Shown here: positions 1 to 55,170 of the stretch, in pieces | Layout of the letters: every line of letters starts with the position of its first letter | How positions within the stretch are numbered: position 1 is the first letter of the stretch | From: Leptospirillum sp. | GTDB taxonomy: Bacteria > Nitrospirota > Leptospirillia > Leptospirillales > Leptospirillaceae | DNA: 55,170 nucleotides | Direction: 5' to 3' | NCBI GenBank assembly: GCA_027323445.1 | Contig: DAHWBS010000007.1 | Coordinates: 1-55,170 of the forward strand | Translations under genes and position numbers: made by a program | The notes under the pieces: model-generated | Databases searched by the model: none | The model's input: the letters and a program-made list of their open reading frames with translations, nothing else | Told to the model about the DNA's origin: nothing

Positions 1-671
1 AGGAGATCCCCACACCCCGAGCCCTGGAGATTTCCGAGATTGCCCAGATCGTCGGGCAATACAGAACAGCCGCCCACAATGCCAGAGAAGCCGGGTTTGA
101 TGGTGTTGAGATTCATGGAGCCAATGGGTACCTCCTCGACCAGTTTTTGGAAGACAGTACCAATCTGAGAACGGACCTTTACGGAGGAAGCCTGGAAAAT
201 CGGGCCCGCCTTCTTCTCGAAGTCATGGAAGCTGCCGCAAGTGTATGGGGCAGTCAGCGGGTGGGTGTGAGATTGTCTCCCGGAGGGACCTTCAATGACA
301 TGCATGATTCCAATCCACAGAAAACCTTTGGATACGTCCTCCAGAAACTCGCAAAGATGGATCTGGCCTATGTCCACCTCATTGAACCGGCTATCCCTGA
401 GGGAGAGCATCCAACCCCAGACCTGTCAGCCCGATTCTTCCGGCCAATTTATCCGGGAACGCTCATAGTCGCGGGTGAATACAGCCGGGAGAAAGGGAAC
501 CAGGTCCTCAAAAGCGGACTTGCGGATCTCGTTGCCTTCGGACGGCCCTTTTTGGCCAACCCTGACCTTGTGGAACGATTCAAAAAAGGGGCAGCCCTCA
601 ATCCTTTCGATCCGGCTACATTTTATGGAGGAGGCGTGAAAGGCTATACCGACTACCCTGTTCTGAGCTAG
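1..671 (+). CDS. NADH:flavin oxidoreductase, Old Yellow Enzyme family (C-terminal part)
   Basis: The reading frame is open from the window edge (first whole codon at base 3) to TAG at 669-671, so the N-terminus lies outside. Early in the visible part are TPRALE and then AGFDGVEIHGANGYLLDQF, the hallmark of the FMN-binding TIM barrel of Old Yellow Enzyme-type NAD(P)H:flavin oxidoreductases, followed by the usual R-x-D-x-YGGS block. The end carries AGEYS and FGRPFLANPDL, matching the C-terminal phosphate-binding region. Such enzymes reduce activated alkenes, quinones or nitro compounds in the cytoplasm using NAD(P)H; the actual substrate cannot be read here. A GC-rich hairpin follows about 80 bases after the stop, so this is probably the last gene of its transcript. 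Confidence 0.93.
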   Translation, partial: EIPTPRALEISEIAQIVGQYRTAAHNAREAGFDGVEIHGANGYLLDQFLEDSTNLRTDLYGGSLENRARLLLEVMEAAASVWGSQRVGVRLSPGGTFNDMHDSNPQKTFGYVLQKLAKMDLAYVHLIEPAIPEGEHPTPDLSARFFRPIYPGTLIVAGEYSREKGNQVLKSGLADLVAFGRPFLANPDLVERFKKGAALNPFDPATFYGGGVKGYTDYPVLS

Positions 672-738
672 CAAACAGGCTTCGATACATTCCGGACAGA
701 CACCCGGCCGTGCATACCTCACCACAAAAGCCCCGAGC

Positions 739-786
739 GGTCCAATGGACCAAGCCCGCGCCACTCACCAGAAGAGTGGCGCGGGC
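739..786 (+). terminator. Double hairpin after the Old Yellow Enzyme gene
   Basis: A 13-base palindrome (739-751, arms GGTCCA and TGGACC around one A) is followed at once by a perfect 12-base-pair stem (754-765 with 775-786, loop of 9). The second stem is very G+C-rich. Only a weak T-run (CCTTTTC, about 10 bases on) follows, so this is a probable rather than a textbook intrinsic terminator. It separates the flavin oxidoreductase from the biotin operon promoter. Confidence 0.55.
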
Positions 787-833
787 ACTGTGTCCTTTTC
801 GAAAAATTCCCCGAACGAAAACAGCCGGATATC

Positions 834-842
834 TGCTATAAT
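834..842 (+). promoter_or_regulatory. Extended -10 promoter of the biotin operon
   Basis: TGCTATAAT gives a perfect TATAAT (837-842) with the TGn extension. No good -35 lies 16-18 bases upstream, which fits an extended -10 promoter. It lies about 100 bases before bioB, directly after the upstream hairpin. I saw no obvious BirA-type operator in the leader. Confidence 0.5.
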
Positions 843-943
843 GGGCCGCCCCTGCCGTCTTTACCGGAATAGCATACCCAAGAAACCGGAGACAGGAATA
901 TCTACGCATCCAACAGAATGAACACTCTCGATTCTCCAACCAT

Positions 944-2101
944 ATGAAAGGGCCAAAAATGCCTGTGCCCGATAAAAACACTCGTGATGAATGTCTTGAT
1001 CGCCTTTCTTCCCTGACCAGTCTTGCCTTATCCGGAGAAGGAGTCAGCGCGAATGACGCGCTGTGGCTCTTCTCTTTGCCTCAGGAGTATTCAGAAATAA
1101 TCATGCAGGGAGCCTCCCGGATACGGGAGGCTTTCAGAGGCAATGCCATCGATCCATGTACCGTGATGAACGCAAAATCCGGAGCCTGCGGAGAGGACTG
1201 CCATTTCTGCTCCCAGTCCTCCCATCATTCAACGATTTCTCCAGAGTTTGAAATGGTTTCAAAGGAAAAAATACTTCAGACAGCAGCCCTTGCCGTTTCC
1301 AATGGTGCAAGAAGATTCTGTGTGGCAACCTCAGGTCGAGGATTATCGGACCCCATCGAAGTCGAATCCATCTGTCGATCCATTGAAACCGTCCGGAAGG
1401 ATGTCAAGGTCTGGTCTTGCGCAACACTGGGAATCCTTTCGGAGGACGTGCTGGACAAACTGAAAGATGCTGGATTGAACAGGCTTCACCACAACCTTGA
1501 GACATCAAAGGAGTATTTTGGAAACGTCGTCACAACCCATCGATGGGAAGACCGGATTGACACCATCAAAAAAGCCCAGGAAAAAGGAATTTCCGTTTGT
1601 TCCGGAGGAATTTTTGGACTCGGTGAATCTGAAAGCGACAGGGTTTCAATGCTTCAGACACTCAGAGAACTGAATGTCGATTCGATTCCCCTGAATTTTC
1701 TCGTCCCCATCCCCGGCACACCGCTGTACGATGAAGGATCGGGAATCGGTGCAGAAGAAGCTCTCAGGTCCATTGCCGTAGCCCGTTACATGCTCCCGAC
1801 AAAAGAAATACGAATCACCGGCGGAAGGATTCAGGCACTGGGCGGTCGACACCCGGAAATATTCCGCCATGGCGCAGACGGGGTCATGATCGGGAACTAT
1901 CTGACACGAATGGGCAGACCACCCCTTGAAGATATTCAGATGATCAAGGATATGGGACATACTCTTTCCACCGATCCCCTCACAGGGGAAATGCCGGTTT
2001 ACTCCACCAATCAGGAGACAGGGCCGGAATCCGTCTCTCCAATAGCCCCGGAACGAATCGCCTTTATAAGCATCGAGAATATCGGTACGTCCTGTGACTG
2101 A
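944..2101 (+). CDS. bioB: Biotin synthase
   Basis: A radical-SAM enzyme that inserts sulfur into dethiobiotin to make biotin, the last step of the pathway, in the cytoplasm. The 385-residue frame has the radical-SAM cluster motif C82-x3-C86-x2-C89 in the context AKSGACGEDCHFCSQS, and IRITGGR near the C-terminus, which carries the arginine typical of the second Fe-S cluster site of BioB. Length is slightly above the family norm because of an N-terminal extension. A later ATG at 959 (MPVPDK) has an AAGGG-like ribosome site at about 947-952 and may be the true start. First gene of bioB-bioW-bioF; its stop overlaps the GTG start of bioW by 8 bases. bioA and bioD are not in the window. Confidence 0.95.
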   Translation: MKGPKMPVPDKNTRDECLDRLSSLTSLALSGEGVSANDALWLFSLPQEYSEIIMQGASRIREAFRGNAIDPCTVMNAKSGACGEDCHFCSQSSHHSTISPEFEMVSKEKILQTAALAVSNGARRFCVATSGRGLSDPIEVESICRSIETVRKDVKVWSCATLGILSEDVLDKLKDAGLNRLHHNLETSKEYFGNVVTTHRWEDRIDTIKKAQEKGISVCSGGIFGLGESESDRVSMLQTLRELNVDSIPLNFLVPIPGTPLYDEGSGIGAEEALRSIAVARYMLPTKEIRITGGRIQALGGRHPEIFRHGADGVMIGNYLTRMGRPPLEDIQMIKDMGHTLSTDPLTGEMPVYSTNQETGPESVSPIAPERIAFISIENIGTSCD

Positions 2102-3038
2102 GTTCGATAACGGAACGGATCAGGGCCTCCCTTCTCCAGACCCAGCCGAAGAGGAAAACCCAAAAACGCTCTACAACATACGGATGCGAGCATCCGTCAA
2201 TGGAAAGCATTGTTCAGGGGGAGAGGAGATTCTCGCGGAAAAAGACCTTGAGGACGGTGTTGCCCGGCTTTTCAAAAGAGGGTTCGAATCCCCTTCTCCT
2301 CACTTTAGAAAAGATGTATCAATTTCCATACGGGTTGAAGGAGTCGCTCCGGAAAAGCTTAGAAGGTCAGCACTGCTTCCAGTCCGTCAACTCGATTCGG
2401 ATGACGATCAAACAACGCGATCCTTCATCAGGTCATTTCTTCATCTATCTTTAAGGCAGATCTCTGTCGATCATGAAAAAGCAACCCAAAACATTCTGGA
2501 TTGCATCGACTCTTTCCTCAGGCCGGAAGCGGCTGCGATGTGGGGGGCGATTATCCTCTCTCCTTCTGGCGAAAAAATACCGCTCCCTGATGATGGAGTC
2601 CGAACAACTCATATCGGGATCGAAAGTCAAACAAGAAACGACCTTTTAACATCAGCAAGGTCAAACGGAATTTCAGGCAGGCGATTTCCGGAAGCATTGA
2701 TGCTGGCATCAAAAGTTCTCGCCCAACGTCAGGTTCATCTGGAATTATGCATATCCGATGACCCGACATACACAACAGGTTATATCGCTGGCAAAAACAT
2801 TGGCTATATAAGGCTTCCCCATATCAAGAGATCCGGGATGACGGGAGGCGGCAGAATCTATCTTCTGAACAAGTCTCCAGACGAAGAAGAACTGGCGGCG
2901 CTCATCACCGAGCTGAAAGAAAGCCCCTTTCTCTTCGAAAAGACTGCTCCGATCTCTCCACCACAAAAACTTACGGATCTTCTTCTCACCTGCAAACAGG
3001 AGCTCGAATGCCATCCGATACCTTCAAGTCCCGAATAG
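2094..3038 (+). CDS. bioW: 6-carboxyhexanoate-CoA ligase (pimeloyl-CoA synthetase)
   Basis: Activates free pimelate with ATP and CoA to pimeloyl-CoA, the substrate of BioF, in the cytoplasm. Recognisable BioW signatures are RMRAS at residues 30-34 followed by a G-K-H stretch, LASKV in the middle, and SDDPTYTTGYIAGKNIGY near residue 225-245, which matches the BioW ligase family closely. At 314 residues it is longer than the Bacillus protein, mostly through an N-terminal tail of about 25 residues. It starts with GTG inside the end of bioB and runs 31 bases into bioF, so the three genes are probably translationally coupled. Its presence implies a pimelate-based entry to biotin rather than a BioC/BioH-type one here. 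Confidence 0.92.
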   Translation: MTEFDNGTDQGLPSPDPAEEENPKTLYNIRMRASVNGKHCSGGEEILAEKDLEDGVARLFKRGFESPSPHFRKDVSISIRVEGVAPEKLRRSALLPVRQLDSDDDQTTRSFIRSFLHLSLRQISVDHEKATQNILDCIDSFLRPEAAAMWGAIILSPSGEKIPLPDDGVRTTHIGIESQTRNDLLTSARSNGISGRRFPEALMLASKVLAQRQVHLELCISDDPTYTTGYIAGKNIGYIRLPHIKRSGMTGGGRIYLLNKSPDEEELAALITELKESPFLFEKTAPISPPQKLTDLLLTCKQELECHPIPSSPE

Positions 3039-4129
3039 AATCCAGACTCTCTGACCTCGATGCAAGCGGACGACGAAAAAAGCTTCCCCCATATTCACTT
3101 CGCCACCTTTCTTCAAACGATTATCTGGGGCTCTCCCGTCACCCTTCGGTCATAGAAGCCGTTGTAAAAACAACGATCAGCGAAGGAGCAGGCGCAACAG
3201 GATCCCGTCTTTTATCAGGGAACCACCCTTTAAATGCTTCCCTTGAGGAGGCCATCGCGGATTTTAAGGGAGGTCCATCAGCCCTTGTCTTTTCGACAGG
3301 ATATCAGGCCAATATCTCCTTGATATCGGCCCTCTCAACCATCTACCCGTTTATTTATTCCGATAGCCACATCCATGCATCCATTATCGACGGGATCAAG
3401 TTGTCGGGATCCCCTTGCCAGGTTTTCCCCCATAACGATCTCGAAGCACTCAGGGAGATGCTTCAAAAACGGCCCATGGGAGATCCATTCGTCATCGTGA
3501 CGGAATCGCTTTTCAGTATGGATGGTGACCGGAGCCCGATAGCAGCTCTCCTGAATCTTTGCGATGAATTTGACGGAATCCTGCTGGTCGATGACGCCCA
3601 CGGGACAGGAACATTGGGACAAGAAGGGCGTGGGGGGCTGGAACATGCGTCACTGGCTTTCAACCCTCAACGGATTGTACTGACCGGGACATTCTCCAAG
3701 GCATTGGGGGGACTTGGAGGTTACACTGTCTGCCATCCTCTCATACGAGAATTGGTCCTTTCCACTGGCAGAAGCTTTATCTACACGACAGCCCTTCCTC
3801 CGGGAGTTCTTGCAGGAAACCTTGCGTCACTGGCCATTCTTGATGAGGACTGTGATCTTGTCTCCGATCTTCGCTCCAGAGTCAGAAAGGTTCGGGAAGC
3901 GATCGGGCTTTCCCTTTCATCCTCTCCGATCATTCCCATCAAGGGCCCTATTGAAAAACTCGAGATGATTTCAAAATCCCTGCGAGAGAAAGGACTTCTC
4001 GCACCTGTCATCCATCCCCCCACTGTTCCAGAAGGGGAGCAATGCATTCGGATCTCCGTCACCAATCACTGGGACGATTCAATCATTCAAAATCTTTCAG
4101 AAAGCCTGAAAAGCGCCCATATATTTTAA
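3008..4129 (+). CDS. bioF: 8-amino-7-oxononanoate synthase
   Basis: A PLP enzyme of the alpha-oxoamine synthase group that condenses pimeloyl-CoA with L-alanine to give 8-amino-7-oxononanoate, the first committed ring-building step of biotin synthesis. The 373-residue protein shows SSNDYLGL at the start, GATGSRLLSGNH, VDDAHGTG (residues 194-201) and TGTFSKALGG with the Schiff-base lysine at K231. The length is normal. The ATG lies 31 bases before the bioW stop. The gene ends 9 bases from the end of a convergent outer-membrane protein gene, so little room is left for a separate terminator. Confidence 0.95.
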   Translation: MPSDTFKSRIESRLSDLDASGRRKKLPPYSLRHLSSNDYLGLSRHPSVIEAVVKTTISEGAGATGSRLLSGNHPLNASLEEAIADFKGGPSALVFSTGYQANISLISALSTIYPFIYSDSHIHASIIDGIKLSGSPCQVFPHNDLEALREMLQKRPMGDPFVIVTESLFSMDGDRSPIAALLNLCDEFDGILLVDDAHGTGTLGQEGRGGLEHASLAFNPQRIVLTGTFSKALGGLGGYTVCHPLIRELVLSTGRSFIYTTALPPGVLAGNLASLAILDEDCDLVSDLRSRVRKVREAIGLSLSSSPIIPIKGPIEKLEMISKSLREKGLLAPVIHPPTVPEGEQCIRISVTNHWDDSIIQNLSESLKSAHIF

Positions 4130-4138
4130 AAAGGGAGA

Positions 4139-5227
4139 CTACTCGCCTCGATATCCAAAGGGACCATTATAATAAATTGTAACAGTCCCAAGTGGTGTAA
4201 AGGTCTGGGGATAGTTGGACTGATAGACAGGAAGGGCAATTCCTGCTCCCCAGGTCACAGTCACAGCCCCTTCATTCGGCCATGAAATCTCTATCGCAGG
4301 GTCAATCCAGAGAAAAGACCATGCCGGAGCATTCGCTGTTCCAAAAAGACTCTGTCCGGACTGGCTTTCCCCGAAAAATTCAAGAACGTAACCAGCTCCC
4401 CACTTGTCGTTTAAGACATGCTCAAAGGCACCTGCATAATAAAGAAGGTTACCGTTCAAGACTGATTGGGATGCTCCTGTAACAGCCATGCCATTGTTAA
4501 AGGTAAATCCGGGACCAACATCTGTGGGGTTTTCAATGATATCGCCGATCTGGAGATAAAACATGAATGGCTTGAAATGCTTTCTGACAATAACATACAA
4601 GCCTTCGTTGTAGGTCCCGTCACCGGTCTGATCAACACCATAAAGCTGGGGGTTCAAGTTCAGAAAATGCCCGGTGGGAAGGGTGAACTGACCTTCGAGA
4701 GTAATGGCGGGTCGGGCCAGGAAATGGTAGACATCAGCGTCGGATGTCAGCTGTCTTTTGATCCACAGAAGTGTGTCCCCCATTCCGAAGCTGTTGACCG
4801 ATTGCCCATTGGGAGTTGTAGGAGAGCTTCCATGGTTCGAGACAAAGGGGATCGACATATCGAACTCCCAGCTCTCCATCACTCCGATCGAAATCCTCTC
4901 CGGCATCGAAAGAGATGAGAACCCGAGCCCCGGCTGAATATAATCAAACCAGTATGGCTCTATAAAAAAAGATCCGACAGGCTCGACCTCCGCTGTCCCT
5001 GTAAAATTGGGACCACTGGTATTGGGCCCCCATGGCAGATAAACAGGCTCCAGAGGCTCAAGATCCGGAATCAGGTCCTTGTTCCGGTCCTCCTCATAAG
5101 CTGATGGAGGAGTCAGCCCAAGGGGCGGATCTTCCGCCTTCGCAGAATTGGGAAGCAAAAGTGCCAAACAAGAAACAGAAAATACAGGCAAAAAAACCCT
5201 TAAAAAAAATCTAAAAAACTTAGCCAT
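4139..5227 (-). CDS. Outer-membrane beta-barrel protein, transporter-like
   Basis: The 362-residue product has a clear Sec signal peptide (basic start, hydrophobic core, cleavage near NSAKA at about residue 31) and then a proline- and acidic-rich linker. The rest is a long run of alternating aromatic/polar segments rich in G, Y, F and W typical of outer-membrane barrels. It resembles the loose group of putative outer-membrane transporters annotated near phenol-degradation MetA-like proteins; I cannot assign a substrate. Its ATG overlaps the stop of the upstream TPR lipoprotein gene by 8 bases, so the two form one operon. That operon has a Fur-box-like site by its promoter, pointing to iron- or metal-linked expression. 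Confidence 0.72.
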   Translation of the reverse strand: MAKFFRFFLRVFLPVFSVSCLALLLPNSAKAEDPPLGLTPPSAYEEDRNKDLIPDLEPLEPVYLPWGPNTSGPNFTGTAEVEPVGSFFIEPYWFDYIQPGLGFSSLSMPERISIGVMESWEFDMSIPFVSNHGSSPTTPNGQSVNSFGMGDTLLWIKRQLTSDADVYHFLARPAITLEGQFTLPTGHFLNLNPQLYGVDQTGDGTYNEGLYVIVRKHFKPFMFYLQIGDIIENPTDVGPGFTFNNGMAVTGASQSVLNGNLLYYAGAFEHVLNDKWGAGYVLEFFGESQSGQSLFGTANAPAWSFLWIDPAIEISWPNEGAVTVTWGAGIALPVYQSNYPQTFTPLGTVTIYYNGPFGYRGE

Positions 5228-5810
5228 TTACAGAGCCTTTCGGGGAAGCACCAAGCAATGAAAGGCGTGAGAGGTAAATCGATGCAAGCCTGTCAGAGGG
5301 ACGCTCTGATAAAATCTCCGAAAAAAGAATTCTCGCAGAACCGCGATGCCCCGTTCTCAGATCGGCAATGGCCAGGATCATTCGAAAGCCTTTTGGCCAA
5401 GGGTGGAAGGAGATCATCGGAAGCAGAATCTCTCTGGCGTTTTCGTTTTTTCCTTCAGCCAGAAATAACCTCGCCTTGTTTAAAAGAAGAAAACGATTGG
5501 AGGGGTTCAGTGCCAGACCCTGAGAAAGATCGCCTTGTGCTTTTCTGTAATGATGGGAAAGAAAATCAAGATAAGCCAGATCGTTCCATACAATCGGGTC
5601 TCGGGGGTGACTCTTCAGGATATCGTAAAGATCCACTCTGGCCTGATGAATATTTCCCGACTTCTCATCTTTTGAAAAAGCCCCATAAAGCTCCTCCATG
5701 GAAGAGGAAGCGGCTGTTGAACAACCAATCATCGGCACAATAGTCGCGAACAATAAAAAAGCAGGAAGCCCCTGCTTCAAATAAGCTATAGCCTTCTTCA
5801 CCCCAAACAT
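5220..5810 (-). CDS. TPR-repeat lipoprotein
   Basis: The 196-residue product begins with a lipoprotein signal: MFGVKK, a hydrophobic core and the lipobox IGC with the cysteine at residue 30. At least three degenerate tetratricopeptide units follow (about residues 38-175, with spacings such as PRDPIVWNDLAYLDF and PSNRFLLLNKARLFLAEG). TPR lipoproteins usually act as scaffolds on the periplasmic side of the outer membrane. An AAGGAGA site lies just before the ATG. It is the first gene of an operon with the downstream barrel protein (8-base overlap) and probably helps that barrel assemble or function. This role is inference. Confidence 0.75.
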   Translation of the reverse strand: MFGVKKAIAYLKQGLPAFLLFATIVPMIGCSTAASSSMEELYGAFSKDEKSGNIHQARVDLYDILKSHPRDPIVWNDLAYLDFLSHHYRKAQGDLSQGLALNPSNRFLLLNKARLFLAEGKNENAREILLPMISFHPWPKGFRMILAIADLRTGHRGSARILFSEILSERPSDRLASIYLSRLSLLGASPKGSVNG

Positions 5811-5901
5811 GTCTTCTCCTTGATTTCTATCTTTTCAAAATAGCCTTGAATCTGTTTTATCGAAATAAAAATGAGACCTAATATCAATAATACTGAGTAT
5901 C

Positions 5902-5930
5902 AAAATAATAGAAACCGCAACCACTGTCAA
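5902..5930 (-). promoter_or_regulatory. Sigma-70 promoter of the TPR lipoprotein/barrel operon
   Basis: On the minus strand TTGACA (5930-5925) and TATTTT (5907-5902) are separated by exactly 17 bases, a near-consensus sigma-70 promoter. Transcription would begin around 5895 and give a leader of about 85 bases before the ATG at 5810. Confidence 0.65.
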
Positions 5931-5942
5931 CAAAACAACGTT

Positions 5943-5961
5943 GATAATGACTATCGTTTTC
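5943..5961. promoter_or_regulatory. Fur-box-like operator
   Basis: GATAATGACTATCGTTTTC matches the classical 19-base Fur consensus (GATAATGATAATCATTATC) at 15 of 19 positions, and its left half is GATAAT-n-ACTATC. It lies 12 bases upstream of the -35 hexamer of the lipoprotein/barrel operon promoter, so Fur could repress or activate from here. It is the only good match I noticed in the window. Confidence 0.55.
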
Positions 5962-6101
5962 AAATCATTCTAATGAGGGAAAGACCTCTTGTCAAACATA
6001 AAAATAGAAAAATATGACTAGAAAATTTTGCGGGACATAGGAAAAAAACTTGCGGAACAAAAACAGATGGCTGAAAAAACCGTAAAGGAAACCCCATAGG
6101 G

Positions 6102-6123
6102 GGCAGGAAGGAGCCTTCCTGCC
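6102..6123 (-). terminator. Hairpin after the CBS-domain gene
   Basis: A perfect 10-base-pair stem (6102-6111 with 6114-6123, sequence GGCAGGAAGG and its complement) lies 16 bases after the stop of the minus-strand CBS gene. On the minus strand a small CCCCTATGGGG fold and a TTTTTT run come later, so the T-run is not adjacent. Probable terminator. Confidence 0.5.
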
Positions 6124-6138
6124 TTGACCAGATAGAAC

Positions 6139-6549
6139 CTACTCTGTATGGCCGCTATCCCAGGAGTCTTCCCTTCCGAGATAAGCCGGATGGATAAGAT
6201 CCCGAATGGATATCAACCCAACAACTTCATCTTCTTCCATGACCAGCAAATGACGAATATGATGCTTGTCCATCAAATCCTGAGCATCATAGATTGATGC
6301 ATCAGAATTGATCGAAAGAACGGGAGCGCTCATGATCGTCGAAACAGTTGTCACATAGGGAACACGATCTTCTCCGACAACCCGTCTGACAATGTCTGCC
6401 TCGGTGATGATTCCAACAGTTTTCTCGCCCTGCATGACCAACAGACTCCCGACTTTCTTGGTTTTCATGATCTCCGCCACTTCGCGGGCAGTTGTTGTCA
6501 TCTCAACGGTCATCGGATTTTTTGTCATTACTTTTTTTACCATTACCAT
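6139..6549 (-). CDS. Stand-alone CBS-domain pair protein
   Basis: The chosen start is the ATG at 6549 (136 residues, beginning MVMVKKVMTKNPMTV), because AGGGAGG lies 8 bases upstream; a longer frame to 6630 has no such site. The product is two CBS domains in tandem: the first carries MTKNPMTV, VGSLLVM and VGIITEADIVRRV, the second IMSAPVLSI, IRHLLVMEEDEVVGLISIRDL. Such Bateman modules bind adenine nucleotides or SAM and regulate partner proteins, but no catalytic or transport domain is fused here, and no obvious partner is adjacent. Monocistronic, with its own hairpin downstream. Confidence 0.85.
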   Translation of the reverse strand: MVMVKKVMTKNPMTVEMTTTAREVAEIMKTKKVGSLLVMQGEKTVGIITEADIVRRVVGEDRVPYVTTVSTIMSAPVLSINSDASIYDAQDLMDKHHIRHLLVMEEDEVVGLISIRDLIHPAYLGREDSWDSGHTE

Positions 6550-6724
6550 GCTGTTTTCCTCCCTTTCGAAGCCACCAGTATCGGAATAAAAAAATTTATG
6601 CCAATTGACTCGAGCATTAAAAAGAAACATAAAGAGTTACTTCTGAGGCAAAAACTGACAATCAAAACAGATGGCGACAGTGGAGTATCTAATTCAAAAG
6701 ATGATCGCAGATACTGCTTATCTC

Positions 6725-8158
6725 CTACTCGTCACCCATCTTCCTAAAATATGTTCGAAGTCCCCGGCTGGCAATATCCGTTCCTTTTATACGCCAGTAA
6801 CCTCGGTCGATCGTTAATGCTGCTACCGCTATCCGGGGAGATCCGATAGGTGCCATCCCCATAAACCATTCGTAAAGCCCCTCCGGATGGAGCCCGGACA
6901 GAGTTCCCGTCTTTCCTGCAACAGATATCTTGCGAAGAATCGGGTCATTATGCCAGCGGAAGAAAGCTCGCCGTCCGGTTCCTTTCACTGTAGTAGAGTG
7001 CATCATCGACAGAAGGGTTGCAGAGATTCTTGCATCCGCAACAACTGCCAATACCTTTGGGGTGGACTGAAAAAAAATCTTCCCATCAGGTCCCTTGATA
7101 CTCGCAATCAAATGTGGCCGCATCATCACGCCACCATTGGATAAAGCTCCTGCAATAATTGCTGCATGAACCGGACTGATGAGGACCTGGCCAAAACCTG
7201 CTGCACTCCGTGCAAAACCTGCCCGCTCTGAGGGAATAACGGCTGAACTCATTTCAAAAGGAACATCGGACTCAATCTCTTTATTAAAACCAAAACGGTC
7301 TGCCATCGCCTGAAGATTCTCAGGTGTCAGATAGCGCAATGCAATTTTTGCGAAAATCATGTTAACAGATTTGCCAAGTGCTTCTGTAACAGTCAGATGG
7401 AGACGATCCCGTCTTCTGTTGTCCGTCCAGTAGGCAGGACCGATGCAATAGAGACATCCATGAAAATAAATTTCTGTATCAGGGTTGATCTTTCTGTTCT
7501 CAAGAGCATCTGCCGTGGTAACGACCTTGAACATTGAAGCGGCAGGATAGGATGCTTTCTGAACCAGACTGTCCGATTCGGTTCGGCCCTGGCTGCCATA
7601 AAATGCCAAAAAAGCTCCTGTCTTTGGCTCAACGGCAACAAACATTCCATAAGGCACCCTGTTTCGAAGAACGAACTTGGCGACATCCTTCTGCAGGGAT
7701 GGACGGACAGTCCAGGTAATTACATACCCTTCATCCGTCTTCGTTTCAAAATGATCACCGACAGGAGTATGAAACGACGGGAGAAAATCAGGATCAAGAA
7801 CAGGAGTATTCGAAACAAATCGAATAGCCGGTCGACCTTGAACATTAAGGACATCCGGATGTCCGCCCATAACCGACTGAAGAAGATCCGGGGCAGGAGA
7901 AACGGACGAATCAACGGATACTGGAAGCAATTTGGGAAGTTGCGACTTGGGAAGACTGACTGACGCATTGGCTACTGAGGTTTGAACGCGGGAAACACCG
8001 CCATGAGATGGCAGTGTCCAGAAAGAAATGAGAATAAACAGCGAAAAAATACGTTTTCCCAATGTCCATGAAATGGGATTATGGATGATGGTGAGCAAGT
8101 GGACCACTCGACGGATCAATGTACAATACCCCCAAGCTACCTGCGCCAAACAACCCAA
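6725..8158 (-). CDS. Penicillin-binding protein, transpeptidase type
   Basis: A periplasmic D,D-transpeptidase domain that would cross-link peptidoglycan. All three active-site motifs are visible: S208-x2-K211 (AASMFK), S264-V-N266 and K416-T-G418. A hydrophobic segment around residues 38-50 is the signal anchor. The 150 or so residues before the catalytic domain are shorter than in typical class B proteins and I cannot recognise a standard dimerisation module. Two close cysteines (GCLYC, 235-238) precede the SxN motif. The start is uncertain: the frame opens with TTG at 8158, and GTG at 8107 or a nearby TTG would also leave the anchor intact; none has a strong ribosome site. Confidence 0.85.
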   Translation of the reverse strand: MGCLAQVAWGYCTLIRRVVHLLTIIHNPISWTLGKRIFSLFILISFWTLPSHGGVSRVQTSVANASVSLPKSQLPKLLPVSVDSSVSPAPDLLQSVMGGHPDVLNVQGRPAIRFVSNTPVLDPDFLPSFHTPVGDHFETKTDEGYVITWTVRPSLQKDVAKFVLRNRVPYGMFVAVEPKTGAFLAFYGSQGRTESDSLVQKASYPAASMFKVVTTADALENRKINPDTEIYFHGCLYCIGPAYWTDNRRRDRLHLTVTEALGKSVNMIFAKIALRYLTPENLQAMADRFGFNKEIESDVPFEMSSAVIPSERAGFARSAAGFGQVLISPVHAAIIAGALSNGGVMMRPHLIASIKGPDGKIFFQSTPKVLAVVADARISATLLSMMHSTTVKGTGRRAFFRWHNDPILRKISVAGKTGTLSGLHPEGLYEWFMGMAPIGSPRIAVAALTIDRGYWRIKGTDIASRGLRTYFRKMGDE

Positions 8159-8334
8159 TCACCACGCAGGCGAAACATCAACTGGCAAGTGACCAAATCA
8201 CTCAATAAAACCATCTACACAAATGAATGCGTGGAGATATTAGTCTATCACTCGGGATTTAGCAAGAACCTTAAAGCATTTTTGATCGCCCAAGCCTCTC
8301 CTGACAGAATGGAATCCGGGAATCAATAAATAGC

Positions 8335-8354
8335 ACTAATTGCAATATATTAGT
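8335..8354. repeat. Small inverted repeat at the end of the debranching-enzyme gene
   Basis: ACTAAT (8335-8340) and ATTAGT (8349-8354) form a 6-base-pair stem with an 8-base loop across the stop codon of the minus-strand gene. It is short and A+T-rich, so a weak terminator at best. The surrounding gap 8159-8349 shows no other feature. Confidence 0.25.
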
Positions 8355-10455
8355 TAGCCTTAATAATAGAATCAGCCCCCTTGACTCCAGAGATCTCAAC
8401 CGAACCCACACCCGGAGGCAGAAAAAAACCCCCTTTATGAATAAACTTTCCTTTTTTGAAGAGATCCCCCGTCATCGAGCGGAGCAACAGAAAAAGTGAC
8501 GCGACAGACCATGTTTGAGGGGAACAAGATGTTGGATAAAGGACAGGCCCAGAAAACTCTTCCCGGTCAAATCCACAAATCAGTTCAGGAAAACGATAGT
8601 CCCTGAACATCGACAATCCATCCAGATACGCCTTCGAAAGCTTTTTCAGCTCTTTAAAGAAACCCATGCGGGCCATCCCCGCCATGATCAGTCCATTATC
8701 ATGAGGCCATATTGATCCATTATGGTAAGAAACAGGGTTATAGCGAACCTCCTTGATCCCTATAGTCCGCACTCCCCAGCCACTGAACAGTTCCTGGTCC
8801 ACCAAAGTTTTTGACAATTTTCTGGCCAGATTCTGCGGCAGGATTCCCGTTAAGAGCAAGTGACCCGGATTTGAGGAATTGATTGCACAGGGCTTGTTCT
8901 TCCCATCGATTGCCATGGCAAAAATATTGCGTTCACTGATCCAGAATCTTTTAATGACACTCTTTTTAAGCTTTTCCGCCCGTTTTTTAAGGCTTTCACT
9001 TAAAGCAACCTGACCTAGTTGCTTTGCCAGCGGTGCCAGCATACTCCACGCCCAATAGAGATATCCCTGCACCTCGATCAAGGCGATCGGGTGGGTCGCA
9101 AGACTCCCATCCGAATGAAATACGGAGTCAGATGAATCCTTCCACCCTTGGTTGACAAGGCCACCATCAGGGCTTGGGGAATAAACGAGAAACTGTGAAG
9201 CAGGATCCAGACCGTATTGGTCAATCCAGAGCAAAGCCCTTTCAATGGAAGGCCAAAGAGAGGTCAGCACTGCATCGTCACCCGTTCGCATATAATACTC
9301 GCACGCCAGAACTATAAATAACGGAGTCGAATCAATCGATCCATAATAGCGGCCGAATGGAACCTCTCCGAGGTTGGAGAGCTCGCCGGACCGCTCCTCA
9401 TGCAGGATCTTCCCGGGCTGTGATGCTCTAAAGGGATCAAGCTGCGTTGCCTGTGTTTTTTCCAGATGCCTCAAAACGTTGAGGGCTATGTCCGGGCGGG
9501 CCCACAAAATGGAATAAGCCGTGATGATTGCATCTCTTCCGAAAAAAGTTGAAAACCATGGCAGACCTGCATAGGGAACCTGTCCGACCGAAGTGCCGGT
9601 AAAAAGCATGTCAAGATCCTGACAAGCCCTGTCATATGCCGCGGAGAGAACCGGATGATCCGTCTTCAAGACAGGCCAGTTTCTCAAGTCATCAAGGTTT
9701 TTCTTGCGCGTTTTTTTTAGAACAGAAAAAAAAGTCTCCCGAGATGCATCATGGGTACGTCTTGATGGCAAAGGTGCCGGCATGGATTCAGAAAATGCCA
9801 GAATCGGCTCGAGAAGACACTCCTCCCCCGGAAAGAGATCAATCGACCATTGCAGTTCTTTCCCGGTCTCCGAAACATCAGTAGGGCTCTTTCCTGAAAA
9901 AGAAACTATCGCTTCCCTCAAAAGACCATCTTTCCCTAAGCTGGAAATATTCAGAACCCCATCACGAAAAACTCTCTCCACTTTGCGAGGGAAAACAGTG
10001 GAACGGACAAAGCCTCTCACATCAAACATATCGACAAAATCCGAATCAATTGATAATTTCACATCAAAAGATCGTCGAATCCTGCCAAAGTTTCTGATCG
10101 AAAGACGCTCGCGAAGTCCTTCTGGCAAAAGAACTCTTTCCAGAAATAATGAAATGGCTCCCTCCGCCTCCTCTCCCGAAGAGGAAGCAAAAGGGATATA
10201 TTGACGGTAGAAGGAAATGCCATTTTCAAGTCTTCCCAGCGGCTCGAGATTCATGGGGTGACGTCCGGGAATGTCCCATCTCCAGAAAGAGACAAAGCGC
10301 ATTCCATGCCAAAACAACCCATAAAACGGTTTCACCCTGATATCAATGGATCCAAAAAGATCCCAAACTCCCAAAAGATCCTCTTTTTTTACAAGACGGT
10401 CTCCCGGACCGATCGCCCTTGAAGCGATATGAGTCCGATTGCGGCGAGCCTTCAA
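8350..10455 (-). CDS. Glycogen debranching enzyme-like glycosidase
   Basis: The 701-residue protein matches the two-part layout of bacterial amylo-alpha-1,6-glucosidase-like proteins. An N-terminal beta domain (about 25-225) is followed by a six-hairpin (alpha/alpha) barrel (about 250-670) with GLPWFSTFFGRDA, a block after GRYYGSIDSTPLFI, a DSSDSVFHSDG segment and YHNGSIWPHDNG near the end. These are the conserved catalytic-barrel motifs of the family. It would trim or hydrolyse alpha-1,6 branches in glycogen or related storage glucan in the cytoplasm. The start is TTG at 10455 with AGGGGGA 6 bases upstream. Monocistronic; no glycogen synthase or phosphorylase gene is adjacent. Confidence 0.85.
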   Translation of the reverse strand: MKARRNRTHIASRAIGPGDRLVKKEDLLGVWDLFGSIDIRVKPFYGLFWHGMRFVSFWRWDIPGRHPMNLEPLGRLENGISFYRQYIPFASSSGEEAEGAISLFLERVLLPEGLRERLSIRNFGRIRRSFDVKLSIDSDFVDMFDVRGFVRSTVFPRKVERVFRDGVLNISSLGKDGLLREAIVSFSGKSPTDVSETGKELQWSIDLFPGEECLLEPILAFSESMPAPLPSRRTHDASRETFFSVLKKTRKKNLDDLRNWPVLKTDHPVLSAAYDRACQDLDMLFTGTSVGQVPYAGLPWFSTFFGRDAIITAYSILWARPDIALNVLRHLEKTQATQLDPFRASQPGKILHEERSGELSNLGEVPFGRYYGSIDSTPLFIVLACEYYMRTGDDAVLTSLWPSIERALLWIDQYGLDPASQFLVYSPSPDGGLVNQGWKDSSDSVFHSDGSLATHPIALIEVQGYLYWAWSMLAPLAKQLGQVALSESLKKRAEKLKKSVIKRFWISERNIFAMAIDGKNKPCAINSSNPGHLLLTGILPQNLARKLSKTLVDQELFSGWGVRTIGIKEVRYNPVSYHNGSIWPHDNGLIMAGMARMGFFKELKKLSKAYLDGLSMFRDYRFPELICGFDREEFSGPVLYPTSCSPQTWSVASLFLLLRSMTGDLFKKGKFIHKGGFFLPPGVGSVEISGVKGADSIIKAN

Positions 10456-10548
10456 AAGATCCCCCTATGGTAAGTCAGTAAAAATCTATGCACTGTTAAC
10501 AAAGCAAAAGACTAAATAAACAGAGCTCGCTCCCTGCTGAAAAAAGAC

Positions 10549-10577
10549 TTTCCATTTTTTAAAAAACCCTTTAGAAT
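10549..10577 (+). promoter_or_regulatory. Candidate promoter for the yicC-remA-gmk-rpoZ-coaBC run
   Basis: TTTCCA (10549-10554) and TAGAAT (10572-10577) are 17 bases apart, and the spacer contains TTTTTTAAAAAA. It would leave a leader of about 190 bases before yicC. The 321-base gap 10456-10776 otherwise shows only short unsupported reading frames. Confidence 0.35.
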
Positions 10578-10776
10578 GAGCGGATCATGGTGGATTGCCA
10601 AAAGGGCCTTGTCATTTCCGGCAGGCAGCTTCGATAGACGCCCCTCATATGGAGCATATAGAAAGAGTACATTGGGAACAATCAATTATCTCTTCGGAAT
10701 CTCTTGGCCGACCATTCACTGACAGCTTCCATGAACAAACAGCCCTTCAATCAAATATCACTGATAAGGAATACAG

Positions 10777-11661
10777 ATGTCCGTCTCCAGAGGGTTACTC
10801 AGCATGACAGGCTTCGGAGAGGCCTCAACACCATACCCACTAGACAAATACAGGCTTTCCGCAAAATCACTCAACCACAAAAACCTTGAAGTGATCCTCA
10901 ATTTTCCGAAGGAATGGGAACATCTGGAGGTCCCGACCCGGCGAATGGCTGCTTCCTTTCTCACAAGAGGCAGGATTGAGGTTACCGTTTCCCGGCTGCC
11001 ACAACAAATGACATCCACCCCCATCTCTCAGGAAAAAGCGACAGCAATTTTTATCGAGCTTTCCCAGATTAAAGACGCCTTGGGACTCAGGGAGCCCGTT
11101 ACCTTGACTCATATCCTGACCGTAATGACCCGCGAGGGCAATATTCCCCCTCCTCCCGTCAACCCGGAATCAGCCATGGAAACGATAGGAGAGCTTCTCC
11201 AAAAACTGAAAGTCTCCCGAGAAGAGGAAGGACAAGCCCTTACCAAAGTTATTGAAGGCCTGCTCCTGGAAATTGATGAATATCTCGGACTTATTGGGCT
11301 TATCAGACCGAAGGCGATTGAGGAAACCAAAAATGCCTTTGCCGCAAAAATCTCCAATCTTCTTCATCAAACAAGCGTTCTTGACGCAGAAAAAAAGATT
11401 GAAGAAGAAGCTCTTCTCTACCTATCAAAAAAAGATAACGAAGAGGAATGGCAAAGGTTCAACATTCACATACAACGATTTCGTCAGGACATGGACTCGG
11501 GGGGAGCAATCGGAAGATCCCTGGATTTTTTGGCTCAGGAAATGCAAAGAGAAATATCGACTTTCATCACAAAAGAAGCTAATCCCCTTGTATTTCAGCC
11601 TGCCATGGCCATAAGAACGGCTCTCACCAAACTGAAAGAACAGATACAGAATGTCGAGTAG
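10777..11661 (+). CDS. yicC: YicC-family ribonuclease-like protein
   Basis: The 294-residue protein has the family's N-terminal SMTGFGEA motif, SLNHKNLEV shortly after, and a C-terminal block with REISTF, ANPLVFQ and KLKEQIQNVE, which are the conserved ends of YicC. Members are cytoplasmic metal-dependent endoribonucleases that in E. coli affect small-RNA stability. ATG with an AAGGA site upstream. It opens a conserved cluster with remA and gmk, an arrangement common in many bacteria; its stop overlaps the remA start by 11 bases, suggesting coupling. Confidence 0.92.
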   Translation: MSVSRGLLSMTGFGEASTPYPLDKYRLSAKSLNHKNLEVILNFPKEWEHLEVPTRRMAASFLTRGRIEVTVSRLPQQMTSTPISQEKATAIFIELSQIKDALGLREPVTLTHILTVMTREGNIPPPPVNPESAMETIGELLQKLKVSREEEGQALTKVIEGLLLEIDEYLGLIGLIRPKAIEETKNAFAAKISNLLHQTSVLDAEKKIEEEALLYLSKKDNEEEWQRFNIHIQRFRQDMDSGGAIGRSLDFLAQEMQREISTFITKEANPLVFQPAMAIRTALTKLKEQIQNVE

Positions 11662-11932
11662 AACACAAGCCTTCGTGAATATCGGGCTGGGGAACGTTGT
11701 GGCCATGGGGCACATTATCAGCATTGTGGGTATCAATTCCGCACCTGTCCGGAGAATGAGAGAAGCTGCCCAGGAGAAAAACCTCCTCATTGATGCTTCT
11801 GAAGGACGTCGCACCAGATCCGTGATCATCATGGATAGCGGCCATATCATTTTATCAGCACTGCAACCCGAAACATTGGGAAATCGAATGAACGGTCGGG
11901 AAGAAGAATCTGACGGTGGTGATTCTGAGTAA
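11651..11932 (+). CDS. remA: RemA/DUF370-family regulator
   Basis: The 93-residue product contains VNIGLGNVVAMGHIISIV, SAPVRRM, LIDASEGRRTRSVII and GHIILSALQPETL, which match the DUF370/RemA family throughout. In Bacillus RemA is a DNA-binding activator of biofilm-matrix genes; in Gram-negative bacteria the role is not established, though the gene is often kept beside gmk as here. The C-terminal tail is acidic and not conserved. The start lies 11 bases before the yicC stop. Confidence 0.92.
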   Translation: MSSRTQAFVNIGLGNVVAMGHIISIVGINSAPVRRMREAAQEKNLLIDASEGRRTRSVIIMDSGHIILSALQPETLGNRMNGREEESDGGDSE

Positions 11933-11974
11933 CAAAAAGTCCCCTTGAAGCAAAGATAACCCAAAGGAGATATT

Positions 11975-12673
11975 GTGCTGTCAGACGGTCTAAACCAGAC
12001 AATCTATGGAAAATCAGTCTTTAAACCGATTCTCTTTGTTGTGTCAGCACCCTCTGGGGCGGGCAAGACATCGCTTTGCAAAGAAATTGCCAAGAGAACT
12101 GACAGGATCCATTACTCTGTTTCTTATACGACTCGTTCCCCAAGACCAGGAGAAGTAGACGGAATTGATTATTACTTTGTCTCCAGACAACACTTTCTTG
12201 AAATGAAGGAAAAGAGTCTTTTCATAGAATCAGCTGAAGTTTATGGAAATCTCTACGGAACATCAAAGGAAACGATTCAGAACTCTTTCCACGCAGGAAA
12301 GGACGTTCTTGTCGATATCGACATCCAGGGAGCTGATCTTATTCGTAAAGACAACTTTGGGAGCGTGTCCATCTATATTCTGCCTCCATCAAGACAGGCT
12401 CTTGAAGAGAGGCTGACAAAAAGGGGACAGGATTCGAACGAAACACTCAGAAAGCGTCTGGACAAAGTCCGTCAGGAAGTTCATGCTTTCAACCTTTATG
12501 ACTATCTCATTTTCAATGTCGATTTTGGACAGGCAATAGATGATCTGCATGCGATTATCCTGAGCGAGCACCATCGCAGAAACAGGATGGAGACCTTTGT
12601 CACCACAGATTTTTTGCCCAAATTTGAGCAGGAGTCTCCACTTTTGAGCAAATCGACTGACAATCAGTTATAA
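11975..12673 (+). CDS. gmk: Guanylate kinase
   Basis: Converts GMP and ATP to GDP and ADP in the cytoplasm. The 232-residue protein has the P-loop SAPSGAGKTSL (K31), the GMP-binding SVSYTTRSPRPGEVDGIDYYFV, AEVYGNLYGTS, and the DIDIQGA segment with the conserved aspartate. It begins with GTG at 11975 preceded by AAAGGAGA; this gives a roughly 17-residue N-terminal extension and about 25 extra residues at the C-terminus compared with a minimal enzyme. It sits between remA and rpoZ, a common order. Confidence 0.95.
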   Translation: MLSDGLNQTIYGKSVFKPILFVVSAPSGAGKTSLCKEIAKRTDRIHYSVSYTTRSPRPGEVDGIDYYFVSRQHFLEMKEKSLFIESAEVYGNLYGTSKETIQNSFHAGKDVLVDIDIQGADLIRKDNFGSVSIYILPPSRQALEERLTKRGQDSNETLRKRLDKVRQEVHAFNLYDYLIFNVDFGQAIDDLHAIILSEHHRRNRMETFVTTDFLPKFEQESPLLSKSTDNQL

Positions 12674-12724
12674 TGAGTTCCGTGTTTTTCTAAAAAATCA
12701 GAATAAATGAAGGAGTCCTCGACA

Positions 12725-13129
12725 ATGAACGACCTGATCACTAAGCCAATAGACTTTACCCCAGGAATTATCGACAGCCGCTACCGACTTGTGATTGCCG
12801 CAGCCAAAAGGGCTCGACAGTTGATGGAAGGATCAAAAGCCCGCATTCCCCACCACTATCAAAAAGAAACAACCAATGCCATTGAGGAAATCCTGGCCTC
12901 TAAAGTTGAGATTATTTATGGACAGAAAGCTATTGAAATTGAGCAAAAACGAAGAGAAGCACTTCGTGAAAAAATGAGACATGATGAGCGGTTCTCTTTT
13001 TCAAGAGGTTATGCAACAGAGCCATCTGAAGTTCTTCATGCAGACCTGCAAACCTATACTGAATCTGCCTCTGAACAGTCGGAGGGTGAGGTAGAGGGAT
13101 CCGAGGACAGCGACAGTTCGGAAGACTAG
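12725..13129 (+). CDS. rpoZ: RNA polymerase omega subunit
   Basis: Small subunit that helps fold and hold the beta' subunit. The core shows DSRYRLVIAAAKRARQL, PHHYQKETTNAIEEIL and YGQKAIEIEQ, in the order expected for omega. The start chosen is the ATG at 12725, because AAGGAG sits 9 bases before it; an upstream ATG at 12707 carries that ribosome site inside its own codons. The 134-residue protein ends in a long acidic tail (rich in S, E and D) unlike the short E. coli subunit. The stop is 3 bases before coaBC. Confidence 0.92.
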   Translation: MNDLITKPIDFTPGIIDSRYRLVIAAAKRARQLMEGSKARIPHHYQKETTNAIEEILASKVEIIYGQKAIEIEQKRREALREKMRHDERFSFSRGYATEPSEVLHADLQTYTESASEQSEGEVEGSEDSDSSED

Positions 13130-13132
13130 ATC

Positions 13133-14374
13133 TTGGATGATAATCTCAAACAGAAAAAAAGGATCATTCTGCTGGGAGTAACTGGCAGCATAGCGGCTCA
13201 TCGTGCTCTCGATCTGATCAGGCTCCTGAAGACCGAAAACTATGATGTTAAGGTTGTTGCAACAGAAAACGCACTCCACTTTCTCCCGAAAGAAACCGCT
13301 GAAGTCTTTTCAGGAAACACTGTTGAGACATCTGCCTATGGACTCGGGCCCCAAGTATCTCATGTTGAATGGGCACAGGAAGCATCTGCCATATTGATTG
13401 CCCCGGCATCGGCCGACTTTATTGCCAAAATGGCTCTGGGGCTGGCCGATGATCTTCTGAGCACAATCTGCCTCGCCGCATCTTCCAGGATCCTTTTTGC
13501 ACCTGCCATGGAAGAACGAATGTATGACCATCCCGCCACAAAAACACACCTTTCCATTCTGAAAAGCTGGAATATTCGCGAGATCCCACCCGAAGCCGGA
13601 TCGCTTGCATCAGGAAGGTCAGGAGTTGGCCGCATGGCTGGGATTGATTCAATTTTTTCCGCTCTTCAGGAAGCAGTCCGTCAAGATACTCATGAAATCA
13701 AGGACCTTCTGGGAAAAACCGTCCTTATTTCTGCAGGCCCCACATATGAACCGATTGATCCGGTCCGATTCATCGGGAATCGCTCTTCCGGCAAGATGGG
13801 GTACGCTCTGGCAGAATCAGCTATTCGTCGCGGAGCGAACGTCACGCTCATTTCCGGACCTGTCGCACTGCCACCACCCCATGGGGCCAACATCGTCTAT
13901 GCGGAAACAGCCAGAGAGATGCAAGAAAAGCTCTTCCATCATTTTCCCTCTGCGGATATTTTGATCATGGCAGCAGCCATTTCTGACTATACGACGAAAA
14001 ACTCTTTTTCCCAAAAAAAGAAAAAAGATGGGAAAGATTGGCTTCTCCACCTGGAGGAAAATCCGGATATTCTTTTCTCCCTGGCAAAAGCACGCCGCCC
14101 CGGACAAACGATCATGGGATTTGCGGCCGAAACAGCACTTGTAAAAAAAGAACTTCAGGACAAACTTCTGAGAAAAGGAGTTGATCTGCTGGCAGCCAAT
14201 AACATCTCAGAAACTGGGTCGGGATTCGGATCAGACAATAATACGATCCTCTTGATTGACCAGGATGGTCTTTTAAGCGAAGAAAAAAGTGGAGCCAAAA
14301 AAGATCTTGCTGACTGGCTCATCAATAAAATCCTTCTTCACCGCACTCGGGCACTCCAGAACCGAAACGACTGA
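13133..14374 (+). CDS. coaBC: Bifunctional phosphopantothenoylcysteine decarboxylase / phosphopantothenate-cysteine ligase
   Basis: Makes 4'-phosphopantetheine for coenzyme A in two steps. The N-terminal FMN-dependent decarboxylase half (1-175) has GVTGSIAA and the catalytic histidine H77 (VSHVEWA). The C-terminal ligase half has ISAGPTYEPIDPVRFIGN and SSGKMG. Two decarboxylase landmarks differ from E. coli: the PxMN motif reads P124-A-M-E127, and the position of the flap cysteine reads serine (GSLASGRSG, S160). Such variation occurs in some lineages, but both together are worth noting. The TTG start at 13133 follows the rpoZ stop after 3 bases, with GGAAGA upstream. About 210 bases without a convincing gene separate it from the next frame. 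Confidence 0.92.
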   Translation: MDDNLKQKKRIILLGVTGSIAAHRALDLIRLLKTENYDVKVVATENALHFLPKETAEVFSGNTVETSAYGLGPQVSHVEWAQEASAILIAPASADFIAKMALGLADDLLSTICLAASSRILFAPAMEERMYDHPATKTHLSILKSWNIREIPPEAGSLASGRSGVGRMAGIDSIFSALQEAVRQDTHEIKDLLGKTVLISAGPTYEPIDPVRFIGNRSSGKMGYALAESAIRRGANVTLISGPVALPPPHGANIVYAETAREMQEKLFHHFPSADILIMAAAISDYTTKNSFSQKKKKDGKDWLLHLEENPDILFSLAKARRPGQTIMGFAAETALVKKELQDKLLRKGVDLLAANNISETGSGFGSDNNTILLIDQDGLLSEEKSGAKKDLADWLINKILLHRTRALQNRND

Positions 14375-14584
14375 TTCGGTCTTTTTAGTGTTTTCTTCTC
14401 GTGAAAAGGCAGATCTGGAGGAGTTCATGAAGAATACAGTCTTCCAGAACCGATCCATCCTTGCCAAAAAGATGATGGATTGGTAGGATGCCCCACATAG
14501 GGTTCATACATCTGGACAGGTTTTTTGTCCACCGGACAATCCCCGCCACAGCCGGCAAAGACCAGCAGATCAAATGAGAGGCAC

Positions 14585-16015
14585 ATGACACCTGAAGAAA
14601 TTTCCGCACTTGAGGAGCGCATTGAGGCTAATCCCAAAAGCAGGTCATTCCTTCAGCTGGCGGAGGCTTATATTGAACTGGGCAAAACGGATCAGGCACA
14701 GGCCCTTCTATCAAAAGGCGTAGAGTACTATCCTTACTATCTGGCCGCCCGCATCACTCTTGGACAGGTCCAGATGGAAAAGGGACTGCTCCCTGAGGCC
14801 ATATCAAACTTTGAGTTCGTATCGAGAACCATTCCGGACAATCTTATCGCCCAGAAAAGTCTGGCCCAGCTCTATTACGAAAACAACGAGATGGGAAAAG
14901 CAAAAGAAGCCATTACTGTTGCCAACTCCCTTTCTCCGGATGATTCAGAAATTCTGGATCTTTTGGGGAAAATCAATGAGCCATCAACAACTTCTGCCGG
15001 TGCAGAAAACATCGAGCCCCCATCCAGCGACTTCCAAGTAGTGAATCAGACCTCCGAGACAATGGACCTCTCTCACAATGAATTATCGGCCCCGGAACAA
15101 CCTCTTGCGTCCGGGAAACCAGAAACGCTTCAGGAAGATCTTCAGGCCGACGCCGAAGAATCCTTGATCTCAGAATCAGACAAAGACCAGACTCCCGATC
15201 ATAATGATATGGATATGCTTGAGCTTCTGCCAAAAACAGAAACCATGGGTGACCTCTTCATGGAGCAAAAGAGGTACCCACAAGCCGAACACATCTACGC
15301 CGAGGTCATGAAGGCAGCCCCGAACAACCTTCTTGTCGCCCAAAAGCTGGCTTTGGCTAAAGCCCACTTTCCACTCTCTGCACTCATTTCTGAAAACACT
15401 CCAGAGCACCTGATCGAAGAAGATATCCAGGGCGAGGAATCGCTCGTTGAGCTTGAGGACTTCAGTGAACCGGCTCCCATTGAGAGTGATGAGCAAAAAT
15501 CGGCAGATCGCCCCGTTGAAAAACAGGAAGTTCAACCCCAGATGTCCGTAAAATCTCCGGAGCCCTCCCCGGATTTCCAGGACAGACACGTTGACAAACC
15601 CAAGTCTCCCCCCCAGCATACGCAATACAGCAGGCCATTTACGGAAGATCCTGAAGATCTGGTCTATCGTATTCGACAAAGACTCCACAGAGATCTCCTC
15701 GATGTCATTTGGGCAAGTCCCGATGGCCTTGCCATAACAGGCAATGACAGGGATGGTTCACTTGAAACAGATCAGATTTTTGCAGGAGAAGGGGTCGAGT
15801 TTCTGAGGCAAATCACGGAACTTGGATCTGCTCTCGGGAAAGGTCATGTCCAGGACGGATTCATCTGGATGGATGAAGGCATTCTCTATTTTCATGATCA
15901 AGGCGACAATGGGGCACTCTTCATCTGGCTCCAACCCAATGCCAATGTCGGTCGATGCCGGTACATCATAGGGCAGGAGCTTGGACCCCAGAATGGGCTT
16001 CATCAAAACCAATGA
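14585..16015 (+). CDS. TPR protein with C-terminal Roadblock-like domain
   Basis: The start is taken as the ATG at 14585 (MTPEEIS), preceded by GAGAGG; a TTG 60 bases earlier is less likely. The 476-residue protein has three to four TPR units at about residues 5-140, a low-complexity acidic linker, another TPR unit (about 220-260), a second acidic linker, and a C-terminal domain (about 360-470). That last domain has a pattern (LLDVIWASPDGLAITG, then a helix and two strands) recalling the Roadblock/LC7 fold of MglB-like proteins. No signal peptide or membrane segment, so cytoplasmic. Its TGA overlaps the ATG of aroQ. The Roadblock assignment is inference from pattern. Confidence 0.7.
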   Translation: MTPEEISALEERIEANPKSRSFLQLAEAYIELGKTDQAQALLSKGVEYYPYYLAARITLGQVQMEKGLLPEAISNFEFVSRTIPDNLIAQKSLAQLYYENNEMGKAKEAITVANSLSPDDSEILDLLGKINEPSTTSAGAENIEPPSSDFQVVNQTSETMDLSHNELSAPEQPLASGKPETLQEDLQADAEESLISESDKDQTPDHNDMDMLELLPKTETMGDLFMEQKRYPQAEHIYAEVMKAAPNNLLVAQKLALAKAHFPLSALISENTPEHLIEEDIQGEESLVELEDFSEPAPIESDEQKSADRPVEKQEVQPQMSVKSPEPSPDFQDRHVDKPKSPPQHTQYSRPFTEDPEDLVYRIRQRLHRDLLDVIWASPDGLAITGNDRDGSLETDQIFAGEGVEFLRQITELGSALGKGHVQDGFIWMDEGILYFHDQGDNGALFIWLQPNANVGRCRYIIGQELGPQNGLHQNQ

Positions 16016-16461
16016 AATACTCCATCCTTGTTCTCAATGGTCCCAACCTCAACATGCTTGGAATGCGGGAGCCGTCCATATATGGCAAGGAAACCTTGCC
16101 CGAAATGGAAGAAAACCTGCGCACACTCTCCAGGGAGCATGGACTGGGGGTTACCTTTTTTCAGTCCAACCATGAAGGAGCTCTCATTGATCGAATTCAG
16201 CAGTCTAAAAATGATGTCAGCGGAATCATCGCCAACCTCGGTGGACTGACCCATACAAGCATAGCGATCCGCGATGCATTTCTCTCTTCTGGACTTCCGG
16301 TTCTGGAGGTTCACGTCTCCAATGTTGCCAAGCGAGAAAGCTTCCGACAAAAAAACTATTTGTCGGATATTGCCGTAGGCTCAATATCCGGATTCGGCAT
16401 TTTGGGATACCATCTTGCATTCCTGGCTTTTTTAAAGCTGCTGCCAACACCTCCTCCGTGA
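16012..16461 (+). CDS. aroQ: 3-dehydroquinate dehydratase, type II
   Basis: Third step of the shikimate pathway in the cytoplasm. The 149-residue protein starts MKYSILVLNGPNLNMLGMREPSIYG, the classic start of the type II enzyme with its catalytic arginine and tyrosine. NHEGALIDRIQ, THTSIAIRDA and the C-terminal HVSNVAKRESFR motif follow. The usual NPG/NPA before the THTS motif reads NLGG here. The ATG overlaps the stop of the TPR/Roadblock gene by 4 bases (ATGA). The stop codon lies in the loop of a strong hairpin. Confidence 0.95.
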   Translation: MKYSILVLNGPNLNMLGMREPSIYGKETLPEMEENLRTLSREHGLGVTFFQSNHEGALIDRIQQSKNDVSGIIANLGGLTHTSIAIRDAFLSSGLPVLEVHVSNVAKRESFRQKNYLSDIAVGSISGFGILGYHLAFLAFLKLLPTPPP

Positions 16462-16475
16462 GAGCTCGGAGGAGG
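16450..16475 (+). terminator. Hairpin over the aroQ stop codon
   Basis: CCTCCTCCG (16450-16458) and CGGAGGAGG (16467-16475) make a perfect 9-base-pair stem with an 8-base loop that contains the aroQ TGA. No T-run follows, so it may be a processing or attenuation element between aroQ and efp rather than a full terminator. Confidence 0.4.
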
Positions 16476-16517
16476 GCAATCAACCTTTATAAGATCTTTG
16501 ATCCAGGAGTCTAATCA

Positions 16518-17093
16518 ATGGGAGTCATCGTAACAAACGAATTTCGAAACGGCTCACGCCTTGAGCTGGATAATGAGCCGTACATCATCGTCGAGTTCCA
16601 GCATGTAAAACCCGGAAAAGGCGGTTCTTTTGTTCGGACAAAGCTCAAAAGCCTGAAGTCCGGAGCAGTCATTGAAAGAACATTTCGCACCGGTGAAAAG
16701 TTTGACGAGCCTGATATCGAAGAAAAAAACATGCAATTCCTTTACGCACAAGACAACGACTATATCTTTATGGATACAGAAAACTACGAACAAATCTCCC
16801 TTTCCAAAGCAGAACTTGGGGACCGGATTCTGTTTTTGAAAGAACAGATGGTCGCAACAATACTGTTTTATCGAGGAAAAGCCATTACAGTCGACCTGCC
16901 CCTGTTTGTTGAGCTTGCTATTGCCGAAACCGATCCCGGAAGAAAAGGAGATACCGCCTCGGGGGGCTCAAAGCCGGCAAAACTTGAAAGCGGTGCTGTC
17001 GTAAAGGTTCCCTTTCACCTTCAGGAGGGTGATATTGTCAAGGTTGACACCAGAACCGGAGATTATATTGAACGCGTTAAAACAGCTTCATAG
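16518..17093 (+). CDS. efp: Elongation factor P
   Basis: Relieves ribosome stalling at consecutive prolines. The 191-residue protein has the three-domain length of EF-P, the loop H-V-K-P-G-K34-G-G-S-F-V-R at the tip of domain I with the modifiable lysine K34, FRTGEKF, and the C-terminal DIVKVDTRTGDYIERV. A lysine at this position points to EpmA-type lysylation or another lysine modification rather than arginine rhamnosylation; the modifying enzyme genes are not in view. ATG with an AGGAG site upstream. Confidence 0.96.
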   Translation: MGVIVTNEFRNGSRLELDNEPYIIVEFQHVKPGKGGSFVRTKLKSLKSGAVIERTFRTGEKFDEPDIEEKNMQFLYAQDNDYIFMDTENYEQISLSKAELGDRILFLKEQMVATILFYRGKAITVDLPLFVELAIAETDPGRKGDTASGGSKPAKLESGAVVKVPFHLQEGDIVKVDTRTGDYIERVKTAS

Positions 17094-17144
17094 TATCTCT
17101 TATGAAAAAACGGATATCACTCCCGTGCATCAAAAGGGAAGCCA

Positions 17145-17612
17145 ATGACAAATCCTGAAATATCCGAACTTTTGGCCCTTCTACAAGGAACAAACATCAC
17201 AGTTTTTGAGCTGGAAAGGGAGGGCCTTCGAATTCGAATCGAAAAGCCCGCCTATACAACCACGGCCGGAATAAAGCTGCTGACAAGAGAGTCCTCTTCT
17301 GAGCACCATTTGTCGGAGGGATTAAAACATCCTGCAACACCACAATCGGACAAAGAGTCTTCCAGAAATGTCACATCTCCCATTGTTGGTACATTTTACC
17401 GATCCCCCTCTCCGGAGGCAGGTCCTTACGTTGAAATTGGATCCGTTGTCCGAAAAGGACAGGTTATCTGTATTATAGAAGCCATGAAGCTGATGAATGA
17501 GATCGAATCCGAGTTTGACGGCATAGTGAAGACAATTCTGGTAGAAGATGGGCGGGCCGTTGAGTTTGGAACACCGCTTATCGAAATTGCGATCACACCG
17601 GAGATCGGATGA
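17145..17612 (+). CDS. accB: Biotin carboxyl carrier protein of acetyl-CoA carboxylase
   Basis: Carries the biotin that shuttles CO2 between AccC and the carboxyltransferase in fatty-acid synthesis. The 155-residue protein has the usual N-terminal dimerisation segment, a variable linker (about 38-75) and a biotinyl domain with [13 protein letters not shown] and EAMKLMNEI, where K115 is the biotinylated lysine. The stop overlaps the ATG of accC by 4 bases. Its cofactor need links it to the bioBWF operon about 13 kb upstream. Confidence 0.96.
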
Positions 17613-19006
17613 CTCGTCAGACACCTCCATTCCAGAAGATCCTGATTGCGAACCGTGGAGAAATAGCAGTTCGCATCATTAGGGCCTGCAGGGAGCTCGG
17701 AATCCGGACCGTTGCCATTTTTTCCACTGCCGACCGACATGCATTGCACGTTCAATTGGCAGATGAGGCCGTTTGTGTTGGACCACCTGAAACAAACTCC
17801 AGTTATCGAAATATTCCCAACATCATCAGTGCAGCTGAGGTGACCCAGTCCGAAGCCATTCATCCGGGGTATGGATTTCTCTCCGAGAATGCCCACTTTG
17901 CTGAAATCTGCAACTCTGCCGGGGTCGTTTTTATTGGACCCTCCCCAGAAAGCATTTCTCTTATGGGGGATAAAGCCCGGGCAAAAGCACTCATGATGGA
18001 AACCGGGGTTCCTGTTGTCCCTGGATCAATCGGAGCTGTTGCCTCTGAAGAAGAAGGTTTGGAAATAGCAAATCAAGTTGGCTTTCCCCTTATCATCAAG
18101 GCTTCTGCCGGAGGCGGTGGCCGGGGCATGAGGATTGTCCATGAAAGAGACGGTTTTTCAAATGCGTTTCAATCTGCCCAGACGGAAGCTTATCAGGCCT
18201 TTGGTTCAAGAGATGTCTATATTGAAAAATATTTCATTGGCCCGCATCACGTTGAAATACAGATCCTTTCAGACCATACCGGCAATGTCGTCGCCATGGG
18301 AGAAAGGGATTGCTCTGTCCAGCGTCGCCATCAAAAGTTGCTCGAGGAAACACCTTCTCCACTGCTCACCCCCTCTGTCCGTGCAAAAATGTCCGAGATC
18401 GCCATCAAGGCAGCCAAAGCCTGTGGCTACGTCAACGCCGGAACAATCGAATTTCTTGTTGATGACAAAAAAAAGTTCTATTTCATTGAAATGAATACCC
18501 GCATTCAAGTCGAGCACCCTATTACAGAACAAGCATTCAGCTATGATCTTGTCAAGGCACAAATTCTTATTGCCGCCGGAAGACCAATTGACGAAGTTCA
18601 TAAAAGCTCTGGCCATACAATTGAGTGCCGGATCAATGCGGAAGATCCCTGGACATTTACACCTTCCCCCGGAACAATCACCCGGATGATCCAACCAGGT
18701 GGCCCGGGAGTCAGGATTGACTCCTGGGTGACAACCGGTTCAGTGATTCCTCCTCACTATGACAGCCTGCTTTCAAAGGTCATTGTCACAGGAAGAGACA
18801 GGGACGAGGCTATTGCAAGAATGAAAAGAGCGCTTTCCGAATATATCGTTGAAGGGATCAAGACAACCATTCCCCTTCACCTGACTATTCTGGAGGACCC
18901 CGACTTCATCAACGGGAAATACGATACTGGTTTCATCGACCGGATTATGGCAAAAAGGGAAAAAAAGCTTTTTATGGAAACGGCTCCATCATCAGCACAG
19001 GACTAA
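17609..19006 (+). CDS. accC: Biotin carboxylase subunit of acetyl-CoA carboxylase
   Basis: Carboxylates the biotin on AccB using ATP and bicarbonate. The 465-residue protein shows the full plan: [21 protein letters not shown] at the N-terminus, [10 protein letters not shown], the ATP-grasp glycine loop [13 protein letters not shown], and [11 protein letters not shown] with the metal and catalytic residues. The ATG overlaps accB by 4 bases and thiE follows after 5 bases, so the three are very likely co-transcribed. Confidence 0.96.
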
Positions 19007-19011
19007 ACCTC

Positions 19012-19632
19012 GTGAGTTTTCCGAAGCTTCTTTATATTGCGGGTAGCCAAGACTTTCCTGATAAAGCCTCGTTTTTTTCATGTCTTGAACGACTCCTGTC
19101 CGAAGGACTCTCCTGGTTCCAGTTCAGGGATAAGTCCCTGGCAGAAAACGAGCTTTTTGCATGGGCTCTTGAAATACGGGAACTGACATCGAGATATAAC
19201 GCCCTGCTGACCATCAATGACAGGCCTGATGTTGCCTGGCTCGTCGGGTCTGATGGCGTTCACCTGGGACAAGATGACATTCCATCGATCACTTCCGAGT
19301 TGCTTCCCAGAGACTACCAAAGCCTTCACATTGGCATTTCAACACATAACCTCTATGAGGTCAAAAGGTCGGTCATCCTTTCTCCATCCTATCTTGGAGT
19401 TGGCCCCATCAACCCCACTAAAACAAAAGATCTAGAGCATCCCCCCAGAGGAATTCAGGGCATCATTGAAACAAGAAAGATCACACCCCTTCCACTCGTG
19501 GCTATCGGCGGCATCACTCCTGCTTTGGCAGGGGAGATATTTCGGGCGGGAGCCCAAACAGTTGCTGTTTCGGGAGCCATCACAAAATCCCCCAACCCCG
19601 TTAATACGATGAAAGACTTCCTGAATTCATAA
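19012..19632 (+). CDS. thiE: Thiamine-phosphate synthase
   Basis: Joins hydroxymethylpyrimidine diphosphate and thiazole phosphate to give thiamine phosphate. The 206-residue TIM-barrel protein carries FQFRDKSL, INDRPDVAWLVGSDGVHLGQDD, GVGPINPTKTK and VAIGGITP, the ordered ThiE motifs. The GTG start at 19012 is 5 bases after accC; I saw no thiamine-box riboswitch in front, which fits expression from the upstream acc promoter. A 6-base-pair hairpin (19731-19747) lies about 100 bases after the stop and may end the transcript. Confidence 0.93.
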   Translation: MSFPKLLYIAGSQDFPDKASFFSCLERLLSEGLSWFQFRDKSLAENELFAWALEIRELTSRYNALLTINDRPDVAWLVGSDGVHLGQDDIPSITSELLPRDYQSLHIGISTHNLYEVKRSVILSPSYLGVGPINPTKTKDLEHPPRGIQGIIETRKITPLPLVAIGGITPALAGEIFRAGAQTVAVSGAITKSPNPVNTMKDFLNS

Positions 19633-19881
19633 AAGCCAGAAAACGCTATACCGATGTCGTGCCACCGGGCAAAGTCTCCCGCCAGCATTAAAGATTCTAT
19701 TGAACAGTATGCGTCCAAAAGCGATAATAGCAGGAGTCACTCTCCTGAAAGAAGAAATTCACAGGATGGGCCAAAATGACCAAATGACATCAAAAGTTTC
19801 CTTTCGATTCATCAACCAAACGACTTGAACCCGTTCCCGGCCCGGCAGTCCTCATGGGCCACAATCAGGAGAAACGTTTCC

Positions 19882-20514
19882 ATGCCAAGCAGTCAAAAAT
19901 CCACCTCATTTTCAAGCCGTTGGCCTTTGATATTAATCCTTCTGATTGTGGGAACATTTCTTGTCTATATCGTGCAGCACAAAAAAGAATCCCGGATGAG
20001 CGATACACCCCCTTCCCAACCGGCTCCAGCATCATCAACGGTTCCCTCCCCGGCTCTCAATACAACGGATCCGGACCTGGGAGTTTTTTACCCCTCGCAA
20101 GGACATGACCATTGGGAAATGTCGCAGCTCAGGGGATTTCATTATAATAGCTCTCCCCCTACATCAGGTCCCCATCGGGAAGAGTTTATCGGATCGTACT
20201 TCCCGGACTCTCCGATGCCGGACTACATACAGGTCCACCTTCTGGAGCACGGAAACATCCTGATACAGTACAATTGCAGCTGCCCTGATACCGTTTCGAA
20301 ACTCGAATCAATTGCACGATCATTCGATACTTATGCCCCATCAATTGGTCTTGAGGAAGGAAAAGGCGTAATCGTAGCCAAAAATCCAACATTGCCCTCA
20401 CTGATCACCGTAACCGCCTGGACAAGGCTTCTCTCCCTGAGCAATGTTGACGAAACAAAAATCAAGAAGTTCATCTCCAAGTGGCTGGACAATTCTCAAA
20501 ACAGCCGCCAATAG
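19882..20514 (+). CDS. DUF3105-family membrane-anchored protein
   Basis: The chosen start is the ATG at 19882 (MPSSQKST), with AGGAG 10 bases before it; the longer frame begins with TTG at 19825. The 210-residue protein has one transmembrane segment at about residues 14-30, a proline/serine-rich linker, and then the DUF3105 domain with the SSPPTSGPH motif, HLLEHGNILIQYNC, and the closing TAWTRLL segment. Topology suggests a periplasmic domain anchored in the inner membrane. The family has no settled function. It precedes the RND pump gene by about 50 bases and may be co-transcribed with it. Confidence 0.78.
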   Translation: MPSSQKSTSFSSRWPLILILLIVGTFLVYIVQHKKESRMSDTPPSQPAPASSTVPSPALNTTDPDLGVFYPSQGHDHWEMSQLRGFHYNSSPPTSGPHREEFIGSYFPDSPMPDYIQVHLLEHGNILIQYNCSCPDTVSKLESIARSFDTYAPSIGLEEGKGVIVAKNPTLPSLITVTAWTRLLSLSNVDETKIKKFISKWLDNSQNSRQ

Positions 20515-20566
20515 CGATTGGCTGAAACCTTAAAAACCTTATTTCAAACAAGGGAGAGCCGACCTT

Positions 20567-23500
20567 TTGTTCTTAGTACGTCTGGCGCTGAAGCGTCCCT
20601 ATACAATATTTGTGCTGTGCGCCCTGATTACCATTATGGGTGTTCTCGCAGCGCAGAAAATGATCCTCGATATTTTTCCTGCCATCGACATTCCTGTGGT
20701 CAAGGTCGTCTGGAATTACCCGGGCCTCTCTCCCACAGACATGGAAGAAAGAATGGTCCTCATATCCGAGAGGGCCTACTCAACCACAGTCAATGGAATC
20801 AGCCGGATAGAATCGGAGTCTATCTCCGGCACAGGACTGATCAAGATCTATTTTCATCAGGGCGAAAGTATCGCCGCAGCAATTGCCCAAATCAGTGCTG
20901 TTTCAGAAACACTCCTCAGAATCTTTCCACCAGGAACAATGCCACCGAATATCATCAGTTACAATGCGGCCAATGTTCCAATCGTTCAGCTTGAAATTCA
21001 GGGAAAGCGATATTCGGAACAACAGCTTTATGATTATGGCCTGAACTTTATCAGGGTTTACCTCTTCACTATCCCAGGACTCTCAACACCTGCCCCGTTC
21101 GGGGGAAAAATGCGTCAGGTGATGGTGGATATCAACCCTCAAAAACTTCTTGGGTATGGTCTTTCACCGAATGACATCGTCAACACTCTGACCCGCTCGA
21201 ACATCATCGTACCGGCTGGAACAGCCCGGATTGGCACAAAAGAGCTGAATATCGAGATCAATGGAAGTCCGGACAAGCTGGCTGGTCTGGGAAATCTACC
21301 GGTGAAGGCCATGGGGTCAACCGTCGTCAGACTCAAGGATGTGGCCATTGTCCATGACGGATTTGCACCCCAGGAAAATGTTGTCAGAGTCAATGGGATG
21401 AGATCCACCTATCTCACGGTCTTCAAGCATGTTGGAGCGTCAACCCTGACAGTTGTTTCAGATGTCAAGCGTCTGATTCCGCATATTGAATCGCTTCTTC
21501 CTCCAGGGATTCACCTGAAGCCATTTTTTGACCAGTCTGTCTTTGTCAAGCAGGCTCTCGTTGATGTCATCATGGAAGGGGTCATCGGAACGCTACTTGT
21601 TTCACTGATGATTTATCTTTTTTTAGGAGATCTCCGCTCAACAGTCATCATTCTTCTGTCCATCCCGTTATCCATTCTTGCCGCCCTTTTCTTTTTGAAG
21701 ATTGCCGGAGAGTCCCTGAACCTGATGACCCTTGGAGGGCTTGCCCTGGCCATTGGAATGCTGGTCGATGATGCCACTGTTGCCATCGAAAACATTGAAC
21801 GGAACCTTTCACTGACAGAAGATCCCCTGCTCGCGGTCTATGATGGTGCCAATCAGGTCGCCCTTCCGGCATTTGTAGGAACTCTTTCCATTCTGATTGT
21901 CTTTTTTCCGGTTATTCTCCTGCAGGGAGTCTCACGCTTCCTTTTTACCCCACTCGCGCTTGCAGTCGTGTTTTCCATGCTGGCAAGCTACTTTCTCTCA
22001 AGGACTCTGGTCGTCACCCTTTCAAAAATCATCCATCAAAAGAAAATGGATCAAAAAACTCCGGAGCCCTTTTCCGGCTCATCTCTTGACACCCAAAAAG
22101 GAACTGAACGATCAGGGGTTTCCAAAATTTTTCTGCACTTCTTTGAAAAACTAAGGGCACGCTACCATTTATTATTAGGAAGAGTTCTGCTAAGACCCGG
22201 GAGAGTGGTTGCTGTCTGCCTTTTACTCGCAGGTGGCGGGATTCTTTTGCTAACAAGAACCGGATTTGATTTCTTTCCGAATGTCGATGCGGGTCTTCTG
22301 GCCCTTCATATGAGGGCACCGGATGGAACCAGAGTTGAAGTCTCCGAACAATATGTGGCAAAAGTCGAAAAAGCCCTGCATAAAATCATTCCACCGTCCG
22401 AGCTCAAGTCCGTAGATGTCAATATTGGCCTCCCTGTCTTCTACAATCTTGCATTTTATGAAACAGACAGCATTGGCCCAATGGACGCTGACTTTCTTAT
22501 CTCGCTAAAAGCCCGGCACCACTCAGTCTTCAGCTATCAGAAACAAATCCGGGAAGATCTGGCAAAGGAATTTCCTGATCTTTCCTTCTGGTTCAAACCG
22601 GCTGACATCATCAGTCAGGTTCTCGACTTTGGACTATCCGCTCCGATCGATATTCAGGTTGAAGGTCGAAATCTGGAGTCCTCCTATAAACTTGCAAAAA
22701 CAATCCGGCAAATCGTCAGACAAATCCCCGGGGCAGCAGATGTCTCCATCCCTCAGGTCATGCATTATCCAACCATTTTCATCCACACGCATCGGGCCAA
22801 TGCGCTAGAGGTCGGGCTAACACAAAATGATGTGGCCTCCAACCTCCTGGTATCTTTGGCCTCAAGTGCTCTGGTCGCTCCGAACTACTGGGTCAATCCG
22901 TTAAATGGAATCAACTATATCGTAGCGGTTCAGACTCCCATCCCGGAAATCGATTCCATCTCAGACCTGAAATCAATTCCCATCAGGGGGACAACACCTT
23001 TATCCGGAACGGTTTTAAACACCCAGTACCTCTCCAATATCGCCGATGTCAAGGAGGGAGTCTCTCCGGGATCGATCTCCCATTACACAGTACAAAGAGT
23101 GGTTGATGTTTTGGTCAATGCACAGGACCGGGATCTGGGATCCTTGACGATTGCGATCAAACACCAGATCAAAAAACTTGCCCTTCCCCCAGGAACAACC
23201 ATCCGGTATCGGGGACAAAGCGAGGCAATGATTGAGTCATTTACCCATTTTGGCCTTGGACTTATTCTGGCACTTCTTCTCGTCTATCTGCTTCTGGTCC
23301 TGAATTTTCAGTCTTTTCTTGATCCGTTCATCATTCTCGTATCCATTCCGATGGGACTTCTGGGTGTCACAATCGCTCTTTTCCTAACCCATACCACCCT
23401 GAATGTTGAGTCCGCAATGGGTGCCATTATGGTCATTGGCGTCGCAACAGCCAATAGTATCCTGCTGGTTACATTTGCAAATGATGAGCGCGGGAGGGGC

Positions 23501-23794
23501 CTCTCCGCCAGTGATGCGGCACAAAGCGCCGGATCGACAAGACTACGGCCCATTCTCATGACGGCAACCGCAATGATTTTGGGCATGTTGCCCATGGCGT
23601 TCGGAGCCGGGAGCGGAGGAGAGCAGAATGCTCCCCTCGGAAGAGCTGTTATCGGTGGCCTTTTTGTAGCAACAATCTCAACATTGTTTCTGGTTCCTGC
23701 CGTTTACAAGCTTTTGAGACACGAAATTCCCAATCGGTTCCGTTACGATGAAGAATTCAACCGCTCAATCAAAGACTCGACCAAAGAACATTAA
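20567..23794 (+). CDS. RND efflux transporter, HAE1-like
   Basis: Inner-membrane proton-driven pump of 1,075 residues with the RND two-fold repeat: transmembrane helix 1 near residues 11-30, a large periplasmic loop, a cluster of helices around 325-490, a second loop, and a second helix cluster (about 895-1060). The paired aspartates of the helix 4 proton relay are D401 and D402 in GMLVDDATVAIENIERN, as in HAE-type rather than heavy-metal pumps. The TTG start at 20567 has AGGGAG about 11 bases upstream. Neither a membrane-fusion protein nor a TolC gene is adjacent, so the partners must be elsewhere (a TolC homologue lies 20 kb away). Confidence 0.92.
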   Translation: MFLVRLALKRPYTIFVLCALITIMGVLAAQKMILDIFPAIDIPVVKVVWNYPGLSPTDMEERMVLISERAYSTTVNGISRIESESISGTGLIKIYFHQGESIAAAIAQISAVSETLLRIFPPGTMPPNIISYNAANVPIVQLEIQGKRYSEQQLYDYGLNFIRVYLFTIPGLSTPAPFGGKMRQVMVDINPQKLLGYGLSPNDIVNTLTRSNIIVPAGTARIGTKELNIEINGSPDKLAGLGNLPVKAMGSTVVRLKDVAIVHDGFAPQENVVRVNGMRSTYLTVFKHVGASTLTVVSDVKRLIPHIESLLPPGIHLKPFFDQSVFVKQALVDVIMEGVIGTLLVSLMIYLFLGDLRSTVIILLSIPLSILAALFFLKIAGESLNLMTLGGLALAIGMLVDDATVAIENIERNLSLTEDPLLAVYDGANQVALPAFVGTLSILIVFFPVILLQGVSRFLFTPLALAVVFSMLASYFLSRTLVVTLSKIIHQKKMDQKTPEPFSGSSLDTQKGTERSGVSKIFLHFFEKLRARYHLLLGRVLLRPGRVVAVCLLLAGGGILLLTRTGFDFFPNVDAGLLALHMRAPDGTRVEVSEQYVAKVEKALHKIIPPSELKSVDVNIGLPVFYNLAFYETDSIGPMDADFLISLKARHHSVFSYQKQIREDLAKEFPDLSFWFKPADIISQVLDFGLSAPIDIQVEGRNLESSYKLAKTIRQIVRQIPGAADVSIPQVMHYPTIFIHTHRANALEVGLTQNDVASNLLVSLASSALVAPNYWVNPLNGINYIVAVQTPIPEIDSISDLKSIPIRGTTPLSGTVLNTQYLSNIADVKEGVSPGSISHYTVQRVVDVLVNAQDRDLGSLTIAIKHQIKKLALPPGTTIRYRGQSEAMIESFTHFGLGLILALLLVYLLLVLNFQSFLDPFIILVSIPMGLLGVTIALFLTHTTLNVESAMGAIMVIGVATANSILLVTFANDERGRGLSASDAAQSAGSTRLRPILMTATAMILGMLPMAFGAGSGGEQNAPLGRAVIGGLFVATISTLFLVPAVYKLLRHEIPNRFRYDEEFNRSIKDSTKEH

Positions 23795-23841
23795 CCACAT
23801 CGACTCTTCCGGGATATTTTGTTGAAATCCGATTTCTGATC

Positions 23842-25098
23842 TCAACCCTGAAAAATCTTCCGGATAATTTCATTTCCGTCGACAGCTTCTCCAGCAAGGG
23901 CCATTGCAAGAAGCTGTCCACCTATAAGGTCCGAGGATAAAATCATATCGGGGTGAACCGTGCGAACCCTTGCGAGCTTCCCTCTGTCTTTTACAGAAAC
24001 GACTGTCTTGGCAGCCGACCCCGTTTCCCTCGCCGCAAGAACAACAAAAGCATTGTCGCCATCATCATCAAGAAGAGCTAAAATGGCCACGGCATCAAGT
24101 ATGCCCGCCTTTTTCAAAGTCTCTGGATCCATGGGATCCCCCTCGACCTGATCGATTTTCTCCCAATGACCATCGCTCCGTCTCTTTGGAACAATGAAGG
24201 TGACAGGAAAGGCCCTGCGGACAAGCTCTTCATGGGTATTCATCGCCAAAGCACCGGTTCCGACCAGAATATAGTGGTTTTTCCGAATCATCCCTTTTTG
24301 TTCTCCCATCAAAAGATGTTGCACCCGCTCATTCATCAGCGGAAGAATGACCGTGGAAAGTGATGCGGTAAAAACACTGATCCCCAAAATGATGATGGAA
24401 ACAGTAAAGATACGGGCATCATCGCTAACAGGAACAATATCACCGTACCCAACCGTAGACATTGTCACAACAGCATAATAAAAAGAGGTTAAAAGATTCT
24501 TGATCGGAGGATTGAATCCCATTCCCAGCAAAAAGGATCCGAATACCGCATACGAAAAAAGAAGGATGATACTGATGATGGAAAACATCGTCCCGGTTGC
24601 AACATTTGACCGATAGAATTGCCGACGAAAAACAAGCAGTCCCAAAAACAGGACAAGATCTCCTATCGATGGTAAAACAAGATGGCCGTGATTTTGACGA
24701 AACAGAATCAAAAAGGAGGCGGATGAAAGAACAATCCCGGCAGCCCAGGCAAAACGGGACCGAAAAACCAGCCCCATTCCCATTAAAATCTGCAGGATAC
24801 CGATAAAACTCCTGACACTTCCCATCCAGTGCTGAAAAAATGCGGGAAGGTGGCTGAAGTCCTCTACCGGTCCATACCGAATAATCCCCTCGCTTAAGAG
24901 TCTGACCTGCTCCAGCAGGGGCAACACATTCCTGACACCCAAAAAGATCAGGATCAGGGCCAGGACTCCATGAGGGAACCAGAACTGGGGGTGAAGCTTC
25001 CCCATATACCCATGGGACCATTTCGCGAGCAACAGGCGAAATGATCCCCTCACTTCGTTCCACTTCAGAATCCATTTATTGAAAAGATCCTTCAGCAT
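23842..25098 (-). CDS. kch: Kch-type potassium channel with RCK domain
   Basis: The 418-residue product aligns by eye with E. coli Kch over its whole length: several N-terminal transmembrane helices, GFNPPIKNLLTSFYYAV, the selectivity filter T215-V-G-Y-G-D220 within TMSTVGYGDIVPVS, and then a cytoplasmic RCK/TrkA-N domain from about residue 270 (HYILVGTGALAMNTHEEL, KKAGILDAVAILALLDDDGDNAFVVL, VHPDMILSSDLIGG). It would let potassium move across the inner membrane under ligand control of the RCK domain. In an acidophile such a channel could help set the reversed membrane potential; this is inference. It converges on the RND gene and lies about 90 bases behind gad. Confidence 0.93.
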   Translation of the reverse strand: MLKDLFNKWILKWNEVRGSFRLLLAKWSHGYMGKLHPQFWFPHGVLALILIFLGVRNVLPLLEQVRLLSEGIIRYGPVEDFSHLPAFFQHWMGSVRSFIGILQILMGMGLVFRSRFAWAAGIVLSSASFLILFRQNHGHLVLPSIGDLVLFLGLLVFRRQFYRSNVATGTMFSIISIILLFSYAVFGSFLLGMGFNPPIKNLLTSFYYAVVTMSTVGYGDIVPVSDDARIFTVSIIILGISVFTASLSTVILPLMNERVQHLLMGEQKGMIRKNHYILVGTGALAMNTHEELVRRAFPVTFIVPKRRSDGHWEKIDQVEGDPMDPETLKKAGILDAVAILALLDDDGDNAFVVLAARETGSAAKTVVSVKDRGKLARVRTVHPDMILSSDLIGGQLLAMALAGEAVDGNEIIRKIFQG

Positions 25099-25186
25099 CT
25101 TGAAAGGACTCGCTTCCTTATGGGGAAAAAGATAAAAGACAAGTCATGACCACTCCCCGACACTTCATCATTCCCATAAAGCCCCT

Positions 25187-26560
25187 TTAGCAAACAGGCG
25201 GAGATCCTTGTACGGGCAAAGATGGATTCTTCAGGATTTTAGAAGAAATATCAAGATGTTCTAGCAAATGTTCAAGCATATTCCTGCTCACCTGTTCCCG
25301 AACAACGACCCTTAGCACCATAATATTTTCTGCCTTGGGAGGAAGGGAATAAGCCGGAACGATCCACCCAAACTTTCTGAGCTCAGAAGAAATTTCCATT
25401 TCCCTTCCTGCATGAGGTGGCCGAAGTGAAAAGGCAACAATCGGCAGGGAAGGGTGAGAATCGACTGGAATAAAAATGGAAGACTTCTTGAGCTTTCTGG
25501 CAAAAAACCGGGCATTTTCAAGGCAATTATGCAAAATCTGCCGATAACCCTGCTTTCCCAGCCTGAGCAGGTTGTAGTACTGTGCAATGACAAAAGCTGC
25601 ATTTGAGGAAAAGTTGAGCGTGTAGGTCTCTTCCTCAGCCCCAAGGTAATTGACCCGAAAAACAAGATCATCCGGGAGATCCGAGCGGTCACGGAAGAGC
25701 AGCCAGCCCACTCCGGGATAGACCAGACCAAACTTGTGCCCGGATACATTGATTGATCTCACATGGCTCAGCCGGAAATCCCAGACAAACTCAGGATCAA
25801 GAAATGGCAGCAAAAATCCCCCGCTTGCCCCATCCACATGAATGGGAACGAAATATCCCTTCTCCAGGAAACGCTTTTCAAGAGCTTCGTTCAGCTCCAC
25901 AACGGGATCCAGCTGCCCGGTAAAGGTTGTCCCCAGAACAGCCCCTACCGCAATCGTATTCTCGTCGACCAAAGAAGTCGCCACGGCCACATCGAGTACG
26001 AAGCGTTCCTTTGACAAGGGAACCATTCGAAGCTCCACATCAAAATATCGACAGAACTTTTCCCAAACGACGTGAACATCGCCCCCCACAACAAGATTCG
26101 GAGATTCGGTAGAAAGTCCCCTTTTTTTCCGATTGCTTTGCCATTGTTTTTTGTGGGCAAGAAGACCCAGAAAAATGGCCTCTGAAGAACCGATTGTAGA
26201 GGTTCCCGTCACATCCTGATCTTCAGGGGCATGAAACAAGGAAGCCAACATGTGAATGACCCGGTGCTGAAGTTGTCCTGTCTGCGGGTATTCGCTCTGA
26301 TCCACAAGATTTTTCTGAAGATTTTCTGAAATAAGCTTTTGCGCTTCCGGCTCCATCCATGTTGTAACGAATGAAGCCAGATTCAGGGAAGGATTTCCAT
26401 CAAGCTCCAGTTCATCATGAATAATCTGATAGGCGCTTTGAGGATTTGTCCCGTTCTCGGACATGCTAAATGCCTCCAGATCATTCGTAAAAAACCGGGT
26501 CCCATATGTCGGAGTCAAAAACTCTTCAGTCTTTCTGGCATGATGTCTTCTTGTCAGCAT
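25187..26560 (-). CDS. gadB: Glutamate decarboxylase
   Basis: A PLP enzyme that converts glutamate and a proton to GABA and CO2, the proton-consuming step of glutamate-dependent acid resistance. The 457-residue protein follows GadA/GadB closely: TGTSTIGSSEA, HVDGASGGF, and INVSGHKFGL with the PLP lysine at K276, the same number as in E. coli GadB. A GGAGA site lies just before the ATG. No GadC-type antiporter gene is adjacent. Neighbours are the potassium channel gene downstream and a divergent D-lactate dehydrogenase gene. Confidence 0.94.
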   Translation of the reverse strand: MLTRRHHARKTEEFLTPTYGTRFFTNDLEAFSMSENGTNPQSAYQIIHDELELDGNPSLNLASFVTTWMEPEAQKLISENLQKNLVDQSEYPQTGQLQHRVIHMLASLFHAPEDQDVTGTSTIGSSEAIFLGLLAHKKQWQSNRKKRGLSTESPNLVVGGDVHVVWEKFCRYFDVELRMVPLSKERFVLDVAVATSLVDENTIAVGAVLGTTFTGQLDPVVELNEALEKRFLEKGYFVPIHVDGASGGFLLPFLDPEFVWDFRLSHVRSINVSGHKFGLVYPGVGWLLFRDRSDLPDDLVFRVNYLGAEEETYTLNFSSNAAFVIAQYYNLLRLGKQGYRQILHNCLENARFFARKLKKSSIFIPVDSHPSLPIVAFSLRPPHAGREMEISSELRKFGWIVPAYSLPPKAENIMVLRVVVREQVSRNMLEHLLEHLDISSKILKNPSLPVQGSPPVC

Positions 26561-26884
26561 GTTCTCTCCTTTTTAGATTTTTCTATTTGTCGTTGTCTCC
26601 TTCCAAACGATCAAACCCCGCAAACAACCTGAAAAGAACAGGGATAAATCAAAATTGAAAACATTCGTCAGATCATCTCTTTTCTCCTTTCCATGTTTAT
26701 GGCTGTGATCCTCTTCCTGAAAAGAGTGAATGGCGTCTTTTCCATTTGAAAAATTTGCCAAAAACTCGAAAAGCCTTGTCTGGAGGTTGGAATAATGCTG
26801 AAAAAAGGAATATTCTTTTTTTGATCTGGAAGCCGTTGTAAAAGGGTATTTTTATTTTATGAAATCAGAAAGGATGGGTTTGCC
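26561..26884. other. Divergent gad-ldhA intergenic region
   Basis: This 324-base A+T-rich gap must hold both divergent promoters. AAAAAAG-GAATATTC-TTTTTTT around 26801-26822 is a near-palindrome centred on GAATATTC, about 65 bases before ldhA. On the gad side, two extra purine-rich ribosome-site-like runs precede the real one, and one of them (near 26670, minus strand) heads an ATG-ATC-TGA mini-frame. A 62-codon minus-strand frame here (26573-26761) starts with TTG without a ribosome site and is not convincing. Confidence 0.35.
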
Positions 26885-27886
26885 ATGAAAGTTCTGGTCA
26901 CCAGTACCCGCCCCTATGACAAAACCTTTCTGGATTGTGCCAATCAGAATCTGCACCAGATACACTACCTCGAAAGCGTTCTCGACCAGAATACCGCGCC
27001 ACTCACATCCGGATTTCCTGCCGTTTCCTGCTTTGTCAATGATGTTCTCAATGCTTCAGTTCTTGAAATTCTCAAAAAAAGTGGCACCCGGCTTCTGGCC
27101 CTCCGAAGTACCGGATTCAACCATGTCGATCTCGATGCAGCCCAAAAATTTGGAATAACGGTTATGAGGGTTCAGGACTACTCACCTTACTCCGTGGCAG
27201 AGTTTAGTCTGGGGTTGATGCTTGCACTGAACAGACATCTCCATAAAGCTTATAACAGGGTCAAGGAAGAAAATTTTCTCCTTGACGGACTTATGGGATT
27301 TGATATGCATGGAAAGACCGTCGGGATAGTCGGAACAGGAAAGATCGGCCTCGCTCTTTCCAGAATTCTTCATGGCATGGGCTGCTCCCTATTGGGACAT
27401 GATCTTTGGGAAAATCCTGAGTGTCTGTCTCTTGGGATGGAGTATGTCGACCTCGACACTCTTCTCTCCAAATCCGCAATCACAAGCCTCCACGTTCCGC
27501 TCACTCCAGAAACCCATCATCTGATCAACGCCGACAGACTTCAAAAAATGCCTGACTGTGCCATTCTGATCAATACCAGCAGAGGCGCGCTGATCGATAC
27601 AAAAGCTCTCGTGGAAGCCCTTAAGACAAAACGTCTTGGTGGAGCTGGCCTTGATGTCTACGAGGAGGAAACAGCCCTATACTTCAGAAATCTCTCTGAT
27701 GAAATCATCACTGATGACCTCTTCGCCCGGTTACTGACCTTTCCCAATGTCATTATCACCGGCCATCAGGCCTTTTTCACAAGGGAAGCGATGAAAACCA
27801 TTGCAGAAACAACCATTCAAAATCTTTCGGACTTCGAGTCTGGCAAACCAACCAAAAACATTGTGCGATCAAGCTCCTCCGAGTGA
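26885..27886 (+). CDS. ldhA: D-lactate dehydrogenase (fermentative, LdhA type)
   Basis: NAD-dependent reduction of pyruvate to D-lactate in the cytoplasm. The 333-residue protein tracks E. coli LdhA along its length: the N-terminal ST-x-YD pattern, ALRSTGFNHVDLDAA, the Rossmann motif GIVGTGKIG (147-155), INTSRGALID with the substrate arginine R233, DVYEEE (257-262) and TGHQAF with the catalytic H294. ATG with AAAGGA about 10 bases upstream. Divergent from gad; fermentation-type enzymes are unexpected in a strict iron oxidiser, so a role in redox balance or low oxygen is possible. Confidence 0.92.
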   Translation: MKVLVTSTRPYDKTFLDCANQNLHQIHYLESVLDQNTAPLTSGFPAVSCFVNDVLNASVLEILKKSGTRLLALRSTGFNHVDLDAAQKFGITVMRVQDYSPYSVAEFSLGLMLALNRHLHKAYNRVKEENFLLDGLMGFDMHGKTVGIVGTGKIGLALSRILHGMGCSLLGHDLWENPECLSLGMEYVDLDTLLSKSAITSLHVPLTPETHHLINADRLQKMPDCAILINTSRGALIDTKALVEALKTKRLGGAGLDVYEEETALYFRNLSDEIITDDLFARLLTFPNVIITGHQAFFTREAMKTIAETTIQNLSDFESGKPTKNIVRSSSSE

Positions 27887-28040
27887 TCGGTTATCATCAA
27901 ATTGCACTCTCTATTGTTTTCTAAGGCCACCCTGTTCACGGAGACTTCTGTCGTTGACTGGCATCAGTGGATCGCTCAGCAGGAAATGATTTTCTGACAG
28001 AATAAAACCGACCCTTTATCGGGGCTTCCATATGGAAAAG

Positions 28041-29228
28041 TCAACTTCCTTTAAAAAAACCGTCAATGATTGCCGAAAGAACCAACTCCTGCTCAGAATC
28101 CCTCAATTCCGGAAAAACGGGCAGTGACAGGACCTCCGCCGACAACAGGTCCGTCACCGGAAGATCTTGTGCCGGCAGGTGGGAAAAGGCTTCCTGCCTA
28201 TGTTGGGGAAGAGGGTAATAGATTTCTGACCCAATTCCCTTTTTAGCAAGATATTCTTTCAGCTCATCCCGCTTTCCTTCTCCAGTCACCCTGACCGTAT
28301 ACTGATGCCAGACATGATTGGCTCCGGAAGCAACAGACGGCACCAGTATCCCCGGTGTATCCGACAGTTTTTCTCCATACACTCTCGCCAGCTCTCCCCT
28401 TCTGGAATTCCACGAATGAAGGTGTCCAAGTTTGACGCCAAGGATTGCTGCCTGAATGGCATCGAGACGAGAGTTGTAACCAATCTCGTCATGATAGTAG
28501 CGACGCACACTCCCATGAACACGAAGTGATCTCAAATGAGCATCAACATCCCCATTAATCGACGCTATCATGCCTCCATCTCCTCCTCCTCCAAGATTTT
28601 TTGTCGGAAAGAAAGAGTAGGCGGCCGCAACAGAATAAAATCCTGGAGGTTTTCCATGACTTTCGGCACCAATTGCCTGACAGGCATCCTCAACAATCCA
28701 GAGCCCCTCTGTTCGGGCAAAATCGGAAAGAGATAACATATCTGCCATCTGTCCATACAGATGGACCACCACGATTCCACTGATTCTTGATCCAGTGACC
28801 TTGTCATGCCAGAATCCACCGCGACGCTCTCCCCGTAGAGCCAGCATCTCAGAAAGTTCTTTTGTCGTGACGTTGAATGTCTTCGAATCAACCTCCGTAA
28901 ACAAAGGCAAGCCGCCGGCCAAAGAAATGGCCGATGCCGATGCATAAAAGGTAAACGATGGAACCATTACCGTTTCACCATTCTTTAACCCGGCAGCTTT
29001 CAAAGATAAAAGCAGGGCATCCGTTCCTGAAGCAACCCCGACTGCATGAGGAAGCCCCCACCAGGAAGCCATCTGTTCCTCAAAGCGTCGAACAGTCTCT
29101 CCCATAATAAACTGTTGGGTAGAAAGAACAGATGTCACAGCCGAAAGAACCTCAGCTTTTATTTGGGAGTATTGTCTTGTCAGGTCAAAAAAGGGAATGG
29201 AGGTTGCTGGGTGTTTTTCAGTCGACAT
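28041..29228 (-). CDS. DegT/DnrJ/EryC1-family aminotransferase
   Basis: A PLP aminotransferase of the type that makes amino-sugar nucleotides for surface polysaccharide or glycan. The start is placed at the ATG at 29228 (MSTEKH, 395 residues), because AAAGGA lies 7 bases upstream; two further ATG/TTG choices lie before it. Visible motifs are VGVASGTDAL, VPSFTFYASASAI, VEDACQAIGA and SFFPTKNLGGGGDGG, with the PLP lysine at about K210. The start overlaps the end of the TPR-LysM lipoprotein gene by 11 bases, so it is in the same operon. galE lies a few kilobases to the right on the other strand. Confidence 0.9.
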   Translation of the reverse strand: MSTEKHPATSIPFFDLTRQYSQIKAEVLSAVTSVLSTQQFIMGETVRRFEEQMASWWGLPHAVGVASGTDALLLSLKAAGLKNGETVMVPSFTFYASASAISLAGGLPLFTEVDSKTFNVTTKELSEMLALRGERRGGFWHDKVTGSRISGIVVVHLYGQMADMLSLSDFARTEGLWIVEDACQAIGAESHGKPPGFYSVAAAYSFFPTKNLGGGGDGGMIASINGDVDAHLRSLRVHGSVRRYYHDEIGYNSRLDAIQAAILGVKLGHLHSWNSRRGELARVYGEKLSDTPGILVPSVASGANHVWHQYTVRVTGEGKRDELKEYLAKKGIGSEIYYPLPQHRQEAFSHLPAQDLPVTDLLSAEVLSLPVFPELRDSEQELVLSAIIDGFFKGS

Positions 29229-31527
29229 TTCCATTTCCTTTCGATCCGGATGAAAAAAGCCTTGTTCCTGTTCCAGACGCTGAATGCTGTCGACCATCCA
29301 TGGCCGAAGGAGACGATGGTATTCTGAGAATCAGACCCCAGGGAAGCTTGTTTGGATTTTTAACCTCAAGAGAGTTCGCCCTGAGAAGAGTCCGCCAATA
29401 GCGGGGATCGCCATAAATAACCCCTTTGGCTGCAATCGTTTCAAGCGTATCTCCGGTTCTTACCCTGTAAATGCTTGGGCGACCTTTAGCAGGATGAAGA
29501 AGCTTCCATTGCTTTTTAGCTTCCAGATAATCCTTGTGGAAATCGGGATCGTCTCTGGCAAATAGCTTTTTGTATAAGGAAACTCTTTTTGTTTTCATCG
29601 GATGCCGCATGATCGATGCCCGCAAATGGAATCTTGCATCTGACCGAAGCCTGTCAATCGCAAACTTCTTTGAAAAAGTTTTTTGGGAAAGGGAAGACAT
29701 TGCTGCAGACTGAGAGATAATGGCCTGTCTGCGGGGAGTTGGAGAATGGATGGCAAGATCCTTTGCCACGGCTATCTCAATACGCGAAAGGTGAGCGAGA
29801 ACCGTTGCATCATGAGGCATAAGCCCATAGGCTGTTGATTCCTCCCGAAGAGCCTTGTAAACCTGCCCCATTTGGAAGTAACACCACCCGATGCTATCCC
29901 TGAAAGAACCGTTTTTGGAGTCAACAGTAAGTGCCCTCAGAATAAGATATCTGGCCGCGATGAGATTTCCCCTGTCCACAACCCAGGTATAACCGAGATA
30001 ATTCAAGGCATCAGCCATCTTTGGATTCAGTGCAATGGATCGCTCCAGATCACGCTGGGATTGCTTCAGGTACTTTTTGTGGTTCCACTCATCAAAAAGA
30101 ACACCCCGATTGAAATACAAGACGGCACTATCCGGACGAAGGACCATGGCCCGGACCAGATATTTTTGAGCTGCCGGAAAATGCTTCAGGTCCATTAAGG
30201 CAAGCGATAAGGAAAAAGGAATTTCCCACTTGCCAGGAGCCAGCTTTTCAGCTTTTAAAAAGTTTTTTATTGCGGCTTTCGGGTTCTCAAGACGTCGATA
30301 AAGATCCCCCAGAAGGAAGTATCCCATGTCGCTTTTGGGAAAGCGCTGGATCATCAAACGATAGGTATCGACAGCCTCGGGAAGGTGCAGAGACCTCTCA
30401 TAAACGGATCCCAGAAATGACAGCAGCTTCTCATCTCCTGGGTTCTCCCGAATGATCGACTGTATCTCACCAATTGCCCGATCAAGCTGGTTATCCTCCA
30501 GTAAAAGAGATGTCAGGATAAGTCCAAAGCGTTCATCATCCGGGTGTTCTTTGATGACCTGTCCCAGAAAAGAAATCGCTTCTCGCGTCTTCCCTTCCGA
30601 AAGCAGATCCTTCAGGAGTTTGCCTTCTACCTGAGGATCCCCCGGGTGAATCCGGTCAAGGATGATACGGTAATTCTTATCCGCTTCAGGGTAGTTTCCA
30701 AGAGTTGCGGAAAGATCCCCCAGAGACTCCCATCCGGGCTCAAATCCGGAATTCCTTTTCACAGAAAGAGCAAATGCCTTTCTGGCCCCATTGAAATCTT
30801 TCTCTCTTGCCAGTTGAAAACCCAGATAAAATGGCAAATAGCTCGATGAGGGATTTTTTTCGACGCCTTCTTTCAAGACCTCGATTCCTTTCTCTCTCTG
30901 GCCTGTCCGGTTATACAGGTCATCAATTGCAACATAAACTTCCTCCTTCAGGGGATCCAGAGGAAGAACATGCTGGCGGTAGAGAGTGATAATATCCTCA
31001 AAGCGCATATTTCTGAGAGCCGGGTCCAATATTCTAAGCGCCTGAACGCGTTCTATCCTGGCGAGGTAAAGCCAGGGAGAAATCCTCTTGGGGTAATCCA
31101 CTGTCAGTTTTTTCAGTGTTTCAATCGCCCCTTTTTCGTCTCCTGTCTTTTCCTGCAAATGAGCTTTTCTAAGACGCATCGACAGCGACTTAGGTCGATA
31201 ACGAAGAACTTTTTCTGTCTCGTCGAGTGCCAAAAACGGATTTCCAAAGTCCTCGTCAGTATAGGACTGAAGCTCATGATAGTAGGACTGCCAAGGCCTT
31301 GCCGGATCAACAGGCAAAGGTTTTGACCGGGCGATTCTGGTCTCTCCATAGCTCGCAGAACTACCCCCGGCGCCTGACTCCATATGACAGCCACCCAGAA
31401 CGGCTCCGAGTACGAACGGAACAATTGCTGCAGACAGCCAGCCGCTTAAAGAGCTGAAGCCCAATCTGGCATGAAAACTATTTCTACGTGCGACAATCGT
31501 GGGCTCAACCTCAAAAGCTTCTGTCAC
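29218..31527 (-). CDS. TPR-repeat lipoprotein with C-terminal LysM domain
   Basis: The 769-residue product has a lipoprotein signal: a basic start, a hydrophobic segment at about 30-45 and the lipobox LGGC with the cysteine at residue 47. More than ten TPR units follow, filling about 75-590, then a basic linker. A LysM module follows at about 685-735 (YRVRTGDTLETIAAKG then DPRYWRTLLRAN). It should sit on the periplasmic face of a membrane and touch peptidoglycan through LysM while the TPR array scaffolds partners. The GTG start at 31527 has GGAGGG close by. It lies between a putative lipoprotein gene and an aminotransferase gene that overlaps its end, which suggests a cell-envelope or polysaccharide export role (inference). 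Confidence 0.82.
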   Translation of the reverse strand: MTEAFEVEPTIVARRNSFHARLGFSSLSGWLSAAIVPFVLGAVLGGCHMESGAGGSSASYGETRIARSKPLPVDPARPWQSYYHELQSYTDEDFGNPFLALDETEKVLRYRPKSLSMRLRKAHLQEKTGDEKGAIETLKKLTVDYPKRISPWLYLARIERVQALRILDPALRNMRFEDIITLYRQHVLPLDPLKEEVYVAIDDLYNRTGQREKGIEVLKEGVEKNPSSSYLPFYLGFQLAREKDFNGARKAFALSVKRNSGFEPGWESLGDLSATLGNYPEADKNYRIILDRIHPGDPQVEGKLLKDLLSEGKTREAISFLGQVIKEHPDDERFGLILTSLLLEDNQLDRAIGEIQSIIRENPGDEKLLSFLGSVYERSLHLPEAVDTYRLMIQRFPKSDMGYFLLGDLYRRLENPKAAIKNFLKAEKLAPGKWEIPFSLSLALMDLKHFPAAQKYLVRAMVLRPDSAVLYFNRGVLFDEWNHKKYLKQSQRDLERSIALNPKMADALNYLGYTWVVDRGNLIAARYLILRALTVDSKNGSFRDSIGWCYFQMGQVYKALREESTAYGLMPHDATVLAHLSRIEIAVAKDLAIHSPTPRRQAIISQSAAMSSLSQKTFSKKFAIDRLRSDARFHLRASIMRHPMKTKRVSLYKKLFARDDPDFHKDYLEAKKQWKLLHPAKGRPSIYRVRTGDTLETIAAKGVIYGDPRYWRTLLRANSLEVKNPNKLPWGLILRIPSSPSAMDGRQHSASGTGTRLFSSGSKGNGNVD

Positions 31528-31674
31528 ATTCCCTCCATATACTCTGAATGAATTCGCAAATCTTTATCGGCCACAAAAGACGCCAGACAATGCCTATTCT
31601 GCTAGGGCTCCAGGAGACTTTTCAAATATCCAACGAGGGAGTTCTGGCTGTGAAAAGATGAAAAATTCCCGAGT

Positions 31675-32370
31675 TCAGAGGCATTCACCCTTTTTCCCGA
31701 CCTGAACAGGAAAAAAATCTTCCTGTATCGCTAGCGGAATAATAGACTCCCGGCGCCTGCCCTCTGATGACGGACATCCTGAAATCGTCTCTGAATCCAG
31801 AACAGGCAGCAACTCCCGCTCCACGACCTGATCGGTCTGGATCGATGAAGATCGATAGCCCATGGCAGCAACCTTCCAGCCGGAGTCAAGAATTTTCTGT
31901 ATCGGGGCTGACCAGCTCCCCCTCACAGATAAGAGAGAGAGTGTCGCCCCCGCATCCTGATGAAAGTAAACAACACCATGACGAATATCCATGAAGCTGA
32001 ACGTCTTCCGCATCGGAAGAGTCGCCCTTACCCTCGCTTCAATTGAACCAGCACGGGGTAAAAATGCACCCTCCCCTTCAAAGATCCAGCCCTCAGAAGG
32101 AATGACCTCACGAACCGCCAAAGAACCCCTGAGTTCATGAGATGCCCCCAGAAATCCTCTAACACCATCGCACTCGTAATAGCCTGATAAAAAAGAGACC
32201 TTCCCACGACGAAAGCCCGTCATCGTGATGTGAATGCCACCTAGTGTCCTATACGGAAAAAAAGAGACCGGTTTGAGCGTTCGACTCCCGCAGGATACGA
32301 TACCGGAAGGAAGCGGAAGCGCATACAGGAATAAAAAAGAATCGAGTCCTTTGTACCCCCTTGGCCCCAT
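31675..32370 (-). CDS. Putative lipoprotein, unknown function
   Basis: I do not recognise the family. The 231-residue product starts with ATG at 32370 after a strong AGGAGGAAAGGG site. A short hydrophobic N-terminal segment ends in GIVSC, a plausible lipobox with the cysteine at residue 27. The rest is beta-rich (alternating hydrophobic and polar residues, many glycines), then a basic stretch (EGRRRES) near the C-terminus. The pattern is loosely like small periplasmic lipid- or lipoprotein-binding folds, but that is only an impression. It lies 147 bases upstream of the TPR-LysM lipoprotein gene on the same strand and is probably the first gene of that operon. Confidence 0.6.
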   Translation of the reverse strand: MGPRGYKGLDSFLFLYALPLPSGIVSCGSRTLKPVSFFPYRTLGGIHITMTGFRRGKVSFLSGYYECDGVRGFLGASHELRGSLAVREVIPSEGWIFEGEGAFLPRAGSIEARVRATLPMRKTFSFMDIRHGVVYFHQDAGATLSLLSVRGSWSAPIQKILDSGWKVAAMGYRSSSIQTDQVVERELLPVLDSETISGCPSSEGRRRESIIPLAIQEDFFPVQVGKKGECL

Positions 32371-32935
32371 AGATATCCCTTTCCTCCTGAATCAGTCCAT
32401 TGAAGCGCCAATAGCCAACCACTCAATAATTCAAGTGTATCTGAGGGTGGAGGTAAATTCAAACCAAGCTAGGATTAAATATAAGGAAACAAGATCATAG
32501 TAAATAACTCTCGATTAGCGCTCAGGAGATGTGAGGGATAATCCTGAAAAACATGGGAGATGATTTTAATTTTGGAAATTCCAGATGATTCTGATAGGAT
32601 TTTTGAAAAATCACGTCCGGATGATCAAACCATCGTCCGGCATGATTCTATGCCATAAAACAATATCTGATCCCTTCCCGTTTAACGGACCGGGTTCAAT
32701 AAAACACCTTCGATCTGACTGAAGTCCCCCCCTGCTCATCTCAAACAGTGTGGGAAAGTCTGTCTTTAAAATGAACGTGTTTTTTGGGTGTCGTATACAA
32801 ATGCCGTCCGAAAGTTTTCGGCATCAACAAAATATACCATGAGTCCATTCATCAATCGAAGGATACACCCTAGATTCCCGCCTTCGGATTGACGGCACTT
32901 CCGGATTTTAACAACCTGATCTATGGGAGAAAAAA
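32371..32935. other. Long intergenic region before galE
   Basis: This 565-base gap separates the divergent putative lipoprotein gene and galE. It holds the imperfect inverted repeat CCGGATGAT/CATCGTCCGG (32617-32640), with CGTCCGG occurring twice about 20 bases apart. It also holds a hairpin around 32802-32825 (ATGCCG with CGGCAT, and TCCGAAAG-type inner pairs). No reading frame, tRNA or convincing promoter pair was recognised; GGGAG lies 6 bases before the galE GTG. Confidence 0.4.
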
Positions 32936-33916
32936 GTGAAAATACTCGTCACTGGCGGAGCTGGCTACATTGGTTCCCACATGGTGGTCTTGCTCGAAAA
33001 ATCCGGCCATGAAGTGATCGTCATGGACAATCTCTCAAACGGACACAGGGAATCCATTGACAAGACACCGTTTATCCTGGGGGATATCGGAGACCGTTCA
33101 CTTCTTGACCGAATCATGGCTGAAAACAGCTTTGATGCCGTCATGCACTTTGCCTCCTTTATTCAGGTTGGGGAATCTGTCATATCTCCATCAAAGTACT
33201 ACAATAACAATGTCTCAAAAACCCTGGTCCTCCTCGATGCAATGGCCAACGCCGGAATCAGGAAATTTATTTTCTCCTCCACCGCTGCAATTTTTGGAGA
33301 ACCTATTCGGTCTCCCATCGATGAACTTCATCCCAAATCGCCGGTCAACCCCTACGGACGAACCAAACTCTTCGTAGAAGAGATCCTCTCCGATTACAGA
33401 AAAGCCTATGGGTTGAAAAGTGTTGCCCTGCGTTATTTCAATGCGGCGGGGGCTGATCCTGACGGAAGGATTGGCGAGAGACATCACCCCGAAACTCATC
33501 TGATCCCCCTGATTCTTAAAGCGGCATCCGGTGAGAGAGACTCCATTACCGTCTATGGAAAAGACTACGACACCCCGGATGGGACATGCATCCGGGACTA
33601 CATTCATGTCATCGATCTTTGCGAAGCTCACTTGCTCTCGCTCTTGCATCTTGAATCCGGAGGGGACTCCATCTCCTACAACCTTGGAAACGGGCAAGGG
33701 TTTTCTGTCCTTGAAGTCATTTCTGCTGCAGAAAAAGTGACTCAAAAAGCGATTCGGGTGGAAAACGGAGAAAGGCGGGCAGGCGATCCCCCACGGTTAG
33801 TAGCAGACAGCCGAATGATCAAGAAAGATCTTGGATGGACACCTCGTTACCCCGATATCGAAACCATAATCAAGCATGCATGGCTCTTTGAAGAAAAAAG
33901 AAAAGACAACCACTAG
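32936..33916 (+). CDS. galE: UDP-glucose 4-epimerase
   Basis: Interconverts UDP-glucose and UDP-galactose with bound NAD, supplying galactose for surface glycans. The 326-residue short-chain dehydrogenase-like protein has the NAD motif TGGAGYIGSH (6-15), the DNLSNGH segment, SSTAAIFG, the catalytic Y140-x3-K144 pair (YGRTK), and the GalE-specific ALRYFNAAGADPDG. The length is normal. It starts with GTG, GGGAG upstream. Monocistronic, ending at a small A+T-rich hairpin with a T-run. Confidence 0.93.
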   Translation: MKILVTGGAGYIGSHMVVLLEKSGHEVIVMDNLSNGHRESIDKTPFILGDIGDRSLLDRIMAENSFDAVMHFASFIQVGESVISPSKYYNNNVSKTLVLLDAMANAGIRKFIFSSTAAIFGEPIRSPIDELHPKSPVNPYGRTKLFVEEILSDYRKAYGLKSVALRYFNAAGADPDGRIGERHHPETHLIPLILKAASGERDSITVYGKDYDTPDGTCIRDYIHVIDLCEAHLLSLLHLESGGDSISYNLGNGQGFSVLEVISAAEKVTQKAIRVENGERRAGDPPRLVADSRMIKKDLGWTPRYPDIETIIKHAWLFEEKRKDNH

Positions 33917-33939
33917 CGGCTTGTTAAAATCTAGTAGTT

Positions 33940-33968
33940 CGTAACATAAAAATATTTACGTTTTATTT
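33940..33968 (+). terminator. Candidate terminator after galE
   Basis: CGTAA (33940-33944) pairs with TTACG (33956-33960), extended by an AT/AT pair after a bulge, and the stem is followed directly by TTTTATTT. The stem is weak, but the T-run and the position 24 bases after the galE stop fit an intrinsic terminator. Confidence 0.4.
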
Positions 33969-34091
33969 CAGCCCCAGGTCGAAATTATTCCACCTGAAAA
34001 CAACAGGCTTGTCGTTCCACTCCTCGATCCCTTGTGGAATCCGGTCCTTTAGTTCCTTTTTAGAGGAGACCCGGATGTGTCGCAGAAAGGA
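33963..34091 (-). pseudogene. C-terminal remnant of an IS630-family transposase
   Basis: On the minus strand the frame from 34091 to TAA at 33963-33965 reads SFLRHIRVSSKKELKDRI, then GIEEWNDKPVVFRW and FDLGLK. This matches the characteristic C-terminal tail of IS630-type transposases (leucine-rich basic helix, then a WN-x-x-P-V segment and a final RW). Just upstream the frame is closed by a stop, and no catalytic DDE region precedes it. It is therefore a decayed fragment of about 42 codons, in the gap between galE and the DUF2252 gene. Another IS630-type remnant lies 2.5 kb away in the opposite orientation. Confidence 0.6.
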
Positions 34092-34219
34092 TCGTCTTCA
34101 TGCACCTCGTCCGCCAAACTCCATTCTGTCGGAAAGGATCAAGTCTCACTCAGACAAGAAACATCTTGACAGGGATTCTCCTCCAAAGAATAAGAGTATC
34201 TGGCAAGAAAGCTTGTTTT

Positions 34220-35434
34220 TTATGAATCAGTCCCTAAAACCTTTGCATCGAACGCCTTGCAGTAATCCCGATAATACTCACGAAAATTGTGCACTTTCTC
34301 AAAAGCAGTCTCGATCAACCCTTCAGTCCACCGGTCTTCTCTTGCAAAATGAGCTATTTCCTCTGAAGAAGCTGCCCCCTTGTAATAGGACGAGCGAATC
34401 TGTCCCCAGGCAGAAAGGGCGCCCATCGACTTGAGGACTTCCCTTTTTTCCGACAGGTTTCCGCTCCATTGGTCAAGGTTGACACGATGTTCGCTCGGTT
34501 GCAGTTCTTTCAGGATAAAGGGGCGCCCATTTATGGAAAAAGTGGATAAAAGAGCCGGTGATATGGCCTGGCTACGTTTCTGGATGGTAACCACCCGCTC
34601 TGCGTCATTTTCCCAGTGAGGCTGGGATAAAAAGAGCTGCCCACCCAGAGAAGACGGCTTGGCTTGCTTCAGGTCCAGTAGAAAATTCCCGGAAGGGGTT
34701 CCCCGGCCTTCAACAAGAAGAACATATCTCGAAACACCAAGACTGCCCAAACCGGAAATACGGTCTGCAATGTCAAGAACCCGATAAAACTCTGGATTTT
34801 TTTGCGTTTTGGCAAAATTTTCCATAATCGAAAGAATTTCTTCCTTATCGCTTTTTGGAGTCTGAAAAGCTTTTACCCCATCGATGATAAGCCTTCGCCT
34901 TTTTCCTTTCACTCTGCTCCGGGTATTCAGAAAAGAGCTCCGGTCTATTGATTTGACAGATTTTAAGAGGCGGCGGATCAGACCGCTTGAAAGCGATCGC
35001 TCAATCCAACGTGATTTTTCAGTCACGGCTTCCGAACAATATGAACGGATAAATGCCTTGCACAAATCTGTCTGCCCCCGAACTCCGAGATTAAAACCAT
35101 CAGAAGCGATCAGGATACTGCTCAAAACACGCAACATCTCCAGTGTGCAGGGGGCAAGGCAAGCTTCATCAAAATCATTCATATCAAAATAAGCAAGCCG
35201 ATTATCGCCCTTATAACTCCCGAAGTTCTCAAGATGAAGGTCTCCGCATGTCCAGACCACAGGAGCCTGAGTAAAGAGCGAATCTTGAGGAAGGCTCTGA
35301 TAAAAAAGATGGCAAGTCGCCCGAAAGAAGGCAAAGATCCCTTCCCTCATACGGTCAAACTTGAGTTTTACTCTTCTTTGATCCAGATCTTTGTTAAAAT
35401 GAATGATTTCCGAGACCGCATCCACTTTTTTCAT
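34220..35434 (-). CDS. DUF2252-family protein (kinase-like fold)
   Basis: The 404-residue product starts with ATG at 35434 (GGAG 8 bases upstream), overlapping the stop of the methyltransferase gene as TGATG. DUF2252 landmarks are VVWTCGDLHLENFG (about 60-72), AYFDMNDFDEA (81-91), an SGLGSLGVSRYVLLVEG segment, and a late LKELQPSEH block. The family resembles aminoglycoside-phosphotransferase/HipA-type kinases in its GD-x-H-x-x-N and D-x-N/D pattern, but its substrate is not established. Soluble and cytoplasmic. The pair with a methyltransferase, bracketed by transposase remnants, suggests an acquired two-gene unit. Confidence 0.85.
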   Translation of the reverse strand: MKKVDAVSEIIHFNKDLDQRRVKLKFDRMREGIFAFFRATCHLFYQSLPQDSLFTQAPVVWTCGDLHLENFGSYKGDNRLAYFDMNDFDEACLAPCTLEMLRVLSSILIASDGFNLGVRGQTDLCKAFIRSYCSEAVTEKSRWIERSLSSGLIRRLLKSVKSIDRSSFLNTRSRVKGKRRRLIIDGVKAFQTPKSDKEEILSIMENFAKTQKNPEFYRVLDIADRISGLGSLGVSRYVLLVEGRGTPSGNFLLDLKQAKPSSLGGQLFLSQPHWENDAERVVTIQKRSQAISPALLSTFSINGRPFILKELQPSEHRVNLDQWSGNLSEKREVLKSMGALSAWGQIRSSYYKGAASSEEIAHFAREDRWTEGLIETAFEKVHNFREYYRDYCKAFDAKVLGTDS

Positions 35435-36318
35435 CAACGAACTCCAGAAGCTGCAACAGGATAATCAGAGCTCTTGCCCATACTCTTTTTTTGGAGAACA
35501 AACAGGTGAAATCTGTTGGAAAGCCTCACCCTCCCCGAGGTTTCCTGATAGGGATAAAAATGCTCACATGCCAGACTGGTCAATGGTTCCAGCCACTCCT
35601 GATGATTTTTTAAAAGAAGAGCAAATCGACCGGTATGGACAAGCGAATGAGCTGCTTCGGATATGTTCTGAAAATCAAAAATCAGATCACCGGATTCAAC
35701 TTTTAATACTTCAAGTCCTGCCTCGCTGGAAGCCCTGCCCAACCAGTCGCTCCCGCCCAAAGCAAAAGGCGAGTCCAGTGATGGAACCGCTTCAGGCGTT
35801 GAATGAGGCCACTTCTTTGTGATCTCTTCAGAGACCCTTCTCAAGGCACAATCCTTCTTCTCTCCCCATGCGGAAAAACCCAGAAACCCTCCATCCATTA
35901 ATGTTTTGGAGATCATCTTAAGCTGTGAGCCATGATCGGATGAAAAGATCGTCCCCATGGAAGACACAACAGCCCCAAGGGATCCCTCCCTGAAAGGCAA
36001 GCAGTCCTGATCCGCCACGACCGTTTTGACACCCGGATTCCTCTCACGAGCAAGCTTCCCCATTTCGATAGAAAAATCACAGGCGATACCCTTTACTCCC
36101 TTGCGCTTCCGGGATAAATAAAACAAAACCGTTCCAGGACCACATGCAAGATCAAGGACCGGCCCTGGCAGCGTGTCCGGCAAAAGGCTTGCCAATCTGA
36201 TCGCAACCGGATGCAGTTGGGATCCCAGCCCATCCCTGTAGCCTTTTGAGGCATTATCCCAACTTTCCCTGATCAGTGTTTTTCCCAATCCATATCTCCT
36301 TATCCAAACTATCGACAT
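35434..36318 (-). CDS. Class I SAM-dependent methyltransferase
   Basis: Start taken as the ATG at 36318 (MSIVW, 294 residues); an in-frame TTG lies 6 bases before it and no strong ribosome site is present. Motif I of the Rossmann-type SAM fold is PVLDLACGPGTVLFYL (about 53-68). The acidic motif and post-motif segments follow (CDFSIEMGKLARE, VVADQDCLPFREGSLGAVVSSMG), as in UbiE/COQ5-like and arsenite-type small-molecule methyltransferases. The second half is less conserved, so the substrate is unknown. Its stop overlaps the DUF2252 start, so the two are translated from one message. A 17-base palindrome lies about 125 bases upstream. Confidence 0.85.
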   Translation of the reverse strand: MSIVWIRRYGLGKTLIRESWDNASKGYRDGLGSQLHPVAIRLASLLPDTLPGPVLDLACGPGTVLFYLSRKRKGVKGIACDFSIEMGKLARERNPGVKTVVADQDCLPFREGSLGAVVSSMGTIFSSDHGSQLKMISKTLMDGGFLGFSAWGEKKDCALRRVSEEITKKWPHSTPEAVPSLDSPFALGGSDWLGRASSEAGLEVLKVESGDLIFDFQNISEAAHSLVHTGRFALLLKNHQEWLEPLTSLACEHFYPYQETSGRVRLSNRFHLFVLQKKSMGKSSDYPVAASGVR

Positions 36319-36441
36319 TGACAACTACCGTTGAGCACCCATCAAACATCAGCGAGATATATCTGTTTCTTGTACCCAAAGAACTTAAATCACAGATCTG
36401 ACGCCCGTTTCAAGTGGACCTGTCATATCTTCCCTGTTACA

Positions 36442-36458
36442 ATGGTAAAGTTTACCAT
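36442..36458. promoter_or_regulatory. 17-base palindrome upstream of the methyltransferase/DUF2252 pair
   Basis: ATGGTAAA-G-TTTACCAT is a perfect inverted repeat with 8-base arms around one base. It lies upstream of the minus-strand pair and just left of a transposase remnant. It has the size and symmetry of a dimeric repressor operator; no regulator gene is adjacent. Confidence 0.4.
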
Positions 36459-36568
36459 GCAAAACAGAATACCTCATTCAATCTGGTTTTTAATTACATT
36501 TTTTGACGATATTATCAGGATGTTCTTTTCGATATCAGGGATGCAATAAGCCCACCAGAGCCATCCGA

Positions 36569-36955
36569 ATGGCACAAGTTCTGACCTTTATCCCCCAAGA
36601 GAAAGGAGCCCTGCCCCAGTTCTCCCGAAGCTGGAGTAAAGAGGCCCGGCTGACTGAACGGGTGAAGATCGTTCGTTGCAAGGAAAGCACCGGCAAACGT
36701 CATCGGAGGTTCAATATCTTTATTGCTCCTGAATTGGCCACCGGTATCATTCGGGGAAGGACGACCCAGACCAAGAAACGAAAAGATTTCCATAAATTCA
36801 TGGAGAGACCCTGCAAGATTCTTCGGCTGATCAGGAAATTCGTGTCATTCTGGATAATGTGTCGACCTGCAATCAGAATGGGGCTCCGTTTGTCTGGAGA
36901 ATAAGGGAGTACAAGGGAGTCTGGATTAGAAAGCCAATCACTAACTTATGCGGCA
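36569..36955 (+). pseudogene. Internally deleted, frameshifted IS630-family transposase
   Basis: One frame from 36569 reads MAQVLTFIPQEKGAL and then ARLTERVKIVRC, the usual IS630 N-terminus. It jumps directly to IAPELATGIIRGRTTQTKKR and DFHKFMER, which belongs to the catalytic core. After a frameshift near 36826 the other frame gives DQEIRVILDNVSTCNQN, carrying the second acidic residue of the DDE motif (ILDN). GAPFVWRIREYKG and ITNLC follow, the typical C-terminal end. The helix-turn-helix remainder and first catalytic aspartate are missing. This is a dead element with at least two deletions and one frameshift. The Slp-family lipoprotein gene starts right after it. Confidence 0.65.
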
Positions 36956-36974
36956 AAACACTAGAGGAAGATCG

Positions 36975-37595
36975 ATGACATCTGACATACTCAAAAAAAT
37001 AAGAAATACATCCCTGCTCATGTTTTTTGCTTTGATCCCGGTTGGTGGGCTTTCCGGCTGCGCCAGTGAGAACGCCCCAGAACAAATGACTGTCTTTATT
37101 GCTCAAAAAACCCCGGATGACTTGCACGCCATTCTGGAAACAAAGCCGCTACCAATTGGACGAATAACTGTCCTTGGAGGACAGATCATTCGACGGACGG
37201 ACTCCCCTGTTGGAGAAATATTCCTGATCCGGGCACTCCCCCTCACTGAAGATTCTTTTCCAAGACAACTCTCTGAAAAAGAAAAATCAAAGAGCATCAC
37301 AAGCAAGAACACGTTTATTCTTTTTGTCCCTTCGCTCAAAATGATCGGACAGGCAAAACCTAAAATCAATCCCGAAAGAAGTGGCCTGATCGTTTTTGGA
37401 AACAATCAGAACCAGGTTCCCTCCATTGGAACAGGAAACCTGATCACTGCCGTTGGAGAAATCAAGGGAATGGAACGATTCCCCCAGGAACTTCCGCTAT
37501 CAATGGCCGGAAGACATCTCCTGATGGTCAGCCATTACGTTATGCTCTGGTCCTCGGCAAACAAGAAGGTCTATCCGCCCCTCTTCAAGCATTAG
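36975..37595 (+). CDS. slp: Slp-family outer-membrane lipoprotein
   Basis: The start is the ATG at 36975 (MTSDIL), with GAGGAAG 5 bases upstream; the longer frame to 36948 overlaps the transposase remnant. The 206-residue product has a lipoprotein signal ending in LSGC (cysteine near residue 32). A beta-rich domain with VLGGQIIRR, FLIRALPL, SGLIVFGN and GNLITAVGEIKGME follows, matching the Slp/YeaY layout. E. coli Slp is a starvation- and acid-linked outer-membrane lipoprotein, so a stress role is plausible. The gene stands alone and converges on the dehydrogenase-like gene 260 bases away. Confidence 0.75.
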   Translation: MTSDILKKIRNTSLLMFFALIPVGGLSGCASENAPEQMTVFIAQKTPDDLHAILETKPLPIGRITVLGGQIIRRTDSPVGEIFLIRALPLTEDSFPRQLSEKEKSKSITSKNTFILFVPSLKMIGQAKPKINPERSGLIVFGNNQNQVPSIGTGNLITAVGEIKGMERFPQELPLSMAGRHLLMVSHYVMLWSSANKKVYPPLFKH

Positions 37596-37650
37596 CGGCC
37601 ACCAGAATACAGAAGGAAGGGTCCATCGCCGACAGGAAGACAGCTTTGTC

Positions 37651-37664
37651 CCTGTCTAGACAGG
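37651..37664. repeat. 14-base perfect palindrome between convergent genes
   Basis: CCTGTCTAGACAGG lies in the 260-base gap (37596-37855) between the Slp-family gene and the convergent dehydrogenase-like gene. It has no loop and no T-run, so it is more like a protein-binding site than a terminator. No other feature was seen in this gap. Confidence 0.35.
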
Positions 37665-37855
37665 AATGAACAAGTCTGACGGAAGGAAGGAATTGGTTCT
37701 GAAAGGAAAAGGACCGATCCCGATGGAAGAAAGAATGGAATACAATCGCCATGATAAAAAGGTTCAGTATTCTTGAAGCAGTCTCCGTAAAAAGCGGGGA
37801 TATCTGTCCGTCTGAACACAGAAACTATCTGGGGGTAACAATCGGTTCCTTCCAC

Positions 37856-39013
37856 TCAGTTTCTCGTTGATGCTGCCCAGAGTTGAAGGGTAGATGAAGG
37901 CCAAACCCTTCCATCTGTTCTGTGAGAATAATCCCACAAACCACTTAAAATAAGGGGCCATCCCCTTTGGGCTCCCCTGGAGAGAAGACCCATCGTCGTA
38001 CTGTCCCCCAAAAATGCAATCCGGGTAATCCGATCAACCGTATTAAAATCACTGACCCCTTCGGACACAATCTGAACCGCTTCATTGGTTAGCGCCAGAA
38101 AAACTCCATCCGCCCAGTCAGACAAAGCGATTGTCCGTCCTCCATGGGTCACTTCCCTGATAAATGAATCGGCATCCTCATGAAGGACGGACGAGGTTAT
38201 CGCCGAACTCAGTGGAAGGTCTTCCGAGAGGGGAAATGATGGTCCATAGTATCTCCTGAAAAAGGTAATCATCCCGGAAACTTCGTATTCACCAAGCCTT
38301 CTCATCATTTCAAATGGATGAAGGGACAGTCCGGACTGGGACAATGCACGATCAACAGCATCGTGTTCCCCCCGGACCTGTCTCGGAAGAAGGAGTACCT
38401 CAGAAAACAGGCGAGCCAAAAGCCGGTTAACAATACCTCCTGGCCCCTCTTTTACAATAGCCGGTTCAAGGTTCAGCATACGGGAAAAGTCAGTCATTCT
38501 GGTAACGGATTCAGGCGCTGTCTCAACACCAGAGATGATCTCAAAACTTTGAAGAACTCTTGGAGGCAACCCCACAGGACGCAAACCAATAAGTCTTTGA
38601 GGGTGAGTGATTCTGGATGCTATATGTGAAACCGTCAACGATTCGAGAAACACTCCCAAAAGGACCCGGTCCCCTAAAAGCTGCTCAAGGGATCTGGCCA
38701 GTGCGATTTTTCCCTCAAGATGATCACGTGTCCCATCAATGACAAGATCACACCCAAGAAGATCCAACAGGCTCGTAGAACCGGAGAGAAGGCGGGTCAG
38801 TTGGCCCGTTAAAACATGTGTTCTCTCACCAAGTCTCTCTTCCTCAGCCATTTGGGTTCGGAAAAGGGCCAGACTCTCCTCAAGAGCGTTGAAATTCTGA
38901 TCGATCCATACAACAGGGTACCCCTTTCCCAAAATCCAGCGGACCACTGGGAGGGTAAATCGGCTCGCGCCAACAAAACCAATTTTAGAAACCGGCGGCA
39001 GGGGTGGGGTCAT
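37856..39013 (-). CDS. 3-hydroxyacyl-CoA dehydrogenase-like protein, degenerate active site
   Basis: The 385-residue protein keeps the fold pattern of NAD-binding 3-hydroxyacyl-CoA dehydrogenases. An N-terminal Rossmann start (IGFVGASRFTLPVVRWIL) has the expected GxGxMG replaced. A middle segment resembles the family's substrate region (EIISGVETAPESVTRM, then KEGPGGIVNRLLARLFSE), like the conserved PGF-x-x-NRLL motif. The region where the catalytic HFFNP histidine should be reads GLRPVGLPP (residues 143-151), so normal catalysis looks unlikely. It follows the Cache-like membrane protein gene after 6 bases and is probably co-transcribed with it. Possibly a binding or regulatory protein now; function unknown. 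Confidence 0.65.
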   Translation of the reverse strand: MTPPLPPVSKIGFVGASRFTLPVVRWILGKGYPVVWIDQNFNALEESLALFRTQMAEEERLGERTHVLTGQLTRLLSGSTSLLDLLGCDLVIDGTRDHLEGKIALARSLEQLLGDRVLLGVFLESLTVSHIASRITHPQRLIGLRPVGLPPRVLQSFEIISGVETAPESVTRMTDFSRMLNLEPAIVKEGPGGIVNRLLARLFSEVLLLPRQVRGEHDAVDRALSQSGLSLHPFEMMRRLGEYEVSGMITFFRRYYGPSFPLSEDLPLSSAITSSVLHEDADSFIREVTHGGRTIALSDWADGVFLALTNEAVQIVSEGVSDFNTVDRITRIAFLGDSTTMGLLSRGAQRGWPLILSGLWDYSHRTDGRVWPSSTLQLWAASTRN

Positions 39014-39019
39014 CTGTCA

Positions 39020-40039
39020 TCAACGACTGGAGCGGATGCTCCTGAACAGAAAAAACAAATCGACACAAAAAAGCGTCGGAGCCACAACAAAAGCAACGAG
39101 GTCCATGACAAACCTCATCCTCTTGGCTTTTACCATAACAACATCTTCTGGTGCCTGGAGAACAACCATCCATGGGTGTGGGGCTATTCCCTGCGTATCG
39201 CTCATCAAGGCTGTCCCGAAAAGATAATTGCTCCCTCTGATATCAGCCTTATAGCCCCCTGAGAATCCTTGTTTAAAATGCTCAAGAACTGAAGAGAGAC
39301 CAATTTTGTCCATTTTCTGGCCAATAAGCATATCTTTTGAGCTTGCCAGAATATCTCCATCAGTAGAAGCAATATAGGAAAGTCCCGGGGCTCCTTTTTT
39401 TCGAGGTTGAAAAAGAAAAGGGTGAAGTGTCGTCGACAGATTTTCAATTCCGACAAGATAGCCCAACGGACGCTCATCAGATGTCTGACCTTTATGAAGG
39501 ATAGGAACAGCTAAAAGAAGAAGGGCAAGATGGTTGACGGGATCGATAATCGGTTCAGAAAGTCTTGCAGCTCCCCCTTCGGATTTCAGGTCAGCAATAA
39601 GATTTGCGGCCTGGGCACGGTGCGGCTCCATGCCCCTGTTACCGACCCCTCCAAGGATTCTTCCTGACGGATCGGTTACCTCCCACCCACCAAAGCGTTG
39701 AATATGTCCCGAGAGAATATACTTCCCCAAAAGGTCCCGGATTCTGTCGGAGCTCCCCAGAATAAAAGGATCGGCCAGCTGATTTCCCAGATTCAGGGTA
39801 TCCCTGACATCCGAGATCATGATCTGATCAAGACCCGAGGCCATATCCCTCGCGGATTTTGGCAAAGGATTTCTGGTGACATAGTAGGTAGCCATCACCT
39901 CGCGATAATACAAGATGACCATGACGGAACTCGGAATAACCATCATCAGGAAAATGACAAGTCCCACATTCCATCGCCAGGATGAAGGTTTACGGGTTGA
40001 GGTCGGAGATGGCTTTGTCTCGGCCAAAATCTCTGTCAT
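39020..40039 (-). CDS. Membrane protein with periplasmic Cache-like sensor domain and no output domain
   Basis: The 339-residue product has a transmembrane helix at about 24-45, a periplasmic region of about 265 residues and a second helix near 311-332, then only about seven cytoplasmic residues. The periplasmic part has the double-Cache flavour of chemoreceptors and sensor kinases (WEVTDPSGRILGG, LGYLVGIENLS, YIASTDGDILASSKDMLIGQ). The HAMP and signalling domain that normally follow are absent, and the frame ends cleanly. The start is the ATG at 40039 with GGAG 9 bases before. It lies between an FNR-like reductase gene and the dehydrogenase-like gene. Confidence 0.65.
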   Translation of the reverse strand: MTEILAETKPSPTSTRKPSSWRWNVGLVIFLMMVIPSSVMVILYYREVMATYYVTRNPLPKSARDMASGLDQIMISDVRDTLNLGNQLADPFILGSSDRIRDLLGKYILSGHIQRFGGWEVTDPSGRILGGVGNRGMEPHRAQAANLIADLKSEGGAARLSEPIIDPVNHLALLLLAVPILHKGQTSDERPLGYLVGIENLSTTLHPFLFQPRKKGAPGLSYIASTDGDILASSKDMLIGQKMDKIGLSSVLEHFKQGFSGGYKADIRGSNYLFGTALMSDTQGIAPHPWMVVLQAPEDVVMVKAKRMRFVMDLVAFVVAPTLFCVDLFFLFRSIRSSR

Positions 40040-40141
40040 GAGCTTTACTCCATCCTTATCAAGACAAAATCATGTCCCAGAGAGATCCGACTTCTCCCAA
40101 AGGGCTTGCCAGAGTCAAGGAAAGTCCCGGCATTTTTGAAA

Positions 40142-40885
40142 CTACCATTGTTCCTTGTGAACAGATCCTTCCGGAAAATGCATCCCCTGAAAAAAGCCGA
40201 CCGTCTGCTCGACCATACTTGGAGGCCCACAGATAAAAACGTCCTGACCACTGTATGAAGGAATCCGTTCAGGGAGAATTGAGGTTACCCTTCCATATGA
40301 TCCGGTGAAAACCTGATCAGGAGAAAGGGATCCGGAAATCGAGAGATGAACCCTGACACCTTTAGCCTGCCACTCCTTGATCTCCTCTTCATAGATGCAA
40401 TCCGTCCCGTGTCGATAACCATAAAAAAGCTCAATCGGCACCGGGCAGCTTTCTTTCAAAAGGGTCCGGATCATGGAGCGAAGGGGAGCGATTCCGCTTC
40501 CAGAACCAACAAAGAGATACCGTTCGGGAAAGGATTCTGGCGGATAGGCCATATGAAAAGCTTTCCCGTAAGGCCCCTCGATCAAAACAGGGTCACCGAT
40601 CTTTGATTCATGTATACGATTGGAAAAATACCCTCCTTCTCCCACTCTCGTTATTGTCAGATCAAGATGCCCCGACTTCAGATCAAGAGGAGAGGAAGCG
40701 ATTGAATAAGCTCGTCTGACCGGACGACCGTCCTCACGAAGAAAATCGGGAATGGAGGCCATAACGAACTGGCCGGCCATAAACGAAAAAGCCCCCGACG
40801 GAATCCCCAGACGATATGTATTAACCCTTGGTGTCTCTGGAATAATTGAAAGGATCGAAGACTCAACAACTTCACGTTTTGCCAT
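40142..40885 (-). CDS. Ferredoxin-NADP reductase-like FAD oxidoreductase
   Basis: The 247-residue protein starts with ATG at 40885 (MAKREVV); a longer TTG frame is excluded because it would run through the promoter. It has the FAD motif R58-A-Y-S61 (RRAYSIASSP), a YFSNR segment, the NAD(P) motif VGSGSGIAPLRSM (about 126-138) and the C-terminal CGPPSMVE (219-226). It ends without the terminal aromatic residue pattern of plant-type FNR. It would pass electrons between NAD(P)H and a ferredoxin, flavodoxin or other one-electron carrier. The strong promoter in front places transcription start at or next to the ATG, so the message is probably leaderless. Confidence 0.88.
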   Translation of the reverse strand: MAKREVVESSILSIIPETPRVNTYRLGIPSGAFSFMAGQFVMASIPDFLREDGRPVRRAYSIASSPLDLKSGHLDLTITRVGEGGYFSNRIHESKIGDPVLIEGPYGKAFHMAYPPESFPERYLFVGSGSGIAPLRSMIRTLLKESCPVPIELFYGYRHGTDCIYEEEIKEWQAKGVRVHLSISGSLSPDQVFTGSYGRVTSILPERIPSYSGQDVFICGPPSMVEQTVGFFQGMHFPEGSVHKEQW

Positions 40886-40891
40886 AAATGA

Positions 40892-40920
40892 ATTATCCCC
40901 CGCGAAAAAGGTAGTGTCAA
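40892..40920 (-). promoter_or_regulatory. Sigma-70 promoter giving a leaderless FNR-like message
   Basis: On the minus strand TTGACA (40920-40915) and GATAAT (40897-40892) are separated by exactly 17 bases. Only six bases (TCATTT) lie between the -10 and the ATG at 40885, so the expected start site is the A of ATG. No ribosome site fits within the transcript. Confidence 0.6.
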
Positions 40921-40927
40921 ACAAAGT

Positions 40928-40947
40928 TTTGAGGAGCGGACCTCAAA
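40928..40947 (-). terminator. Hairpin after the exporter operon
   Basis: TTTGAGG (40928-40934) and CCTCAAA (40941-40947) form a perfect 7-base-pair stem with a 6-base loop, about 80 bases after the end of the ABC permease gene and just before the next promoter. On the minus strand it is followed by ACTTTGTTT, a weak T-rich stretch. Confidence 0.4.
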
Positions 40948-41024
40948 GGCTCACGGAGAACGGGATAGTTTCTAGCAAGAAAATACTCCCAGTCTTATGA
41001 GAAGCCCTATCCAAAAATCGGACA

Positions 41025-41852
41025 TCAGGCACCGAGTTTCAGGGAGAACCCTTCCCTCCGGGCTCTTGCCATCACCCACCCAAAAACACCGAGGGCAATC
41101 AAAAGGTAGCAAGCGTCCAGAAAAAAAGCCACCATTAATTGTTCCCCGGGAAATCCTCCTCCATTGACCACCTGTCGCATTCCCTCAAAAACATGGGATG
41201 CGGGAACAAACATTGCGATATCCCGAAAAGCAGGAGGAAGAACGGAAACAGGGTTAAAAACCGCGCTGACCGGCTGAAAGAGAAAAATGACTCCCCAGGC
41301 AAGAACCTCGGCTTCCTGTCCAAAACGCAATATCAGAGCCGTTGTCAAAATACCAAGAGCCCACCCCATACAGAGAAGGGCCAAAACAAAGGGAACAAGA
41401 GAGAGTCCGATACTGAAAAGAGAAAAAGAAAAAAAATGGTACGCCAGGAAAATAGCAAGTCCGGAAGAAAGCGAAACCTTCAGGATTCCTGTAAGAATTG
41501 CTCCAAAAATAACATGGTAAGGAGTTAGCGGACTCACCAGCAGGTGATACAGATTCTTTGACCAGATTTCCTCAAGGAATACCATCGAGATGGACTGCTG
41601 TGACCGATAAAGCATGTCCCAGAGAAGAAGTGCCCCCAGAAGAGAATAGACAGCATGGGAAGCAATCAGTGAACCCTGTCTCAAGTACAGTGTCAGGAAC
41701 CCCCAGACAAGAAGATCCAGCAGTGGCCAGTAGAAGATCTCCATCCACCTTGGAAGACTCCGACGGTAAAGATAAAACTGGCGAAGCATCACACCAAGCA
41801 TAGGGCGGATTGCAAAAAGAGAAACGGAAGGTCGCTTCCCGATCGTTACCAT
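41025..41852 (-). CDS. ABC-2 type transporter permease
   Basis: The 275-residue inner-membrane protein has about six transmembrane helices and the ABC-2 layout: a cytoplasmic N-terminus, helices from residue 38, then the SKNLYHLLVSPLTPYHVIFGAIL segment that usually follows helix 2. A VLPPAFRDIAMFVPASHVFEGMRQVVNGG block near the end is typical of ABC-2 exporters of drugs, polysaccharides or antibiotics. It overlaps the ATPase gene by 7 bases and is the last gene of the tolC-like operon. The exported substrate is not apparent. Confidence 0.87.
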   Translation of the reverse strand: MVTIGKRPSVSLFAIRPMLGVMLRQFYLYRRSLPRWMEIFYWPLLDLLVWGFLTLYLRQGSLIASHAVYSLLGALLLWDMLYRSQQSISMVFLEEIWSKNLYHLLVSPLTPYHVIFGAILTGILKVSLSSGLAIFLAYHFFSFSLFSIGLSLVPFVLALLCMGWALGILTTALILRFGQEAEVLAWGVIFLFQPVSAVFNPVSVLPPAFRDIAMFVPASHVFEGMRQVVNGGGFPGEQLMVAFFLDACYLLIALGVFGWVMARARREGFSLKLGA

Positions 41853-42598
41853 GAGGCCGTTTTCCTGACTGTATCGAGAAAAAGTGCTTCCAGGTCAGAT
41901 GCAGAATCATTTTTTAAAAGATCTTCGATAACCCCTTCCTTGATGATTTTTCCCCCACCCAGAAGGATAATACGATCAGAAAGCCTCTCCACTTCCCTCA
42001 TGTTATGCGAGGTATATAAAAGGGACATACCTGTATCGAGCACCCTTTTCCGGAGAAACTCCCTCAGGTGCGCAGAGACTTCCGGGTCAAGTGTTGCCGT
42101 TGGTTCATCGAGAAAAAGAATTTCAGGCTCCGTGAGAAGGGCTTTTGCAATTCCCAGTTTTGCAACCTGCCCGGTCGAAAGGCTTCCTACCCGCCGATTG
42201 GCAATTGCTGACAATCCAAAATCTGAAAGAAGTGAATGGACCCTGGATTCCCAGTCACATAAGTTATAAATCAATGAATAAACTCTAAGATTTTCAAGAA
42301 CAGTAAGCGAGTATGGCAGGGAAAGATCTGTTGATGCGTAGTTGATTCTATGGGCTATCAGACGTCTATGCCTTGTCGCATCAACACCAAGAATATTGAG
42401 GGAGCCACTGTCTGGCCTCAGAAGTCCCAGAAGGATTTGAATCAGAGTTGATTTTCCCGCACCATTTGGGCCAACAATTGACAAGATTTCCCCACGAAAA
42501 AGCTCCAGGCTGACGCCTCCCAGGGCAATTCTGCTCCCGCCCATGAATGCTTTCCCAATATCTCGTGCTTCCAGAACTTTTTCAGTTGTCCCGGACAT
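41846..42598 (-). CDS. ABC transporter ATP-binding protein
   Basis: The 250-residue protein has Walker A GPNGAGKST (43-51), the signature LSTGQ (140-144), Walker B ILFLDEPTATLDP (160-172) and the switch histidine in YTSHNMREVE. It is of the single-domain CcmA/DrrA-like kind that pairs with ABC-2 permeases. It would energise export through the permease encoded immediately downstream (7-base overlap). The gene starts 18 bases after the single-helix membrane protein gene of the same operon. Confidence 0.93.
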   Translation of the reverse strand: MSGTTEKVLEARDIGKAFMGGSRIALGGVSLELFRGEILSIVGPNGAGKSTLIQILLGLLRPDSGSLNILGVDATRHRRLIAHRINYASTDLSLPYSLTVLENLRVYSLIYNLCDWESRVHSLLSDFGLSAIANRRVGSLSTGQVAKLGIAKALLTEPEILFLDEPTATLDPEVSAHLREFLRKRVLDTGMSLLYTSHNMREVERLSDRIILLGGGKIIKEGVIEDLLKNDSASDLEALFLDTVRKTASW

Positions 42599-42616
42599 GA
42601 AAGGTCAATCCTCCCG

Positions 42617-43255
42617 TCATGAAGGAACCTTTAGTCCAGAGAAGTGAAGAGGATAGCGTTTTTTCGACATCCCCTCGTTTCCCAGAAATCCTATATAAAG
42701 ATCAAACTTCCCGGTCCTTGGTTTTTTGATAAAATGGATGGGAAAAGTCACAATATCACCGGGCTTTAAAAGCCTGAACTTGTCCCAGGCAAGAGTCCCC
42801 TCCATTGAGCCCTGATGACCATCCACCCATCGGGGGGGAGTTGACAATATGAGGGAAATACCCTTTTCCCCCTCAAGCGTTGACTGGACATGAATGCTCA
42901 GAACCAGCTTGAATCCATCTCCTTCCGGCTGAATATCTCCGACAGATGCGATAAAGTAGCGATTTTCCGCGATCAATATGCTTTTTTTCGAAGCACCCAC
43001 ACCGGGAAACATTGTCGAAGGAGGTACCGGTAGCGGAACCGAATCCACCTGGGGTTGTCCTGGGCGTGACAGGGTATGGTGATTGGGAAGCGTCACATAA
43101 AAAAAGACGGTATAAAAGATCCCTGAAAGAAAAACAAGCGTTACAACTGATGCCAGTGCGTAAAATATTTTTTTCTTTCTCGGGTCGAATGACTCCTGAG
43201 TGATTCCCATCTGTGCAAATCTTTGACGGTCTTCATCTATTGGCTCTTTTTCCAT
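42617..43255 (-). CDS. Single-pass membrane protein with periplasmic beta domain, unknown
   Basis: I do not recognise the family. The start is placed at the ATG at 43255 (MEKEPIDED), 10 bases after GGGAGG; two upstream ATG codons are too close to that site. The 212-residue product has a charged cytoplasmic tail, one transmembrane helix at about 29-54, a proline-rich linker, and a beta-rich periplasmic domain (FKLVLSIHVQSTLEG, PRWVDGHQGSMEG, GKFDLYIGFLGNEG). It is not a standard membrane-fusion protein. Within the exporter operon it sits between the barrel gene and the ATPase gene, so it could bridge the inner-membrane exporter to the outer-membrane parts (inference). Confidence 0.6.
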   Translation of the reverse strand: MEKEPIDEDRQRFAQMGITQESFDPRKKKIFYALASVVTLVFLSGIFYTVFFYVTLPNHHTLSRPGQPQVDSVPLPVPPSTMFPGVGASKKSILIAENRYFIASVGDIQPEGDGFKLVLSIHVQSTLEGEKGISLILSTPPRWVDGHQGSMEGTLAWDKFRLLKPGDIVTFPIHFIKKPRTGKFDLYIGFLGNEGMSKKRYPLHFSGLKVPS

Positions 43256-43308
43256 GTTAATCATTCCTCCCGGACAAATTAAAAACATCTACACAACACG
43301 GACAATCC

Positions 43309-44043
43309 CTAAAAATGAAAAGTGATCCCCGCCACCAGGGGAGTCATAAAAAGGGCTTCCCCTGAAATAAATATCTCTGTCGGCGTTATTTCCATAAAAA
43401 CACCCATTGGCGAAGAAGGAACCCGCAGGGAAACACCAGCCCCCCCATCAACAGATACACCCAACGGATGGCCACTCAAAGCGCCGGCTCCGGATGCCGC
43501 AAGGTCGACTCCTCCCACATCAATACGGAGGTATGGGGCAACAACCCCATGGCCAAGCCATCCGTCCGGAAGCATCCGGGGAAACTCTCTTGCAAGACCG
43601 GTCCTGAGGATCCAGCCAGTAATACTTGCCGAACCCGGAACGGGAGATGATATGGGAGTCTGGGAAGGCTGTCCGAACAGGGAGTTCTGGGAAGAAGTCA
43701 CAAAGAGAGTCGGTCCCGGAGTCATCTGAAGGTAAGATCCATCCACATTCCATCGCCAATCAGACATTGAACCAGAAAGCGGTTTCTGCAGTTCGCCTCC
43801 GATCCCCAATGCACTGTTGAAGTAACGTGAGGGACCACTTCCCGTCAGCGTATAGTACGAGACAAAAGGAGCAATAGTCCAACCTCCACCCCAAAAACCG
43901 GACGGTGTTGGTTGAGAACCCTTCTGCGCCATGGGAACCTGAGGAATAAATGGAGAAGGGGGATCCGCCTGAGCCCTGGACGGAACCAGACAAACACACA
44001 GCAAGAACGCAACGCAGTAAAGGATCGCTTTCCCGTTACTCAT
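43309..44043 (-). CDS. Small outer-membrane beta-barrel-like protein
   Basis: The 244-residue product has a signal peptide (hydrophobic core 8-20, cleavage near SRAQA at about residue 26). Amphipathic beta strands follow, rich in G, W, Y and S (WTIAPFVSYYTLTG, WRWNVDGSYLQM, APYLRIDVGGVDL). The last residue is phenylalanine after ITFHF, the usual outer-membrane barrel end signal. Its ATG overlaps the stop of the TolC-like gene by 4 bases. No family assigned; an accessory outer-membrane component of the exporter is the simplest reading. Confidence 0.6.
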   Translation of the reverse strand: MSNGKAILYCVAFLLCVCLVPSRAQADPPSPFIPQVPMAQKGSQPTPSGFWGGGWTIAPFVSYYTLTGSGPSRYFNSALGIGGELQKPLSGSMSDWRWNVDGSYLQMTPGPTLFVTSSQNSLFGQPSQTPISSPVPGSASITGWILRTGLAREFPRMLPDGWLGHGVVAPYLRIDVGGVDLAASGAGALSGHPLGVSVDGGAGVSLRVPSSPMGVFMEITPTEIFISGEALFMTPLVAGITFHF

Positions 44044-45446
44044 GGAAGAGGTCCAACAGGAATCCGGTGATTTCCAAAGTCAAAATTGGTTCCCATATCT
44101 TTCTTGAGCTGAGCCATATCAATTGACTGCTGGGAGCGATCCCGCACAAGGCCGGACCTTGCCCTGGCCAAATCCCTCTCAGCTTGGGAAACGGCTACGG
44201 TTGTTCCGGTTCCGACACGAAATTCCTCTTCTGCCAAAGCGAGGTTTTTGACGGCTTGATCGGTCAGAACAGAGGAGTCCCGGATTTTGGCAGCATCCGT
44301 TCTCAAATTTAAAAGATCACTGTCAATGGCCTGGACAATTGTTTGTCGCAATGCTTCCCGCTGATCAATTTGCTGACGCTTCTGGGCTCTGGACTGCCTC
44401 ACCTGCTCCACGTTCAAAAAACCGTTAAAAATTGGGACATTGACAGTCGCCGCAGCTGACCAGTTATAGACAAGAGGAAAAAATTCGCTATCAAAAGAAT
44501 AGCTTCCCAGAAGAGAAACGGTGGGAAGAAACTGTGCCTGATTAAATCGGATAGCTTGTTCCTGAGCCCTGATCTGGCTATTGAGAACGCGCAAGTCCGG
44601 TCTTCGGGAGAGAGCCTGACTGACAGCAGACGGCTCATCAGGAATAAGAAGAGACGCATCGCTAACAGGAGCAACTCGATAAGGAGCTCGTCCAATAACG
44701 CCCATCGCATGATTTAACGCAAGCTCATCCACTCTGAGGTGATTTTCATCCTGAACCTCCGTCAGATGAAAATTAGAAAGATTAACCCGGGCATTGAGGA
44801 CATCATATCCATTTGCAACTCCATCAGAAAAACGCGCCTTGGCGACTGCCAGCTGAAGTTCCATGTCCTTTATGGTCAAACGGTCTACCTGAACCAGATT
44901 TTGATCTCTGAGCACCGAGAAATAAGCCTTTTCGACATTCAAAATGGTCTCGGACAAGGTTTCCTGAATCTGTCGACGTGAGGCACTTGCAAGTTCTTTG
45001 TTCTGGGCAACCTGGGCCCTGCGACGTCCAAAAGCAAAAAGGGTCTCGGACAAGGTAAGCTGCGCCTGATAGAAGTCGTAAGAAACAGGAGATTCCGGAA
45101 TGGTAAAAGGAAAGCCAGGCTGCGGACCAAAGTTGCCGGTTTCCCTTGTATAGGTGGTCGACCCGTTAAGAGTCGGATAATACTGACTCTTGGCAATTCC
45201 TATCCCGGCAATGGAGATGTTTGCGCCTTCCTGCGCCGCCTTGATTAATGGCTGGTCCCGCACAGCCATGCCGAGTGCATTTCTCAATGTCAGCAAATAA
45301 AAACCTGATTCATCAGACTTGTTGGCAGAAGAGTCGGAATCAACAGCAAAAGACACTGAGCAGAATGATAAAAATACCGCCAGTGAAAGTAGCTGAAAAA
45401 GGAAACACCTTCTCAGAGGCCGAATGATCCTGAAATGTATTTTCAA
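44040..45446 (-). CDS. TolC-family outer-membrane efflux protein
   Basis: The 468-residue protein has a signal peptide (cleavage near SVSFA at about residue 34) and the internal two-fold repeat of the TolC/OEP family: long coiled-coil helices with ARFSDGVANGYDVLNARVNL in the first half and EEFRVGTGTTVAVSQAERDLA in the second. SRRPDLRVLNSQIRAQEQAIRFNQAQFLPTVSLLGSY lies between them and is the family's best-known stretch. It forms an outer-membrane exit duct. It is the first gene of a five-gene operon with a barrel, a single-helix protein and an ABC exporter, and is divergent from a LysR gene. The TTG start at 45446 has only a weak ribosome site. Confidence 0.92.
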   Translation of the reverse strand: MKIHFRIIRPLRRCFLFQLLSLAVFLSFCSVSFAVDSDSSANKSDESGFYLLTLRNALGMAVRDQPLIKAAQEGANISIAGIGIAKSQYYPTLNGSTTYTRETGNFGPQPGFPFTIPESPVSYDFYQAQLTLSETLFAFGRRRAQVAQNKELASASRRQIQETLSETILNVEKAYFSVLRDQNLVQVDRLTIKDMELQLAVAKARFSDGVANGYDVLNARVNLSNFHLTEVQDENHLRVDELALNHAMGVIGRAPYRVAPVSDASLLIPDEPSAVSQALSRRPDLRVLNSQIRAQEQAIRFNQAQFLPTVSLLGSYSFDSEFFPLVYNWSAAATVNVPIFNGFLNVEQVRQSRAQKRQQIDQREALRQTIVQAIDSDLLNLRTDAAKIRDSSVLTDQAVKNLALAEEEFRVGTGTTVAVSQAERDLARARSGLVRDRSQQSIDMAQLKKDMGTNFDFGNHRIPVGPLP

Positions 45447-45593
45447 TGATTGCTCGCCATCTTGATCAAAAAATCACTCTCTTCCAAAAAGGTCTCTTTC
45501 CATTTCAGAAATTACATGATAAAATTTATTCATACATTGATCAATCCATCGAGCAAAATCATGGTGGGCGTTCTTTTGATACCTCGTAAATTC

Positions 45594-45608
45594 ATACTTT
45601 AAAAGTAT
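45594..45608. promoter_or_regulatory. LysR-type operator between the LysR gene and the exporter operon
   Basis: ATACTTT-A-AAAGTAT is a perfect 15-base palindrome that contains the T-N11-A core of LysR-type binding sites. It sits 33 bases before the LysR ATG in the 195-base divergent gap. A second imperfect dyad, ATGATAAAA/TTTATTCAT (45516-45533), lies nearer the tolC-like gene and could be an activation half-site. Confidence 0.55.
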
Positions 45609-45641
45609 TTTATTGCTACAGAAACCCAAAAGGGACACATT

Positions 45642-46562
45642 ATGACACTCTCCCAAATTCACACATTTCTTACGGTAACCCAAACGTTGAACTTTTCTCA
45701 GGCGGCCAAAATACTGGGGGTCACCCAACCGGCAGTCTCGACACAAATCCAGCTTCTCGAAGAGGAATTTGGGGTCAAGTTGTTCAACCGGGTCGGCCGA
45801 AGGGTTTTTTTATCTCCCAATGGAATTCTCTTTCTCGACCATGCAAAAAGCATCTGGGACCAAGTTAAAAATACATCCAGAATCATGACAGAAAAAATGC
45901 CCCCCATAAAAGTCGAACAGCTTTCACTCGGAATCGGGTTTGCAACAGGGTTTACCCGGAATACCCCTTTTACATCTTTTGTACGTGGAACCTATAAAAA
46001 CGCAACCGTCTCAATTCATCAGGGACTCGATCAGGATATGATCTCAGAACTCATTACCGGAAAAACAGATATCTTGCTAACCCATGTTCCGGATGCACCC
46101 CAAATCAAAAATGGACTCAGCCATTTATCCGTTCATCCAGTTGGAGTACCGTCCAATCTACTGATTCTGGCCTCTCCAACAGTTTCAAGAGAAAAGTGGC
46201 AAAGAGATGTCGGCACACTAAAATCTTTTCCCCTTATCCTCCCAAACAAAAAAAATCTGTTAAGAGACTTTATTGAATATGAAGCTCAAAAAAACGCTAT
46301 CCCGCTTAACGTCACCATGGAAACAACAGACACTGATCTCATTCTGAAAATTGTCATGACAGGTGTCGGAATAACCATCCTTCCAGCTTCTGCTGCAAAA
46401 AATGAGCTGGAAATCGGCTCAATCATCGGGCTTTCTCTACCAGATTTTCTTGCCAATTCTACCCTTTGCGCAATTACGCGGCGGGAAAGCGAAGAAGAAC
46501 CGTCTCCCTTGGTAAGGCTTGGCACAAGAATATTTACATCCGGATGGATGGAAAAAAGCTGA
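45642..46562 (+). CDS. LysR-family transcriptional regulator
   Basis: The 306-residue protein has the N-terminal winged helix-turn-helix of LysR proteins (residues 1-60: FLTVTQTLNFSQAAKILGVTQPAVSTQIQLLEEEFGVKLFNR) and a C-terminal effector-binding domain (about 92-295) with two periplasmic-binding-like lobes, including KIVMTGVGITILPASA. ATG start. It is divergent from the tolC-like exporter operon and has a fitting palindrome in front, so it most likely controls that operon and itself. The gene is visibly A+T-richer than the flagellar genes to its right. Confidence 0.94.
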   Translation: MTLSQIHTFLTVTQTLNFSQAAKILGVTQPAVSTQIQLLEEEFGVKLFNRVGRRVFLSPNGILFLDHAKSIWDQVKNTSRIMTEKMPPIKVEQLSLGIGFATGFTRNTPFTSFVRGTYKNATVSIHQGLDQDMISELITGKTDILLTHVPDAPQIKNGLSHLSVHPVGVPSNLLILASPTVSREKWQRDVGTLKSFPLILPNKKNLLRDFIEYEAQKNAIPLNVTMETTDTDLILKIVMTGVGITILPASAAKNELEIGSIIGLSLPDFLANSTLCAITRRESEEEPSPLVRLGTRIFTSGWMEKS

Positions 46563-46581
46563 CCAACTGGATCAATAACCC

Positions 46582-47172
46582 TTACCGGGTTGAATATTTA
46601 AAATTCTGGGCTTGCCCGCCGGAAGCCCCGCAGTTTACGAAAAAATAATAGTTGCAGGTCAATGAAAAAGGATTACCATTTTGGCCTCCGAAAGAAGGAT
46701 TATAGGCGGCAGGAGGAACACCGACTTGTCCGTAGGGGACCATAGGAGGCTGGGCAAACTGGTTCAGCAAGGTTGTCGGCCCCATGGAGAAAGCTTGAAC
46801 CGGTGCTGAGATTCCTTCTCCCTGCTGAATCCCTCCTCCCAATATAGGCCCAAGAGAAAACAAAACAGGCGAGCCAGGCAAAAATGACCCGGGCGGAAGC
46901 CCCAGAGCAGGAGAGATAATCGGAGTCGACAATGGAACGATCGGGAGCGACAAGCTTGGCTCTTGAGGTACTAACGTTCCCGGAGACTGGCCCAAAGGAG
47001 AACTCTGTGAGGAATTAAAAGGAGTAACGGGTGGAATAGCCACAAAGTTTGGCGCGGATGGCAAAATACTGATACCAGCTCCATCTGCCAAAACAGCCTT
47101 CCCGAAAGAAATAATGGCAAGGCAGACCCACCACAGGATCAGCCTTTCACCCCGCATCGCAACACTCTTCAT
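46582..47172 (-). CDS. Proline/glycine/serine-rich exported protein, unknown
   Basis: I do not recognise the family. The start is set at the ATG at 47172 (MKSVAMRGERL, 196 residues), with AGGG close upstream; ATG at 47157 is an alternative. A signal peptide (hydrophobic core about 12-26, cleavage near VLADG) is followed by a low-complexity body dominated by P, S, G, L and I with repeated PxxP and SPxL patterns. Near the end are two cysteines (LTCNYYFFVNCGA), which could form a disulfide. It may be a surface or periplasmic structural protein. It converges on the LysR gene with about 20 bases between. Confidence 0.5.
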   Translation of the reverse strand: MKSVAMRGERLILWWVCLAIISFGKAVLADGAGISILPSAPNFVAIPPVTPFNSSQSSPLGQSPGTLVPQEPSLSLPIVPLSTPIISPALGLPPGSFLPGSPVLFSLGPILGGGIQQGEGISAPVQAFSMGPTTLLNQFAQPPMVPYGQVGVPPAAYNPSFGGQNGNPFSLTCNYYFFVNCGASGGQAQNFKYSTR

Positions 47173-47263
47173 GTCCCTTGCCTCTGCTATCCCTATAGAA
47201 GTGAGCATCAGAACATTAACCGTTTCATTTTACCAGACACAACCCGTTGAAGAAATGACTGCT

Positions 47264-47302
47264 CCCCACGGCTAAAGCCGGGGGCTTCCGGGGGCTAACC
47301 CC
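47264..47302 (-). repeat. Right-end hairpins of the TnpB element, possible omega-RNA scaffold
   Basis: A 9-base-pair stem with a bulged A (47264-47284) and a 4-base-pair stem (47291-47302) lie directly downstream of and overlapping the tnpB stop. In full IS200/IS605 elements this region, with the 3' end of tnpB, forms the omega RNA that guides TnpB. Whether any RNA is made here is unknown. Confidence 0.5.
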
Positions 47303-47642
47303 GAGACTCCAGCCCGAGTCTCAAAATATTCAGAGAGGCGTTGTGGTCCCGATCTTTTTTCATCCCGCAGCACGGACAGGAATAGGTCCGTTCGGACAAC
47401 GGCATTTTCTGCCGGTGGCCGCAGGAGGAACAGTCTTGAGACGTATAGGGCGGATTGATCTTCTTGAACTCTCGACCGGCGCTTAAAGCCTTGTACGAGA
47501 GAAAGGAGAAAAATTGCGACCACGCCACATCGCGGATGTTTTCGTTCAAACATCGGTTGGAAAGACGAAGCCCGTTTTTCAATTCTGGAAGAGTTTCCCG
47601 TTTACGAGTCGGATACAGCCGATACTTAAATGTTTTACGCAT
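47295..47642 (-). pseudogene. tnpB: Truncated TnpB (IS605 OrfB) nuclease
   Basis: The frame starts at the ATG at 47642 with MRKTFKYRLYPT, the standard TnpB N-terminus. After about 25 residues it jumps to VAWSQFFSFLSYKAL and REFKKINPPYTSQDCSSCGH, the end of the RuvC-like core with the zinc finger (CSSCG and CPCCG) and the DRDHNAS motif holding the last RuvC aspartate. At 115 residues, against roughly 350-400 for an intact protein, the first two RuvC acidic residues are lost, so it should be inactive as a nuclease. The join is in frame, as in internally deleted derivative elements. Confidence 0.8.
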
Positions 47643-47693
47643 AAACAAATAATGCATTTAATTTTCTCGCAAGTCAAACCAGGAACACGCATT

Positions 47694-47724
47694 ATATCCT
47701 TTCCCTGAAAGAAGGAGAGGATAT
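47694..47724 (-). terminator. Stem-loop at the end of fliA
   Basis: ATATCCTTTCC (47694-47704) pairs with GGAGAGGATAT (47714-47724) over 11 positions with one G-T pair and a 9-base loop, immediately after the fliA stop codon. No strong T-run follows. It may end the flagellar transcript or mark the left end of the TnpB element. Confidence 0.4.
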
Positions 47725-48443
47725 CAGCCCGCTTTCTCTCCCGGGGAGAGAAGCGCTTTTTTCAGGTTTTTGATCGCAAGCGTATGAATCTGAGAAACTC
47801 TGGATTCGCTGACCTCAAGAACCGCCGCAACCTCCTTCATGGAGAGCTCCTCGTAATAATACAGGGAGAGGACCAGGCGCTGCTTCTCCGGAAGGGACTC
47901 CAGGGCCCTCTCAAGGAGAGTCGACTCTTCGCTCTTCAGGAACTCTGAAAGAGGATCGACCTCTCCCGGAACAACCAGACGATCCAGAATCGACGTTCCG
48001 GAACCCTCCTCCATTTCGAACAGGTCTTCTATTGAATAAAGATGGTGGGGTTCAATTTCATTTTCAAGCGTCAGATACTCGTCGAGAGAAAGGGAAAGCG
48101 CTTTGGCCATTTCGCTGTCGACCGGCTCTCTCAAAAGAGTCGACCGGAGGGTCTCCCGCACAGCATGAACGGCTGAAGCTTTTTCCCTGACTGATCGGGG
48201 AACCCAGTCGGCAGAACGGATCTCGTCGAGCATCGCGCCCCTGATGCGATGCTCCGCCATGGTCTTGAACTTGATGCCCCTTGAAGGATCAAAACGCTTT
48301 GCCGCATCGATCAACCCCGTCATCCCGACGCTGACAAGATCATCCACATCAATTTCTGGCGGGAGACGATGGGCATACCTCATCGCAAAAAACTTCACTG
48401 TCACGGCAAACTCTTTCAGGCTGGCCTCATCAAGCTCCATCAT
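47724..48443 (-). CDS. fliA: Flagellar sigma factor sigma-28
   Basis: Directs RNA polymerase to late flagellar and chemotaxis genes. The start is the ATG at 48443, with AAAGGG about 10 bases upstream (the frame's TTG is 6 bases earlier), giving 239 residues. Region 2 is visible as PEIDVDDLVSVGMTGLIDAAKRFDPSRGIKFKTMAEHRIRGAMLDEIRSADWVPRSVR, the classic FliA/WhiG core, and region 4 as LPEKQRLVLSLYYYEELSMKEVAAVLEVSESRVSQIH. It is the last gene of the flagellar run, 112 bases after flhG. That gap (48444-48555) holds only a small GGTTG/CAACC hairpin, so fliA may also have its own promoter. Confidence 0.95.
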   Translation of the reverse strand: MMELDEASLKEFAVTVKFFAMRYAHRLPPEIDVDDLVSVGMTGLIDAAKRFDPSRGIKFKTMAEHRIRGAMLDEIRSADWVPRSVREKASAVHAVRETLRSTLLREPVDSEMAKALSLSLDEYLTLENEIEPHHLYSIEDLFEMEEGSGTSILDRLVVPGEVDPLSEFLKSEESTLLERALESLPEKQRLVLSLYYYEELSMKEVAAVLEVSESRVSQIHTLAIKNLKKALLSPGEKAG

Positions 48444-48555
48444 GGCCAATCACCCTTTCATTTCAAGAATCTTATCGGTTGAAAAACAACCTCTGAACAG
48501 CTGTCGATCACTGGCAACACCCCGACCACAAAAGGAACAGAATACTTTCGAATGC

Positions 48556-49428
48556 CTAACGCTCCAAAAGACGCTTCATCAGAAGACCAATACTGGCCCG
48601 GACACCTTCACGTGGCGGTCTCGAGAGAAAATCCCTCGCAACCTGGCGCATCCCAAGGGCAAAGGGCGTACCGGGAAGCATCTCCGCCAATGCCCGCTGG
48701 TTGCGGACAGCCTGGGTCACGGAAGGATCGATCGGAAGGTAGCCTCCGAACGAAAGATTCAGGCCCGGAATAAAGCGGTCGGCAACCCTTGAGACCAGAT
48801 CAAAAAGTTCAAGCGCCTCCTTTCTGTCCCTGACCATGTTGGCCAGAAACAAAAAGGGCTTTCCCGACTGCCTCCGGTTTAACACCTTCATCAGGGCAAA
48901 GGCGTCTGTCCGGCTTGTTGGCTCCGGAGTCACCACAATCATGGTTTCCTGGCTTGCGAGGTTGAAGGTCAGCACATTTTCCGAAATTCCCGCACCGGTG
49001 TCGATCAACAGGATATCCACAGAATCATCCACCTGATCAAAGGCCGAAATCAGCCGCAGATGTTCATCGGAGGAAAGCTGTGTCAAGGATTCGACACCAG
49101 AAGCCGCCGGGATGATCCGGATCCCTGCCGGCCCCTCGACCATGATCTGGGAGAGTTCAGCCGAACCAGAAATAAAGTCCTTCAGGGTAAAAACAGGATG
49201 GAGGTTGAAAAGGATATCCAGATTTCCAAGCCCGAGATCCGCATCGAAGATCAGCACCCGCTTCTTGAATGTATCGGCAAGAACATAAGCCAGGTTGGCC
49301 GCGACATTGGTTTTTCCGACCCCACCCTTCCCGCTCGTAATCGCAAGGATCCGTGGAGGGGGTCCCTTCCTGGGAGGAGCACCTTCCGGGACTCCGGGAT
49401 TTCTCAAGCCTTCGGCCTGGTCTGCCAT
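48556..49428 (-). CDS. flhG: MinD/ParA-type flagellar number regulator
   Basis: A membrane-associated ATPase that works with FlhF to set flagellar number and position. The 290-residue protein has the deviant Walker A SGKGGVGKT (K34 and K39), FDADLGLGNLDILF, LLIDTGAGIS and VVTPEPTSRTDAFALMK, as expected of FlhG/FleN/YlxH. The C-terminus is amphipathic (SIGLLMKRLLER), fitting membrane binding. The ATG follows the flhF TAG without a gap. The order flhA-flhF-flhG-fliA is the standard one in polar flagellates. Confidence 0.95.
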   Translation of the reverse strand: MADQAEGLRNPGVPEGAPPRKGPPPRILAITSGKGGVGKTNVAANLAYVLADTFKKRVLIFDADLGLGNLDILFNLHPVFTLKDFISGSAELSQIMVEGPAGIRIIPAASGVESLTQLSSDEHLRLISAFDQVDDSVDILLIDTGAGISENVLTFNLASQETMIVVTPEPTSRTDAFALMKVLNRRQSGKPFLFLANMVRDRKEALELFDLVSRVADRFIPGLNLSFGGYLPIDPSVTQAVRNQRALAEMLPGTPFALGMRQVARDFLSRPPREGVRASIGLLMKRLLER

Positions 49429-50640
49429 CTATCTGAATCCTCCGATGATCCACTGGGACAAGCGACCGGAATGAGCGACATCGATATCATCGGGTACACG
49501 CTGCCCCATCGTCACATAGGATACAGGAAGAGGTGCCCTGGATAGAATGGGGTACAGCGATCCGAGGGAGTCCGTTTCATCAAGCTTGGTCAGGATCATA
49601 TTGTTTGGAGCCAGGCACTGGTAGAGCAAAATGGATTTTTCAATGTCCCTTGTCTTGTGGGCGGCAGACAAAACAAGCGATACCGAGAGATTCAGATCTT
49701 CCAGGAGAAGAGCCGATACGAATGGATGGATTCTTGTGTCATCACCGGAAAGTCCCCCTGCAGAGTCGACCAGGATCACATCGTAAAGCTCCCGGTCCCT
49801 CGCATCGCGAATAATGGAAACCAGACGCTCGGGAGTCGATGCGACCTCCACCGGAAGCCCCATCAGGTCGCCATAGATTCTCAACTGCTCAAGAGCTCCT
49901 ATTCGGTAAGTGTCAAGATTGACCAGCAGAACCTTTTTACCGTGCCGTATGGTAAATCCTGCCGCAAGCTTTGCGATTGTCGTTGTCTTTCCAACGCCGG
50001 ACGGTCCCGCAAAAACACAGACAACAGGGTTGTTCTGGCGGATGCGGTCAAGAAAGGATCCTGATGTCCGGATGTTTCGGGCAACAAGAAACTGCAACAG
50101 CGAGCCGACTCTTTCATCATCGCCGATCTCACCAACATTTAAAGTCAAATCGGAAAGGGCGTCAAGCAGTGACTGCCCGTCTTCCGGCGAAATCCCCTGC
50201 CGAAGAAGAATCTCCCGAGCCAGCACCCTGGAATCGAGGATCTCTTCCACCGGTGATTCCGGGATGGTCCTGGAGCCTTCCGAGATCAACGCCTCTACTT
50301 GTCTGGCAAGGGTCTGGACCGTTTCTCTTGTCCCTGTCCCCCACTCTTCTTCCATCCGGTGAAGCGCCAGACGGAGCGACTCGACCTCCCGCCGAAGAGA
50401 ATTCCGTTCATCCTCGGCCGGATCGGAGGAAGAAGCTTTTTTTCCGGAAAGGCGAACATCACTCATCCAGGGAGGATCCACCTCCGGAAGCCCAGCTGTC
50501 ACGACAACTCCTGAGGTTTTCCCACGAGATCCGGCCCGTCCTTCCCGGGAATCCAGAATAACCGCTTCCGAACCAAGTTCCCGCTTCACTTTCCGGAGCG
50601 CCTCACTCATATCCTGACCCTCGAATGTGCGAATGAGCAT
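49429..50640 (-). CDS. flhF: Flagellar SRP-like GTPase
   Basis: A signal-recognition-particle-type GTPase that places the polar flagellum. The 403-residue protein has the N-terminal basic/variable region (1-130), a helical N domain and the G domain with P-loop AGPSGVGKTTTIAKLA (211-226). NLDTYRIGALEQL, ILVDSAGG and LTKLDETDSLG follow, as in FtsY and Ffh. The start is an ATG 3 bases after the flhA stop. With flhG encoded directly behind it, the pair suggests a polar flagellar pattern. Confidence 0.95.
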   Translation of the reverse strand: MLIRTFEGQDMSEALRKVKRELGSEAVILDSREGRAGSRGKTSGVVVTAGLPEVDPPWMSDVRLSGKKASSSDPAEDERNSLRREVESLRLALHRMEEEWGTGTRETVQTLARQVEALISEGSRTIPESPVEEILDSRVLAREILLRQGISPEDGQSLLDALSDLTLNVGEIGDDERVGSLLQFLVARNIRTSGSFLDRIRQNNPVVCVFAGPSGVGKTTTIAKLAAGFTIRHGKKVLLVNLDTYRIGALEQLRIYGDLMGLPVEVASTPERLVSIIRDARDRELYDVILVDSAGGLSGDDTRIHPFVSALLLEDLNLSVSLVLSAAHKTRDIEKSILLYQCLAPNNMILTKLDETDSLGSLYPILSRAPLPVSYVTMGQRVPDDIDVAHSGRLSQWIIGGFR

Positions 50641-50643
50641 TGC

Positions 50644-52746
50644 CTAGACCTCCTGGTAACGAATGACATCGGAGGATACGATCGGGATATCCGACGGTAC
50701 CTCAAGTGGTGAAATAACCGCAAGTGACGGAAAATATCTTTCCAGAAGCCGCTTGAGACCGACCCTCGCCTGTGGTGCAACCATCAGGACAGACTGAAGT
50801 CCCCGCCGACCCTGGCTCTCCAGAACATTCCCCAGACTTGAAAGCAACTTCTGTGCCAGTGATGGCTCAAGAACAAGTCCTCCCGGGGGAGAATGGGCCG
50901 ACTGTTTCAGGATGATCTCCTCCCATCCCCTGTCAAAGCTGACGATCTGAAGATTCCTGAGCCTGCCCGACAGGTATGGATTGACGATCGATCGCCCAAG
51001 TGACTGACGGACTCCCTCTGTAAGGGCTGTCACGTCCTTGGCATCCCGACCGGACGAGACCTGGTCGGCAAGCGACTCGAGAATGGTCCTCAAGTCCCGG
51101 ATCGAAACCCTCTCGCATAAAAGAGAGTGCAACACCGAAACCAGGACGCCAAGGGATATTTGTCCCGGAATCAGATCCTCCACCAGTTTGGGGTAATCCT
51201 GGGACAAGGCCTCAAGAAGGCGCCCCACTTCCTGGCGTCCAACAAGATCCGCACTATGGCTCCGGATGATTTCCGTCACATGTGTCGAAAGAACCGTCAC
51301 CGGATCGACAACCGTAAAACCAAGACTCTCCGCCATCTCTCTCTTGTCAGAATCGATCCATATCGCATCAAGCCCAAAGGTCGGCTCCTTGACAGGAACA
51401 CCCTCAAGGCTTTCAGAGTTCACATCCGCATTCATCGCAAGAAGAGAGCCGTTTCTGAGCTCCCATCGGCCAACCGGATTCCCCTTCAGAAGAATCAGGT
51501 ATTCGTTGGGTTTAAGCTGAAGGTTATCGCGGATATGGATCGGAGGGACAATGATGCCGAGCTCTCCTGCCAACTGGCGCCTGATTCCCCGGATACGGTC
51601 TGTCAGATCAGCGCCCTCTCCTCCTTCGACCAAAGGAACAAGCCCATACCCGACGTTAACCTCCAGCAAATCAAGAGACAGATAGCTTTCAATATTTTCC
51701 GGAGCAGGCGGCCTGACCTGTGACTTTTCCGATTCGATCCTTTTTTCTTCCTGTTTCCTCTTTCCGCTGATCTGCGCATAGGCCATCAGGCCGATCGTCG
51801 ATCCAAGCGTCAGGAAGGCCAGATGGGGCAGCCCCGGAACGATCGACAAGAACAGGAGGATCCCGGAAGTCCCGGCCATTGCCCGGCTCCGGTGAAAAAC
51901 CTGATCCCGGATTTCGACACCCAGATCGTTTCCGGTACCGGCCCTTGTCACGACAATACCGGCCGCAACCGACACGATCAGGGCCGGAATCTGCGCAACC
52001 AGCCCTTCTCCGATCGTGAGCGTCGTATAGAACTGCAAGGCATCGGAAAGAGAAAGTCCATTCATCAAAAGGCCTATGAGAAGTCCCCCCAGAATATTCA
52101 CAAGGAGGATCATGATCGCCGCAATGGCATCTCCACGAACGAACTTTGAGGCTCCATCCATCGCACCGAAAAACTCCGACTCTCTGGACAGCTCCTTTCT
52201 TCTCTTCCGGGCCTCATCCTCCTTGATCGACCCGGAGTTCAGGTCCGCATCGATAGCCATCTGTTTTCCGGGGAGGGCATCCAGAGTAAAACGTGCAGCG
52301 ACTTCCGCGATGCGCCCGGCACCCCGGGTAACCACCATGAAATTGATCACCACAAAGATCACGAAAAGGACAAGACCGACCGCATAGGAGCCGCCGACGA
52401 CAAAGTGGCCAAACGATTCGATCACATGTCCTGCCGCTTCCGTCCCGTCCTGGCCATGCAGAAGGATCAGCCTTGTAGAAGCCACATTGAGCGAAAGCCT
52501 GAAAAGGGTCGACAACAACAAGATCGTCGGAAAAATACTGAATTCCAGAAGATTTCTGGTGGTCATCGCAACCAGCAGGATGATCAGGGAAAACGAAATG
52601 CTCCCGGCCAGCAGAAAATCCAGAAGAAAAGGAGGGAGGGGAACGATCATGATCGAAAGGATCCCCACCACACCGACGATCACAAAAAAATCGGAAGAGC
52701 CGCCGGAAGCCATTGGCTTAACCGGCTTGTCGAGTTGTTCAGCCAT
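50644..52746 (-). CDS. flhA: Flagellar export-gate protein FlhA
   Basis: Central membrane subunit of the flagellar type III export apparatus. The 700-residue protein has about eight transmembrane helices in the first 330 residues, with NLLEFSIFPTILLLSTLFRLSLNVASTRLIL and RFTLDALPGKQMAIDADLNSG, the FHIPEP signature and its cytoplasmic loop. A large cytoplasmic domain follows (from about 345: VGYGLVPLVEGG, RRQLAGELGIIVPPIHIRDN). The ATG overlaps the end of flhB by 8 bases. Full length. Confidence 0.97.
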   Translation of the reverse strand: MAEQLDKPVKPMASGGSSDFFVIVGVVGILSIMIVPLPPFLLDFLLAGSISFSLIILLVAMTTRNLLEFSIFPTILLLSTLFRLSLNVASTRLILLHGQDGTEAAGHVIESFGHFVVGGSYAVGLVLFVIFVVINFMVVTRGAGRIAEVAARFTLDALPGKQMAIDADLNSGSIKEDEARKRRKELSRESEFFGAMDGASKFVRGDAIAAIMILLVNILGGLLIGLLMNGLSLSDALQFYTTLTIGEGLVAQIPALIVSVAAGIVVTRAGTGNDLGVEIRDQVFHRSRAMAGTSGILLFLSIVPGLPHLAFLTLGSTIGLMAYAQISGKRKQEEKRIESEKSQVRPPAPENIESYLSLDLLEVNVGYGLVPLVEGGEGADLTDRIRGIRRQLAGELGIIVPPIHIRDNLQLKPNEYLILLKGNPVGRWELRNGSLLAMNADVNSESLEGVPVKEPTFGLDAIWIDSDKREMAESLGFTVVDPVTVLSTHVTEIIRSHSADLVGRQEVGRLLEALSQDYPKLVEDLIPGQISLGVLVSVLHSLLCERVSIRDLRTILESLADQVSSGRDAKDVTALTEGVRQSLGRSIVNPYLSGRLRNLQIVSFDRGWEEIILKQSAHSPPGGLVLEPSLAQKLLSSLGNVLESQGRRGLQSVLMVAPQARVGLKRLLERYFPSLAVISPLEVPSDIPIVSSDVIRYQEV

Positions 52747-53818
52747 GTTTCACTCCTGACAATTCTCCTTTTTCATACAGAACAGACAGAACCTGGGCAA
52801 CCGCCTGATAAAAGACGAACGGGATCTCCCTGTCCACGGGACATGCGGCATAAAGTGTCCGGGCCAGAGGCGGGTTTTCAACTACCGGAACTCCCGCCTC
52901 TCTCGCCACCCTTCTCATGTTCAGGGCGATTTCGTCCTGCCCCTTTGCAACAACCACGGGAGCCGCCATCTTATCCATGTCGTAGAGAATCGCAATGGCA
53001 AAATGAGTGGGGTTTGTGATCACCACCGTTGCCTTTTTGACCTTGGCCATCATTCTTCGTCTCGCCATAGCTCTCTGGATGGACCGGATCCTCTGGCGAA
53101 CCTGCGGGTCTCCCTCGCTTTCCTTAAACTCCTCCTTCACCTCCGCCCGGGACATGCGAAGTTTCCGGAGAAGCGAAAACTTCTGCCAGCCATAGTCAAG
53201 GATCGCAAGAATCAGGAAAAGGGGCAAAAGCCGCACCAGAACATCCCTGATCATCATTGAAAGACTTGCAATCACCCGATGGACACCTGTTCCGCCAAGT
53301 GCGGGAAGACTCTCCCAGTCACTTTTCAGAAACCAGAAGGTGACCCCCATGACGATGGCAATCTTGAGAATGTGCTTGACGAGCTCTCCTGCCGCCTGGG
53401 AGGAAAAGATCCGGCCAAATCCCTTGGCCGGAGAGATCCTGTCCCACTTGAGAGCCAGCGCCTTGGGAGACCATGAGGCTCCTCCCTGAATCACTGTCGC
53501 CACAATTCCCGCTCCCAAAAAAAGGAGCCAGACAGGAAGTCCCGACCGAAAAGAAGAGACCAGGGCCGATCCGAGGATCTTGTAAACGGAATCAGCGGTA
53601 ATGTCCGGGTGGGCGGAAGCGACAAAAAAACCGGCCATCTGTCCCTTCAACTCCAGAAGAAGCCTTTCTCCGGAATACGACAGAAACGCCATCGAGGCCA
53701 AAAGAAAGAAAAAGATGCCCACTTCACGGCTTTTGGCAACCTGGCCTTCCTCACGCGCCTTTTCAAGGCGCTTCTGGGTAGGTTCCTCTTCTTTTTCCTG
53801 AAAGTCCTGTTCAGCCAT
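52739..53818 (-). CDS. flhB: Flagellar export switch protein FlhB
   Basis: Controls the change of export substrate from rod/hook to filament. The 359-residue protein has four transmembrane helices between about 33 and 210, the basic linker (RRRMMAKVKKATVVI) and the autocleavage site N269-P-T-H272, at exactly the usual position. The C-terminal cytoplasmic domain (AIAILYDMDKMAAPVVVAKG) is complete. It overlaps fliR by 8 bases and flhA by 8 bases, as expected for translational coupling. Confidence 0.97.
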   Translation of the reverse strand: MAEQDFQEKEEEPTQKRLEKAREEGQVAKSREVGIFFFLLASMAFLSYSGERLLLELKGQMAGFFVASAHPDITADSVYKILGSALVSSFRSGLPVWLLFLGAGIVATVIQGGASWSPKALALKWDRISPAKGFGRIFSSQAAGELVKHILKIAIVMGVTFWFLKSDWESLPALGGTGVHRVIASLSMMIRDVLVRLLPLFLILAILDYGWQKFSLLRKLRMSRAEVKEEFKESEGDPQVRQRIRSIQRAMARRRMMAKVKKATVVITNPTHFAIAILYDMDKMAAPVVVAKGQDEIALNMRRVAREAGVPVVENPPLARTLYAACPVDREIPFVFYQAVAQVLSVLYEKGELSGVKHG

Positions 53819-54611
53819 GAGAGCCCAGAAGCTTCAAAAGATCCGGAAGATTCGATTCCATTCGGGTAAAGGAGTGCTCCACAACACTTCCGAAAAAGGG
53901 CAGAGACGCCATGAAAAGAACAAGACCTCCCAGAAGGAGCAGCGGGAATCCCAAGGTCAACAGATTCAGGTGCGGCATCATCTTCGACAGAAAACCCATC
54001 ACCAGATTCAGGACGATTCCCCCGACAAGGAAGGGGGAAGCCAAAACAAATCCAAGCTCCACAAAGCGGCTAAAAAGGGAAAGGTATCCCTCAAAGAAAA
54101 AAGGGCCAAAGCTGGCTCCTCCCGGGGGGATCCAGCGGAAGGATTCGGCCAGACCCCAGATCATCGCGTACTGGGCATTTGTTGCCAGAAAAACCAGAAA
54201 GGCCACACTGTTCTGGAACGTCCCGAGAAGAGGAACCTCTGCAAGACCAAGCGGGTTGATCACGTCAACGATGCCAAACCCCACCTGGACTCCGGCCATT
54301 TCTCCCGCGAGGGCCACGGCCGAAAAGATCAGGTATGCCGAAAATCCGATGGCAATGCCTGTTGCAAACTCTGAAAAAAGACCGACCATCCAGGCGGAAA
54401 ATCCTCCCTGATAGGGTGTGATATCCCGTCTGACGAGAGGAAACATCAAAAACGCCAGCGCCATGGAAACCAGTGCCTTGACCTTGACAGGAATGGCCCG
54501 GGAAGAAAGGATCGGCATACTGACCACCATTCCCGAAACCCTCGACAGGATCAGCATGAAAACAACCGGATCCCGAGGATCCCAGCCGGCAAGGGTCTGC
54601 AGAAGGTTCAC
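53811..54611 (-). CDS. fliR: Flagellar export-gate protein FliR
   Basis: Inner-membrane component of the type III export gate that joins FliP and FliQ in the pore. The 266-residue protein has about six hydrophobic helices, RVSGMVVSMPILSSRAIPVKVKALVSMALAFLMFP near the N-terminus, and FATGIAIGFSAYLIFSAVALAGEMAGVQVGFGIVDVINP, the best-conserved FliR stretch. ATG start overlapping fliQ by 4 bases. Confidence 0.95.
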   Translation of the reverse strand: MNLLQTLAGWDPRDPVVFMLILSRVSGMVVSMPILSSRAIPVKVKALVSMALAFLMFPLVRRDITPYQGGFSAWMVGLFSEFATGIAIGFSAYLIFSAVALAGEMAGVQVGFGIVDVINPLGLAEVPLLGTFQNSVAFLVFLATNAQYAMIWGLAESFRWIPPGGASFGPFFFEGYLSLFSRFVELGFVLASPFLVGGIVLNLVMGFLSKMMPHLNLLTLGFPLLLLGGLVLFMASLPFFGSVVEHSFTRMESNLPDLLKLLGSHG

Positions 54612-54877
54612 TGGGTGATCCCCGGAAGACGGCCGAAAAGGTCGTGGGTATAGTCAAGAAGTTGACGGACCATCCACGGCATCAGGACCAGAAGAACGCC
54701 GACCACTCCGGCCACTTTTGGCAAAAAGGAAAGAGTCGTTTCATTAATCTGGGTCACCGCCTGAAAAAGGCTGACAGCAATACCAATGACAAGACTGACG
54801 ATCAGGATGGGAAATGTCAGCACCATGGCCATTTTCAGTGCATCGTGCGTCAGGTCGATCGCCGTTTGCGGATCCAT
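54608..54877 (-). CDS. fliQ: Flagellar export-gate protein FliQ
   Basis: Small export-gate subunit with two transmembrane helices (about 15-38 and 54-75). The start is the ATG at 54877 (MDPQTAIDL, 89 residues, the normal size), preceded directly by the purine-rich GGGAGAGAGG. A further upstream start would add eight residues with no better site. PILIVSLVIGIAVSLFQAVTQINETTLSFLPK is the family signature. It overlaps fliR by 4 bases, but is separated from fliP by 180 bases. Confidence 0.95.
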   Translation of the reverse strand: MDPQTAIDLTHDALKMAMVLTFPILIVSLVIGIAVSLFQAVTQINETTLSFLPKVAGVVGVLLVLMPWMVRQLLDYTHDLFGRLPGITQ

Positions 54878-54907
54878 CCTCTCTCCCTTCATAAGGAACA
54901 AAAACCG

Positions 54908-54943
54908 CTTGCTTTTTTAAATACACGTGATCTTTAAAGCAAG
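54908..54943. repeat. Inverted repeat in the fliP-fliQ gap
   Basis: CTTGCTTT (54908-54915) and AAAGCAAG (54936-54943) form a perfect 8-base-pair stem, extendable with TTTAAA pairs, and on the minus strand are followed by CGGTTTTTG. It is the only structured element in the 180-base gap between fliP and fliQ and could be a processing site or partial terminator. Confidence 0.45.
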
Positions 54944-55057
54944 CACCATGCCAGTGGAAACAGACGTTTGGGGAGGAGAGGGCATACGGAAATCACGGAA
55001 TAAATGGCCATCAAGGAAGGGATTGTGTCCGTAAAAACGAGAGCACCTGGAAACAGG

Positions 55058-55170
55058 CTAGTGAAAGCTCTGGACAAGAGATCCGACGACAAGAGACCAA
55101 CCGTCCACCAGAACGAACAGAAGGATCTTGAAGGGCATGGAGACAACTGTGGGAGGGAGCATCATCATAC
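55058..55170 (-). CDS. fliP: Flagellar export-gate protein FliP (C-terminal end)
   Basis: Only the last 36 codons are in the window; the gene runs off the right edge. On the minus strand the frame ends [19 protein letters not shown], then [17 protein letters not shown] and a TAG at 55058-55060. This is the conserved FliP C-terminus (PFK[10 protein letters not shown] followed by GSLVQSF). It forms the pore with FliQ and FliR. The position ahead of fliQ-fliR-flhB matches the standard flagellar gene order. Confidence 0.93.

What the first reader, a model, noticed from the sequence alone, without database searches (positions are those of the whole stretch)
41025..45641. Five-gene trans-envelope exporter with an extra barrel and an unusual linker protein
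tolC-like, small barrel, single-helix periplasmic-domain protein, ABC ATPase and ABC-2 permease are packed with overlaps, opposite a LysR gene. ABC-2 exporters rarely work with TolC without a classic adaptor. Here an unrecognised one-helix beta-domain protein and an additional barrel take that place. This is a candidate for an undescribed export system.
Basis: inference. Interest (0 to 1): 0.6.

Follow-up and report, generated by a model that had tools for sequence, protein, structure and literature searches.

The report
Five-gene ABC-2/TolC exporter operon
A five-gene operon, kept in the same order across the iron-oxidising Leptospirillum family, joins an ordinary inner-membrane ABC pump to a TolC outer-membrane channel and to two proteins of unknown family, one of which stands where the usual adaptor would be; whether it does the adaptor's job is untested.

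Summary
TolC (PF02321), a small 8-strand outer-membrane barrel, a one-helix protein (HELIX), an ABC ATPase and an ABC-2 permease lie at 45446-41025 on the minus strand, divergent from a LysR gene. HELIX matches no Pfam or NCBIfam family. It models as one membrane helix, a conserved linker (VPLPVPP) and an Ig-like sandwich, with no HlyD-type fold and no TolC-binding RLS motif. The order is intact in 17 of 21 sampled genomes of the family, at 32-87% HELIX identity.

Corrections: only two of four junctions overlap. The barrel is not special to this exporter; a paralogue accompanies TolC of the neighbouring RND pump operon, which has a normal adaptor (with RLS motif) and sits across LysR in every relative whose contig reaches that far, but not in this window. 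The ATPase-permease pair is a single-copy system, about 50% identical, in much of Nitrospirota; 18 non-family loci examined have no HELIX or co-oriented TolC beside it. So this is a lineage-specific trans-envelope extension of an ordinary ABC-2 exporter. That HELIX replaces an adaptor is possible but unproven. New variant of a known kind.

The parts
44040..45446 (-). TolC-type outer membrane factor, 468 aa, TTG start, signal peptide by inspection
   Evidence: PF02321 8.4e-52, two repeats; OprM/TolC structures by phmmer; 57-92% identity to positional orthologues
43309..44043 (-). BARREL: small 8-strand outer-membrane barrel, 244 aa, N-terminal hydrophobic helix, C-terminal Phe
   Evidence: AF2 pLDDT 72.8, pTM 0.62; Foldseek to OmpA/OmpX/NspA/OmpW; no Pfam or NCBIfam; found only in this family, where 18 of 20 genomes that have it hold a second copy
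42617..43255 (-). HELIX: cytoplasmic tail (1-26), TM helix (25-55), conserved linker with VPLPVPP (53-85), Ig-like beta sandwich (95-209), 212 aa
   Evidence: AF2 pLDDT 79, sandwich mostly above 85; Foldseek only generic Ig-like folds; no Pfam, NCBIfam or significant PDB sequence match; conserved linker; family-restricted
41846..42598 (-). ABC ATPase, 250 aa, Walker A GPNGAGKS, signature LSTGQ, Walker B ILFLDEP, H-loop SH
   Evidence: PF00005 1.9e-32; best NCBIfam models DrrA, PQQ-ABC, NodI, all below cut-off; motifs
41025..41852 (-). ABC-2 permease, 275 aa
   Evidence: PF12698 and PF01061 above cut-off; weak YadH-like PRK15066; matches in 154 of 296 Nitrospirota genomes, almost always one per genome
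45642..46562 (+). Divergent LysR-type regulator, candidate regulator of the operon
   Evidence: PF00126 and PF03466; same divergent position in all relatives whose contig covers it
45447..45641 (.). Shared LysR/TolC regulatory region with a conserved core and an interrupted dyad TTGCTCGCCATCTTGATCAA / TTGATCAATCCATCGAGCAA
   Evidence: core GTCTCTTTCCATTTCAGAAATTACATGATAAAATTTATTCAT identical in the congeneric genome; dyad, 75% complementary
40886..40947 (-). Downstream boundary: stem-loop, then TTGACA-17-GATAAT about 6 nt before an ATG of the FAD/NAD(P)H oxidoreductase gene
   Evidence: promoter conserved in L029, L030, L033, L041, not seen in L035

Best explanation
The operon encodes one envelope exporter specific to Leptospirillaceae-type Nitrospirota. 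An ordinary ABC-2 pump (ATPase plus permease) moves a substrate, probably a small hydrophobic or amphipathic molecule, out of the cytoplasm. A dedicated TolC-type channel carries it across the outer membrane. HELIX is anchored beside the permease by its single helix; its conserved linker and Ig-like domain act in the periplasm as an accessory that couples the permease to TolC or holds the substrate. The small barrel is an outer-membrane partner of TolC. LysR controls the operon. Shown: gene content, order, conservation, purifying selection, predicted folds, absence of an adaptor-family protein in the operon. Inferred: that the five products form one complex, that HELIX does the coupling, the substrate, and the role of LysR.
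For: Same five genes, order and strand in 17 of 21 sampled family genomes; HELIX found in 19 of 21, the other two being incomplete MAGs. HELIX and barrel occur only in genomes of this family in the samples searched, and HELIX was always found in this operon. All five genes under purifying selection. No HlyD-family protein in the operon; HELIX has neither the adaptor fold nor the RLS motif, while the neighbouring RND adaptor has it in 13 of 13. The HELIX linker is as conserved as the helix (0.74 against 0.77, 12 of 33 positions invariant) although predicted disordered, as expected of a binding segment. Divergent promoter region, conserved promoter at the next gene, and a terminator-like stem after the permease in the congeneric genome delimit the unit.
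Against: The ATPase-permease pair is present in much of the phylum, and in the 18 non-family loci examined it has no HELIX, no barrel and no co-oriented TolC next to it, so the core does not need them. HELIX has no feature known to bind TolC. No interaction, expression or substrate data. Operon membership does not prove a complex.
Confidence: 0.42

Rival explanations
1. The ABC-2 pair works alone at the inner membrane, as it presumably does elsewhere in the phylum, and releases substrate or lipid into the periplasm or outer leaflet. TolC, barrel and HELIX are co-regulated envelope proteins doing related jobs but not one conduit; HELIX is a periplasmic acceptor or chaperone.
For: Orthologues at about 45-55% identity, nearly always single-copy, in 154 of 296 Nitrospirota genomes, with no HELIX, barrel or co-oriented TolC beside them in the 18 loci looked at; contexts vary, a multihaem cytochrome upstream being the only repeated one. 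HELIX has a generic Ig-like fold.
Against: Strict retention of TolC-barrel-HELIX-ATPase-permease across five genera; gene overlaps at two junctions.
Confidence: 0.3
2. It is a normal tripartite pump whose adaptor comes in trans: the RND-type adaptor of the neighbouring TolC2-MFP-RND operon, or another genomic adaptor, bridges the permease and TolC; HELIX is a minor accessory.
For: In every relative whose contig covers it, a TolC2-MFP-RND operon lies across LysR; its adaptor is above the TIGR01730 cut-off and has the RLS motif in 13 of 13. The window's own MAG still has other adaptors.
Against: That RND operon has its own TolC and transporter. Its orthologue was not found in the window's MAG (best match 35%), though the MAG is only 73% complete. 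RND adaptors seldom serve ABC-2 permeases (established knowledge).
Confidence: 0.22
3. HELIX is a sensor or assembly factor for the permease (for instance gating it by ligand binding in the Ig domain), not a conduit element.
For: Single-pass topology with a small beta sandwich in the periplasm.
Against: No homologue with such a function; the short tail (about 26 residues) is the least conserved part (0.37), which argues against signalling to the cytoplasm.
Confidence: 0.06

Closest known systems
Tripartite ABC-2 pumps with an HlyD-type adaptor (YbhFSR with its adaptor; Helicobacter pylori HP1486-HP1489)
   Same: ABC-2 permease and a TolC-type protein working or encoded together; HP1486-1489 described in PMC9570263, YbhFSR in PMC8277102
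   Different: Those have a membrane fusion protein; here its place holds an Ig-domain protein without adaptor fold or RLS motif, plus a small barrel
NodIJ with NodT (nodulation-factor export)
   Same: ABC-2 pump with a TolC-superfamily protein in the same operon in some rhizobia and no adaptor gene (from memory; the ATPase scores to NodI models)
   Different: No HELIX or barrel; the role of NodT is itself unsettled (PMC7769827 reports mixed nodT mutant results); NodI model cut-off not reached
DrrAB / YadGH-type two-gene ABC-2 exporters
   Same: Closest family-model matches of the ATPase (DrrA) and permease (YadH-like PRK15066, DrrB)
   Different: Scores below all curated cut-offs; those systems have no TolC or HELIX partner encoded with them (established knowledge)
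LptB2FGC and capsule ABC-2 exporters (KpsMT with KpsE/KpsD)
   Same: A single- or double-pass periplasmic protein links an ABC transporter to the outer membrane without an HlyD adaptor (established knowledge); functional analogy only
   Different: HELIX is an Ig-like sandwich; neither LptC nor a capsule co-polymerase protein appears in the 50 best structure matches, and there is no significant sequence match

Membership tests
HlyD/AcrA-type periplasmic adaptor (HELIX as member) | Match to an adaptor family model (PF16576, PF13437, TIGR01730 etc.) | tested here: not met
   No Pfam or NCBIfam hit at E up to 1 for the window protein and no adaptor hit in 18 homologues; the neighbouring RND adaptor hits at once
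HlyD/AcrA-type periplasmic adaptor (HELIX as member) | Alpha-hairpin plus lipoyl/barrel domains | tested here: not met
   Model has one N-terminal TM helix and a beta sandwich, no hairpin; hhalign to the RND adaptor profile probability 0.3%
HlyD/AcrA-type periplasmic adaptor (HELIX as member) | RLS/RLT TolC-binding motif RxxxLxxxxxxS/T (PMC3391258) | tested here: not met
   Absent from the periplasmic part of all 18 HELIX proteins (two have a match at the start of the TM helix); present in 13 of 13 neighbouring adaptors
ABC-2 exporter | ABC ATPase with intact motifs plus ABC-2 permease domain | tested here: met
TolC/OMF family | Two OEP repeats above Pfam cut-off | tested here: met
   PF02321 176 bits, 2 stretches
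Tripartite ABC-TolC pump | Physical complex of transporter, periplasmic bridge and TolC | not testable with these tools
OmpA/OmpX/OmpW-type small barrels (BARREL) | 8-strand beta barrel with signal peptide and C-terminal aromatic residue | tested here: met
   Model and matches; C-terminal GITFHF, final Phe invariant; signal peptide by inspection only
OmpA/OmpX/OmpW-type small barrels (BARREL) | Sequence membership in a known family model | tested here: not met
   No Pfam, NCBIfam or significant PDB sequence match

The most novel reading that the evidence does not exclude
HELIX founds a second, non-HlyD class of periplasmic linker: a single-pass Ig-domain protein that docks an ABC-2 permease to TolC through its conserved proline-rich linker, with an OmpA-like barrel assisting TolC, making a trans-envelope pump without a classic adaptor.
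Probability: 0.18. Interest if true: 0.68.

Novelty: new variant of a known kind. Interest (0 to 1): 0.42.

Why it matters
TolC-dependent export is thought to need a hexameric HlyD/AcrA-type adaptor with a helical hairpin. A conserved ABC-2/TolC operon that lacks one and has a family-specific Ig-domain protein in its place gives a compact five-gene test of whether TolC can be engaged by another fold. It is also a clear case of a lineage adding an outer-membrane stage to an existing two-gene exporter, in acidophilic iron oxidisers used in bioleaching.

Tried and rejected
HELIX as a diverged HlyD/AcrA adaptor: rejected by family scans, fold, RLS motif and hhalign. HELIX relatives outside the family: one weak hit (E 0.0035, 46 residues, G124) on the strand opposite a 1873-codon frame, taken as chance. 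The genome-contig scan used strict peptide patterns and returned only Leptospirillum or 'Nitrospirae' MAG loci; distant relatives could be missed. The oxidoreductase and Cache-like genes as part of the operon: conserved next door but with their own conserved promoter, so left out of the core. A first adaptor alignment (A4) held one out-of-frame row and was replaced by A5. Literature: no paper describing this operon was found; a L. ferriphilum salt study reports two TolC genes changing in opposite directions (PMC9053815), but I did not map them to this locus.

Full report
WHAT IS THERE. The window lies in a 73%-complete MAG. Record titles of the nearest named loci are Leptospirillum sp. and 'Nitrospirae bacterium', and one congeneric genome is a single 2.56-Mb contig (G001; probably L. 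ferrooxidans, an inference from size and memory). On the minus strand, in order of transcription, lie TolC 45446-44040, BARREL 44043-43309, HELIX 43255-42617, ATPase 42598-41846 and permease 41852-41025; LysR is divergent at 45642-46562. TolC matches PF02321 twice; the ATPase matches ABC_tran with complete motifs; the permease matches two ABC-2 models above cut-off; BARREL and HELIX match nothing in Pfam or NCBIfam. Junctions: TolC/BARREL overlap 4 bp, BARREL-HELIX gap 53 bp, HELIX-ATPase gap 18 bp, ATPase/permease overlap 7 bp. HELIX and ATPase have Shine-Dalgarno-like sites.

CONSERVATION. Of 21 genomes of the family in the sample, 19 have HELIX; the two without it are incomplete MAGs (78% and 80%). 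The five genes stand in the same order and orientation in 17; in three of these TolC is cut by a contig end, and two further genomes are split by contig ends. HELIX identity to the window falls to 32-34% in the commonest genus while the order stays fixed. dN/dS against the congeneric genome: TolC 0.049, BARREL 0.145, HELIX 0.053, ATPase 0.053, permease 0.042. HELIX and BARREL were found in none of the 275 and 127 other phylum genomes searched, apart from one weak 46-residue hit to HELIX judged chance.

THE UNKNOWN PROTEINS. HELIX was modelled from an 18-sequence alignment (mean pLDDT 79; sandwich mostly above 85): a poorly conserved tail, one TM helix, a linker of low predicted confidence but high conservation containing VPLPVPP, and an Ig-like sandwich. 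Structure matches are generic Ig-like folds (ApaG, adaptin ear, pMMO, nanobodies); none of the 50 listed is an HlyD/AcrA adaptor or LptC. It lacks the RxxxLxxxxxxS/T motif by which adaptors bind TolC (PMC3391258), while the adaptor of the neighbouring RND operon has it in 13 of 13 genomes (one with V beside the consensus in its variable part), so the test works. Profile comparison of HELIX with that adaptor gives 0.3% probability. HELIX is therefore not an adaptor by descent as far as these tests reach; whether it works as one is open. BARREL was modelled as an 8-strand barrel of OmpA/OmpX/OmpW type.

SURROUNDINGS THAT CHANGE THE READING. In every relative whose contig reaches far enough, a second efflux operon lies across LysR: TolC2, an HlyD-type adaptor and an AcrB-type RND pump. 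A second, diverged BARREL goes with it: 18 of the 20 genomes with BARREL hits show two or more copies, the second directly before TolC2 where mapped. So the small barrel goes with TolC operons in this family rather than with the ABC-2 exporter as such. A classic adaptor is available in trans. In the window itself that RND operon is absent: after a 208-aa protein and a TnpB-like fragment the sequence continues into flagellar genes (names by inspection), and the RND orthologue was not found in this MAG (best 35%).

THE CORE PAIR. The permease has a match, nearly always one, in 154 of 296 Nitrospirota genomes, outside the family mostly at 45-55% identity. In 18 such loci examined the ATPase is usually adjacent, but no HELIX or BARREL is found, and TolC-like hits occur only in two loci, as part of an opposite-strand set that looks like MacAB. 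Contexts differ; the repeated one is a six-CXXCH cytochrome upstream of the ATPase, in 6 loci, of NapC/NirT type in the two scanned with Pfam. The exporter core is thus widespread, and its TolC, BARREL and HELIX are a family-specific addition.

LIMITS OF THE UNIT. The next gene (FAD/NAD(P)H oxidoreductase) and a dCache-like membrane protein follow in all relatives whose contigs extend that far, but the oxidoreductase has its own TTGACA-17-GATAAT promoter about 6 nt before ATG, conserved in four of five relatives inspected, and the congeneric genome has a stem plus T-run directly after the permease.

MECHANISM AND VERDICT. Most likely the five products form one exporter in which HELIX couples or assists the ABC-2 permease in the periplasm and TolC provides the outer-membrane exit. 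Shown: genes, order, conservation, folds by prediction, absence of an adaptor in the operon. Inferred: the complex, the role of HELIX, a small hydrophobic substrate (from DrrAB/YadGH-like resemblance, below curated cut-offs), regulation by LysR. Main rivals are a stand-alone ABC-2 pump with co-regulated envelope proteins, and an adaptor supplied in trans. ABC-2/TolC tripartite pumps are known (YbhFSR, PMC8277102; HP1486-1489, PMC9570263), and NodIJ-NodT (from memory) is a precedent without an adaptor gene, so the kind is known. The variant, with its two family-specific proteins, appears undescribed in the literature searched.

Noticed in passing
46582-47700: Synteny with the congeneric genome breaks after a 208-aa protein (46582-47208 -): a TnpB-like fragment (47295-47657 -) and then a flagellar/sigma-factor block replace the TolC2-adaptor-RND operon seen there in every relative. 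Possible IS-linked rearrangement or a mis-join of the MAG.
   Followed up: partly
L085, L086, L087, L088, L091, L092 (non-family Nitrospirota): The orthologous ABC-2 ATPase-permease pair lies just downstream of a six-CXXCH cytochrome (NapC/NirT-like in the two scanned), near MobB/MoeA and TatC genes in L086; a possible clue to the ancestral role.
   Followed up: partly
40885-40925 and L029, L030, L033, L041: Conserved TTGACN-17-GATAAT promoter ending 5-6 nt before the ATG of the FAD/NAD(P)H oxidoreductase gene, suggesting a leaderless transcript kept across genera.
   Followed up: partly
G002 (same genus, 80% complete): Lacks HELIX, BARREL, permease, the Cache-like protein and the RND orthologue all together: either one assembly gap or loss of the whole dual-efflux island.
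   Followed up: partly
39020-40039: dCache-like protein with a TM helix at each end and no cytoplasmic output domain, conserved next to the operon in the family; weak PF02743 match.
   Followed up: no
20570-23755: A separate full-length AcrB-type RND pump in the same window, 35% identical to the RND pump that neighbours this operon in relatives.
   Followed up: no
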